From Guyanagaster necrorhizus (taxonomy: Eukaryota; Basidiomycota; Agaricomycetes; Agaricales; Physalacriaceae): 64,000 nt of DNA. A program made the position numbers and the translations under genes. Of the stretch, positions 1-64,000 are shown one piece after another (position 1 is the first letter of the stretch; each line of letters starts with the position of its first letter). Below the pieces are notes generated by a model that saw only the letters and a program-made list of their open reading frames with translations, did no database searches and was not told where the DNA came from. The DNA lies in the NCBI RefSeq assembly GCF_019112545.1, contig NW_025064890.1, forward strand, positions 178,283 to 242,282, given 5' to 3'.

Positions 1-741
1 CTCCACCTTTTCATTAACTATTGACAAGATGACTGGATTGAATGGCTGGCTCTTGCTGCCTTTTAGCATAACAACTAAATACACTTGGCCATAGAGAAAA
101 CACTGTTCTTCATCAATCATGGCCAACACTTTAACATGTCACACACTGAATGACACCATACTACTACACCTGCCTCTGCAGACTTTGCTACCACAATGGC
201 AAAGATTCATGCTAAAACAAAAATAGCTCTTGATAAGGCTGTGACAATAATGAAAAAACAGTATGACAAACATCACTATCCTACACACTTCTATGCAGTT
301 AATGACAAAGTTTGGCTCAACACAACACATCTATACCTTCTCCATCCAAAATGCAAACTGGCAGACAAATAGACAGGGCCATTCCCAATTATTGCCAAGA
401 TTGAAGCTTCAGCCTATAAACTCTGTCTTCCCCAAACATAGAAGATACATGATGTCTTCAATGAATCTCTTTTCACATCTTACATTGCTCCAGCCTTCTC
501 TAATTAAGAATGCCCATCACCTCCACTGCTAGACCTTATCAAAGATGAAGAACATTACAAGATCAACTAAGTATTAAACCATAAATTATGAAAAATCAAG
601 GCAAAAGGTGATGAGACAACAATGATGGTCAATTATTTAGTTAGCTGGAAAGGCTATGGCCCTGAATCCAACAAGTGGATAAATGAAAAATATATGAGTG
701 CTGACAATACCATACATGACTATAAACTATCCCTAAATTAA
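1..741 (+). pseudogene. Gypsy-B pol 3' remnant (B1): integrase C-terminus and chromodomain
   Basis: This is the 3' end of a Ty3/Gypsy pol, which would join integrase to chromatin targeting. The opening bases match the post-catalytic integrase stretch that recurs at 8025-8200 (B2) and 60255-60430 (B9). A chromodomain-like segment reading YLVSWKGYGPESNKW lies at about 633-680 and the frame stops at TAA 739-741, 33 bp before the LTR. Chromodomains at this place define chromoviruses, where they steer integration. Frameshifts and stops upstream make it non-coding today. The 5' part lies outside the window. Confidence 0.75.
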
Positions 742-774
742 GCCATCAGGACAATGATCTTAAGGAGGGGGTAA

Positions 775-1255
775 TATTATGATTTTCCATTTCTCTTACA
801 AACAAACCCTTATTTATGCTTAGTCAGGGTGCTAACACAGATGCTTGAGATCATGAGACAAGACTTAGTCATCACAACTAGCTAAGTCTGTCATTATCTT
901 TTGATGCAACAATACTGCCTGATGATGCACAATCAATCTTTTGTGTATGATAATGATGCTCTAAGCCTATGAGCACAATGGACTCAGAAACATACAATAA
1001 GCAGTAGTATTATTAGCAGAACTTATATAGTATTTAAGATGGCTCACTCTTGCTGGTAATCCCCAGCTTCAAGCTAAAAGTTTATCTTCACACCACTCTA
1101 TACTTGAGTCTGATTCTTCAGGTCTTGTGATACACTAAGCAGACTATGCATCAGTGGACTCAGCTGATCTCCTGAAGTGTGAGGAGATGACTGTTTATTA
1201 TGTATATCTGTCCATATGATGCTTGGGTCAAACAATATGTCACTTGGGCTTAACA
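775..1255 (+). repeat. Gypsy-B LTR (3' LTR of B1 / 5' LTR of B2)
   Basis: It begins with a decayed TGTTATGATTTT and ends TTAACA, follows a purine-rich tract (AAGGAGGGGG at about 762-771) and is followed directly by a primer-binding site. It holds a TATA-like stretch (1022-1038). The same layout occurs at 9164, 46664, 50749 and 61109. One LTR with pol on its left and gag on its right suggests a tandem pair that shares it, or a recombination product. Confidence 0.8.
1065..1077 (+). promoter_or_regulatory. Putative R start / self-primer in Gypsy-B LTR
   Basis: AGCTTCAAGCTAA lies about 34 bp after the TATA-like TATTTAAG (1031-1038), where transcription would start. It is the exact reverse complement of TTAGCTTGAAGCT at 1257-1269, just inside the LTR. 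In Tf1 of fission yeast the RNA 5' end folds onto such a site and primes reverse transcription. The start site is inferred. Confidence 0.6.
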
Positions 1256-1256
1256 A

Positions 1257-1269
1257 TTAGCTTGAAGCT
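1257..1269 (+). promoter_or_regulatory. Gypsy-B primer-binding site (self-primed)
   Basis: TTAGCTTGAAGCT begins two bases after the LTR end and pairs perfectly over 13 bases with 1065-1077. The position fits a PBS. Confidence 0.6.
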
Positions 1270-1289
1270 TCTAGCTTCTCTTCCCTTAT

Positions 1290-4200
1290 GTATAACAAAC
1301 ATGAAGGAAACCAAATGCCACTATCATTCACATCAATCTCTGATCTTACAGATAACTTCTTTAAGCTTTTAGCCTCTATCATTGGAACTCTTCTTGAATT
1401 ACTCACTATTGTCTATCTCTGTTGAGAAAGGCAATCCATAACTGCATGAATCATCAGGCACTATCACACCTTCAGAACTATACAACAAATTATCTGAAAT
1501 ATCACATCTGTCCTCTCTTTTCATGACATTCCAGAATCCATCTGAACTTCCTATTAGCTCATACTAGAAGCCATTCTAGAAACTCAATCTGGCAGCCCAA
1601 TTTTAAGGGTTCATTCAGCAGAAAAAGAACACTGATACCCTCTAGAACCTTTCTGACATAGCAACAGAAACAGCTTCTCTTAGCACTCTTAGCACCTGAC
1701 AAATCTCTCTCCAGTTGCAGACTATAAGAATAAAGATCTCCCTAACAACTTTTTTGATGCTGAACCATCTTCTGATCCTTCCACCACTCCATCTAAGCAC
1801 AGAATTAGTGATCATGCCTGGAGCTCCCTTGATACTTCTAGAGTGGCTACAGGCTCTAGCCACAACTCACTCTATGCAACTCTGAAAGAAAGCTCTGTCT
1901 CTTTCATCTACATTGCCAGCAGCAGCAAAGGAATCAGCAACTATAGATCAGACTACAATCCTGAGAGGCTGACCCTCAAGAACATCCTTAACTGATATGA
2001 CCAGGATGTTGCAGATTTGAGATCTGTTGAGTTTCTAGTTACTACAGCAGAAGAATAAGCCCAACAAATAGAAGAGTATAAAGCCACTTAGTATGACACT
2101 GAGTTCCAGTGCCACTAAAGAGAGCTTGAGGCTGCCACTTGAGAGTCAGCTGCTCTAGAGTGGTATGGGCTCAGATCAGAAATATCTGGCTCTCTATTCT
2201 GAGAGCCTAATACTGCCACCTCAGATCCTTGGACAAGACCAGCCAAGACCATCACCACCAGAAAGGCAGTATGATAAAACTCTCATCTTCTCCTCTCTGT
2301 TAGAAACAACACAATTCAGAATCCTGCTCAGAATTCTATTCTCTTAGACCCTGAATTTATTTTTGATACCTATGGACTTCAAACACTGCCCACCATCTGA
2401 GTTAGCAAGCAAAGCCTTTGATGTTTTCTTGGAGACAGGATTGTAAGACTTTTCCTCAACCCCTGATTGTATTGAAACTTCTGTCAGTATTGCCATGAGC
2501 TGGAGGAAGGTGGAGAGCAAAGCAGCAGCAGCAGCAGCAAAGGAAGCTTCAAGGTCAGAACCTATTGACTTAGATCACAGTCTTCTTCTAGGGCCAGACC
2601 AAGCATCACCTCAGATGCAGGACAGCTTTCTCATAATGCTGAGGCCATATGTCTTATCAATCTTTGACTAATCCAGCATCTCCCTTGAGGACAGTAGAGA
2701 GAATAGAGACAGTGAGAAGAATGATCTCATTCTAAGAATCTTTGAGTATCTGAGAGATCCTATCAAAATCAAGGATAAAGAGCTGCTAGTGATAGAGATA
2801 CAATGTGAATAGAAAAAAGAATATTTGAGACTATATCAGAAAAGGGCAGCAGTGCTACTCCAGGACATCAGCTAGAGTATGATATCAATGGAACAAAAAT
2901 AAGCAGTCATAAATAATGCTGAAAAAATTGACATTTTACAGTATATCATGACTGAACAAGCTATCTATATTTATAACAGGATACACTTCAAAGGTCTGCT
3001 GAAGGATCTATCAGCATATTAATCAAAGTATAAGATATAACTGATACTGAACACTCTCCTCATCACTCCAAAATGAGCTGTCTATATAGCACCATCCATC
3101 TGAAGCATCACCACTCAGTTTATACAGCTATAACCTTAGCCTATGACATGGCCAACAGGATTCTGAAATTCTTGGATCAATATCAGCAGTAAACTTTTCA
3201 GCAGACAGCCTCCAGCTGATAAAGCTAATACTAGCAAGGCTCCTGAAGGAGATAATCCAGAAGCTATTAAACTTGGCTTCACCATATAAAATAGACACAT
3301 TATGCACAAAGAAGCAGGATTAACAGAGAGCCCAGTCACTGATGACAACTCTCTCCACCCATTCCTCAGACCATCTGCCAAATGGCATTGACCACTATTT
3401 GATTAGTACTTGAATCTGATGAGAGTGCTCTCTCAGGATGCCATTCTCATCTAGCACAAACCTAATCTCATCTGAAAGCTCCAATTCTTTAAGAGCACAT
3501 CAGATGATATTGACTGCTTCTTAATCAATTGTGAATAATACTTTGAAATATACTTAGCTTATCTCACAGTCAACATCTACTGAATAGCCTTTGCTGCATT
3601 GTATTTTGAAGACAAGGCCAAAACATGGTGGATCTTGATCTCTCCTAACTTTTATTCCACAATCAGGCAGCATCATTGACTGTTATTCTGACCAGTATTT
3701 AAGCAGATGGTTCACAACAAATTTATTAACTCAGTGGTGCAAAAAGTATATAAGAACAAGATAAAGGAGCCTTAGATGGAAGATAAGATAGCAAGTGAAT
3801 ACTTTGATAAGCTGGAGCAACTCAGAAAGCTTGCCAGAATTCAGAATAATATTGACGATGATAGAAGGATGATAGAGATGCTCAAAATTGGAGTATCTCT
3901 CTCTTACACTAAGATGATCTTGAATATTAGCATAAACATTCTGAAGGGATACAATATATGGAAAGAGTGAGTTACTGAGATGAACAAGAAACAGCAGTGA
4001 CAGAAGGCTATAAATGCAAACTTATAGAGTGACTGCAAATCAAATCACCTTATGATCAGCAAGCCTAGTGAAAACACTAACACTAACAAAACTACCACCT
4101 TTGCTTCTCCAACTTACAGCATCCAAAAGACTGGGACTGAGATGCTATACACTGGCAGTAGAAAGCTAATGGATATAGATTGGCTCAAGAAGGAGAGCAA

Positions 4201-4371
4201 GTGTTTCAATTGCAGAATGAAGGAACATCTATTGCAGGACTGCCTGAAAAAGAAGCATACAAGAGAAGACATATGGATGCAAATCACTAAGCTGCAGAAG
4301 GAAGCAGAAGGACTCAAGAAGCTGAAAAAGGATACTAGAGTCAAGGAGATAAAAAACAAGACTAACAAGTG
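1290..4371 (+). pseudogene. Gypsy-B gag remnant (B2)
   Basis: Decayed Gag (capsid and nucleocapsid) of B2. The conserved capsid block reads SEYFDKLEQLRKLARIQNN at about 3788-3845. The best evidence is a CCHC zinc knuckle at 4202-4243 (CFNCRMKEHLLQDC, C-x2-C-x4-H-x4-C), preceded by a MDIDWLKK motif shared with B3 and B8 and followed by a lysine-rich tail ending at 4371. Gag seems unusually long: about 3 kb separate the LTR from the knuckle, and the N-terminal part matches B3, B8 and B9 in pieces. Many stops and frameshifts; not functional. Confidence 0.75.
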
Positions 4372-4429
4372 AATAATCTCACTCTGTCAGCTGAAGGACT
4401 TCATGATGTGTTTCATATAGCTGCTGAAC

Positions 4430-7149
4430 AAATGTATGTACCCTCTGTAGTTATCAATATTTATGTGCATTCAAATATACTACTATCCACTACTATAAAG
4501 AGAACATCAAAAGGATCAAACTAACAAACAATTCAACTGTCTACAGGCCAAACTAGAGGAGTGATCCTCATTAGCTGGCTAAAGCCCTTCAATACTAAAT
4601 AAACTGGTGCACTATTAAAAATATAAAGAATGAAGAAGTCAAAGTGGTACTCAAGAATTAAGTATATCAAATCAGGGCAGAAAAAGTGATCAACAAGATG
4701 ATAGAAGAAATGAAGATGGCTGAAAGATGCTGGGCTTTAAAATGGCTTGACAAACTCTAGAGATCAAAAAAGTATATCAGATGACAAATAACTTTAGAGC
4801 AAAACTTGACTGTTAAAGCTCAGATTGAGATACTTATCTTCTGAACCATGCATGTACTAACAACTCTGATTGACAGTAGCTATACCAGAAGCTCAATCAA
4901 TTATGCTTTCATCAATAAGCATAATCTACCTATAAGAGCCATTGCTGCCTCTATTTTTGTCTACAATGCTGATGAGACAAAAAACTAAGCTAGTTTAATC
5001 ATTAAATACATCAAACTGTGACTAACCATCAGAGATCATTTGAAACACATCAACCTGGTAGTCACCAACCTCAGCACAAAGAAGATCTTTCTCAGCTATG
5101 ATTGGCTCATCCAACACAATCTTCTGATTAATTAGAAGACAGAATAGATAACTTTTGCCTATTGTCAATATCACAAGATACTCTTTGAACTGCTGGATGA
5201 AGATCCCTATGATCAGTGAAATGAAGAGATAGAGAATGGTGAAACCATCCTTGCTGTTGACATGGAACAAGCCATATAGATCTGAGTGATGCACCATATG
5301 AATGACCTCACAGTGAGAGCCAATGCAGAAAAGAAGGAAAAGATATTTGAAGAGATAGTACTCAAGTGAGCCTGAGATTATCAGGATCTCTTCAATAAAG
5401 AAAGCTTTGACAAGTTGCCAGAGCTGAAACTATGGGACTATATGATTAAACTAGTCTCAAATGCCAGTGTTAATCTAGACTGCAAGATATATCCTCTCAG
5501 CCAGCCAGAGCAGCAAGAACTTGACAAGTTCTTGGAGGAGAACCTGACTAGCAGATAGATCTGACCATCAAAGTCTCCTATAGCATCTCTCTTCTTTTTT
5601 GTCAAAAGAAGGTCAGAAAACTCTGATCTATCTAAGACTATAGAAAGTTGAACAAGATAATGATCAAGAATCACTACTCTCTTCTGTTGATCTTGAAACT
5701 CATGAACAAGTTGTGGAGGGCCCAATATTACATCAAGCTAGATGTATGATGAGGCTACAATAATGTATAGATCAAAGAAGGCAACAAATAGAAAGTAGCA
5801 TTTTAGACTAATCAAGGGCTCTTTGAGCCAACTGTTATATTCTTTGGCTTAATCAACTTGCTGGTGACTTTTCAATGGATGATGAATGATATCTTCAAGG
5901 ATCTTATCACTACTGAAAAAGTCATAATTTATCTTGATGAGATCCTCATCATATCTAAAGATCAAAGAGAACACCAACAGCTGGTTTAACAGGTTCTCAA
6001 CCTCATGAGGAAACACAAGCTATTTCTCAAGGCTGAGAAATGCAAATTCAAGGTATTAAAGACTAAATACCTCAGAGTTATCATCAGTAAAGAAAGCATT
6101 CAGATAGATTCTGTGAAGGTAGCAGAAGTAGTAGAATGGCTGATACTGACAAAAAAGAAGAAATTGCAATTATTTTTAGGATTTACCAACTTCTATCACT
6201 TGTTCATACAAGACTACAGCAAATTCATACAACCTATAACACAGTTAACCAGCAATGCACTATGAGCTGAGGATCACTCTAACAGACCACATTTAACAAC
6301 CTCAAAAGGTGATTAGCAGAGAATGTTATCTTGGTGATTCTAACCCAGAGTGAGAAATTCTGAATAGAGATAGATTCAACTGAAGAGGAAATCAGCACTG
6401 TATTTTCACAAGAACAAGATAAAAAATAGTGACTAGTAGCTTTTCTTTTCAAGATGCTAACTATCATAGAATACAATTATAAGATTTATGACAAGGAGTT
6501 GTTAGTGATTATACTCACCCTGGCTGAGTGGTGACACTATCTGATTGGCATAGAGCACACCTTTGAGATCTAAACTGATCATCAGAATTTTTGATATTTT
6601 TGACTGCTCTAGAAATTGAATCAATAACAGGCCCAATGGGTTATAGAGCTATTCAAGTACTAGTATATACTTTATCATAAGATAGAAACCACTAACAGAA
6701 AAACCAATCTATTGAGCTAGTGAGCAGACTAAGACCAAAAAGACAAAAACAATGAAAAAATCACATTATTGAAATTTGAATACTTTCAAACAATGATATG
6801 CCAACAGAGGAGGAGATCCACAAGTGGATCAAGAGCATGATCCAGCAGATCAACATATGGGATCAACATATTGCTTCTTTCCTAAATCATGAGCAGTGCC
6901 TGACAAAGAGTAATAGCCTTATACATTATGATAGAAGGATCTATATTCTGTGAGATTCTAGTCTTTATGAAGACATTATCACAATGCACTATGATCATGC
7001 TACTGTGAGATATCTGGAGATCACCAAAATGAAAGAGCTCATATTGTAAGAATATTGCTGGCCAAAGATGACTCAAGATATTGAGAAGTATGTCAAGGGA
7101 TATGAAGTCTGCCAGCAAAGAAAGTCAACTATGTAAGTCTGAGCCACAC
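4430..7149 (+). pseudogene. Gypsy-B pol remnant, 5' part (B2): protease, RT, RNase H, integrase zinc finger
   Basis: Pol of B2 before the solo LTR insertion. In order: a retropepsin-like segment LIDSSYTRSSINYAF at about 4868-4915 (the usual DSG reads DSS); RT from about 5440, with the active site reading YLDE at about 5930-5941 where YLDD is expected; thumb and connection (MRKHKLFLKAEKCKF, 6005 on); RNase H at about 6360-6700; and the integrase zinc finger ending KGYEVCQQRKS at about 7095-7130. Frame breaks and stops are frequent. The order is typical of Ty3/Gypsy. Confidence 0.8.
7145..7149. repeat. Target-site duplication CACAC, left
   Basis: CACAC precedes the solo LTR and recurs directly after it at 7648-7652. 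Confidence 0.8.
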
Positions 7150-7647
7150 TGTTAAGAATGTATCAATTGATTGGGCTTAAGTGCATGCATGGAGACTGCT
7201 GGAGTGCATGAGCATCAATAAAGCTATTGACAACATCACTCTCAAGTTAGGGTCCAAAGATTTGGATGGACAGAATAGAATTCTATCAGAGTAGTGAAGA
7301 GGAATATCTTTTAGAACAGAATCTGATGGATGAGATAGAGAGAAGCTGAAGTGAGCATAAAGTGTAGATAGCTATTCAAGTTAATATTTGAACTGAGTAA
7401 TTACAACAATTGTATACAGTTTATATACTATTGGTAGTTAATTTCAAGTCAGGTCTGTTGGATTCTGATGTGAATTGTTTGCTATTATTTTTGGAGTCTA
7501 GATACTACAATATGAAATATGGATATAAAATAATAATGATAAAATGAAATTAATAGTTAATAGAAAGCAGGTAGAGTCTAGTGAGGTATGATGATTAAAT
7601 TCATGATTGATTGAAGTGGTGTAGAAACTGATGGCATGTATGTGATA
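7150..7647 (-). repeat. Solo Gypsy-A LTR inserted in B2 pol
   Basis: On the plus strand it runs from TGTTAAGAATG to GCATGTATGTGATA, the reverse of the A1 LTR (TGTTACGCGCATGC to CCTAACA). It is 498 bp with a perfect 5-bp duplication. The integrase frame is split exactly here. No internal sequence remains, so LTR-LTR recombination probably removed the element. CpG is almost absent, so it is older than the solo LTR at 30889. Confidence 0.9.
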
Positions 7648-8753
7648 CACACCACTTCACCCAAATGAAGTTCCAACAACCTTGTGGATGCACATATCTG
7701 TAGATATGATCACTGGCCTATCAGATTATAATGATTGTGATGCTATCATCATCATTATTAATCTGTTCTTAAAGGCCATTATCTTGATCACATGCTTAAA
7801 TAAACTGATTTCAGAAGGCTGGACCAAGATCCTCTGTGATAAAGTGTATGCCAAGTACAGCATACTACAGGTTATTTTAGATTGCAGTCCTCAATTTGTA
7901 TTCAAATTCCTAGATAATTTATATCAGCTTCTAAATATTTGAAGTAATGTTTTCATAATGTATCACCTTCAAACAGACAGACAAACAGAATGTGTCAATC
8001 AGAAGATTGAAAAGTACCTCCATATGTTCATCAATTATCACCAAGATGATTAAACAGAATGGCTCACTCTCACTGCTTTTTAGCATAACAACTATATACA
8101 CTCTGCAATAGAGAAAACTCTCTTCTATATCAACTATAGACACTATCCATATATTGCCTATATAGAATAGCATCACACTACAACACCTGCTTTTGCTGAT
8201 TTTGCCACTTTAATAACTAAGATCTATACTAAAACTCATACTACTCTTTAAAAAGCTGCTATCTCTATAAAGATTCAATATAATAAACACTGTCATTCAC
8301 TATATAAGTATCAACTAAATGATAAAGTTTGGCTTGATACTATGAACCTCCACCTTTCTCATCTGAAATAGAAACTTGCTGACAAATAAACAGATCTCTT
8401 TTCTATTCTAGCTAAAGTTAGTAACTCTGCATAGACTTTGCCTTCTTCCCACATAGTGCATCTATAACATATTTAATGAGTTTCTCTTATTGTCCTTTAT
8501 TAAACTCATCTTTTCAAATCAACAGCAACTACCACCATCTGACCTGATCTTTATGGATGATAAAGAACACTATAAAGTTAATTAAGTTCTCAACTATTAC
8601 TTCTGCAAAATTCACACTTGTAGTGGTGGAAGTCAAATAACAGTTGATTATTTAGTCAGTTGGAAGAGTTATAGCTCTGAATTTAACCAATGGGTAAATA
8701 AACAATACATAAATACCACCAATGCTATTCATAATTATAAACTCTTCTTGTAA
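7648..8753 (+). pseudogene. Gypsy-B pol remnant, 3' part (B2): integrase core and chromodomain
   Basis: Continues the integrase interrupted by the solo LTR. The catalytic core starts with ISVDMITGLSD (about 7692-7724, first Asp kept). The second Asp lies in a segment reading LDCSPQF, and the Glu region reads QTDRQTECVNQ (about 7973-8005). The C-terminal domain follows, then a chromodomain with YLVSWKSY at about 8660-8683, ending at TAA 8751-8753. Several stops and indels make it inactive. Confidence 0.8.
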
Positions 8754-8789
8754 TGATTTATTGGGATGATAGTCTTAAGAGAGAGGTAA

Positions 8790-9163
8790 TATTATAATTT
8801 TTTTTTTTTTTTTGATTAACCTCTATTTATATTTAGTTAGAATATTTAGCATCAGTGCCTAAGACTGTGGGATGTGCTTAGTCACTATAATAGACTGAGT
8901 TAGTCATTATCCTCTAACAATGATGAGTCTTTCAACAATGAACAATACTCTTTTGTAGATAGTAGCAATATTCAAGGATAATAAGCACTATAGTATAGAA
9001 ATGCACAATTAGTAGATATATATTTAACTAGGATATAAACAGTATATAAGATGTATAGCTCTCATTGTATATTCTCAGCTTTAAGCTAAAGTTTATTTTT
9101 CACTATTCTATCTTGAGCTGACTATCTTTGGTTTTAAGATACAACATTGAGTTAACACATATA
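8790..9163 (+). repeat. Truncated Gypsy-B LTR (3' LTR of B2)
   Basis: Starts with the decayed LTR head and a poly-T run (8797-8813), contains the R-start motif AGCTTTAAGCTAA at about 9086 and stops short of the usual end, where the next LTR begins at 9164. B3 probably inserted into it; the rest of the LTR is not found. Confidence 0.7.
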
Positions 9164-9621
9164 TATTATGATTTTTCTATTCTTTTTCTTGATTTAACCC
9201 CTATTTATGCTTAGTCAGAGTGCTAGAATGAGCACTTAAAGCTGTGGGACAAAGCTTAGTCATCACAACTAGCTGAGTCCATCATTGTCTTTCAATGCAA
9301 TAGCATTGCCTAATAATGCACAATCAGTCTTTTATAAATGATAGCAATGCTCTAGGACAATAGGCACAATGAACCCAGAAACACACAATTAGCAGTAGTA
9401 TTATTAGCAGACCTTGTACCATATTTAAGAATATCTGCTCTTGCTGGAAATCCCCAGCTTTGAGCTAAAGTTTATTCTACCTCATTCTACTTTCAAGCTA
9501 ATTCTATAGGCATTGTGACATACTGACAAGATCACAATCAGTGAACTCAGTCGATCACCTGAAGTGTGAGGTGACATCTGCTTATCACATATATCTGTTC
9601 ACATGATGCTTGAGTCTAACA
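9164..9621 (+). repeat. Gypsy-B 5' LTR of B3
   Basis: 458 bp from TATTATG to CTAACA, with the R-start motif AGCTTTGAGCTAA at about 9458-9470. The PBS after it reads TTAGCTTAAAGCT, one transition away from a perfect match. Confidence 0.8.
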
Positions 9622-9659
9622 ATTAGCTTAAAGCTTGTTCTTTCCTTGCCTCATGCCCA

Positions 9660-12600
9660 TTAGTGCAGAGGAAATCAAATGCCCTCTATCAACTCATCAG
9701 ATCCAAATTTCGACTAAAAGTTTTTTGAACTCCTCTCTTCTATCATCAGAACATTGTTAGGATTGTTGATGATTATCCAGCTGTGCTGAAGATGCTATTC
9801 AATCACTGCCTGGGCAATCAGACATTATAACAAGTTTCAACACATCTGATATATTTTATGCAACATAACTCCTGATTTCCCCTTATATGACATCTTTGAA
9901 TTCTGACAAACATCCCATCAGCCCCTGACAAGTCTCTTACCCAAAGCCAGACCTAGCAGCCTGCATCAAGAGGATGTTCAAGAAGAAGAAAGACACCGAT
10001 ACCTTCTTCAATGATTCAGCAGAGACTGTAACTCTTGTCTTGCAGGATTCCAAAACCCATGGGTCTCTGGACCTCTGCCTGATCATGAGGACAAGAAGGT
10101 CTCAGAAGACTTCTTTCAGCAGTCTCTCTCCTCTGACTCTACCACTGCCTTTCAAGCTATAGGGATTGCTGACTGTGCCAGAGATTCTCTCAATGCTACT
10201 TAGTTGGCTAAAAGACCCAGCCAAACATCATCTCATGGCCAGTCTCACAGCCCCACTCTTTCCATCTCTCATTCAGTCAGGACTAGTGGAGGGCTGAGGA
10301 GGTCACCCTTGGACTGACTTGATGATGAGCACCAGAACCAAGAGGCCCAGGATGAGATCATACACTGGTATTTTCCTATCTGGGACATCAACATCTCTTT
10401 CAACTATAAGAAGGCCCTCTGACAAGAAGAGCAGAGACAGTGAATCATACTGCAGCCAGTTCACAGCAAGCTTGAGGAGCACATCATTGAAAGCAGTTAG
10501 AGAAGATAGGAGGCCAAGGAGTATGACAGACAGCACTGAAAAGAGCAACAAGAAGTCAAAAGGGCTCGACTGGAGAGGGCTAACAGCTCCAACTGATATA
10601 GACTCCAGCCCAAGGTTGCATCCATACTTGCACCAGTATATGCTGATCAATCTCTCTCAACCTCAGTATTCTGAAAGCTTAGTTCCAACTCCAACCCCTA
10701 AAGCAAGAACCACTAGAGAAACAAAACTATTGCAGCAGGAGAGACTCTCTCATACCCTCCAATCCTACAGTATCTCTCTCCCCAATGAACCCCTAGCGCT
10801 GACATTATGTTCAGAGATGATGAGTCTGTTCTCAGACACTACAGGTTATAAACCCCTGAAACTGCCCACATTTCTGCCTGTGCTCTCTGAAGGTTTCTCA
10901 GGAGTAGAATGATTAGGCAGCTATTCGATGATAGATACCAAAGAAATATCCAGCTCTATCACAAGCAAGTGGTGGCAGTGAGAGCAACAGGTGGAAATTG
11001 GTATGACAATAACATCAGAAGCCAGCCAGCTTTCACCTATCTTAATGCCTCTGATAGTTCAGACCCCACAGCTGGATCCAGTATCCAGCCAAGACAGTGG
11101 GTCAATGGTATGACCACAAGAGGGTGCAGAGAGTTTTTATGACCCACCTGCCACTTCTCTCCTCAAGGAAGAGGGGGACAACATGGACAAGAAAGAAACT
11201 GAAAGCAGTGATCCACCTTGTGCTGGTAGAGAACTGGCTTATGGACTATAAAAAGATACAGATGAAGAAGAACTGGAACAGATGATACAGGAGGCAAGAG
11301 AGCAGGAATATCAGGAGTTTTACCTATGAGGGATAAACTTTCTATAGTGTAATGCTACTTGGATAGTATCACAAATGAGACAATTATATTTACATTCTGC
11401 AACTAATAAAAGAACAGAAATCCTGAGACATGCAGCCACCAATTATGCTGCAATACAGTACAACAAGAAACACCCTGAAGATCAGGTTTGATGACTGCCA
11501 GCTTATCAGATGCTGCAACCCATCCAACCAATGTTAAAGACACCCTCAGTCACCCTGAAGTGAGCCATATACATGGCCTCCTCCCTCTGAAGCATATTTT
11601 CATACTCAGCACTCTTATCCTGATCTATAACAACACAGCTATCCTGAAGCTGTGCCTCACCTGACAGCCTACTGATCTTGTACTAGAATCCATGGACTGA
11701 TAAAGAGAGCAGAGTACTAGGAGTGCAACCCCCATCTGATGAAGCTAGCAGAAGTGGTGCTGAGAAGGAACCAATCAAGGATGACCCTGAAGCAGTATGA
11801 CTTGGGTTCACTATTTGCAACAGAGTTATAGTCTGAAAGGAGGAACTGCTGCAGGGAATCTCAGTTGCAGATGATAATTCACTCCACTCATTTCCTGGGC
11901 TACCACAGAAATAGCAGTGGTCCCCATTCTCTGACTGGCCCAATCTGATAGGCATGCTACTTCATGATGCAGCAGTCCTTCAATGCCACTCTGATCTCTT
12001 GTGGAAACCCCACTCCTTCAAAGAGGCATCTGATGACATTGACTGATTCCTTATAGACTGTGAGCAATACTTCAAGGTCTATATTGGATACCTGAGGACC
12101 AACATGAATAAAGTTGTCTTCACCACCTCTTATCTTGAAGAAAAGGCAAAGACCTGATAGATCCTCATCTCTCTGAACTTCTGATCATCAACTTGAGAGC
12201 ACTACCAATACCTCTGTCTTTAAACAGATGCTCCACAACAAATTCATTGATCTGGCAGTGCAGGAGGTACACAAGCAAAAGATCAAAGAATACAAGATGG
12301 GTGACAAAGTGGCAACAGACTATTTTGATGAACTAGAGCAAGTGGCTAAGCTTGCCAGGATAAGGAATGACACTGCAAATGATGGCAGGATAGTCAAGGC
12401 CCTCAAGCAAAGAGTCCCCTCCTCTTACATCATGATGATCTCCATAATTGGCATCTGAGCCCTCATGCTGAGCAGCTATAACAAGTGGAAAGAATGAATT
12501 ATCAAGATGTATAAGGAGTGACAAAGGCAGAAAGTGGAATCCATGACTCTGCAAGACTACAAAGAAGTCAACACTACCAACTCTGAATAAATCATTGGAG

Positions 12601-12895
12601 ATAACTACTGGAAAATCATCGGAATTCTCTATGGCCTCCACCTACAGCATGCAAAAGACTGGGATGGAAACAACTTACACAAGAACAGAGAAGCCAATGG
12701 ATATAGATTGAATGAAGAAGAAAGGCAAATGCTTCAACTGTGGCCAAAAGAGCCACATGGTGAAGGACTGCTCAAAAAAAAAGAAAACTTGAGAAGACAT
12801 CAGAGTGCAGATTGCCAACTTACAGAAGAAAAAAGAAGAACTTAGCATAGAAGCCAAGGTGGAAGAAGTAAAAGATGTGGCCAGCCAGTGAGCAA
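9660..12895 (+). pseudogene. Gypsy-B gag remnant (B3)
   Basis: Large decayed gag. Around 10340-10410 a frame reads DEIIHWYFP, and the same words recur in B8 at about 47860-47885 (DKIIHWYFP), so this is the true N-terminal Gag frame. The long frame at 10319-10912 is a shadow. The capsid block is at 12228-12458 (ATDYFDELEQVAKLAR). The zinc knuckle is intact at 12730-12771 (CFNCGQKSHMVKDC, C-x2-C-x4-H-x4-C), preceded by a MDID motif and followed by a lysine tail. The N-terminal two thirds resemble nothing I recognise outside this family. Confidence 0.75.
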
Positions 12896-12899
12896 TTCC

Positions 12900-14640
12900 A
12901 CTGAGCTGGCCAAAGAACCCTATGGTGTGTGATTCCCAGCCACTAGTCAGACTGATAGTATTTCTGTAGATACTTCTATGCTTACCTTTATCATGCATTC
13001 AAATATACTCTAGATTTCTACTCCACACACCAACAAATCACTGAAAAAGACTCAAGCACCTATAGGCTGAATAGAGGCAGTGAGCCTCACTACTTGGCTC
13101 AAACTGTTCAACACTGAATAGATCTAGAGGGCCATTAAGAACACTAAGAATGAAGCTGCAGCAAAAGCCATACTAAAAAATTGGGTACATTAAACATGAG
13201 TTGAAGAAGTCATTGATAAAATGATGAAAGAAATAAAGAAAGCTGAATGATGCTGAGTCTTGGAGTGGCTTGATGAACTCCATAGATCACAAAAGTTTAT
13301 TTGACAGTCCAAAACACCTGGATGAAATCTACTCACCAAAGCCCAGATTGAAACCCTTACATCATGATTGATCTATGTGATGACTGCCCTGATTGATAGT
13401 GGCTGTACTAAAAGTTCTATCAATCAAGCTTTTGTTAACAAGCATAAACTTCCAATCTGAGCAACAGCAGCATCAATCTCAGTTTATAATGCAGATGAAA
13501 CAAAAAACCAAGCTGGTTCAATCACTAAGTTTGTAAAGCTTTGGCTTATAATCAGCAATCACTCTGAGCAAATCAACCTGGCCATAACCAAACTGAGAAC
13601 TAAAGAAATCTTCTTTGGCCATGATTGGCTAATATGTTATAACCTGCTAATCAACTGAAAGATTGGACAAATCATGTTCACAAGATGCCACTGTTGGAAA
13701 ATCCCATTTGAGCTACCTGACAAGAACCTGAAGGATCAGTGGAATGAGAAGATGGAGGATGGAAAAACCATCCTCGCCATTGATCTCTAACATGAGATAC
13801 ATATTCAAGCAGTTTATCATGCTAACAACCTGACTGCTAAGACCAATGAATAAAAAAGGGAGAAAACCTTTGAAAAAATAGTGTCTGAATGGGCATAAGA
13901 TTTCAAAGATCTCTTTGAGAAGGAGAGCTTTGATGAACTGCCAGAACTGAAGCTATAGGATCATGCAATTGAACTAATTCCAAATACCAATGCCAACTTG
14001 GACTGCAAAACTTACCCTCTCAGCAACAATGAGCAGCAAGAGCTCAACAAGTTTCTGGAAGAGAACTTGTCTAATGGACAAATTCAACTATCTAAATCTC
14101 TGATGGCTTCTCTATTCTTCTTCATCAAAAAGAAGGATGGTAAGCTCCGACCAGTCCAAGACTATTGGAAGCTTAATGAAATGATGATCAAGAATTGCTA
14201 TCCTCTTTCTTTAATCTTGGAGCTCATGGACAAACTCTGGGGTGTTAAGTATTACACTAAACTTGATGTTCAATGGGGGTATAACAACATTCAAATCAAG
14301 GAGAGAGACAAATAGAAGGTGGTCTTCTGAACTAACCAAGGACTCTTTGAACCAACAGTGATGTTCTTTAGACTCACTAATTCCCCAGCAATATTCCAAT
14401 GGATGATAAATGACATCTTCAAGGATCTCATCTCTACTGGGAAGATCACTATCTACCTCAACAACATCCTAATCATATCAAAGATGAAGGAGGAATACTG
14501 AAAGCTGGTATGACAAGTACTGGCTCTCATGAGAAAACATAAACTATTTCTCAAAGCAGAGAAATGTGAATTTGAGGTGCTTGAGACTGAGTATCTTGGA
14601 GTCATTATTAGTGAGGAAAGCATTCAAATAGATCTCACAT
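12900..14640 (+). pseudogene. Gypsy-B protease and RT remnant (B3), truncated
   Basis: The retropepsin motif ALIDSGCTKSSINQAF (about 13389-13436) keeps the DSG triad. RT starts near 13950; the stretch 13998-14315 is a clean frame containing FFFIKKKDGKLRPVQDYWKLNEM. The active site at about 14455-14466 reads YLNN, both aspartates lost by G-to-A type changes. Similarity ends at 14640 inside the RT thumb, so RNase H, integrase and the 3' LTR are missing. Confidence 0.8.
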
Positions 14641-14890
14641 AACATTGTTCACTGCAGCAAATAGATTTTGTGCTGCACAATACTTTGTAATGAGCTTTTT
14701 TACATATAGAAGATCCTTTTCAGCATACTAGCAGTTTTTCTCATTACTATATCTCTTAAAATAGACAAAAAACCACTGTTTTCAACTATGACTATCAGTT
14801 TGAGTGATAGTAGTATTCTCTGATTGGAAAACTGTTAGACTTGCTTGATATGTGACTTTAAATATGTGATAAACTAATATTGTATTAAAT
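14641..14890. other. Unassigned 250-bp segment between B3 and A2
   Basis: AT-rich, with no frame, repeat or element end that I recognise. It may be decayed element sequence or relic host DNA. Confidence 0.4.
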
Positions 14891-15389
14891 CATTAAGAAC
14901 ATGTTAATCAATTGGATTTGAATGCATGTGCAGAGACCAGCAGAGTGCATGGGTGTTAATGAAGCTATTGGCAATATCATTCTTGAGTTGAGATTCAAGA
15001 ATATAGATTGATAGAACAGAGTTCTATTAGAGAAGTGAAGAGGAATATCCTTTAGAGTAGAATCCAACAGACAAGGTAGAGAGGAGCTGAAGTGAGTACA
15101 AAGTATAGATGGCTTGTCCAAGTTAATATTTGAACTGAGTATTTACAAGGCTTATATGTAGTTTATATATTATTGATAGCTAATTCTGAGTCAGAGTTTA
15201 TTGGATTCTAATGTTAACTATTTGCTATTGTATTGGGAGTCTGGATACTAGAGTGTGAAATACAAATATGAAATAATAATAGTAAAATAAAATTGGTGAA
15301 TAATAGAGAATGAATAGAGTTTGATGGAACTTGTATTTGAATTTGTGGTTAGTTAAGATAAAGCAGAGGCCAGCAGCATGTGTATAATA
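14891..15389 (-). repeat. Gypsy-A LTR (3' LTR of A2)
   Basis: Runs from CATTAAGAACATG to GCATGTGTATAATA on the plus strand, about 499 bp. It leads directly into the internal 3' region of an A element. CpG is depleted. Confidence 0.8.
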
Positions 15390-16320
15390 GTATCCCTCTA
15401 TTAGTGTTCTTGCCCTTAAGAGTGCAGATCCTAATGCCTGGTGGAAGAGCACATAGTGAAAAATTTGGTGTCATGAGAGTTTTGCTTTTCAACTCCAACC
15501 ACTATCTCTCCTTCTTTCTTAATAATGCCTTTTGTTGTCTTCTATTGTCTCTTAAAAACTCCCAAGTCTCTGCTATGAGAGTTGACCTCTAATGGCCCTC
15601 AAGAGACCCAAAAATTGTTTTGTTTAAAATAGCAAACCAGAGAAGATGAGTTTGTAGAAACTATAAAGGGCTATGAATTCAGCAGAAAGAGATCAAAAGC
15701 AAAAGTTTAAGTCCAGGAACATGGTAGATGATAGTGGGATAGAGATGATGGCCAGTCCTAAAAAAAAAATGAAGTTAGAGGTTGTAGGACTGGCAGAGAG
15801 TGAGAAAGAGTTGAGCAGTAAAAGTAAGTGTCTTGTTATTTCTGGTTGGCTTGTCTTAGTTCTGCTTCCAAAGAGTTGCATATGCTGTCATCAAGATAGC
15901 ACACCCTATTATGCATGCTCAGCAACTGAAGATACTGGCTGTAAGTGGACTTGTATCTGTTACAAAATCAAAAAGACCATCTATTTGTTCAACAAGGGTG
16001 TCACTACAAGTGAGGTGATTAATAGTATAGAGATCTCCTTCAGCCTCCACCAACTTTTAAAATTAATATACAAGTTGATATATCATATAGATGAGTTAGC
16101 AGAAGAGCTGATGGATGTCTATAGTACTGTAGCAGATCCTCAGGATAATTATAAGTCAGATAATATGTCATCTCTCTCAGAGTTATTTTTAGAGTTCAAG
16201 TTGGAGATATGGAGAGAGGCTCAGCTGATCTTCAGGAATGAGAAGGACCAGAAGATAAAGAACTTGCAGGCTGCAATATTGAAAAGGCTGGATGAGGATA
16301 TAAAGGACTTGAAAAAATGA
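15390..16320 (+). pseudogene. Antisense accessory gene of A2 (Zn2Cys6-like, decayed)
   Basis: Runs opposite to A2 pol, like the gene at 40986-42374. A 215-codon frame (15673-16320) keeps the middle and C-terminal half: the basic segment SPKKKMKLE, the cysteine region reading CICC with several cysteines lost, the CYKIKKT half-site, and a C-terminal coiled coil ending LDEDIKDLKK. The intron donor GTAAGTGTCTTG at 15824 is kept, but the acceptor area reads CCAAAG. The N-terminal coiled-coil part is deleted between about 15610 and 15680. Open length is probably chance in AT-rich decay plus past constraint. Confidence 0.7.
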
Positions 16321-16379
16321 GAAGAAGGTTTAAGTTTTGGTGTGGGTTCATTGAATACTATTACTCTTAGATTGTAAAT

Positions 16380-18840
16380 TTTTTTAGTACCAAATATATA
16401 TTAGAAAGATAGTCAGTTGCCAGTGAACAAAAATTAAATATAGTTTTCTTGGCTTGAATATTATAGAGAGATAATTAAAGTAGTAGTTGTAATTATTAAA
16501 ACTAAAATAGTAAGTGGGTACTAGTGACATCTGAGATAGTGTTGTATCAGAAAAGAGATATATAAGAAACTACCTTAGGCAAGAATCTTAGTTTGCCTGG
16601 ATATCAATGGTGAAATTCTTTAATAAATTTATCAGCAGAAAACTTGGAGGCTAGTAGCTAAGCAAATTCTTCATTAGTACCTTCATAGCCTAACTACTGG
16701 ATCTTGTACAGTAGTAGATAGTGGAATCAGCAGTTTAGCTTAAAGTTGAAAATTTAAGCTATTTTAAAATGTTTTTTTCTGTCAACTTTGATTAGAGATG
16801 GTGAAGGTTGGATTTAATTAGAAATAGTGTTTTCTTCTACAGATTCTAATTATGACATATGGAAGACTGAGTGAATAGATCAAAGATCTGATAGGAGTTT
16901 AAGAGTGAATAAAATGGAGCCAAGTTGGATTAGAATTTCAAAAAGGCCAAGATATTTCTCAGAGAATTTTCTGATCAAACAGATGGTCTTGATGTGTTTG
17001 AAACTGAGATAAATCTTATTGCTCACTTTAAACAGAGGCACCAGAATCTAATGCTTATCTGCTTGGGCTTTATAACAAGACTAAGCTTTGGAAATTTCAT
17101 CTTTTAGTACTTGATAAAGCTCATCAAGGTTGACTGTGAAGTCTCAGGCCTGAGTGGAGGTAATATCCTATTCAGAGTGAATAGTGATATTAGAGTGGTA
17201 ATCTTTATTTGCAAAGAATGGAGAGATTCTAATAGAGATGTTAGGAGCATTGTTGTAGGCAAACTCAGTAATAGGTAAGAGGGTGTTTCAGTTGTCCTGT
17301 TGATAGGAGCAATAGATGTGAATATATTGCTTCAGAGTTTAGTTTATATGTTTGATTTGTTTGTTAGTCTCCAGATGATAACTGGAAGTAAAGTGGAGTT
17401 CTATGTCAAAGACTATAGCTAGAGTACAAGTAAACTGAGAGACAAATTCAGAGCCATGGTCAGAGGTGATATAACTGAGTATCCTATGCTTGAAGAAAAC
17501 ATAAATAATAAAAAGTTGAGTGAGTTTTGCAGAGTTGATGGTGTTATGAGTGGGGATGAAGATAGCTTGCTTGCTAGTCTGATCAATGACTATTAGGATG
17601 GTGATGAATCTGTTAGAGTCTAATAGTTGTTCAATAAAATCTATGGAAATAGAATTTTATAGCCATTCAGAAACCAGTAGAGATTTGAGCAACCTCTAAT
17701 GTCTGGTTTTGACTAAAGTGGCCTGCCAGAATGTAGTTGTGGTTATTTTGTAGTATACAGAGATAGAGATCATCAGAGTCTGGAACATAGATGTGGCTTT
17801 CAAAGTGAAGAATGTCAGATTCATCAATAGACTATTGAGAGGGAGAGAATTCAGAAGTGGCTTTAGCCTGATAGAGGCTGTCAGGCAATGTAGAGTTAGG
17901 GGATTATGTTCTTTTGATATCAACTTAGAGCTTGTCAATGTCCATGATAGCATTAGCTCAGAGAATAAAATCTTTAAAATAAGTTGCACAAAGTGACACA
18001 GAGAGTTGTTCTTAGATAAAAACAGATCAAAAATTATGGGGATTAACTTGAGCATATTAGCTGTCTCTCTCTTTAGAATAGATGTCTCATCATCTAGTGA
18101 GTGCATTTGGTTTTCCACTAAATTTCTTTAGGTGAAACCAAATTAATAGATTGAACTAGAATAGATATTTGGACTAGCAGACTTGTCAGCAGGTTAGAAT
18201 CTTGATAGTGGCAAAGTATTCAAGATTCTTGTGATCTGTTATGACATTGATAGAGTCTGCAAAGCCTTCAAGGTAGTGGTGTCAATGTTTAAAAGCTTTG
18301 AAAATAGCCAGAAGCTCTTTGTCATAAATGTTGTAATTGAGTTCAGCATTATAGAGACTCTGAGAGTGAAAAATGATAGGGTGAATTTCACCATCTTCAA
18401 GATAGATGGAGAGAATAACTGCAATCACATAGTTAGAGACATCAGTCTCTATCACTATTCATCAATTGGAAACCCAGTAGGTAAGGATGAGAGCATGTAT
18501 AAAGGTCTGTTTCAACTTATTGAAGGCAGCTATACATTTGTCATCAAATTTCCATGAAATTCCTTTGCAGATGAGTTGTATAAGGAAAATAGCAATATTG
18601 CTATATTTATGTATGAAGCAACAATAGAAATTGGCAAAGCCAAAGAAAGATTAGATGTCTTTGACTTTTTGCAGCATTAGCTAGTCAACAATAGCTTTGA
18701 CTTTTATTCACATTTAGAGTCTTTGCAGTAGAGTCTATTAGCTTTAAGTCTGCATAGGACTTTATAAAAATATTTCTGGTGATCTTTCAGATTGTTAGAA
18801 TATATGAGAATGTCATCAAGATAGACTACTACATGCACAT
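16380..18840 (-). pseudogene. Gypsy-A pol 3' part (A2): RT end, RNase H, integrase, chromodomain
   Basis: Read on the minus strand: RT palm VVVYLDDILIYSNN (about 18800-18841) with YLDD intact, RNase H (18640-18120), integrase (about 17690-16900) and chromodomain (16760-16600). About 115 bp equal to the integrase CxxC region (39543-39658 in A1) is missing at 17697. The RT is cut at 18840, four residues before the YLDD motif, where Copia sequence begins. Gag, protease and the 5' LTR of this copy are absent. Confidence 0.8.
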
Positions 18841-21800
18841 AATAGCTTAGCCAACACTCTCCCTTAAGTGAAACAAAGTTCAAGTTCAGTAGCAAAATGC
18901 TTTATCTTGGCTGAAAATAAAGGCTTGATGAGAGTATCAGCAACCATATTCTCAGTAGAATAATAAATAAAATAAAAAAAGTCTTTACTAATACTTTAGT
19001 AAATAAAGTGAAAATAAATATCAATATGCTTGATTTGAGCATAATACTAATGATCTTTCAAAAGTGCAATGGCAGACTAATTGTCTGAGAATAAAGTTGT
19101 AGCCTCAGTAATTAGTGAGGAAACTTGAGAGAGCAGATTACAAAGCCAGAGTATCTCTCTCTTTTAATGCATATTTTATAGCCATATACTTAGACTCAGT
19201 AGTTGAAAGCAAAATGATCTCCTGCTTTTTAGATGAGCACAAAATAGTCTCACTATTTATCATAAAAGTGTATCCAGTAATGGCATATTTATTTTTAGCT
19301 ATGCTCTTATTAGCATTCATATATTTATGCAAAACTTTTCTGTTTTCTTCAAATATCAACCAGTAATCTCTTGTATCCTTCAGATAGTGAAAAATATGCT
19401 TTACAGCTCTCCAATAGGCTTTTATAGCAGCTATTGAGTATTTTGAGACTATTGTTATAGCAAATGTGATGTCAGAGTATGTCTCAAGTATAATTCAGAT
19501 TAAAGAGCCAACAGACTCTCTGTAAGATGTTAAACCCAAGCTGCATATAATTTGAGCATGTAATAAACAGGCACTATATTATGTTTATACAGTTACATCT
19601 GAGTTCACTATATATGCTGTATAGATAAAGTGTTACAAGACTAGAGACAAGTTGGCTCAAGAATAGATAACATAAAATAAACTTTAGCTTGAAGCTGAGT
19701 ATATACAGTGAGAGCTAAGCTACTTATATATTGCTAAGTTTTAGAATAATTATAGTTCTACCAATTGTGCATTTCTGTGCTATAATATTCATTGTCTCTG
19801 GTTAGCAGTACTAGTATAATATAGTATTGTCTGTTGTCAAGGCATTTTGACTAATCAAAAATAGAGATTAGCAGAAAGAATAAAATAGAAAATCATAATA
19901 TAAGAGATATTTTTTATAGCTGCAATTACATTCATTAGTGTGGAGACTGGCTTGAGATTCTCAAAGCTATAGCAATAAATAATAGCATTAATGTATGAGC
20001 ATTGAGAGAGTGAGATAGAATGTGACTTATAGTCATACATAATTTTGATACCAAGAATTTAGTGCAGCTCTCTCAAATCTGTGACTTCCATATATTTTGC
20101 TATTTCTTTCTTTACCTCTTGCATTAGGCATAAGAATGATGCTGTGATAGTGCAGTCATCAATATAGACAGCAATAATAGTGACATTTAGCCTTTCTGCT
20201 CATAAAACATAACTTTATCAATATCACACTGCTTAAATCCAAGTTTCACCATCAAAATCTCAATGAGATGTTGATACCAGCAATAACCACTCTGCTTCAA
20301 ACTATATAGAGTCTTTATAAGACAACAGACTTGACTAGGATGAAAGCCAGGCTCAGGATAGCTAAGAGATTAATGCATATAGATGATTTCTTTGTTGATG
20401 AGCTTTTTATTCAAGTATATGCTCTTGATATTAACTTAATGGAGCTCTAGGTCAAGTGCTACAACTATGGCAAGGATAGAATGGATTGATGCTAGTCTTG
20501 TAACAGAGGCATAAGTGTTGAAGTAGTTGATGCCAGATACTTGTGAGAACTCTTGTACTATCAAACAAGCTTTAAACTTGACTATGCCTCTTTTAGCATC
20601 CTTCTTGATTTAAAAGACTCACTTTGAGCCTTGAATATTTGCTCTAACTGATTTGTCAATGATTTTTCAAGTCTCTGCAGTTTTCAGCATCATAAGCTCT
20701 TCCTGTATTGTATCTTTCCACAAAGACTGATCAGACTAATGCTTTATTTCAGCTAGACTGCATGACTCTAAGACTTCTGTATCAGCTGTTGAAATAACTA
20801 TAGCATACTTCTTAAGAAAGTCAGCATCTTTGAGTATCATTAATCAATCTCTCTTTCTCTCAAACTCAAGAGGTTCATTATTTTTATTAACAGCTGGTAA
20901 CTAAACACCAACAGATACTACAGAAATACTTAGATATGCTAATACACTGTTTTTGTCAGAGATAAGATCTAACACTTTCTGGCTGGACTTTTGAGTGCAT
21001 CCAGAATAGATTTCTTCAACTATAGATTGGACTATAGGCTGGACTTCAGGAGTAGATGACACCTGTGATGGCTTTACAGTAGATGAGTTAGACTGAGTTT
21101 TTAGCATTGATGGAACTTTGTGTAGCTCAATGTCTTCTTTCCCTTTAAAATCATCAGCAGCAATATGAGTTGTGTTGAAATAGATATTTTGCTCAATAGA
21201 CACCATCTTGCTCTCTGTCCAGTAAATATAAAATACATTGCTTTATCAAATCCAATCTATTAACCCTCATATATGCAGCTATCTAGCTTTATAGTCTTAG
21301 TCTCAAAGTATATCTGGCATTTCTCTCCCTATTTCTACAACCCTTTTAGATTTGGCTTCTTTCCTGTGACAGCCTTATAAGAAGTCATCTTATTCAAAAC
21401 CTTTATTAATGTTTTATTGAGAATGCAGACAGCATAGTGAACAGCCTCAGTCTATAGAAAGTGAGGTAAGCCACTCAAATGCAGCATGGCCCTGATCTTT
21501 TCAATAACTGTGCAATTATACCTTTCAGCCACTCTATTGTGCTGTGGCATATCATACACAGTCATCTTCCTTGTCATGCTAGTAGTTTTCAGATGCAAGA
21601 CAAACACTTTGTCAAAGTATTCATCTTCATAGTCTGGATGAAGAATTTTTACAAAGCAGTCATGCTGAGTGCAGATGTGAGCTTCATAAGCCTTATATAC
21701 CATAAAAGCTTCACTCTTCTGGCATAAGAATTCAAGATAAGCCTAATAAGTGCTGTCATCAATGAAAAAGATAAAGTAATAGTGTTTATATAGGGATTCC

Positions 21801-22245
21801 ATAGATGCAGGTTTCTATAAATTTAAGTGAATTTTGCCTCTAATATTAGTTGCATATTCTCTCTCTCAAGCCTTAGACACTGGCTTTCATGTAGCCTTAG
21901 TATAGATATATAACTCACAGAACTGTGGTTCTCCAGATGACTTGTCAAGCTTTATCTCAGTCACAAAGCCTTTTTCAATCAGACAATGAGCAACTTTGGA
22001 TGAAATGTGGCTTATATAGCAGTGCAATTAGTTTCAAGTAAGTATTTTCTTGGCTGCCTCAGCCAAATCTCTTTTATGACAAACTCAATATAGACCACCA
22101 TCATCTAGTCTACCATCAAACATAGTCAGACTTGTGTGTACTATAAGATTAAAAAAGCAATATGCTTCTTTAATCAGAAAAGCAGTATTGGCAGAGTTAT
22201 AAGAAATGCAGAGATCATCACAACTCTCTGAAAAATCAATAACAA
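18841..22245 (-). pseudogene. Ty1/Copia pol fragment (without LTRs or gag)
   Basis: Minus-strand Copia order integrase, RT, RNase H. Integrase end: VYDMPQHNRVAERYN and AMLHLSGLPHFL (21452-21600). RT: QEFSQVSGINYFNTYA (about 20500-20550), followed downstream by LKTLYSLKQ and WYQHL (about 20320-20250). RNase H: GYTFMINSETILCSSKKQ and STTESKYMAIKYA (19150-19290). It ends with FVSLKGEC near 18845, close to the usual Copia C-terminus. The N-terminal side fades near 22245 in the pre-integrase region. No Copia LTR is visible on either side. A solo Gypsy-B LTR interrupts it at 19528-19900. Confidence 0.85.
19528..19900 (-). repeat. Solo Gypsy-B LTR in the Copia fragment, duplication TAAGA
   Basis: Plus strand runs TGTTAAACCCAAG to ATCATAATA, 373 bp, flanked by TAAGA at 19523-19527 and 19901-19905. 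It contains the reverse of the R-start motif (TTAGCTTGAAGCT at about 19687) and of a TATA box. Copia coding resumes on both sides. Confidence 0.9.
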
Positions 22246-22597
22246 CATGAAAAAGTTGAAGAGCTGAATAAATAAACTTGTAAAAGAGGTAATAAGTCAG
22301 ATGGATGAGTTAGCAGAGAAGATGACAGATATCCATGGTACTGTAGAGGGGTTACTGGATGATTATACATTGAATATAAAGTTTTCAATGCAACTCATGT
22401 CATTTGACTTAGAGACTTAGATGATAGCCCATGTAGAGTTCTAGAGTATGAGAGAGTCAGAGATAAAGAGGTTGAAAGAGATGATGGAAAAACATTTGAA
22501 TGAGAATATAGTGAAGTTGAGAGAAATAGAAAAAAAGATAGAGTTCAGTAGAAAAGAAGATGAAATGAGTTTTTTAGATGTTAATTCTTTCTCTTAA
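22246..22597 (+). pseudogene. C-terminal remnant of the antisense accessory gene (A3)
   Basis: Matches the C-terminal coiled-coil half of the A1 antisense gene: QMDELAEKMTDIHGTV-like words at about 22290-22345 and a charged helix, ending at TAA about 22595. The zinc-cluster half and the 3' LTR of A3 are missing, replaced by Copia sequence at 22245. Confidence 0.7.
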
Positions 22598-22619
22598 ATA
22601 ATTTATTTTATATATGTAT

Positions 22620-25600
22620 TTTTATATTAGTGTAGCAAATAGCTAGATCTGAGTGGACCTAAAAATATAATTATTTTGCCTTTAAGTTAGAATAGAAATA
22701 TTAAAAATAAAGTTTGAAGTGATAAAATAGAGATAGCAGAATCTAGTAGAACCAAAAGGATTATCAAATAGACAGAACTTGAGAACAGTGTTCAGAAGGT
22801 GATCTCAGATAAGAGTCCCAGTTTATCTGAGTATTGATAGTGGAAATCTTCAATGAACTCATCTGCAGAAAATTTAGAGACTTGTAACTATGCAAATTCT
22901 TTATTAGTGTTTTTGTATTTTAGCTATTGAATCTTATAAAAGAGTGGACACTAAAACTGATAATCAAGCTTAAAGTCCAAAATCTGAGTGATTTCATATT
23001 GCTCTTCATCATTGACTTCTATCAGAGGCAGTAAAAACTAAATGCAGTTAGAGATGGTGTTTTTCTCTACTGGTTTCAGTTAGGAGATATAAACAATGAG
23101 ATGAATAGTTTGAAGATCCAGTGAAAGTTTGAGAGTGAAAAAGTGAGAGCCAGATTGAGCAATGATTTTAAATAGGTCAAAAAACTTTTCAATGAATTTA
23201 GCTGTAGATTAGGTGGTCTTGATATGCTTAAAACTGAGGTAGACCTTGTCTCTGACTTTAAAAGAAAAGGCCAAGGTTCTGTACTTATCTGCTTGAACCT
23301 TATAGTGAGACTGTACTTGAGAGATTTTGTTTTTTAAAACTTGATATAGTTTGTTAAGATTAACTGTGAAGTTTCAGGCTCAAACAGAGATGATATCTCA
23401 TTCAGAATAAACAGTGATATTAGAATGATAACTTTTATTAATGGAAAATAGAGAAATTTCAGTGAAAGCATTAGAAGCATTGTTGTAGGTGAACTCAGCA
23501 ATAAATAAGAGAGTATCTCAATTGTTCTGTTAATAGGAACAATAGATATAGATATATTGTTCCAGAGTTTAGTTTGCACATTTAGTCTGTCTATCAGTCT
23601 CTAAATAGTAATTAAAAGTAAAGTGGAATTTCATGTTAAGAGCTATAGTTAAGGCATAAGTAAACTGGGAAATAAATTCAGAGTCATGATCAGAGATGAT
23701 ATAACTGAATACTTCATGTTTAAAAAAGACATAGATAATAAAAAGTTAGATAATCTTCATAGAGTTGACGATGTCATGAGTGAGGATGAAGATGGCTTGC
23801 TTGCTAGCACAATCAACAACTACTAGAATGATGATAAATCTATCAGAGTCTGATAGTTATTCAATGAAATTTATAAAAATAGAATTTTATGATTATTTGA
23901 GAACCAGTAGGAGTTTAAATAAGTCATAGAGGCAGTATCTTGGTGTCTGATTATATCTACAGACTATGCAGAACTTAATATAATATTGAATATATTCATA
24001 TATTTTTAGCTAGATGTAGTTCCACTGGACTAGCTCTAATGTCCAGTTTTGATTAAAATAGTTTGCTAAAATATGGTCATGATTGTTTTGTAATATACAA
24101 AGATAAAGATCATCAGAGTCTGAGACATAGATATGATTTTCAAAGTGAAGGATATCAGATTCATTAATGAACCACTGAGAGAAAGAGGATTTAAAAGTAG
24201 ATTTGATCTGACAGAGATTATCAGAAGACATAGAGTTGGAGGATTGTGTTTTTTTAATATTGATGTGGAGTTTATTAATATCTATGATAGCACTAGCTTA
24301 GAGGGTAGGGCCTTTAAGATAGATTGCATGAAGTAACATAAAGAGTTGTTCTTAAATAAAAATAGATCAGAAATTATAGAGATTAACTTGAGCATATTAG
24401 CTATTCCTCTCTTTAAGAGAAATATCCCATTATCTAGTGAGTGCATCTGGTTTTCTGCTGAGTTTTTTCAGGAAGAACCAAATTACTAGATTGAACTGAG
24501 ATAGATATTCAGACCAATAGACTTATTAACAAGTCAGAATTTTAGTAATAGCAAAGTATTCAAGGTTTCTGTAGTCTGTTATAAGATTGATGGAATCTGT
24601 AAAATCTTCAAAGTAATAACACCAATATTTAAAAGTCTCAAAAATAGCCAAAAGTTCTTTATCATGAGTGTCATAGTTAAGTTCAATATTATAGAGGCTC
24701 TTGAAGCAGAAAGCAATGAGATGAATTTCATCATCTTTAAGATAGATAAAAAGGATAACAGCAATCACATAGTCAGAGATATTGGTCTCTACAACTATCT
24801 GCTAATTGGAAACCCAGTGGATAAGGATGGATGCATGTGTAAAGATCTGTTTCAATTCATTGAAAGTCATTATGCATTTATTATCAAATTTCCACAGAAT
24901 TCCTTTGCAGATGAGTCATATAAAGAGAATAACAATCTCACTATATCAGTCAAAATAGCCTTGACTTTTTCTTCAGACATGTGAAGTCCTTTAAGTGATA
25001 AAATATAGCTTAGGTATTTTATGGAGTTCTAGTTGAATTTATATTTAAAGTCTTTGCAATAGAGTCTATTAGCTCTAAGTCTGTATAACACTTCATGAAC
25101 ATATTTCTGATAGTCTTCTGGATTGTTGGAATATATAAGGATGTTGTCAAGGCAGACCATTACTGATACATTAAGCATGTCAGAGAATATATTATTTATA
25201 AAATATTAGAATGCTACTGGAGTGTTTGTAAGGCCAAAAAGTATGATATACTATTTAAAGAAATTATAGCAGGTCTGAAAGGTTGTTTTCTATTTATCAC
25301 TCTTAGCTATATGAATAAGATGGTAGGCATGTTAAAGGTCAAGCTTGATGTAGATGCATGCAAAGCAAGCAAAGTTGAAGAGATCAGAGATAAGAAAAAG
25401 AGAATAGTAATTCTTCTTAGAGATTTTATTTAAACTACAGTAGTCAATACAAAGTTAGAGTTTAATAGTCTTTTTCTTAACAAAGAGAACTAGAATCTCA
25501 TATAAAGAGTGAGATGGAGTGATGAATCCATTGTGCAGATTGTTGTCAATAAATTCCTATAAGGCTTTGAGTTTGGATTCTAAGAGAGAATAAATAAGCC

Positions 25601-26240
25601 TAAGTAGCAGAGATGTACTTTTCTCAAGGTTGATTTTGAGGTCATATAGTCTGTGTTCAAATAGGTTTTCAGAGAGAATATGGCTAAACACATCTGCAAA
25701 ATTATAGTATTCTATTAGCACTTTCTTTTGCACTGGCTCAGACAAATATAACAGCAGATATGATGAAGATCTTTGAATGTGTTTTCATAGTAAAAGACTT
25801 TCAAAGAAGATAGAAATAAATAGATTCATATGAAAACAGAGCCCACTGACTATTTAGAGGTGATTTGAAATAAGGTGAAGTCCTAGAGGACTGATGGAGT
25901 CTAATGAGCATAGAAGTCCTGAAATTGAGCTGAAAAGCTCAGAGATAGATAGACTGTTGTCCTATGAGCACAGAAGTCTCAGAGATGTGGTAAACACCAT
26001 GGAATTGATTGGAGCAGAATCCTGATAGCTTGAGCAAAAAATAAAGCAGTGGTTAGAACCAAAATCAATAAAAGCAAGAAAACACAGAAGAATAAAAGCT
26101 GGAGACTCATTGGGCTCTATATTAGATGATAATTCTACTAATGATAAAAGATGGAAGGATTGGTTGAAAAAAGATGTTACATTGAGAGTGATAATCTCCA
26201 GTGTGCAAATAGAGTCAATATAACTTTGAACTTGCACAGA
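22620..26240 (-). pseudogene. Gypsy-A pol remnant (A3)
   Basis: Complete domain order, strongly decayed. On the minus strand: protease near 26060-25990 with its active-site words degraded, the variable linker (about 25990-25740), RT (25700-25000), RNase H (24768-24526, with FKSLYNIELNYDTHDKELL), integrase (about 24230-23100) and chromodomain (about 23000-22800). Stops and indels are scattered throughout. At the site of the A1 stop at 39594 this copy reads CAA, showing that the other strand of the same CpG mutated here. Confidence 0.8.
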
Positions 26241-26264
26241 AGAAATGGAGTTGCTTCCTAATTT

Positions 26265-27718
26265 TCTGACTTTATTAAGGCTGGTTTCTCAAAAGCTGTG
26301 TCTATTTTAGCTGTATAGTCTTTAGTAGAGGCCATTACTTTTGGCTTATTATAATCCTTAGTCTTATGCTTAGCTCTATAGAATATACAGAGATTATTTT
26401 GGTGTTAGCAATCTTTCTTTTCCTATAGTTGTCTTTGTCTAGCTTGTTGGCATAGAGCTTAGGAGTAGTAGATTTCAGGATAGAGCTGAGTTCTAAGGAA
26501 GCAGAGTTAGACCTCTTAGATTTGAGGTTGAAAAATAGATTGGAGGTCTTATTGTTTTAGTTTTCTGGGCAATTTTGGTATTTCAGGTTCAGTATTAAGT
26601 ATCAAGTTCTTGGACAAGAAAATGCATGTCATGGAGGTTGTTAGGCTTTTTATAGTGAGCTATATCATACTTGATATGAGTACAAAGACCATGGTAGACA
26701 GCATAGCAGAAGAAGTTGTCTCTATACTCAATTTATGAGACATACTAATTGAATTAGACTATATACTTTATGATCTGATCTCCATCACATATTTGAAGGT
26801 GTTTTAATACATCTTTGGCATCTCTGATAGTATTGAAGAGGTCAAAATTGCTATAAAGCTCATCTAAAAAGGTCACATAGAAAAATTGCTAGGCTAATAG
26901 ATTTTATGAGTTGAAGTTACAGATGTCTGATTCAAACCAGTTGAATGCAGTGCTAAACAAAAAAGAGACAGTATAGTTGACTTTGTTAGCATCTGCTGTG
27001 AATATGGTAGGTCTATCATTGAAGTTCAACTGAAAAGAAGTGATGAAGGCCTTTAGTTTGTGAGAATCAGAGCTATCAAAGAGTTTCAGTTCTTTGATCT
27101 TAGTATGGATAGTGGTAGACTTGAGGTTATTGAGGAAAATGGAGACTCCTTGTAATAGGTTTATGAATTTCCATAACATGTCCTACTGGTTTGGGTTGTT
27201 GCTTTCTCCAGAGCTATTGGAGCTGCTGAGGCTGTCAGGACCACCTGAATCACTTAGACCTTCTAGTCCTTCAGATCTGTTGGGTCTATCTGAAAAGGGG
27301 TGTGATAGATTACTATCTGGTCTATAGCAGATGAGAGTATGAATAGAGATGTGTTCATCTCCACTCTCCAAGTCTGTTATCTAAATTCTCATACATGTTG
27401 CTCAAGGATAAAAGGTTTATAAGAGGGTCACTTCAAGCATCATAAATTGTGCTGGCCTATCAGACTCTATTGATTAAAATGCTAATAGTATCAAAAGAGT
27501 TAAGAGAGTTATTATAGTTGGATTAATAGATGGTGAAGCTAGAGTGAGTGTAGATTTCTCTATAAAAGAGTTGTCCTCCACTGAAGGCTGAGCCAAAGAG
27601 ATCTGATTGTTTCTTTAAGACAAAGGCCAAGATGTCTTCTATAGAAAACATATTAGAATAGATAAGCTGAACTTGTTCAAAATCAGCTTTTGTAGATTAG
27701 GTGAATATGGTGAACATA
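26265..27718 (-). pseudogene. Gypsy-A gag remnant (A3)
   Basis: Matches A1 Gag throughout. The best block is the capsid segment LKAFITSFQLNFNDRP (about 27065-27018). The zinc knuckle region (about 26395-26360) is decayed. The start context and the N-terminal motif around 27600-27710 are recognisable. It shares an in-frame TGA with A1 and A4 near 27437. Confidence 0.75.
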
Positions 27719-27760
27719 ATGTAGAAATTTTTTGACTGAAGGGTTTGAGTTTAAATATAC

Positions 27761-28258
27761 TGTTAGAAACATGCTAAATAATTGAGCTTGAATGTATGCA
27801 TAGAGACCAATAGAGTGCATAAGCATTAACAAAGCTATTGACAATGTTACTCATAAGTTAAGATCTAAGGATTTCAATTGGAAGAATAGAGTTTCATTAG
27901 AAAAGTGAAGAAAAATATTCTTTGAAGTGGAATCTGGCAGATAAGAGAGAGAGGAACTAAAATGAGTATAAAGTGTAGAGGGCTATTTAAATTGATATTC
28001 AAACTGAGCATCTATGATAATTATATGTGATTTATATACTAGCAGTAGCTAATTCTGAGTTGAAGTCTGTTGGACTCTGATGTCAATTATTTGCTACTAT
28101 ATTCAGGGCCTAGATACTATAATGTGAAATATAGATATAGAATGATAAAGTTAAAAATAAAATTAGTAGTAGTATGGAATGGCCAGAGGCTGGTAGAACT
28201 TGACAGTTGAATTCTAGATTGGTTGAGATGAATAAAAATTGGTGGCATGCATATAATA
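27761..28258 (-). repeat. Gypsy-A 5' LTR of A3
   Basis: 498 bp from TGTTAGAAACATG to GCATGCATATAATA. The PBS lies at 27747-27760 (reverse reads GTATATTTAAACTC) and pairs with the LTR R start with one transition mismatch. Confidence 0.85.
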
Positions 28259-30490
28259 GAGTTATCTACTCAGTTTAAGAAAATGTCTAAAGTCCACCTA
28301 TTTATGTGCCAAGAGACTACTTGCCAAAATCCTTCTAAGATGTGGTCTCTTCTTTTTTCTTTCTTCTGCAATAGCTTGATTCAATTTTTCTTGCATCTTG
28401 CAGCTAGTCATCTCTTCTTGATATATCTGACTCAACTGTTTCTATTTATCATACAAGAATTTTATTTTGTAGATGTTATATAAGGCAGGAGGCTGGCTTT
28501 CACTCAATATAACATTTAGAGCAGGTCATTATAGCTAAGGTTTGCATGGTTTCAGGCAGACATAAGCTATATGCTTCTTCTCTCCATAGTTGAAGCACTT
28601 TTCTTTCTTTCAGAGTGCATTAATGTTTATTGGCTGCCTCTGGCCACTATACATAGTGCTGGTCTCTGTCTTCTTATCACTTATAATTGTCCTTTTCAGC
28701 CAATCCAGCAATAACAGCCTTTCCTTTCTATATAATGGCTTTAGTTTTGCTGTATCCTGCCATATTGACTCAGTAATTATAGTCTATTCTCAGGATTTAT
28801 CACTTCCACTCATCATATGAGGAGAAGAAGTCATTGTTTCCATGGAAAATCATATTGTGAAGATTAGGTTACATAGTATTTTTGATTTGCTCAAGCATAG
28901 CAATTTGATCATTTATCTTTTTCATCTGATAAGTTAGCTTCTCAAACTCCTAGAAGAACTTCTTAGTATCAGGGAAATTAGTCTGTTTTAAGACCCTCTA
29001 TTTGATAGCATAGAGTTATTTTTATATCTTCTCAGAATCATTATTCTACTGCATCCTTAAATTGTGGATATAACAGGTATTGCTATTAACTAGTGACAGA
29101 GTTAAAGAGATGGAATTCTTAAAGATTCTATCACTCCTGTGTGGCTTCTTCAAAGTGCATAATACAGAATATAATTTGATGCAAGCTGAATCTGCTCAGA
29201 CTCATTGCAAAATAAGTGCTGTATATCTCAAAATATGCTTTATATTGATGAAAGAATTATTTGAGGTCTAAGCTTATCTCTATAAATGGTCAGAGCTCAT
29301 AAGCAATTGTCAGCTTTAGATTTTCTCATGGTTCTATAAATTTGGATTTCTATAGAGGTGGCATGTCAGAGGCTAATAGTGATAGCATTAGCAGTAATGC
29401 CAGTTTTGTGGTCTCAGCAAGAATCACAATCTTTGGTCATAGTGTAGATCCTGCAATAGGAGACCAGCAGATAGTGTTAGAAACAGCACTACTGATTCTT
29501 TCTGTTTCTTTCCTTTGTTAAATGATCTGACTAATAGTGCCAGTTTCATATCTTTCAGTCTGACTCCTCTAAATAGTCTGCTTGGAAACATCAGCATGAG
29601 GTAGCTACTAGTTCAGAATGAGTTTTGGCTTCTTCAGCTACTTATAGTAGCTGAAACTAGCCAATGTGAAGCCTAGTATAGTGAAGAAAAGGGCAATTTT
29701 CAGCATCTGCTTGTATTTTGTACTACTCTCATCTCTATCCATGCTCTATTCATCAAGTTTTAGGTGTGATCTGACAGAGCAAGATACTGGAGTCCTTTAT
29801 TTGACTCTAGCTATCTGATTTCAGCCATCTGTCTCTCTCTGAGCTGCTGATAGTGTCCAGAGAGATTCTGCCACTATGCAGTTTCTCCAATTGAGAATGT
29901 ACTCATATTCTTTTCTGGATTCATATAGATCTATGGTTTCTAATTCAATAGACTCTCTCTAAGGCTGTATGCATTGACCCAGAGGATATACTGATCACTG
30001 ATATCCTACTCCTGGATTAAAGAGCTGCTGAGCATACTAGTGATAGAGCTGGTTTAATCCATCTGCTGAGAGTAAAAGCTGAAGGCCTCTCCTGGCATAT
30101 GCTCTCAGTTGTACTCAAAAGTGGAAGTAGTCATTCATATGACAAGAAAAATAGCTCTAGGCTCTAAACTTGGAGATCTAATGCTAAACTCAGTGCTGCT
30201 AAGAGGTTCTGAGACTTGTGGACAGATGATAATATCCTCCTAACTCAGAAATGCAGCTTAAATTAGTTAGAGAGTGTGACAAAGAAGAGCCACTCTTCTT
30301 CAGCCCTCAAGCTCCTCTCATTCTCTTTATCATCTTTTTTTCTCTCTTAGTACCTATATGATATAGTAACTAATAATTTCTGTTACTGTTATGAGCAGAT
30401 ATGCATCTGTGAATGAGATTGCAATGAGGTTGCTAGGTGCATATTTTATGTGCATGTTTTAGGCTAAGAGCTATCAAACTGAAGCATGTG
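28259..30490 (-). pseudogene. Gypsy-B-like gag remnant (B5)
   Basis: Minus-strand gag. The zinc knuckle region at about 28605-28560 reads KCFNYGEKKHIAYVC (second Cys now Tyr). Downstream is a charged helical tail (QEKLNQAIAEERKKKRP, about 28400-28350). The upstream 2 kb has the composition and scattered words of the long Gypsy-B Gag. At 30477-30506 a PBS-like TTAGCTTGAGACTT follows a decayed LTR end, so this is the 5' part of a minus-strand element. It appears to be a diverged subfamily. Pol is missing where A3 begins. Confidence 0.6.
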
Positions 30491-30506
30491 AAGTCTCAAG
30501 CTAATT

Positions 30507-30839
30507 GTTATGCTACTACCAAACAGATTCATATGTGACATTCTATTATAAGAAAGTTTATATACATACTATGAGTTACAGTACACAATTCAGAGTCTCA
30601 TACTCTTGTAGCTATCCTTCACTATATCTTTTTGAAGATTAGTCACTATACAGAGGCACATAACTAAACTTGCTTAGACCAGCCTTCAGATTCTGTGTTT
30701 TAGTTTTACTTACTGATATAAGTTTTGTGTTTTCTGCCTACAGGAGATCTGTAAACCAAATAACTTCTGATTCATCAATGCATAAATATCATCCTCTTTA
30801 GTTGCAGCACACTGACAGACAAAGTAAGTAGGTACTATA
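30507..30839. other. Unassigned stretch, possibly a decayed LTR
   Basis: Begins TGTTATGC where the minus-strand B5 LTR should start, but I cannot align it with the other B LTRs. No frame is recognisable. Confidence 0.35.
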
Positions 30840-31553
30840 TTTAACATATTCAAAAATATATATTAGTCTAGCTCTCACTGTAGTAGACTGTTACACGCAT
30901 GCCGCCGGCCTCCGTGTCACCTCAACCAACCATGAATTCTATCACACTACCCACCAGACTCTGGCCGCTTCCCATTACCTACTAATTTCATTTCACCATT
31001 ATCATTTCACATCTGTATTTCACATTGTAATACCTAGACCCCAAACTTGGTAGCGAATATTCACACCGGAACTCAATGGAACCTGACTCGGAATTAGCTA
31101 CCATTAGTATATAAAGCCATGTACATCATCGTAGCCACTCAGTTCAAATATCAACTTGGATAAGCCATCTACACTTCATACTCACTTCTCCCTATCTCAT
31201 CCATCAGATTCCGCTCCGAAGGATACTCCTGTTCACTTCTCTGACAGAACTCCATTCTGTCCATCCAGATCTTTGGGCTCCGACTCAAGGATGACATTGC
31301 CAATAGCTTTGTCAATGCTCATGCACTCCACCGGACTCCGTGCATGCACTCAAGCCCACTCGATTGGCACGTTCCTAACATAGACTCAGCTTTGAGCTAA
31401 AGTTTATTCATGCCACTTCTTTTCTTGAGCACAACTTGCAATGGCTTTGAATGCATACTTCAAGTGCACAAAGTAGACTGTAACATGGCTGTATAAATTT
31501 GATACAGTGCTAGTTTATCACATGCTTAAATCATATGCTGAGCAGATCTAACA
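30840..31553 (+). repeat. Gypsy-B LTR of B4, interrupted by a solo A LTR
   Basis: The piece before 30888 holds the TATA/R-upstream words (AGCTCTCACTGTAGTA). The piece 31381-31553 starts at the R-start motif AGCTTTGAGCTAA (31388-31400) and ends CTAACA. The PBS TTAGCTCAAAGCT at 31555-31567 is a perfect 13-base complement. The left end is not defined. Confidence 0.7.
30889..31380 (+). repeat. Solo Gypsy-A LTR, young, duplication TAGAC
   Basis: 492 bp, TGTTACACGCATGC to CCTAACA, the same length as both A1 LTRs. TAGAC flanks it at 30884-30888 and 31381-31385. Many CpGs survive, so it is recent. It sits a few bases before the predicted RNA start of a B LTR. Confidence 0.92.
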
Positions 31554-31567
31554 ATTAGCTCAAAGCT

Positions 31568-32770
31568 TTAACCTTTCTTTTTTTTATACAGCCATTTTGC
31601 AAAGGAAATCAAATGCAATCCATTTTTAACATCACTACTGACTTTTTCAAGCTCTTAAGCACTATCATTGGCACTCTGGTCAGACTCCTTATCTTAATCT
31701 TTGTTTACTATAAAAATCAGTCAATTAGCAGCTGAATTATTTGTTACTATTTCTACTTCATTAATCTGTAATGAATCTATTAAAATGAATCTCTCACTCT
31801 CTTTTTTCATGACCTCTCAGCAGATTCTCCTCAAAACTCTAAAGAACTGATCTGTAGACTCATACTTAAAGATCTCTCTAGAGACTATCTTCAAGAAACT
31901 TCTGAAATGATACAAGAGAATGTGAAAGAAGCTCTCAGTATCTACCAGAGCCACTCCAATAAAACTACTTTAATAATCTTTCAGCAGGACTCTGTGACAT
32001 TCTGTTCAATTTTCTCAAAGATTTTCTAGAAAACTTCTAAGATCACTCACCCTTTTCTAACCCTTTTACTACCCCCTCTCTCCTCCTGAGTCTGAGTCTG
32101 AAATTAGAAACCATACTCAGAACTCTCTTGCTGATATAAATGAGTGGGCTGTCACTACTACTATTGCTTTTAGCTATGTTATTACCTCTGAAACACAGAA
32201 AATCATATGCCCTGATTCTTCCAACACCTTCTCCAGCACAGAGGGTAACAATGCTAACACACTCACAGCTGAGACCCTCTATGCTTCTGAGCCCATGTAT
32301 TTCAAGCCTGATAAGCTCATTCAGTAAATCCTCAGAAGCAGAAACTTCAGTCTATTTAAGAACATCAAGTTTTTATATATTCTCCACTGATATCACCACA
32401 GAGTGAAGGCAGAAGTAAAAAACGAAGAGCTCTAAAGTCAGAGTCAGATCAGAGTCAGTAGACTTTCAACATAAAGGCCTCAGTTCTCTAATCAATCCAA
32501 GCTCAGTTGATCTGGATGATTCTCTAATAATCTTGAAAGTGATAAAGAAGATTTTAATAACAGCTCTCTCTTTATCTGAGTGGTCTACAACCTCTAAGAA
32601 TGAGATGGATAAGATGTAGAAAGAGAAAGACATCTAGAAAGATATTCAGCAGATGCTGAATAAGGAATTTAAATGTATGTATCTTGAATAGGTGCAGGAG
32701 GTCACAAAGAACATAACTTGAAAGACTATCTCTTCAGACAGAAAGTATGTAACTACAGTTGACTATCTCA
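31568..32770 (+). pseudogene. Gypsy-B gag N-terminal remnant (B4)
   Basis: Follows the B4 PBS and shares the gag leader of B3 and B8 (pyrimidine-rich start, then GGAAATCAAATGC words at about 31605). The capsid and knuckle are not reached: the sequence stops at the pogo element end at 32771. No reliable frame remains. Confidence 0.6.
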
Positions 32771-34534
32771 TAATGCATATGGTCAGGAGACACCAAAATC
32801 ATATGCATTTATAGATTTATGCAAAACCAAAATAGCATGTGATGTGACATGTGACTTATATGATAATGTCATCATTGCCTCAAAATGCTGTTAGTGGCTT
32901 TTGAATCAGCTTTCCATGCATCTCCTTGAATAATGCTCCTCTCAACTTCCTCAGCTATAGTACTAATCCATCCTGATCACCTTGTGAAACACAAAATGCC
33001 TCCAGCTTTTGAATAAGCTCAAATCCTTCCCTTGTAGTTATCAAGGTCTGTTCTTTCTCACTCTCCTCTTTCTCCTCTTTCTTCTCATCATCATCAATGA
33101 CAGTTATTTTCCTATTTTCTACTGCAATATCATGCTTGACAGCAGCAACAATCTTCTCATCTGTTAGCATTGCCTTAAGATCTTCAGTATACTCTTCTGC
33201 AATAGGGTTAACCATCTCTTCAATGGTTGAAATAAGACCAAACATGCAATTTTGTTATTTCAATTCAACAAGATGGTCCTTCAACATTATCTCTGCTGTC
33301 TGGAGCTGTTGAATGGGGGCAATTTGGGTGGAAGATGTGTTTATTTTTGACTGTGATGAAGGAGCCAACTGATTGACTGCCTCCAGTGCTTTACCAACAT
33401 CATTCTCTGCATTCATAACAGCCATAAGAGCAGGATGCCAGTCAGCATTGGCATATTGGTTTTCAAGTAGATCCTACAATGCCTGTTCAATCTCTGGAAG
33501 GGTGTATTTGTCTGTTGAGATAAAGTCACAAATAAGATTCTATGCAGACTTAAAGAGTGAGATGTCTTAGAAATCATTAGATGGTATGGTGGACTGTGAC
33601 TCAGATGCATTTTCAGGTATTATACCAGTGTATTTCCAGCAGTTTTCTATTATTTCACTGCTGACATTTGCCCAAGCATCATAAGCAATAGTTATAGCTT
33701 CAAGGAGATCAAGCTTGAAGATCTCAGACTCTCCAAGATTATCAAGATCAAGTGCATTGATACACATAGCATTTTGATAATATGCCTTAAAGCAGCTGGA
33801 CATATAGAGTCATGTAAGGCTTAAAAAACTCCAGCTTTGTGTTATGGGGTGTATAAGCAATAGAATGCTCTTAAAAGTTGTCCAAGATCAGCAGAATCTG
33901 TTGCATCTCCCTCTTCATCTTTAAATCAAACATCTTCACCCACTCTGTAAATATTTTGCTTATCATCCAGGCCTTCTTGTTATTCCAATAATAGAATTCC
34001 ATTGTTGTTGAACTCTTTTTTTTGAAACACTGTAGTTGCTTTGACTTTCTAATAAAAACAACTGGCATCTACTCACTCTTATCTGCATTTACAGCAAAAC
34101 ACATAGTGATGTGGAACTTGTCCTGTTTCTATCCACTCATAGGATCAGATGCCAAGGTACAATCTGGAATAGCAAAGATGACAAGACCAGATTCATCAAT
34201 ATTCTATCTGTCTCACATTGCATATTTCACTATAATGCTATGAAGATGCACATGTTCTTTTTCCACTGCCACCATATCCACTGAGCCTGCTTCTCCATGC
34301 TGCTGAATCTTCTGAATCTTCCATGCCTTACAGAATGACCTCAACCATCCCTCTCCTTTCAAACACTGATCCTCTAGAATATTCATCAGATTTTCAATCT
34401 GATTTTACTTCTCTATTAGTATTGCACCAGTCACAGTCTCATCTTGGAGCTGTATATTCTGATATCAGGATGCAACAGCACACTCTATATTAGATCAGGT
34501 GATAATATGAGATTTTTTAGATGATAGTGCATTA
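32771..34534 (-). pseudogene. pogo/Fot1-like DDE transposon and transposase remnant
   Basis: A Tc1/mariner-superfamily DDE_1 transposase on the minus strand. In order: residual N-terminal region (34530-34300); first catalytic Asp region DESGLVIFAIPD at about 34200-34165; KFHITMCFAVNADKS (about 34125-34080); a 34068-33871 frame with MEFYYWNNKKAWM and LLILDNF holding the second Asp; the C-terminal segment with DAWANVSSEIIENCWKYTGI (33803-33567); and an acidic tail (33245-32955). Candidate ends share TAATGCA in inverted orientation (32771-32777 and 34528-34534), with TA as the likely target duplication. Several stops; inactive. Terminal repeats are uncertain. Confidence 0.75.
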
Positions 34535-34864
34535 GAGATCATTTTGATATAAGACAGAGGCATCCTCTATCTTCAGATACTCAACTATTTATTTGTTATT
34601 ATCAATGCTGTCCTGTACTCCAGCTAGAGTTCTAAGATATTCTAGCTTATTGAAGTACTCACTGGTGATCTTATTGCTGATGCAAAGTTTCTTCATCTTA
34701 TTTTTGTGCACTTCTTGGATGGCAGGATTGATGAACTTATTCTGAACCATCTGTTTAAAGACAGATCAGGATGAATACTAATAGTGTTGGCAGGTGGTAA
34801 AATAGAAGGTTGAGGTGATAAGGATCCACTATTGCTTTGCTTTACTTTCAAAATAAGATGTGAT
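34535..34864 (-). pseudogene. Gypsy-B gag piece (B6, distal part)
   Basis: Reads on the minus strand like the B3 capsid block (12210-12430): words for KFINPAIQEVHKNK and SEYFNKLEYLRTLAG. It continues from 42933 on the far side of A1, so A1 split this gag. Confidence 0.75.
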
Positions 34865-34869
34865 AAAGG
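34865..34869. repeat. Target-site duplication AAAGG of A1, left
   Basis: AAAGG before the 5' LTR, repeated at 42928-42932 after the 3' LTR. Confidence 0.92.
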
Positions 34870-35088
34870 TGTTACGCGCATGCCGCCGGCCTCTGTGTCA
34901 CCTCAACCAACCGCGAATCCAATCACACTACCCACCGGACTCCGACCGCTTTCCATTACCTACTAATTTCATTTCATCAGTATCATTTCACATCTGTATT
35001 TCACATTGTAATATCTAGACCCCGAACTCGGTAATGAATACCGACACCAGAACCCAATGGAACCTGACTCGGAATTAGCTACCATTAG

Positions 35089-35096
35089 TATATAAA
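35089..35096 (+). promoter_or_regulatory. TATA box of A1 5' LTR
   Basis: TATATAAA in the LTR, 33 bp before the predicted RNA start at 35122. The equivalent site is kept in the 3' LTR and in old copies. Confidence 0.7.
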
Positions 35097-35121
35097 GCCA
35101 TGTACATCATCATAGCCACTC

Positions 35122-35132
35122 AGTTCAAATAT
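35122..35132 (+). promoter_or_regulatory. Predicted R start / self-primer of Gypsy-A
   Basis: Reads AGTTCAAATAT here and AGTTCGAATAT in the 3' LTR (about 42688-42698). The 3' LTR version is the exact 11-base reverse complement of the PBS ATATTCGAACT. The 5' LTR has lost the match at one CpG. Confidence 0.65.
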
Positions 35133-35363
35133 CAACTTGGATAAGCCATCTACACTTCATACTCACTTCTCCCTATCTCATCCGTCAGATTCCGCTCCGA
35201 AGGATACTCCTGTTCACTTCTCTGACAGAACTCCGTTCTGTCCATCCAGATCCTTGGGCTCCGACTCAAGGGTGACGTTGCCAATAGCTTCGTCAATGCC
35301 CACGCACTCCGCTGGACTCCACGCGTGCACTCAAGCCCACTTGATTGGCACGTTCCTAACAGT

Positions 35364-35374
35364 ATATTCGAACT
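35364..35374 (+). promoter_or_regulatory. A1 primer-binding site (self-primed)
   Basis: ATATTCGAACT starts three bases after the 5' LTR. It pairs over 11 bases with the LTR R start, the arrangement known from Tf1. Confidence 0.65.
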
Positions 35375-35400
35375 CAAACCCTTGAGTCGAAAATTTTATC

Positions 35401-36849
35401 ATGTCCACCACATTTACTGAACCCACAGAGACCGATCCTGAACAAAGGCAGCCCACCCATCCAAACATGTTTTCCATGGAAGATATTCCAGCATCTGCCT
35501 CAAAGGAACAACCAGGCCTGTTCAGATCAGCCTCCAGTGGGGGACAACCTTTCCATAGGGAAACCTACAATCACTCTAGCTTCACTACCCGCCAACCTAA
35601 TTACGACGATTCCCCTAACCCTTTCGATGCCACCAGCATCCCAACCAACAGGGCCCAATGGGCCAGCCTGATGTATAGTGCCTGAACCGACCCCCCAATA
35701 GACCCCTTATTCCTGGGCAACAACCATGGGAATCCAGACAGTCTAGACTCAGAGAGCAGAGATGAAGACACCCCTACTTATACTCCCATCCGATGGGAAC
35801 CAGCTGGCAATCCACCAAACCCTTTTCCAGGTGGACCAGGAGGACCAGGAGGACCAGGAGGATCAGGTGGTCTCAATGGCCCAGGCAGCACCGACAGCCC
35901 CACAGGAAGTAACAATCCAAACCAGCAGGACATGTTCCTAGAATTCATGAACCTGTTACAAGGAGTCTCCACCTCCCTCAACAACCCTAAACCAGCCACT
36001 GTCCATACCAAGGTCAAGGAATCAGAACCATTTGATGGCTTTGACCCTCGCAAACTAAAGGCTTTCATTGTCTCTCTTCAGTTGAACTTCAACGACAGAC
36101 CTACCGCGTTTGCAACAGATGCTAACAAGGTTAACTATACTATTTCATTCCTGGCCGGCACCACGCTCAACTGGTTTGAACCAGACATTCTTAACTCCAA
36201 TCCGCGGAATCCACCAGCCTGGCAATTCTCCTATGCAGCCTTCTTAGATGAGCTTCATAGCAACTTTGGCCCCTTTGATGCTATCAGAGATGCTGAAGAT
36301 GCATTAGAACACCTTTGGATATGCGATGGTGATCAGATCATGAAGTATATAGTCCAATTCAACCAGTACGCTTCACAAATTGGGTACGGAGATAACTCCC
36401 TCCACCATGCCTTTTACCGTGGCCTCTGCACCCATATCAAGGACGACATGGCACACCATGGGAAGCCAAACAACCTTCGTGATATGCACTTCCTTGCCCA
36501 AAAACTTGATGCTCGCTACTGGACCTGGAAGACCGAAATTGCCTGTGAAAACCAGGACAATAAATTCCCCAACCCTAAATCCAAGGGGTCTAACACTTCT
36601 TCCTCAGACTCCAGCTCCACACTGAAATCTACTGCCTCTAAGTCCTATGCCGACAAGCTAGGCAAAGATGGCCGTCTTACTCAGGAAGAAAAAGACTGCC
36701 AGCGCCAGAACAACCTTTGCATGTTCTGTAGAGCCAAACACAAGACCGAGGACTGCAACAAGTGGAAGGCAGCAGCCTCCGCCAAGGGGCATGCAGCAGA
36801 GATCGATACTGCTCCTGTGGAACCAGCTCCAACGGAGTTGGAAAACTAG
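35401..36849 (+). pseudogene. gag: A1 gag
   Basis: Gag forms the virus-like particle and packages RNA. One frame of 483 codons runs from ATG 35401 to TAG 36849, broken once by TGA at 35683-35685 (a likely former CGA). The N-terminus is polar and acidic. A short Gly-Gly-Pro repeat lies at 35829-35870. The capsid region covers about 35935-36480 (LKAFIVSLQLNFNDRP, NWFEPDIL). The zinc knuckle at 36718-36756 reads CMFCRAKHKTEDC, C-x2-C-x3-H-x4-C, one residue shorter than the usual CCHC. The downstream ATG at 35932 could start a shorter product. Pol overlaps its end in the minus-1 frame. Confidence 0.9.
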
Positions 36850-39800
36850 GAAGCAACTCTGTTCCCTCCGTGCAAGTTCAGGGTTGCGTCGACTGTATTC
36901 GCACACTGGAGGTCATCACTCTCAATGCAACATCCCTTTCCAATCACTCCTTCCACATTCCCCTCTCAGCAGAATTGCCGACTACTACAGAATCCGATGG
37001 TTCCCCAACTTGTATCATCCTATGTTTTCTTGCCCTTATTGATTCTGGCTCTAGCCACTGCTTTATTGACACTAAGTATGTAGCTGCCAATGAAATCCCC
37101 ATTAAAACCATCCCTAGTATGCAACTTCAATTATTTGATGGCTCCATTGGGAGCCGTATATCTCAAATCACAACCATCCCCATCTGTTTCCCATCCAGAG
37201 ACACCTTCCCCATTGACTTTTATGTCACTCCTCTGGATTCATCTTGCAATCTTGTCCTAGGATACAACTGGCTCTCCCGCTACAATCCACTGATTGACTG
37301 GGCTGAGAACAGTATTATTTTCTGTTCAAGCTACCAGAACTCCACTCCAACCAATTCCATGGCCTCCACCATATCCCAGGGACTTCCATGCCCACAGGAC
37401 AACAGTCTATTTTTTTTCGAGCCTTCCAGCTCAAATCCAGGACCTCCATGCCCACAGGACAACAGTCCACCCCTTTCCGAGCCTTCCAGCTCAATTTCAG
37501 GACTTTCATGCCCATCGGACTCTATCAGTCCAACTTCCGGAGCTTCACCCCATTCCAAGTCCACATCGGGTAGCTGGCGGACTTCATTCCCATATGAACC
37601 CATCTACTCCTATCCTCCCTCAGAATCTTTTACTATGAAAGCACACCCAAAGATCTCCATCATATCCACTGCTGCATTCATCCGAGCCAGTGCAGAAGAA
37701 GGCACCCAGCAGTTCACACTGCAGCCTTCTTTGCCTAATATTGGAGCCAAAGCCGCATCCATGGAACCGGCAGATCTTTCATCAGTGCCAGTAGAGTACC
37801 ACGATTTTGCAGATGTCTTCAGCAATACCCTCTCCGAAAAACTACCTGAACACAGACCGTACGACCTCAAAATCAACCTTGAGGAAGGGACATCCCCACC
37901 ACTTGGACCCATTTATTCTCTCTCAGAATCTGAACTCAAAGCTCTACGAGAGTTTATTGATGATAATCTGTGCAATGGGTTCATTACTCTGTCCCGCTCT
38001 CCACATGGGGCTCCAGTTCTATTCGTCAAGAAAAAGACCAGTGAACTCCGACTTTGTGTCGACTACCATGGCCTAAACAAAATCTCCAAGAAAGATCGCT
38101 ACCCTCTCCCTCTCATTTCTGATCTCCTCGACTCTGCCCACTCCGCACGCATCTACACCAAGCTCGACCTTCGGCATGCCTACCATCTCGTTTGCATAGC
38201 TAAGGGGGACGAATGGAAAACAGCCTTCCAGACCCGTTACAGTTCCTTCGAATGGCACATCATGCCCTTTGGCCTCACAAATGCTCCAGTGGCATTCCAA
38301 CGATTTGTGAACGATATATTCTCAGACATGCTCGACATATCAGTAGTAGTCTACCTCGATGACATCCTCATATATTCCAACAACCCGGAAGATCACCAGA
38401 AACATGTTCATGAGGTCCTATGCAGGCTTAGAGCTAATGGACTCTACTGCAAAGGTTCCAAATGCGAATTCAACTGGGACTCCGTGGAGTACCTAGACTA
38501 CATCCTATCACCTGAAGGACTTCGCATGTCTGAAGAAAAAGTCAAGGCGATTGTCGACTGGCCGGTGCCATGAAAAGTCAAGGACATCCAATCCTTCCTC
38601 GGCTTTGCCAACTTCTACCATCGCTTCATACACGGATATAGCGATATCGTCATCCCTCTTACACGACTCACCCACAAGGAAACTCCATGGAAATTTGACA
38701 ACAAATGCTTGGCTGCCTTCAATGAATTGAAACAAGCCTTTACACATGCTCCTATCCTTACTCACTGGGTTCCCGATCGAAAGATAGTGGTGGAAACTGA
38801 CGCCTCCGATTACGCCATCGCAGCTATCCTCTCTATCTACCTCAAAGATGGTGAAATTCACCCGATTGTGTTCTGCTCCCAGAGCCTCCACAATGCTGAA
38901 TTCAACTATGACACCCATGACAAGGAGCTCCTGGCCATTTTCGAAGCTTTTAAACATTGGCGGCACTACCTTGAAGGCTCCGCAGACTCCATCGATGTCG
39001 TAACAGACCACAAGAACCTTGAATACTTCGCCACCACTAAGATTCTAACCCACTGACAGGTCTGCTGGTCCGAATACCTATCCCAGTTCAACCTAGTAAT
39101 CCAGTTCTGCCCTGGAAAACTTGGTGGAAAACTGGATGCGCTCACTAGACGATGGGACATCTACCCTAAAGAGGGGGATAGCCAATATGCCCAAATCAAC
39201 CTGCACAATTTCCGACCCGTGTTCACCCAAGAACAACTCTCTGCGTCACTCCGAGCAACCTATCTCGAAGGCCCCACCCTATGGGCTAGTGCCATCATGG
39301 ATATTGACAAACTCCACACCGATATCAGACAAGCACAATCCTCTGATGCTATGTCCTCCAACAGCCTCCGCCAGACCAAGGCCGCTTCTGAATCCTCTCC
39401 CTCTCAATAGTCCATTGACGAATCCAACATCCTTTGCTTCAAAGGCCATATCTACATCCTGGACTCTGACGATCTCTGTCTTCGTATACTACAGAACAAT
39501 CATGACCACATCTTGGCAGGTCACTTTGGTCAAAACCAGACATTAGAACTAGTCCAGCGGAACTACACCTGGCCAAAGATGTATGAATATGTCTGACACT
39601 ATGTTAAGTCCTGCACAGTTTGTGGGTGCAACAAGGCACCCAGACACCGCCCCTATAGGTTACTGAAACCTCTGCCAGTTCCTGAATGGCCATGGGATTC
39701 TATTTCCATAGACTTCATTGAACAACTACTGGACTCCAATAGATTTACTGCCATCTTAGTAGTCATAGACTAAGCTAGCAAGCAAGCCATCTTTATTCCC

Positions 39801-40802
39801 ACTCATGACACCATCAACTCCGTGGAGCTCGCCCAACTTTTCCTTATCCACGTATTCTCCAAACATGGGGTACCCAGTCACATCACATCCGACCACAGCT
39901 CCGAATTCGTCTCCCAATTCACTCGTGTCTTAGCCATGGCTCTTGACATGGAACTCCACCTTACCTCTGGTTATCATCCAGAGGCCAATGGCCAAACTGA
40001 ATGAGCAAACCAAACTCTGGAATAATACATCCACATCTACTGCTCCTACCAGCAGGACAACTGGGACACCCTCTTACCCATTGCTGAATTTGCCTACAAT
40101 AATGCCCCTAATGCGTCCACCGGAATTTCCCCATTCTTTGCTAACAAGGGTTACCACCCCAACATCACCATTCACCCTGAAAGGGATATCACCTCCACCC
40201 GGGCCCGAGATTTCGTGGTCAACCTTGAGGAACTCTATCAATTACTGAAGGATGAAATTTCTGAAGCCCAGTCTTGCTACAAGACCCAAGCAGACAAGCA
40301 CCGGATTCCGGCACCTCCATTCACAGTGGGAGACAAGGTCTACCTCAGCTCCAAACATATCAAAACCACCCGCCCAACCAGAAAATTCTTGGAGAAATAC
40401 CTTGGTCCTTTCGAAATCATAGCCCAACCTGGTACCCACTCCTTTACTCTGAGTCTTCCGCTGGACCTCCGGTCCATTCACCCCATCTTCCATGTGTCAC
40501 AATTGGAACCCATAGAAGAAAACACCATTCCTAACCAAATCCAACCACCACCGCCTCCAGTCAAAGTTGACGAAGAAGAACATTTTGAAATAGCCCAAAT
40601 CCTCGACTCTAAACTGGACCGCCAGTTCTGCTGCCCACTGCTGTACAAAATCCAGTGGCTAGGATATGAAGGTACCAATGAAGAATTTGCTTGGTTACCG
40701 GCCTCTGAGTTCTCCGCCGATGAACTTATTGAAGAATTCTACCATCGATATCCAGACAAACCAGGACCCTTGTCCAAAGTTATTCAAATATCCCATTCCT
40801 AA
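36762..40802 (+). pseudogene. pol: A1 pol (protease, RT, RNase H, integrase, chromodomain)
   Basis: One continuous frame of about 1,347 codons with seven in-frame stops: 38571 (TGA), 39054 (TGA), 39408 (TAG), 39594 (TGA), 39771 (TAA), 40002 (TGA), 40023 (TAA). No frameshift. Protease DSG at 37041-37049. A 20-residue repeat linker at 37380-37515. RT from about 37860 with YLDD at 38352-38363. RNase H Asp at 38799 (VVETDASDYA), then THDKELLAIFEA and VVTDHKNLEYF. Integrase zinc finger about 39508-39630 (CTVCGCNK). Catalytic Asp at 39711, Asp at 39891 and Glu at 39999, an exact D-x35-E. Chromodomain about 40575-40770 (YKIQWLGYEGTNEEFAWLP). It overlaps gag by at least 88 nt, minus-1 relative to gag. 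Confidence 0.92.
37380..37515 (+). repeat. 60-bp tandem repeat in the pol linker
   Basis: Two full units plus a part, period 60 bp, encoding 20-residue units around CPQDNS and EPSSS between protease and RT. A4 has fewer units (about 55665-55745). Confidence 0.8.
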
Positions 40803-40985
40803 TACAGTGCTACTCTGGACACCACTATTGTCCCACCTTACCATTTCAATTCTAACCACTAATTACCACCGATCGATCACCCTTCCTACACTTTCAAAGT
40901 CAAAAAATTTTTTTGCATTTACATTTTTTTTTTTTCCACCACCAACATCCGACACCCTTTTCTATATACATTTTGTACAAAATAT
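40803..40985. other. Convergent spacer between A1 pol and the antisense gene
   Basis: 183 bp between the stops of two facing genes, with T-rich runs at 40909-40913 and 40925-40935 and an AT-rich end. It is probably the 3' end region for both transcripts; no specific signal identified. Confidence 0.45.
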
Positions 40986-42374
40986 TTATAAAGAAGCGGA
41001 ACCCAATGGGCTTGCACCAGAACCCGAACTCTCCCTCTGCTCCTTTAACTCCTCTATATTCTCGTCCAGCCCCTTCAACATCACCTCCCAAAGATTCTTC
41101 ACCTCCTGATCCCTCTCATCCTTGAAAATCAGTCGGACCTTCTTCCAGGCCTCCACCTTGGACTCCGAAAACAGCTCCGAAGGAGACGACATATCATCGG
41201 AACTGTAGTCATCTTGAAGATCTGCCACAGTATCATGAACATCTGCCACCTTGTCCACTAACTCATCCATGCAACACATCAACTTGTGTATCAATTGTGA
41301 AAGTTGGTGGAGACCGGCGGAGACCTCCACACTGCTGATCACCTCACTTGCGGTGACCCCCTTGTTGAATGAACAGGTGGTTTTCTTGATCTTGCAGTGA
41401 GAGCAAGTCTGCCCTCGACTGGCGCCTTCGGTTACCAGGCGTGCATAACACTGGGCACCATCTTGACAACAGCGCACACAACTCCCTAAAAACAAAAAAG
41501 CTAAGTTGAGCCATGAAAGAAAACCAAGACACTTACTTTCACCATCCAACAATTTCTCGCCCCCCACCAGTCCCGCCACTTCCAACTTTGCCTGCTTTTT
41601 GGGGCTAACAACCACCTCTGTCCCACTGCCATCCACTATGCTCCTTGACCTGAACTTGTGTTTATGGTCTTTCTCCGCCGGACCTGCTGCCCTTCTCTTC
41701 CTCTCCTGCACCCTCTTCCTCCTCTCCAGAGTCCCCTCGGATTCCTCGGACTCATCATCTCCCTCAGTCCCCTTGTCCTGTTCATCATCAGATTCTGGAG
41801 GCGTAGGGTGAGTCACCTTGAAGTGAAGACCAGGGCCAGGACCAAACCATTCTGCCAACACTCAATGCAGCCGAAAATCAATGGCCTCCATGGGGGTCAT
41901 TTGCAATCCATCCTCTGCAACCATCCCCTCCAGCTCTACCTCCTCAGCCTCAGCCCTCGCCACTGACTCTGCAGCCTCCCTCTCCTCAGCTTTCCTTTGA
42001 GCTGCCTCTTTCAATGCCTCCTTAGCCCGCCTCTCCGTAGCCTGCCGAACCTCCTCCCTCTTCCTCTCCAACTCCTCCTTCTGCTCCTTTTTCCATGCCT
42101 CTCAGGCCACATGGTCCGCCTGGACCCTTTCCTCCCGCTCCCGCTCCCCTTGCCATTCCAAATGGCTCTCCACGGCCTCCGCATATTCTTCCTCTGTGGT
42201 TCGCCATTCCAGACAAAACAATTCTTTGGCCTCTTCAGGGCCATTGGGGGTGGATCCCCTCACCAAAGGCTCGGGAGTGCGTGAGCGACGATATGTGGTG
42301 AGCGATGACATAGGTGAAGATGGTGGTTTCAGAACAAGCTGAAAAAACTCCCACAGCCACCAACAATCTTCCAT
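40986..42374 (-). pseudogene. A1 antisense accessory gene: coiled-coil Zn2Cys6-like protein
   Basis: One frame of 463 codons, ATG 42374 to TAA 40986, opposite to gag-pol, with in-frame TGA at codons 91 (42102-42104) and 171 (41862-41864), both likely former CGA. The order is: N-terminal domain; Glu/Lys/Ala coiled coil (codons about 92-160); acidic stretch; basic NLS-like RRKRVQERKRR and SPKKQAK; the six-cysteine motif at 41480-41373; and a C-terminal coiled coil. The motif is C-x2-C-x6-C, 14 residues, then C-x2-C-x6-C (CSHCKIKKTTC), the spacing of fungal binuclear zinc clusters, with the basic run in the second half. A 51-nt intron (41536-41486) is predicted. Likely a nuclear DNA- or chromatin-binding partner of the element; its role is unknown. 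Confidence 0.8.
41486..41536 (-). other. Predicted 51-nt intron in the antisense gene
   Basis: Minus strand GTAAGTGTCTTG to TTTTTAG, with a branch-like CTCAACTTAG. Phase 1. Removal joins GAA-A to GG-AGT-TGT just before the first cysteine. The frame is open with or without it here, but not in A4 and A6. Confidence 0.7.
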
Positions 42375-42421
42375 GTAGCCCCACTGGCCATCAGGATCTA
42401 CACTCTTGAGGGCAAGAATGC

Positions 42422-42435
42422 TAAGAGGGGGATAC
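42422..42435 (+). promoter_or_regulatory. Polypurine tract of A1
   Basis: TAAGAGGGGGATAC directly precedes the 3' LTR; this is where plus-strand DNA synthesis would be primed. Confidence 0.7.
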
Positions 42436-42927
42436 TGTTATGTGCATGCTGCCGGCCTCCATGTCACCTCAACCAACCGTGAATCCAATCACACTACCCA
42501 CCGGACTCTGACCGCTTCCCATTACCTACTAATTTCATTTCATCAGTATCATTTCACATCTGTATTTTACATTGTAATATCTAGACCCCGAACTTGGTAA
42601 CGAATACCGACACCAGAACCCAATGGAACCTGACTCGGAATTAGCTACTATTAGTATATAAAGCCATGTACATCATCGTAGCCACTCAGTTCGAATATCA
42701 ACTTGGATAAGCCATCTACACTTCGTACTCACTTCTCCCTATCTCATCCATCAGATTCCACTCCAAAGGATACTCCTGTTCACTTCTCTGACAGAACTCC
42801 ATTCTGTCTATCCAGATCCTTGGGCTCCAACTCAAGGGTGACATTGCCAATAGCTTTGTCAATGCCCACACACTCCGCCGGACTCCGCGCATGCACTCAA
42901 GCCCACTCGATTGGCACATTCCTAACA
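42436..42927 (+). repeat. A1 3' LTR
   Basis: 492 bp, TGTTATGTGCATGC to CCTAACA. It would also have to supply the promoter of the antisense gene, whose ATG lies 62 bp inside it. Confidence 0.95.
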
Positions 42928-42932
42928 AAAGG

Positions 42933-44799
42933 CTATCTTATTTATATCAGCACTGAGGTATGTGATGTAGACCTTAAAATATTGTTCACAATTGACTAGG
43001 AATTGGTTGATATCATTTGAGATGCTCTTGAAAGATTTTGGGATGTGGAGAAGGTTGGACTTATATTGGAGCATAGTAGCATTTTAGAGTAAGGCCCTCA
43101 TCAGATTAGAGTACTCATCAAAGAAGGGTTAGTGCTATTCAGCCAGTGGTCCTAAAAGAGAGTGGAGGGAGCTATCTTCAGTGATGGGACTTCTCACTAA
43201 TAGTACTTCCTTTTATATAATACACTCATCTCAGATCATAAATCTAAAATAGACTGCTTTGGAGTTGTCCTTACTCTTGATTACTTTGTCTTGTGGCAGC
43301 TATCCTCTGAAAAGCTGGCTTTCATGGCCTGTCTATAGATTTCAGAAGCTGACTAATCATAAGAGTGTCTGTAGTTTGAGTTGGACAGCTTGAAGTGTGA
43401 CTTCTTGGCCCAGTGCTATAGATTGAGAATATTGGATACTAATGGTTTGAATGGATAGAGCCATATATACAGCATGTTTTGAGGATATCAGCAGGGTGTT
43501 TGGCATTGGCCAGACCTCATACTTGAAAGTTGACAGGGCCTTCAATTAGTCTTCAGAGTGCATTCTGTTATAGATATAAATAGCATAGTCAGTTGCAGTA
43601 TACTGTAATATATATCTTTTCTCATTATTGTTTGCAACTGCATATCTCCTTCCCAGAGAAGTCATCAACCAGCTGATCTCTTTTCATAGCAATGCTGTTC
43701 CTTTGCAATATAGTTCTTCAAATTCTTCTTTCTAACTCTGGTGTATTTTCTCTTCAAGCATCTCTTTGTTGGTGTTTTCATACTGTATTCAGGAGTCAAT
43801 TTTAGCTGAGATATTCTCTTTACTCTTCTCAAAGAAGTCAGTAGGTGAGTTATAGATAGATAGCTCAAAAGCCTTGATCATTACTGAAGAGCTTCTGGTT
43901 AGTTCTGGTTTCTGTTTTGATACTGGTAGTTCTAGAAGAAGGCTGCTGTCAAAGTCAAAAAGGTCTGACCTCTTAGTCTACCTCACATATTCTCTCTCTC
44001 TCCACCCTTTAGCTATATCAGTGAAAGTCTCTATAAAACTGCTCATTGAGAAAGAAGGCAGCAATATATTTGTGTAGGAATTATCAGAGGGCTCTTTTGG
44101 AGATCCTGGCCTCTGAGGGTACTCAAATATCATATTCTCCAAGGATAGAGCTGGCATTAGAGGGAAGAGTACTGATACTTTCACTGTAGCTGAGCAGAGA
44201 AGATTCTGCAACTCTAATTCATCAGGCCTCTTTTATGCTGATTTCTTTGGTGAATCCACTCTAGAGGTCTTCTTCATCATCTGGTCTCCACTCATAGAGA
44301 CTAATGTCTTTGCTTTCTGTGTATAATCTGTAGTGGTTGGATGGAGCTGAGTCCCACTCTGCTGTCTGTTCTTCTTGCTGCTGTCATTTATACTGTGCAT
44401 TGTAATATTTTTTATCAGCCTCCTGCTGCTGACAATCAAGCTCCTCTTTCTCAAGCTGGTCAAAATACTCTTCCTTCTCTATCCACTTGATATCTTGGCA
44501 TGAAGGAGATTTAAGCAGAGAAAGGGATGTTGTGAAGGGAGAGATCTGGCATAATATTTTAGAGTATTCACTGTATTTGCTGGAAAGAGTGGTAGTGCTT
44601 GACTACCCAAGCTGTAATTGATTGATGTCCACAGCAAAGTTGGATGATTGCTAATAAGCCTAAAAGCATTCTGATAATAGAAGCTAGAAGCTTGAAGAAG
44701 TTGTCAGTAAGATCAGAGATAGATGTATCTGATAGTGACATTTAGTTTTCTTTACTCTCAATAGATGTAAGAAAAGGGAAGCAGAAGCCTCAAGCTAAT
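42933..44799 (-). pseudogene. Gypsy-B gag, proximal part (B6)
   Basis: Minus-strand gag leader and N-terminal part, aligned in words with B3 11950-12130 (near 43130-42950) and with the leader region. It ends at a PBS, TTAGCTTGAGGCT reversed (44786-44798), next to its 5' LTR. It continues at 34864 beyond A1. Confidence 0.75.
44786..44798 (-). promoter_or_regulatory. PBS of B6, variant
   Basis: Minus strand TTAGCTTGAGGCT. The R-start motif in its LTR (44949-44961) is AGCCTCAAGCTAT, 12 of 13 complementary. The variant G appears in both partners. Confidence 0.6.
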
Positions 44800-45243
44800 T
44801 ATTAGGCTTAAGTAATATGCAATTACTAACACATGATAAATAAGCACTGTATCAAGTTCATACAGTCACACTTGAGTCTACTAAATGTAGCAGTATTATA
44901 TCTTAAGATCAATATAAGTTGACTTGAGATAAAGTGGTAGAATAAAGGATAGCTTGAGGCTGGGGATATATGACATTATCTATGCTACTTATATATCATT
45001 TGTCTCATAGATAAATATAAACCTACTAATTGTGCATACTTGAGCTATAGTGCTCATTGTCCTAGAGTATCATGGTTACTTACAAAAGAGATGTTGTCCT
45101 GTTGTCAGGGTATCACTATGTGTCATGAAATAATGGTTGGTTGTGCTGACTAAGATTGTCTCACAGTCCTAAGTACTCTTTTAGATACTCTGGCTAAGCA
45201 GAAATAGGGGATAAAAAAAGAAAAAAGAGTGAAAATCATAACA
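44800..45243 (-). repeat. Gypsy-B 5' LTR of B6
   Basis: 444 bp, plus strand TATTAGGCTTAAG to ATCATAACA. It cuts into the A5 antisense gene at 45244. Confidence 0.8.
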
Positions 45244-45690
45244 ATAGTCTCTATAGAGATTATTTATAACTCACTCTCTATTACCAACTCTTCTGGCAGT
45301 GCACTCTTCATTGCTGCCTCTCTTGCTGCAGCTTTTATAGTCTCCTTCTCCAAACCCTGCCATTAAGCTATCTCCTCTACAGCCTCTCTTTCTGTGGCTT
45401 TCTTTTGAGCCTCCTCCTTTGTAAGCTTCTTCACTGCCCACCAAACCTTCTTCCTCTTCCTTTTCAATTCTTTCTTTTGCTCCCTTTTCCATACCTCCTA
45501 GACCATATAGTCTATCTGAATCTTTTTCTCTCTCTTCTGCTCTCTCTTCTATTTCAAATGACTGTCTATAGCCTTTGCATACTTATCTTCTGCAGTTTGA
45601 CATTCTAAATAAAACAATTCCTTGGTCTCTTGAAGGCTATTGGAGGTGGACTCTCATATCAAAGAATCAAGAGTTTTTGAATAGTGATAT
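45244..45690 (-). pseudogene. Antisense accessory gene N-terminal remnant (A5)
   Basis: Glu/Lys-rich minus-strand frame fragments matching the first coiled coil of the A1 gene (41900-42200). The element is oriented plus. The part beyond 45244 is lost at the B6 LTR, and the LTR-proximal part is deleted. Confidence 0.65.
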
Positions 45691-46139
45691 GCTAATCATA
45701 AGACTCACTGGAATCTGCCACTTTTCAGTACCTACTAATTTTATTTTATTATTATCATTTCATATTTGTATTTCACATTCTAGTATCTAGACTCTGAACA
45801 TAGTAGTGAATAGCTGATACTAGAATCCAATAGACTCTAACTCAGACTTAACTACCAATAGTATATAAACTATATACAAGCATTATAATTACTCAGTTCA
45901 AATATCAACTTGAATAGCCATCTACACTTCATACTCACATCAGCTCCTCTCTATTTTGTCTGCTGGATTCTGCTTTGAAGGATATTCCTCTTCACTTCTC
46001 TGACAGAACTTCATTCTATCCATTCAAATCTTTGGGCTCCAACTCAAGGGTGACATTGCTAATAGCTTTGTTGATATCCACACACTCTGTCAGTCTCTAT
46101 ATATGCACTCAAGCCTAATTAATTGACACATTCCTAACA
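45691..46139 (+). repeat. Partial Gypsy-A LTR of A5
   Basis: Lacks about 45 bp of the LTR start, keeps TATATAAA and AGTTCAAATAT, and ends CCTAACA at 46139. CpG-poor. Confidence 0.8.
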
Positions 46140-46655
46140 CTTTGCTCCTTTGATGGTGCACTAAGTCTATTTGATTTTGAAGGGCTTGAGTCAATTAGTG
46201 GGAGTCACTCTCCTTGTTTGGTCTATAAGCAGTTGAGTCTTGTCTTTAGGCAATTCTTTCAGTGATTTCATAGTAGATAATTGAAGTATATTTGAATGCA
46301 TATATAATTTAGACATAGCTATAGAAGTAGTATAAGTCTGTCCAGCAGCTTTATAAGACACACCACTAAGTCCTTCAGCTGATTCAGTAGAATTGCTCAC
46401 TGGTCAGCCTCATCTTTTACTTCCTCAACCTTCATATCCTTGCCAAGCTCCTCTAATCTGTCTGCTTCCTTCTGCAATTCAGCAATCTGCATCTATATAT
46501 CTTTTCAGATTTGTTTCTTCTTCAGACAGTTCTGCAATAAATGCCTCTTCTATCTATAGTTGAAGCATTTGCCTTTTTTCTTCAGCTAGTCTATATCTAT
46601 CAATTTATTGCTTTCAGTGTATATAGTATCAGTGCTTGTTTTCTACATTTATTAT
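46140..46655 (-). pseudogene. Gypsy-B gag nucleocapsid remnant (B7)
   Basis: Minus-strand words KGKCFNYR and LLQNCLKKK (about 46580-46520) mark the zinc knuckle, preceded by an LIDID motif and followed by the lysine/glutamate tail (QIAELQKEADRLEEL). The rest of the element is absent. Confidence 0.7.
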
Positions 46656-46663
46656 AATAATAA

Positions 46664-47117
46664 TTATTATTTTTCTTCTTTCTTATAAATTGACCTCTAT
46701 TTATGCTTAGTTAGAGTGCTTATAAGTGCTTGAGATCATGGGACAGGCTTAGTCAGCACAACAAGCCTGTTCAGTCATTGTCTCTTGACACAACAGAACA
46801 ACCTGATGATACACAGCAAACCTTTTGTGTATAGTAGTGACACTCAAGAACAATAAGCACAAAGAATTTGACAATATACAATAGGAAGTAGTATAATTAG
46901 CCATGACTTGTATAGTATATAAGATAGCTCACTCTCATTGATATACTCCAGCTTCAAGCTAAAGTTTATCCTTATACCATTCTATCCTTAAGTCAACTCT
47001 AAGGCCTTATGTCACTACAATCAATATTCACACAAGTGAACTCTGATATTCCACTCAAAATGCAAAGTGATGTCAGTTTATCATGTGTTTATGATCATAT
47101 GAAGCTTGGGTCTAACA
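46664..47117 (+). repeat. Gypsy-B 5' LTR of B8
   Basis: About 454 bp, ends CTAACA at 47117; the left end is blurred by an A/T run (46650-46675). R start AGCTTCAAGCTAA at 46950-46962 is a perfect complement of the PBS TTAGCTTGAAGCT at 47119-47131. Confidence 0.8.
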
Positions 47118-47179
47118 ATTAGCTTGAAGCTTTCTCTTCTCTTTTCTCATGCACTATAGTGTAGAGGAAACTGAATGTC

Positions 47180-50100
47180 TGCTATCAATCTCAAATCACT
47201 AAACTTTGATCATGAGTTCTTTAAACTCCTTGCTTCTATCATAGAAACATTATTAGGCTTATTGGTGATTATACAGCTGTGCTGTGGATGCCAATCAGTT
47301 ATTGCCTGGGCCATCAGATATTATCAAGAATTTCAGAACATTCATTGAATCCTATATAACATAACCTCCAATCTACCTCTCTATGACATCTCTGAATCTC
47401 AATAAACATCCCACCAGTCTGCAACAAGCCCTCTATCTGAGGCTGGGCCTAGCAGCTCACATCAAGAGGATGTTCAAGAAGAAAGACCCTTATATCCCCT
47501 TTAATTCCATACTAGCAGCAGAAACAAAAACAATAGGCTCACAGGATTCTGAAACCCATGAGTCCCACCCCCTATATCTAACCATGAGGATGAGGATCTC
47601 TCCAAAGACTTCTTTAAGCAGTCTCTGTTCTCTGACTCTTCCACTGCCTCAAGGATCCATAAGATTGATGACCATGCCAGAGACTCCCTTGATGCTATTA
47701 GGATAGCTTCAGGATCTCAGCATCAGTTTCCACACATCTCTTCTCTCTATAGCACCTCTCTCTCAAGCCTCATACTTGCCTCAGTTGAAACCAGCAGCAG
47801 GATAGAGAGGATGTCTGACCAGTGAGCAGATGATGAATGAAGAGGGCAGGAAGCAAGAGACAAAATTATCCACTGGTACTTTCCACACTGAGACTTTAAT
47901 GTCCCATTCAATTGTGATGCTGCTGTATGAGAAGAAGAACAAAGGGAAACAGTCCATAACACATCTTTTGGACTATCCAGCATCATCCACCATATTCAGA
48001 ACAATGATGAGCAAAAAGCTGAGGAGACCAAGTATGATCAGCAGTGGTGATGATAGCAGAGAGAAGCTGAGGTGGCTCACCTCAAAAGTGGCTCTCCAGG
48101 TTGGTATGGACTTTGCTCAGAGCTCTCAACCCTCATATTCCAAGAGCCCAGTATCAGTGACTATGACCTATAGACAGACAGACTTTATAAGATCCTTACT
48201 GCTGACAAAGCCAGAAGGAGAGAGGACAATGGCATTCTCTCTCTACTCTGAGATGATGTTCTATCCACTAACCCTAAAGACCTCAACTATCCTCCTCCCT
48301 ACTATACCCTCAGTGCCAATACCACATTTAAGAATGATGAATCTATCCTCAGGCATTATGGGCTATGAGTTCCTCTCAATGTCCATGTCTCTGTGTGAGC
48401 CCTTTGAGGTTTTTTTAAAAGCAGAGTTGCTTGACAATTTCTTGATGAGTGATTCTATAGAAACTTTCAAATCTATAGTGAGAGAGAGGTTGTGCAAATA
48501 GCAGATGGCAACTGATATGATGAAAACATCAGAAACCACCTCTGACCTGACTATGAAATTGTCATTGCCTTGATCCTTTAGAGTCTCATCACTAGATCTA
48601 GCAACCAGCCAGAGTAATGAGTCTCCAGCAATAATATGACCATCCAAGAGCAAGACAAGTATCTTCAACCAACCTGTCACCTCTCTTGTTGAGGATAAAG
48701 AGGATGAAGGACCCTGGAATAAGAATGATGAGAACACTGAGAGTAGCAGAATACCCCAGGGAGGTGGAAAAATCATATATTTTTACCCAGAAGACATGGA
48801 TGAAGAAGCACTGAAAGAAAAGCTGTGACAAAACAGGGAGAATGAATTTGAAGAGTTATATCAGAAGGGAGTAACATTTCTGTGGCATGATGATAACTGG
48901 TTATTGTCTCCTATAGGCAAATTATATATTGCTGAACCTTCAAAATGACAGGAGATATTAAGATATGCTGCTACTATGCACATGGCAGAAACATACAACC
49001 AGCAGCATCCAGAGGATCTGCTCAGCTGACTACCAGCATATCAATCCCCATCTAAAGTCTGACCAATACCATGATTGCCACCAGTCATACTAAAACAACC
49101 TGTATACATGACACCTTCAATCTGAAGCTGACATTCATACTCCACACTTTTGGTATGAACCTTGGCTTTTCAGCTTACACAGACCTGGAGTCAGCCTGCC
49201 TCTCTGCCTATCTCCTATCAAAACCCTTGGACAGGAATGAGGAGTCAACTACTCATTATCCAGCCTCCCTCAGATGAAGCAACAGAAAGCAAGATCAGAA
49301 AAGAACTAGTCTAAGATAATTCAGAAGCAATTTGACTAGAATTTACTATATACAATGAAGTAATCATACAGAAGGAGATAACCTCTCATGAAAGTTCAGT
49401 GACAGATGATAACTCTCTACACTCCTTCTCTGGGCTACCAACCAAGTGGCAACAACCATCCTTTGAAGAGTGGTCCAATCTGATAGACACTCTTTCCAAG
49501 AATGCTGCCATTTTGCAATGTAAATCAGACTTACTCCACAACCCTACCCCTTCAAGAGGGCATTCGACAATATTGACCACTTCCTGATTAACTGCAAGCA
49601 ATACTTCAAAGTATATATCAGATATCTTGAGACCAACATAAATAGAATCATCTTCACTGCATCCTACCTCAAAGATAAAGCAAAGATTTAGTGGATATTA
49701 ATCTCACTGAACTTCCAGTCAACCACATGAGGATACTACCAATACCTCTTGTGGCTGATTTTCAAACAAATGCTCAATGACAAGTTCATTGACCTGATAA
49801 TACAAGAAATTTACAAGCAGAAGATAAAAGAATATAAGATAGAGAACAAGGTGGCAACAGACTATTTCAATGAACTAGTATGCCTGGCCAAACTCACTGG
49901 GATATGAGATGACATAGCAGACAATGGGCAAATGGTTGAGGCCCTCAAGTGAGGGGTCCTATCCTTCTATGTGATGATGATTATAGCTATTAAAATTAAA
50001 CAACTAATTCCAAAGAGATATAGTAAGTGGAAGGAAAGAATCATTGATATATATAAGGAGAGACAGTGGCAAAAAATGGAACTGACCACTCTACAGGATT

Positions 50101-50420
50101 ACAAGAAACCAAACTAACTATCAGAATCCACTAATAAGCCTCCATCTAACACTGCTAAAACAGAGCCCTTAATGGCTGGCTCATCATATTTGGCACAGAA
50201 GACAGGGACAGAAAAGCTGATAGACATAGACTGGCTAAAGAAGAAAAGGAAGTGCTCCAACTGTGGGCAGAAGAGCTACATAGCCAAGGATTGCCCAAAA
50301 AAGAAGCAGACTCAGAAGGACATCTAGGTACAAATTGCTGAACTTCAGAAAGAAGACAAGGAGTTGAGAACTGACACAAAAGTGGAGGAGGTAAAAGGTG
50401 GGGCCAACCAGTAAGCAATT
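47180..50420 (+). pseudogene. Gypsy-B gag remnant (B8)
   Basis: Long gag as in B3. The N-terminal frame contains DKIIHWYFP (about 47860-47885). The 223-codon frame at 47830-48501 is out of register with it and is not the product. The capsid block is near 49790-49900 (ATDYFNELVCLAKLTG). The zinc knuckle at 50253-50294 reads CSNCGQKSYIAKDC, the His replaced by Tyr. A lysine tail follows, ending near 50412. Confidence 0.75.
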
Positions 50421-50748
50421 TCACTAGGATGGTCAAAGGACTTTATGGTGTGCAACTATTAGTTACCTCTATGTCTAAATTATATGTGCATTTGGATATA
50501 CCCAATATGACATCTATTTTGCACACCAAAGAATCACTAACAAAAGAAACTCAAATGTCTTTGAGCCAAACAGAGAGAGTGACCTCTAAGATATAACTCA
50601 AACTATTCAACATCAAGTGGATATAGAGAGCTATATAGAAAGCAGCAATGGGAGAAGCAGTGAAGGCCATGCTTAGAAACTGGATACACAAGATCTGGAT
50701 TGAAGAGGTCACTGATGAAATAGTCAAAAGGATGCAGAATGCTGAGAG
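50421..50748 (+). pseudogene. Gypsy-B spacer/protease start (B8), cut by B9
   Basis: Aligns in words with B3 12900-13240. It ends GCTGAGAG at the B9 insertion. Four bases of B8 (AGGC) reappear at 61572-61575 before A6. Confidence 0.65.
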
Positions 50749-51217
50749 TGTTATGATTTTTTCTCATTTTTTATCTTTTATTTGAGAGATTGACTCCTAT
50801 TTTTGCTTAGTCAGAGTGCCTAGACCAGTGCTTAGGATCATGAGACAGGCTTAATCATTACAACAATATCTAGTTGATCATTGTCCTTTGATGCAATGGT
50901 AACCACTTGACAACAGATAATACCCTTTTGTAGATAGCTTAACAACACTAGACAAAATGCTCTATAATGCCAGGATGCACAATTAGATAGTTATATCTAT
51001 AGAATGGATGATGACTAGTATATACATAGCATAGCTCTTACTGTAATATCCTCAGCTTTGAGCTAAAGTTTATTCTTTTACTATCTTATCTTGAGCCAAT
51101 CTAAGGGTCTTGCAATACAGAGTCATATAACATATCAAGTGAACTCTGACATTATTGTCTGAAGTATGAGACAGTGTCAGTTTATCATATGTTTAGATGT
51201 ATTATTTAGGCTTAACA
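50749..51217 (+). repeat. B9 5' LTR
   Basis: 469 bp, starts with an undecayed TGTTATGATTTT and ends TTAACA. R start AGCTTTGAGCTAA at 51054-51066; the PBS after it (51219-51231) has two mismatches. Confidence 0.88.
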
Positions 51218-52343
51218 ATTACCTTAAAGCTTCTGGCTTCCTTTTCTCAAGCCCAATTATGCTGAGAAACTGAATGCCCTCTGCACTCAACTTATTAGAT
51301 CCAAACTTCACTCACAAGTTCTTCAAACTCCTTGCTTCTATTATTAGAACATTGTTAGACTTATTGATGATTATACAGCTATGCTATGGACACTACTTAG
51401 GCAATTCATCATTATCAAGAATTTCAACATATCTACTGCATACTATATAATGTCACTCCTAACCTCTCTCTTCACAACATCTCTCCATCTGCCAGACAGT
51501 CCTTTCAGCCTACAGAAGGAACCATATCTGAAGCTGATCCTGAGAATACACATACACAGTATTCTGAAAAAGAAATGAACCAATACCTGCTCTGACCTCT
51601 GACAGCAATCATCTGAAACAATAGCAATCTCTGGGCTACAGGGTTTCAAAGATCATGATCTGACATGTCCATCCCACATATCAAGTGCATGAATATCTCC
51701 AGCTGCATCTATTTAATGAGAGGCATCCTCTCAACTGCACCCTCTGAGCCCAACATTGGATGCTGTGCCAGAGACTCTCTTGATGCTCCTGAGGTGGCTT
51801 GAGAGAATGAAAGTCTCCACACAAACAGCAGCTATAGATCCTTATATATAATGCTGACAGAAAGCAGAGAGAGTTTCTCTGCTGTGCTTTACATTGAAAA
51901 CTAGAGCACAGATAGCAAGAGGAATAGGACAGAGATTATTAGAACAAATAACCCATATTTCAACAATGACAGCAGCTATGAGTGAAGGTTTTGATAATAT
52001 GCCATCTGAGAGGCTGAGCAAGTGGAGCGATACTAGAGATGCTGTAAGGCTTATAGAGCAAGAAGTGTATCAGACTCATCAAGTCCAGTACAACCAACTG
52101 ACACTGTTGATCTGATCCTCTCTTCTAAGAACAAGGCACAATGCTCTGATGCCTTTGCTGAGTATCTCAAGGAGCAGACACATATCGACTATGAGAGAGT
52201 CTGAAAGAACATACTCTTCTAGTGCTACCTCTGAATACAAGATGCAGCAGACTGGAAAAGAGGCTCTGGGAGCCCTAGAACTAACACTCTTATCACTACC
52301 ACCACCAACTTGGACATTTATAATCCACATGACAGTTCCCTCC
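51218..52343 (+). pseudogene. B9 gag, first part
   Basis: Leader and N-terminal gag as in B3 (51240-52343). Interrupted by A4 at 52343 and resumes at 58249. Confidence 0.7.
52339..52343. repeat. Target-site duplication CCTCC of A4, left
   Basis: CCTCC here and at 58249-58253. Confidence 0.9.
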
Positions 52344-52840
52344 TATTAGAAATGTGCCAATCAAGTGGGCTTGAGTGCATGCATAGAGTCCAGCAGAGTG
52401 TGTGAGCATCAATGAAGCTATTGGCAATGTCACCCTTGAGTCAGAGCCCAGGATCTGGGTGGACAGAATGGAGTTCTGTCAGAGAAGTGAACCAGAATAT
52501 CCTTTGGAGTGGAATCTGATGGACAAGGTAGGGAGGAGTTGAAGTGAGTGCAAAGTGTAGATGGCTTATCCAAGTTGATATTCAAACTGAGTAGTTACAA
52601 TGATGTATATGGCTTTATATACTAATAGTGGCTAATTCCAAGTTGGGTTCCATTGGGTTCTGGTGTCAGTATTTGCTACTGAGTTCAAGGTCTAGATATT
52701 ACAATGTGAAATATAGAGATGAAATGATAATGATAAAATGAAATTAGTAGGTAATAGGAAGCAGCTGGAGTCCAGTGAGTAGCATGATTAGATTCGTGGT
52801 TGATTGAGGTGATATAGAGGCTGGTGGCATGCCTGTAACA
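52344..52840 (-). repeat. A4 3' LTR
   Basis: 497 bp, TATTAGAAATGTGCC to GCATGCCTGTAACA. Confidence 0.9.
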
Positions 52841-52892
52841 GTATCCCCTCTTTAGTGTTCTTGCTCTCAAGAGTGCAGATTTTAATGGCCAG

Positions 52893-54061
52893 TGGAGCCA
52901 CATAGAAGATTGTTGGTAGCTGTAGAAGTTTTGCAGCTTGATCTGAAACCACCATCATCACCTATATTATTGCTCACACACTTCTGAGCCTCTGGTGAGG
53001 GAGTCCACCCTCAATGGCTCTAAAGAGGCCAAGAAATTTTTTCATCTGAAATAGCAAGCTGCAGAGAAAGAATACGCAGAGGCTGTGGAGAGCTGAGGCC
53101 TTGAAGATAGAGCTGGAGAGGATGGTTATGGAGGATGGGTTGCAAATGGCCTCCACAGAGGCTATTGATTTTCAGCTGCATCAAGTGTTGGTGGAATGAT
53201 TTGGTTTTGGCTCTAGTCTTTGCTTCAAGAAAGTGGCTCATCATATGCTTTTGGAGTCTGATAATGAGCAGGACAAGGGAACTAAGAGAGACAATGAGTC
53301 TGAAGAATCTGAGGGGATCCTGGAGAGGAGGAAGAGGATGCAGAAGAGGAAGAGAAGGGCAGTGGGTCTAGTGGAGAAGAGCCATAAACACAAGTTCAAG
53401 TTGAGGAGTATAGTGGATGGCAGTGGGACAGAGGTAGTCATTAGCCTCAAAAAGTGAGCAAAGTTGGAAGTGGCAGGACCAGCAGAGGGTGAAGAATTGT
53501 TGGATGGTGAAAGTAAGTGTCTTGGTTTTCTTTCATAGCTTAACTTAGCTTTTGTTTTCAGGAAGTTGTGTGCACTGTTGTCAAGATAGTGCATGGTGTT
53601 ATGCACAACTGGTAACTGAAGGTGCTGGTCAAGGGTGGACTTGCTCTCACTGCAAGATCAAGAAAACCACCTGTTCATTCAATAAGAGCATTACTGTGAG
53701 TGAGATGATCAGCAGTGTGGAGGTCTCTGTCAGTCTCCATCAACTTTCAAAATGAATATGCAAGTTGATGCATCATATGAATGAGTTGGCAGATGAGATG
53801 GCAGATTTTTATGATACTGTGGCAGATCTTCAAGATGACTATAGTTCTGATGATATGTTGTCTCCTTTGAAGCTGCTTTTAGAGTCTAAGATGGAGGCCT
53901 GAAAGAAGGCCCAACTGATTTTGAAGGATGAGAGAGATCAGAAGATAGAGGATCTTCAGGAGGTGATGTTAAAGGGGCTGGACAAGAATATAGAGGAGTT
54001 GAAGGAGCAGAGGGAGAGTTCAGGTTTTAGTGTGAGCCTATCAGGTTCTGCTTCTTTGTGA
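52893..54061 (+). pseudogene. Antisense accessory gene of A4
   Basis: Opposite to A4 pol. The start ATG now reads ATA (about 52893). The first coiled coil is deleted near 53091. Basic and acidic segments follow (53233-53457, TGA at 53455). All six cysteines are kept: CVHCCQDSAWC and CSHCKIKKTTC, with the same 14-residue spacing. A 49-nt intron (53513-53561) must be removed to join the upstream frame to the cysteine frame. The C-terminal coiled coil ends at TGA 54059-54061. Several stops; inactive. Confidence 0.75.
53513..53561 (+). other. Predicted 49-nt intron (A4 antisense gene)
   Basis: GTAAGTGTCTTG to TTTTCAG, branch-like CTTAACTTAG. The length is not a multiple of three, and its removal restores the frame. 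Confidence 0.72.
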
Positions 54062-54241
54062 AATATTTTATATGAAATGTATATAGAAAAGAGCATCAGA
54101 TATTGGTAGTGGAGAAAAAAAAATGTAAATACAAGATTTTGATTTTGAAAGAGTAAAAGAGATGATTGAAATAGTAGTAATTAGTGGTTAGAGTTGAAAT
54201 GGTAAGATGAGGTGCTGGTGGTGTCCAGAGTAGCATTGTAT

Positions 54242-56185
54242 TAGGAATGGGATGTTTGAATGACTTTGGACAAGGATCCTGGTTTGCCTGAGTATTGGTG
54301 ATGGAATTCTTCAATGAATTCATTGGCAGAGAACTCAGAGGCTGGTAATTAAGCAAATTCTTCATTGGTACCTTCATATTCTAGCCACTGGATTTTGTAC
54401 AACAGTGGGCAGCAGAACTGGCAGTCCAATTTAAAGTTGAGGATTTGGGCTATTTCAAAATGTTTTTCTTTGTTGACTTTAACTGGAGATGGTGGTAGTT
54501 GGATTCAGTTAAAAATGGTGTTTTCTTCTATGGGTTCCAATTGTGACATATGGAAGACAGGGTGAATGGACCAGAGATCTAGCAGAAGCCTCAGAGTAAA
54601 GGAGTGGATATCAGGTTGGGCTATGATTTCAAAAGGACTAAGGTATTTTTTCAAAAATTTTCTGGTCAGACAGGTGGTTTTGATATGTTTGGAGCTGAGA
54701 TAGACCTTGTCTCCCACTGTGAACAGGGGTGCCAGAATCTGATGCTTGTCTGCTTAGATCTTGTAGTAAGACTGAGCTTCAGAAATTTCATCCTTCAGTA
54801 ATTGATGAAGTTCATCAAGGTTGACTGTGAAATCTCAGGCCCGAATGGAGGTGATGTCTCTTTCAGGATGAATGGTAATGTTGGGGTGGTAACCCTTATT
54901 AGCAAAACATAGGAAAATTCCAGTAGATGCATTAGAGGTATTATTGTAGATAAATTCAGCAATGGATAAGAGGGTGTTCCAGTTGTCCTGCTGGTAGGAG
55001 CAGTAGATGTGAATATATTGTTTCAGAGTTTGGTTTGCTCATTCCATTTGTCTATCAACCTTCAGATGGTAACCAGAGGTAAGATGGAGTTCTGTATCAA
55101 GGGCCACAGCTAAGGTGCAGATAAATTGGGAGATGAATTCAGAGCCATAGTCAGATGTGATGTGACTGAGTATCTCATGTTTGGAGAATATATGGATAAG
55201 AAAAAGTTGAGTGAGCTCCACAGAGTTGATAGTATTATGAGTGGAAATAAAGATGGCTTGCTTGCTAGCTTAGTCTATGACTACTAAGATGGCAGTAAAT
55301 CTATTGGAGTCCAGTAGTTGTTCAATGAAGTCCATGGAAATGGAATCCCATGGCCATTCAGAAACTGACAGAGGTTTGAGTAACCCATAGGGATGGTGTC
55401 TAGGTGCCTTATTGCATCCACAAACTGTGCAGGACTTAACATAGTATCAGATGTATGTTGCAGTGTGAACTGCTGAGCACCTTCTTTTGCACTGGCTCAG
55501 ACAAATGTGGCAGCAGATATGATGGAGATCTTTAGGTGTGCTTTCATAGTAAAAGACTCTGAGAGAGGATAGAAATAGATGAGTTTGTACAGAAATATAG
55601 TCTGCTGGCTACTTCAAGTGGACTTGGAATAGAGTGAAGCCCCAGGAGTTGGACTGATGGAGTCTGATGGGCACAGAAGTCCCAGATTTGAGCTGGAAGG
55701 CTCAGAGAGGGGTGGACTGTTGTTCTGTGGGCACAGAAGTCCCTAGAATATGATGGAGGCCACAGAATTGGTTGGAGTGAGATCCTGGTAGCTTGAGTAG
55801 AAAATGATACTGTTCTCAGCCCAGTCAATCAGTGGATTGTAGCAGGAGAGCCAGTTGTATCCTAGGACAAGATTGCAAGATGAATCCAGAGGAGTGACAT
55901 AGAAGTCAATGGGGAAGATGTCTCTGGATGAGAAACAGATGAGAATAGTTGCAATTTGAGATATATGGCTCCTGATAGAGCCATCAAATAATTGAAGTTG
56001 CACACTAGGGATGGTTTTAATGGGAATTTCATTGGCAGCTACATACTTAGTGTCAATAAAGCAGTGGCTAGAGCTAGAATCAATAAGAGCAAGAAAATGC
56101 AAAATGATACAAGTTGGAGAACCATTGGATTCCATAGCAGTTGGTATTTCTGCTGAGAGAGGAATGTGAAAGAAGTGATTGGAAA
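54242..56185 (-). pseudogene. A4 pol (protease, integrase, chromodomain; RT/RNase H deleted)
   Basis: Minus strand. Protease with DSS in place of DSG (about 56085, in frame 56135-55743), the repeat linker with fewer units than A1, then a direct join at about 55455 to the integrase zinc finger. The integrase core segment 55221-55039 keeps TSDYGSEFISQF. The C-terminal domain (54717-54505, GDKVYLSSKHIKTT) and chromodomain (about 54460-54270) follow. A TGA occurs at the place of the A1 stop 39594. Confidence 0.85.
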
Positions 56186-56272
56186 GAAATGTTGCATTGA
56201 GAGTGATGACCTCTGGTGTGTGAATAGAGTCAATGCAACCCTGAACTCACATGGAGAGAACAGGGTTGCTTC

Positions 56273-57712
56273 CTAGTTTTCTGACTCTGTCAGAGCCAGT
56301 TCCACAAGAGCAGTGTCGACTTCTACTGCATGACCCTTAGCAGAGGCTGCTGCCTTCTGCTTGTTGCAGTTTTTGGTCTTGTGTTTGACTCCACAGAACA
56401 TGCAAAGGTTGTTCTGATGCCAGCAGTCTTTTTCTTCCTGAGTAAGACAGCCATCTTTGCCTAGCTTGTCAGCATAGGGCTTAGGGGTGGTAGATTTCAG
56501 TGTGGAGCTGGAGTCTAAGGAAGACATGTTAGACCTCTTGGATTTGGGGTTGGAGAATTTATTGTCCTGATTTTCACAGGCAATTTCAGTCTTCCAGATC
56601 CAGTAGCAAGCATCAAGTTCTTGGACAAGGAAGTGCATATCATGAAGGTTGTTTGGCTTCCCATAGTATGCCATGTCATCTCTGATATGAGTGCAGAGGC
56701 CATAGTAAAAGGCATGGTGGAGGGAGTTATCTCTGTACCCAATTTGTGAAGCATACTGGTTGAATTGGATCATATACTTCATGATCTGATCTCTATCATG
56801 CATCTGAAGATGTTCTAATGCATCTTCAGCATCTCTGATAGCATCAAAGGGGCCAAAGTTGCTATAAAGCTCATCTAGGAAAGCTGTATAAGAGAATTGC
56901 CAGGCTGGTGGATTCTGCGGATTGGGATTAAGAATGTCTGGTTCAAACCAGTTAAGTGCAGTGCCAGCCAGGAATGAAATGGCATAGTTAATCTTGTTAA
57001 CATCTATTGCAAATGTGGTAGGTCTGTCATTGAAATTCAACTGAAGGGAGATAATGAAAGCCTTCAGTTTGCGAGGGTCAGAGCCATCAAATAGTTCTGG
57101 TTTCTTGACCTTGGTATGGATAGTGGCTGGTTTAGGGTTATTAAGAGAAGTTGAGACTCCTTGTAACAAGTTCATGAATTCTAAGAACATGTCTTGCTGG
57201 TTTGGATTGTTACTTCCTGCAGGGCCATTGAAGCTGCTTGGGCCATTGAGACCACTTGGTCCCCTTAGTCCTCCTGGTCTCTCTGAAAAAGGGTTTGATA
57301 GATTGCCACCTGATTTCTGTCAGATGGAAGTATGAGTAGGGGTGTCTTCATCTCTGCCCTCTGAGTCTGGGCTGTCTGGATTTCCATGCATGTTGCCCAG
57401 AGATAAGGGATCTATTGGAGGGTCAGTTCAGACACTATACATCAGGCTGGCCCTTCAGGCCCCATTGATTGGGATGCTGGTGGTGTCAAAAGGATTAGGG
57501 GAATTGTTGTAACTAGGTTGATGGACAGTGAAGCTAGAGTGATGGTAGGTTTCCCTACAGGAAGGTTGTCCTCTACAGGAGGCTGATCTGAAAAGGTCTG
57601 GTTGTTCCTTTGAGGTAGAGGCTGGAATGTCTTTCATAGAAAATATGTTTGGATGAGTGGGCTGTGTTTGTTCAGGATTGGTTTCTGTGGATTGGGTAAA
57701 TGTGGTGAACAT
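56273..57712 (-). pseudogene. A4 gag
   Basis: Aligned with A1 Gag along its whole length. The clean frame 57190-56273 (305 codons) covers the capsid (LKAFIISLQLNFNDRP) and zinc knuckle (CMFCGVKHKTKNC, C-x2-C-x3-H-x4-C). The N-terminal part (57712-57455) is in the same frame but separated by TGA codons, one at the same site as in A1. Pol lies in the minus-1 frame, as in A1. Confidence 0.87.
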
Positions 57713-57751
57713 GATAAAATTTTCAACTCAAGGATTTGAGTTTGAATATAC

Positions 57752-58248
57752 TATTAGAAATATGTCAATTGAGTGAGCTTAAGTGCACACATGGAGTCTA
57801 GCAGAGTGCATGAGCATCAATGAAGCTATTGACAATATCACCCTTGAGTCAGAGCTTAGGATTTGAGTGGACAGAATGGAGTTCCATCAGAGAAGTGAAC
57901 CAGAATATCCTTTAGAGTGGAATCCAATAAACAAGGTAGAGAGGAGCTGAAGTGAGTGCAAAGTGTAGATGGCTTATTCAAGTTGATATTCAAACTGAGT
58001 AGTTATGATGATATATATGGCTTTATATACTAATGGTGGCTAATTCTGAGTTGGCTTCCATTGGGTTCCAGTGTTAGTATTCGCTACCAAGTTTGAGGTC
58101 TAGATATTACAATGTGAAATATGGAGGTGAAATGATAATAGTGAAATAAAATTAGTAGGTAATAGAAAGCAGCCAGAGTCCAGTGAGTAGCATGATTGGA
58201 TTTATGGTTGATTGAGATGACACAGAGGCTGGCAGCATGCATGTAACA
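57752..58248 (-). repeat. A4 5' LTR
   Basis: 497 bp. The adjacent PBS (minus strand ATATTCAAACT) is the exact complement of AGTTTGAATAT in this LTR. Confidence 0.9.
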
Positions 58249-59838
58249 CCTCCTAGAGGAGGATGAGAGTAAGATGGACAATGAAGAAGAGCTCAGCAAT
58301 GAGAGGGACCATCTCTCTGAGTGGGGCAGCATATTTATGCAATAACTGATAGAAGAGGAGCTAGTGAGAAGAGTGCAGGAGGCATGCTAGAGCAAGTTGC
58401 TACAGCTGTATCAGAAAGAGGCAGCTAAGTTATAGAAGGATGATATCTGGTTGGTGTCACCCTTGGGCTTAAAGTATACCACTGCTAACTAAGTCAAGTG
58501 TGCAGACATCATTCAATATGCAGTCACTGAGCAGGCCATTTTTATTTATAATAAAAGATATTTAGGACATCAACTAGCACTACTACTGATATATAAGTTC
58601 AAATTCAACATTACACCAATGCTATAGATGCTGAGTGTAGCACCTAACCAAGCTGTTTATATAGCACTCTTTATCTGAACAACATCTTCCTGATATACAT
58701 TTGCCACCTTGGCCATCTACAGTATGGTATCTCAGCTCATGCAAAGCTGACTCAGGCCAAAAAACTCATACTAGAATCTATGGGCACAGCTAATGCACTA
58801 ACCTTTTGCTGGCCAACTGCCACCAGACAAAGCTGAAGAAAGTGAGAAGGCTCCAGAAGCACTCCTGCCTAAAGAAGATGACCTTGAAATGCTTGAATTA
58901 GAATTCACCATCTAAAACAGACACATCATACACAAAAAGGTGCCACCACTGGAGAGTCCCATCACTGATGATGGCTCCCTACACTCTTTTTCAGGATCTC
59001 CAATATCCTAGAATATTCTGCCATTTGGCAGGATCTCAAACCCTATGACCACACTTGTCACTGATGCCACCATCCTAAATTGCAAGCCAGTCCTCATTTG
59101 AGAGCCCCACTTCTTTAGAGGGGCATCTGAGGACATTGACCAGTTTCTCACCAACTGTGACCAGTACTTTCAGGTGTTCATCTCATACTTCTTGCTTGAC
59201 ATATACAAGATGACATTTGCCATGACCTATATAGAAGACAAAGCGAAAATATGGTGAGTATTATTAGTCTCTATGTTCTGGTCAACTATATAGCAACATC
59301 ATTAGATGCTATTGTGGCCAGTGCTTAAACAGATGATCATTGACAAGTTTATAGATCCAGCCATACAAGAGGTGCATAACAAAACATGAAGGAGTACAAG
59401 ATAGCCAACAAACTGGCTACCAAGTACTTCAATAAGCTGAAACAACTCAGCAAGCTCACTGGAGTCTAAGGTGACATTGCAGACATAGGCCAAATAGTCA
59501 AGTACATGAAGATGGGAGCACCACCCTTCTATCTGAAGATCATTTTAGACCTGAGGTAAAATATCCTGAAGGAGTACAACATCTGAAAGGAGTGCATTAT
59601 CACCATGTATAGAAAAAGACAGCAGTAGAAGGCTAAGCAGATCACTCTGTTTATCTTGGGATAAAACATCAGAGACAGAGTGCAAAGTCCACCTCTCCTA
59701 ACCTGACCACATCCACCAAGCCCAGCAGCTCAGCTCCAACTTCCTTCTCTAGTGAGAAGAAAACCAATATGGGTATGACATTCACTGAAACAGATAAGCC
59801 AATAGACATGGATCAGCTCAAAAAGAAAGCATGTGAAG
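58249..59838 (+). pseudogene. B9 gag, second part
   Basis: Resumes after A4. The capsid block at about 59385-59470 reads TKYFNKLKQLSKLTG-like words. The knuckle approach MDMDQLKKKACEAC is at about 59807-59845. The first CxxC then continues as integrase sequence because of the internal deletion. Confidence 0.75.
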
Positions 59839-61000
59839 CTTGCCAACAAGGCAAATCTTTGACCCAGCCATGCACAGTGTCTCTCTATCTGAATGAGGTT
59901 TCATCATCACTATAGACCTATATCTCAGTGTATATGATCACTGGATTACTAGACTGCAATTGCTATGACACAATTCTTGTCATAGTCAATTGTTTCTCCA
60001 AAGTGATGACTCCAATCATATGCTCTACCAAGTTAATCTCAAAAAGGTGGGCAAAAATCTTATGTGATGAGATGTATGCTAAGTACAAAATGCCTCAAGT
60101 CATTATCTCAGACAGAGGACCACAATTTGTATCCAAATTTTTGGATGATTTGTACCACCTCCTCAACATCAAATGGAACATGTCAACTGCATATCATCTG
60201 CAAATGGATAAACAAACAGAACAGGCAAACCAGAAGATAGAGAAATATCTCTGTCACTTCATTAATTATTGACATGATGACTGGGTGAAGTGATTGGCAC
60301 TTGCTGCCTTCCAACACAACAACTGAATCTATTCCAGCACCAGGAAAACCTCTTTTTTCATCAACTTTAGGCAATATTCTCATGTTGCCCAAACTGAACA
60401 TCACCACACAAGTACATCTGCTTCCTTCAACTTCACTATAACAATGATGAAAATTCATGCTGAAACTAAGACAGCTCTTGAAAAGACTGTGTCCATGATA
60501 AAGAAGCAGTACAACAAGTATCGATATACAGCATATGAATATTCAGTCAATGACAAAGTATGGCTGGATATAACAAATCTTCATCTTCCATATCTGGAAC
60601 AAAAGCTTGCTGACAAACAAACAGAACTCTTTCTGATCCTCACAAATATCAGCAGCTTCATATACAAATTATGGCTCCCAACTACATGAAAGATTCATAA
60701 TGTCTTTAATGAAGCATTATTAACACCTTATATTGCACCAGCATTTCTAAATCAAGAATGCCTGCCACCACCTCCATCAGACTTAATCAACAACAAGGAA
60801 TATTATGAAGTCAACCAAGTCCTGGACCATAAACTACAGAAAATCAAAGCAAAAGGTGGTGAAATAATGACCACAGTTGACTACCTAGTCAGCTGGAAGG
60901 AATATAGATCTGAATCCAACCAATGAGTCAACAAACAATATATGAATGCCAACAATATGATACATGACTATGAACAGATATTGAATTGATATTTTATTGA
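59839..61000 (+). pseudogene. B9 integrase and chromodomain
   Basis: Begins at the integrase zinc finger (CEACQQGKS). A good frame at 59928-60272 holds MITGLLDCNCYD, SDRGPQFVSKFLDDLYHLL (second Asp kept) and DKQTEQANQK (Glu kept). The first catalytic Asp position reads Tyr (ISVYMITG). The C-terminal domain has NDKVWLDITNLHLP (about 60552-60593). The chromodomain near 60870 reads YLVSWKEY. Confidence 0.82.
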
Positions 61001-61108
61001 TCAATGTCTTCATGAATCTTATAAGAAGAAGGGCAGGTTATCTGCTCTCAGATGCCTGGACTTATCTCTAAATTAGCTATCAAGACAATAGTCTTAAGAA
61101 GAGAGTAA

Positions 61109-61566
61109 TATTATAATTTTTCCTCATTTTTTATTTTTTACTTGAGAGACTGATCCATATCTTTGCTTAGTCAGAGTGCCTAGGACTGTGGGACAGGCTT
61201 AGTCATCACAATAATGCCTGGTCAGTCATTATCCTTTGATATAATGATAACTACTCAACAACAGACAATACTCTTTTGTAGGTAGCTTAACAACATTAGA
61301 CAAAATGCTCTATAATGCCAGGACATAGAATTAGGTAGTTATATCTATAGAACAGATGATAATTAATATAAGTAGCATAGCTCTTGCTGTAGTATCCTCA
61401 GCTTTGAGCTAAAGTTTATTCTTCTACCATCTTATCTTGAGCCAATCTAAGGGCTTTGTGATATAGAGCCATGTAACATATCAAGTAAACTCTGACCTCA
61501 TTGTCTGAAGTATGAGACAGTGTCAGTTTATCATGTGTTTAGATCATGTGTCATTTGGGCTTAACA
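61109..61566 (+). repeat. B9 3' LTR
   Basis: 458 bp from TATTATAATTTT to TTAACA, followed by the GAGAG duplication. Confidence 0.88.
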
Positions 61567-61575
61567 GAGAGAGGC

Positions 61576-62073
61576 TGTTAGGAATGTGCTAATCAAGTGG
61601 GTTTGAGTACATGTGTAGAGACCAGCAGAGTGCATGGGTGTCAACCAAGCTATTGGCAACATCACTCTTGAGTCAGAGCCCAAGGATTTAGATGGACAGA
61701 ATGGAGTTCTGTCAGGGAAGTGAAGAGAAGTATTCTTCAGAGCAGAATCTGATGGATGAGGAAGAAGGAGTTGAAGTGAGTATAAAGTGTAGATAGTTAT
61801 CTAAGTTGATATTCAAACTGAGTAGTTACAATGGTTATATATAGCTTTATATACTAATAGTAGCTAATTCTGAGTCAGGTTTCATTGGGTTCCAATATCA
61901 ATATTTGCTACCAAGTTTAGAGTCTAGATATTATAATGTAAAATATGGGTGTGAAATAATAATGATGAAAATGAAATTAATAGGTAATAGGGGCAGTCAG
62001 AGTCTGGTGGATTTCCAGGATTGAATCCATGATTAGTTGAGGTGACACAGAGGCTGGCAGCATGCATGTAACA
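61576..62073 (-). repeat. Gypsy-A 3' LTR of A6
   Basis: 498 bp, TGTTAGGAATGTGC to GCATGCATGTAACA. Expected duplication GAGGC (61571-61575); the other end lies outside the window. Confidence 0.88.
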
Positions 62074-62129
62074 GTATCCTCCTGTTATCATTCTTACCCT
62101 CAAGAGTGCAGATTCTGATAGCTGGTGGG

Positions 62130-63414
62130 GCCACATAGAAGATTGTTGGTGGCCATAAGAATTTTTTGCAACTTAGTCAGATACCACCACCATCACCCTA
62201 ACTATGTTGCCTCTCACTGTGTATTATTGCTCATATACTCCTGAGCCTTTGGTGAGGGAACTCACCCCTGATGGCCTTAAAGAGACCAAGAAATTATTTC
62301 ATCTGAAATAGCAGACCATAGAGAAAGAGTATGCAGAGGCTGTAGAAGTCCACTTGGAGTGAAAAAGGGAGCAGGAGAGAGAAGAGAAGATCTGAGCAGA
62401 CCATGTGGTCTAGAAGATGTGGAGAAAGAAGCAGCAAGAGAGATTGGAGAAGAAGAGAGAGGAGGTCTGGCAGGCAGTGAAGAGACAGGCAAAGAAGGTG
62501 GAGGAGGCATTGAGAGAGGCAGCTCAAAGGGAGACTAAGGAGAGGAAGGCCACAGAGGCTGCAGTGAGAGCTTCAGCCTCAGAGATAAGGCAGGAGAGGA
62601 TGATTATAGAGGATGGATTACAAATGACCTCCATAGAGGCTATTGATTTTTGTCTGCATCAAGTGCTGGTAAAACAGTTTGGTTCTAGCTCTGGTCTTCA
62701 CTTCAAGAGAGTGACTGATCATATGCCTCCAGAGTCTATAAATACAAATTCAGGTTGAGGAGTGTAGTGGATGACAGTGGGACAGAGGTGGTTGCTAGTC
62801 CCAAAAAGCAGGTGAAGTTGAAAGTTGCAGGGCCAGCAGAGGGCAAAGAGTTGTTAAATGATGAAAGTAAGTGTCTTGGTTTTCTTGCATGGTTTGACTT
62901 AGCTTTTGCTTTTAGAAAGTTGTATACACTGTCATTGAGATGGCATATAGTGTTACACATGACCAGTAATTAAAGGCACCAGTTGAGGTTGGACTTATGC
63001 TTACTGCAAGATTAAGAAAACCACTTGTTCATTCAACAAGAGTGTCACTGCAAGTGAGGTGATCAGCAGTGTAGAGGTCTCTGCTGGCCTCCACCAAGTC
63101 TCAAGATTAATTCACAAGTTGATGCATCATGTAGACAAGTTAGCAAAAGAGCTGGCAAATATCTGTGGTACCATAATGGATCTCTAGAATGATTATGAGT
63201 TGGATGATATGTCATCTTTCTCAGAGTTGTTTTCAGAGTCTGAGTTGGAGGCCTGAAAGAAGGCTCATCTGCTTTTCAAGGATAGAAGGATCAGGAGGTA
63301 GAAGATCTGTGGGAGGTGATATTGAAAGGGCTGGATGAGAATATAGAGGAGTTGAAGAGGCAGGAGGAGAGTTTAAGTTCTAGTGTGGGCCTGTCAGATT
63401 CTGCTTCCTTGTAA
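62130..63414 (+). pseudogene. Antisense accessory gene of A6
   Basis: Best copy of the first coiled coil outside A1: 62417-62758 reads through Glu/Lys/Ala heptads to GLQMTSIEAIDF. The acidic/basic segment is deleted at about 62735. The intron 62867-62915 is 49 nt and again needed for frame. The cysteine region after splicing keeps C-x2-C-x6-C in the first half and has one Cys-to-Tyr change in the second (YAYCKIKKTTC). The C-terminal coiled coil ends at TAA 63412-63414. Confidence 0.72.
62867..62915 (+). other. Predicted 49-nt intron (A6 antisense gene)
   Basis: GTAAGTGTCTTG to GCTTTTAG, branch-like TTTGACTTAG; same place and phase as in A4. Confidence 0.7.
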
Positions 63415-63589
63415 AGATTTTGTATGAAATATATATAGAAAAGGTGTTGGATGTTGGTAATAGAGAAAAAAATGTAAATATAAGATTTTGACTTTTGAAA
63501 GTGTAAAAAGAGTGATTGACATGGTATTCAGTGGTTAGAATTGAAATAGTAAGATGGGGCTCCAGTGGCATCTAGAGTAGTGTTGTATC

Positions 63590-64000
63590 AAGAACAGAAT
63601 GATTGAGTGACTTTGGATAAGGGTCCTGATTTGCTTGAGTATCAATAGTGGAATTCTTCAATAAATTCATCAGTAGAGAACTCAAAGGCTGATAACCAAG
63701 CAAACTCTTCATTGATACCTTTGTAGCCTAGCCACTGGATTTTATACAGCAGTGGGCAGCAGAACTGGCAGTCCAGTTTAGAGTTGAGGATTTGAGCTAT
63801 TTTAAAATGTTCTTCTTTGTCGACTTTAACTGAAGATGATGGTGGTTAGATTCAGTTAGAAATGGTGTTTTCTTCTATGAGTTTCAATTGTGACATATGA
63901 AAGACTGAGTGAATAGACCAGAGATCCAGTGGAAGCCTCAGAGTGAAGGAGTGGAAATCAGGTTGGACTATAATTTCAAAGAGACCAAGGTATTTCTCTA
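63590..64000 (-). pseudogene. Gypsy-A pol C-terminus of A6 (chromodomain), runs off the window
   Basis: Minus-strand chromodomain and pol tail matching A1 40430-40802. The acidic segment before it (proline and glutamate rich, about 63800-63850) is recognisable. 63415-63590 is the convergent spacer, equal to A1 40803-40985. Confidence 0.8.

Follow-up and report, generated by a model that had tools for sequence, protein, structure and literature searches.

A constrained antisense gene with a predicted intron and a six-cysteine cluster in chromodomain Ty3/Gypsy elements of Guyanagaster necrorhizus

Additional genes encoded antisense to gag-pol have been described in long terminal repeat (LTR) elements of both plants and fungi. 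The closest system is brtn, the additional gene of the Boty-like chromodomain Ty3/Gypsy elements of Botrytis cinerea, also present in Sclerotinia, which, according to the articles citing it, is encoded opposite to gag-pol in the interval from pol to the 3' LTR (Zhao et al. 2011, as cited in PMC7264820, PMC8365987 and PMC4227169). A Monilinia transcript similar to a truncated Pol and to BRTN is reported in a further study (PMC5987419), and the Retand elements of the plant Tat lineage are reported to carry antisense open reading frames with a TRP28 domain (PF04195; PMC11963269). The function of these genes, in plants as in Botrytis, is treated as an open question (PMC7264820; PMC11963269). Because brtn has been published, antisense genes of this kind are already known in fungi, and, read in general terms, the remark in the original prediction on the lack of a described fungal case does not hold. 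The gene analysed here resembles brtn, as described, in belonging to a fungal chromodomain Gypsy element and in occupying this antisense position; brtn differs in its ascomycete host, the comparison being one of position and published description rather than of BRTN sequence. Retand elements stand further away, as a non-chromovirus plant lineage with a TRP28 domain, and PF04195 is not among the Pfam families listed for the antisense protein (25 of 34 families in one scan). In the open-access literature on fungal and basidiomycete antisense genes and on brtn, we came across no antisense gene of such elements described as spliced or as carrying a cysteine cluster, and the word 'antisense' is absent from an article on LTR elements in fungi (PMC3248453).

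The window, i.e., the whole stretch of 64,000 nucleotides of G. necrorhizus DNA that was analysed, contains the complete insertion A1, the sense features of which all lie on the plus strand. Its 5' LTR (34870-35361) is preceded by the target-site duplicate AAAGG at 34865-34869 and its 3' LTR (42436-42927) is followed by AAAGG at 42928-42932, and between them the order is gag, protease, reverse transcriptase, RNase H, integrase and chromodomain. A stop-free piece of gag (35686-36846) matches Pfam Ty3_capsid (5.6e-9) and Retrotrans_gag (4.9e-8), protease and reverse transcriptase occupy 36732-38570 (RVP_2, 1.5e-7; RVT_1, 1e-32), and RNase H lies at 38574-39053 (RT_RNaseH_2, 1.1e-32). An integrase core piece, an SH3-like domain and the chromodomain follow at 39774-40799, where SH3_Tf2-1 is over its cut-off (8.9e-16) and both rve (4.4e-4; 20.9 of 32.6 bits) and Chromo (8.9e-4; 19.6 of 25.1 bits) stay below theirs. 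With a clear domain order and a clear SH3_Tf2-1 match, A1 is a Ty3/Gypsy chromodomain element (chromovirus). Its two LTRs are 94.1% identical, with 29 of 492 columns differing; 23 of these 29 differences are in CpG context, a bias that points to methylation-driven decay, and the element copies appear to have been methylated.

On the minus strand of A1, after the stop of pol and before the 3' LTR (which lies upstream of the gene), a gene extends from 42311 to 40986 and consists of two exons and a GT-AG intron of 51 nt. Exon 1 (41537-42311) encodes a charged, coiled-coil-like part with basic runs, its frame being kept apart from two in-frame stops in A1. The intron (41486-41536; GTAAGT...TTTTTAG, phase 1) has splice signals across copies, and exon 2 (40986-41485) is an open frame with a six-cysteine cluster and two predicted helices that closes with the TAA stop at 40988-40986. 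The original prediction had placed the gene at 40986-42374; its end stands, its start is probably to be moved to 42311, and the intron had been overlooked. The ATG at 42374 is disfavoured because, in some of the copies, the length differs by one base and cuts it off from the frame. The start ATG was found in 30 of 37 copies, and the likely one in A1 lies some 125 bases away from the 3' LTR. Directly downstream of the start codon (about 42305-42275 in A1 terms), a 17-nt deletion, apparently between direct repeats of 8-9 bases, shifts the frame in 11 of the 37 copies, which belong to more than one subfamily. The spliced frame is open in 6 of the 37 and exon 2 in 19, so that, taken together with this deletion, most copies have decayed. 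A 2190-residue 'open frame' at C12 in the search of the own genome proved to be a run of N and was discarded.

Six Gypsy-A copies in the window had been credited with the same antisense gene; this is confirmed for A1 to A4 and A6, and A5 retains a remnant of exon 1 only (45375-45691, minus strand; blastn 69% over 279 bases). Copies of exon 2 are present on the plus strand in A2 (15874-16368; 50% identity, HMM 2.3e-67), A4 (53561-54058; 73% identity) and A6 (62918-63411; 63% identity, in two tblastn pieces whose frames differ), antisense to the integrase-chromodomain regions at 17326-16568, 55017-54244 and 63998-63603, respectively. The truncated plus-strand copy in A3 (22127-22594; 33% identity), antisense to the integrase-chromodomain at 23556-22801, belongs to a second, diverged family. 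At three other Gypsy integrase regions of the window (1-723, 8015-8594 and 60246-60842), no homologue of the gene was detected by HMM at E<=0.1; these regions are 23-29% identical to A1.

In the own genome (53.3 Mb, 109 contigs), exon 2 matches at least 150 places, the best 150 of 286 candidates having been scored; a host homologue or progenitor was not found among these 150, a set from which remote ones could escape. In the inspected loci of the first family the antisense gene is followed downstream by the integrase-chromodomain, encoded on the other strand. This neighbourhood, which the original prediction had anticipated for homologues, was seen in 36 of 39 loci (34 of 37, plus both L048 and L049), and in the three exceptions, L016, L029 and L043, the sequence passes into N, with a match to the pol-gene spacer still present in L016 and L029 (L045 and L047 were left out of the counts as repeats of places already counted). 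When the last 50 residues of A3 were used as query, 10 places were obtained, A3 included (16 of 16 candidates scored), and all 10 are antisense beside an integrase-chromodomain. Outside the genome, the reading frame of the reference copy, intron included, had no match in the protein database at E<=0.001 (7997 best candidates scored), its exon-2 part had none at E<=1 (653 candidates), and the antisense protein matched no PDB sequence at E<=0.001. As a control, the integrase-chromodomain of the same element matches 2211 database proteins, the best at 80% identity from Armillaria ostoyae; such fungi are therefore present in the database, and the absence of the gene may still reflect missing annotation. 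Together with 37 DUF6534 matches in the genome, this identity places the host, from sequence, probably among the Agaricomycetes close to Armillaria.

The second family differs from A1 more in the gene than in its neighbour, exon 2 being 29-37% identical and the integrase-chromodomain 52-74% (six loci measured). The antisense placement common to both families indicates that the gene predates their split, and the lower identity of exon 2 indicates a faster evolution of the gene than of pol. Among first-family copies, gene and pol distances are correlated (r=0.953; 28 copies, after 9 of the 37 had been dropped for gaps, N or rearranged pol), and none of 999 permutations reached as high a value; the gene distances average 0.132 and the pol distances 0.097. 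The gene is co-inherited with pol.

Splicing of the intron is predicted from its behaviour across copies. GT is present in all 37 copies and AG in 36, and the seven intron lengths (48, 49, 51, 52, 53, 54 and 56 nt) are such that 22 of the 37 copies would shift frame if the intron were retained. The intron has accumulated more transversions per site than exon 2 (0.216 against 0.095). In three copies of the second family this position is occupied by a 47-nt-like stretch that contains an in-frame stop and, before its 3' end, CTAAT or CTGAT, which we take to be the branch site; the donor is kept in L054 and the acceptor in L056, both sites being intact in none of the three inspected. In the sense genomic RNA the intron is present as its complement alone and would therefore not be lost in retrotransposition, so that an intron-bearing gene can persist in this orientation.

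Because the copies decay largely at CpG, constraint on the reading frame was tested in two ways, with CpG columns masked and with transversions only; deamination cannot produce transversions. The sample comprised 37 sequences (30 loci from the own-genome search with exon 2, A4, L039-L042, L044 and L046). With transversions only, the observed/expected ratio of nonsynonymous (N) to synonymous (S) changes in the gene is 0.44 (53 S, 116 N; P 2e-6), and 0.36 and 0.31 as rare variants are dropped; the other five frames give 0.94-2.5 and the pol control 0.71, 0.51 and 0.12. Pairwise transversion ratios for the reference copy are 0.28-0.30 with L040, L041, L042 and L046 (P 1.6e-5 to 1.6e-3), 0.39 with L039 and 0.43 with L044, and 0.56 with A4 and 0.48 with L019, neither of the last two being significant. 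By part, the C-terminal helices reach 0.29 (12 S, 20 N) and exon 1 0.45; the cysteine cluster alone has no significant synonymous excess in the first family (2 S, 11 N, ratio 1.11), 13 transversions being too few. With CpG columns masked and transitions kept, the ratios for the coding sequence are 0.82, 0.76 and 0.57 when the minor allele is required to occur at least 1, 2 and 4 times, respectively, weaker than with transversions only. The corresponding values are 1.08, 0.99 and 0.74 for the first half of exon 1 and 0.75, 0.70 and 0.51 for the pol control; two shifted frames give 1.03-1.61, and the opposite-strand frame that shares third positions goes down to 0.70. A single indel, of 12 nt and in frame, is found in exon 2 among the 37 copies; of the 18 distinct indels in exon 1 past the start, 9 have a length divisible by three, as do 7 of the 37 in the spacer. 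The antisense gene is protein-coding and has evolved under purifying selection, the protein constraint on which the original prediction depended persisting after removal of CpG sites or of all transitions.

In open spliced copies the protein has about 428 residues, and its N-terminal part is charged and rich in E, K and R. Exon 1 of A1 contains the NLS-like basic runs RKRVQERKRR and PKKQAKLE, the latter reading PKKRAKLE in several copies, and a nuclear location of the protein is predicted. AlphaFold, run on 20 exon-2 rows, places helices at exon-2 residues 46-95 and 108-154 with a mean pLDDT of 56.4, residues 1-52, which include the cluster region, being under 50. The basic runs and coiled-coil parts noticed originally agree with these exon-1 runs and exon-2 helices. 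In the A3-type loci L052-L057 the helix after the cysteine cluster is 11 residues longer than in the first family.

The cysteine pattern first described for A1, C-x2-C-x6-C-x14-C-x2-C-x6-C, is found exactly in its exon 2. All six cysteines are present in 34 of the 37 first-family copies, every loss being Cys to Tyr, and within that family the conservation of their codons does not clearly exceed that of other residues (ranks 27 to 76 of 165). In the second family, where 66 of 157 positions agree overall, five of the six are the majority residue and the sixth is split 2:2, and in three copies the middle loop is shortened from x14 to x11. Since the two halves are constant across the families and the loop is variable, a zinc cluster is favoured, and the protein probably binds zinc. 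Fungal Zn2Cys6 transcription factors (PF00172, Zn_clus) have the spacing C-x2-C-x6-C-x(5-16)-C-x2-C-x6-8-C, into which both loop lengths fit, and they share with the antisense protein two C-x2-C-x6-C halves separated by a variable loop. They differ in carrying basic residues in the first half; here the first loop is RQDGAQ-like and the basic residues (KIKK, in a second loop reading KIKKTA) are in the second half. No match to PF00172 was obtained for the scanned proteins (in one scan, among 25 of 34 families listed), hhalign against eight host Zn2Cys6 domains returned a probability of 4.6% (E 0.0088), and none of the 39 PF00172 places in the own genome coincides, by eye, with the best 150 gene places; the low confidence with which the cluster region is modelled also speaks against a zinc cluster. 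The label 'Zn2Cys6-like' can thus be kept for the cysteine spacing and fails for the Pfam match and the position of the basic residues.

A functional model for such a gene is HBZ of HTLV-1 (see PMC3185765). HBZ is a nuclear coiled-coil bZIP regulator of LTR transcription made from an antisense transcript that originates in the 3' LTR. As a retroviral bZIP protein it serves as a model of function only, with no sequence relation claimed. Somewhat short of even confidence, we propose that this constrained and predicted spliced antisense gene encodes a nuclear, probably zinc-binding coiled-coil protein that regulates its own LTR. The antisense transcript would start in or near the 3' LTR, given the short distance of about 125 bases that separates the likely ATG from this LTR; no clear antisense TATA was seen by eye in the LTR alignment. 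The antisense mRNA would be spliced and translated into the coiled-coil protein; once imported into the nucleus, this protein would form dimers and target LTR DNA or chromatin, where it may raise or tune sense transcription or counter silencing, much as HBZ acts on the HTLV LTR. Two candidate LTR sites, scored with no shuffle control, were rejected as support for binding: CGG half-sites, whose arrangements occur in at most 13 (inverted), 14 (everted) and 15 (direct) of 37 LTRs, and CGGTA-N5-TACCG, which is missing from a whole subfamily. A more far-reaching version, which we regard as doubtful, would have an intron-bearing, transcription factor-like host gene captured in reverse and kept through the split of the two families, its spliced product being an LTR regulator, HBZ-like and evolved independently of retroviruses, whose permuted six-cysteine cluster would bind DNA as a module of a new type; the 'captured regulator' of the original prediction may describe such an origin.

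The strongest competitor, unlikely in our view and still to be taken seriously, accepts the protein as real and has it act after transcription, on nucleic acid, particles, nuclear import or integration-site choice, as a partner of the chromodomain integrase, and not on LTR transcription. Coiled-coil helices with basic runs would fit a structural or chaperone role equally well, the LTRs lack a conserved arrangement of CGG repeats, and the co-inheritance with pol is in keeping with such a role; however, antisense placement uncouples expression from that of gag-pol, which would suit a regulator better. We consider it distinctly improbable that the antisense RNA is the functional product, through copy-number control or small-RNA production, and that the protein matters little. 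Antisense transcripts of LTR elements are discussed as possible silencing triggers in one article (PMC7264820), and the reading frames are broken in 31 of the 37 copies, but the constraint tracks the codon frame, is accompanied by the gene's presence in both families and leaves exon 2 with its lone in-frame indel, all of which is compatible with an additional RNA role. A little less probable again is a protein dedicated to countering host silencing on methylated or heterochromatic copies: the heavy CpG decay of the A1 LTRs, from which methylation is deduced, would suit it, yet Pfam scans (in one, 25 of 34 families listed) reveal no chromatin enzyme or reader domain in the protein. That the gene is a chance open frame opposite non-coding spacer, as its low-complexity, purine-rich exon 1 and the low ratio of spacer frame 0 on few changes (0.47; 7 S, 21 N; P 0.078; transversions) might suggest, is very improbable given the transversion test, repeated between subfamilies, the conserved intron and the second family.

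A regulator of its own LTR, as tentatively preferred here, would bear on a class of genes whose role in plants and in Botrytis is left open by the sources cited at the outset. With its many genomic copies, two element families, measured constraint and intron signals, the function of the G. necrorhizus gene becomes testable: there is a defined protein, a candidate target in the LTR, and an intron that would report antisense transcription directly. The gene also illustrates why a captured, intron-bearing gene may survive in such elements only in the antisense orientation.
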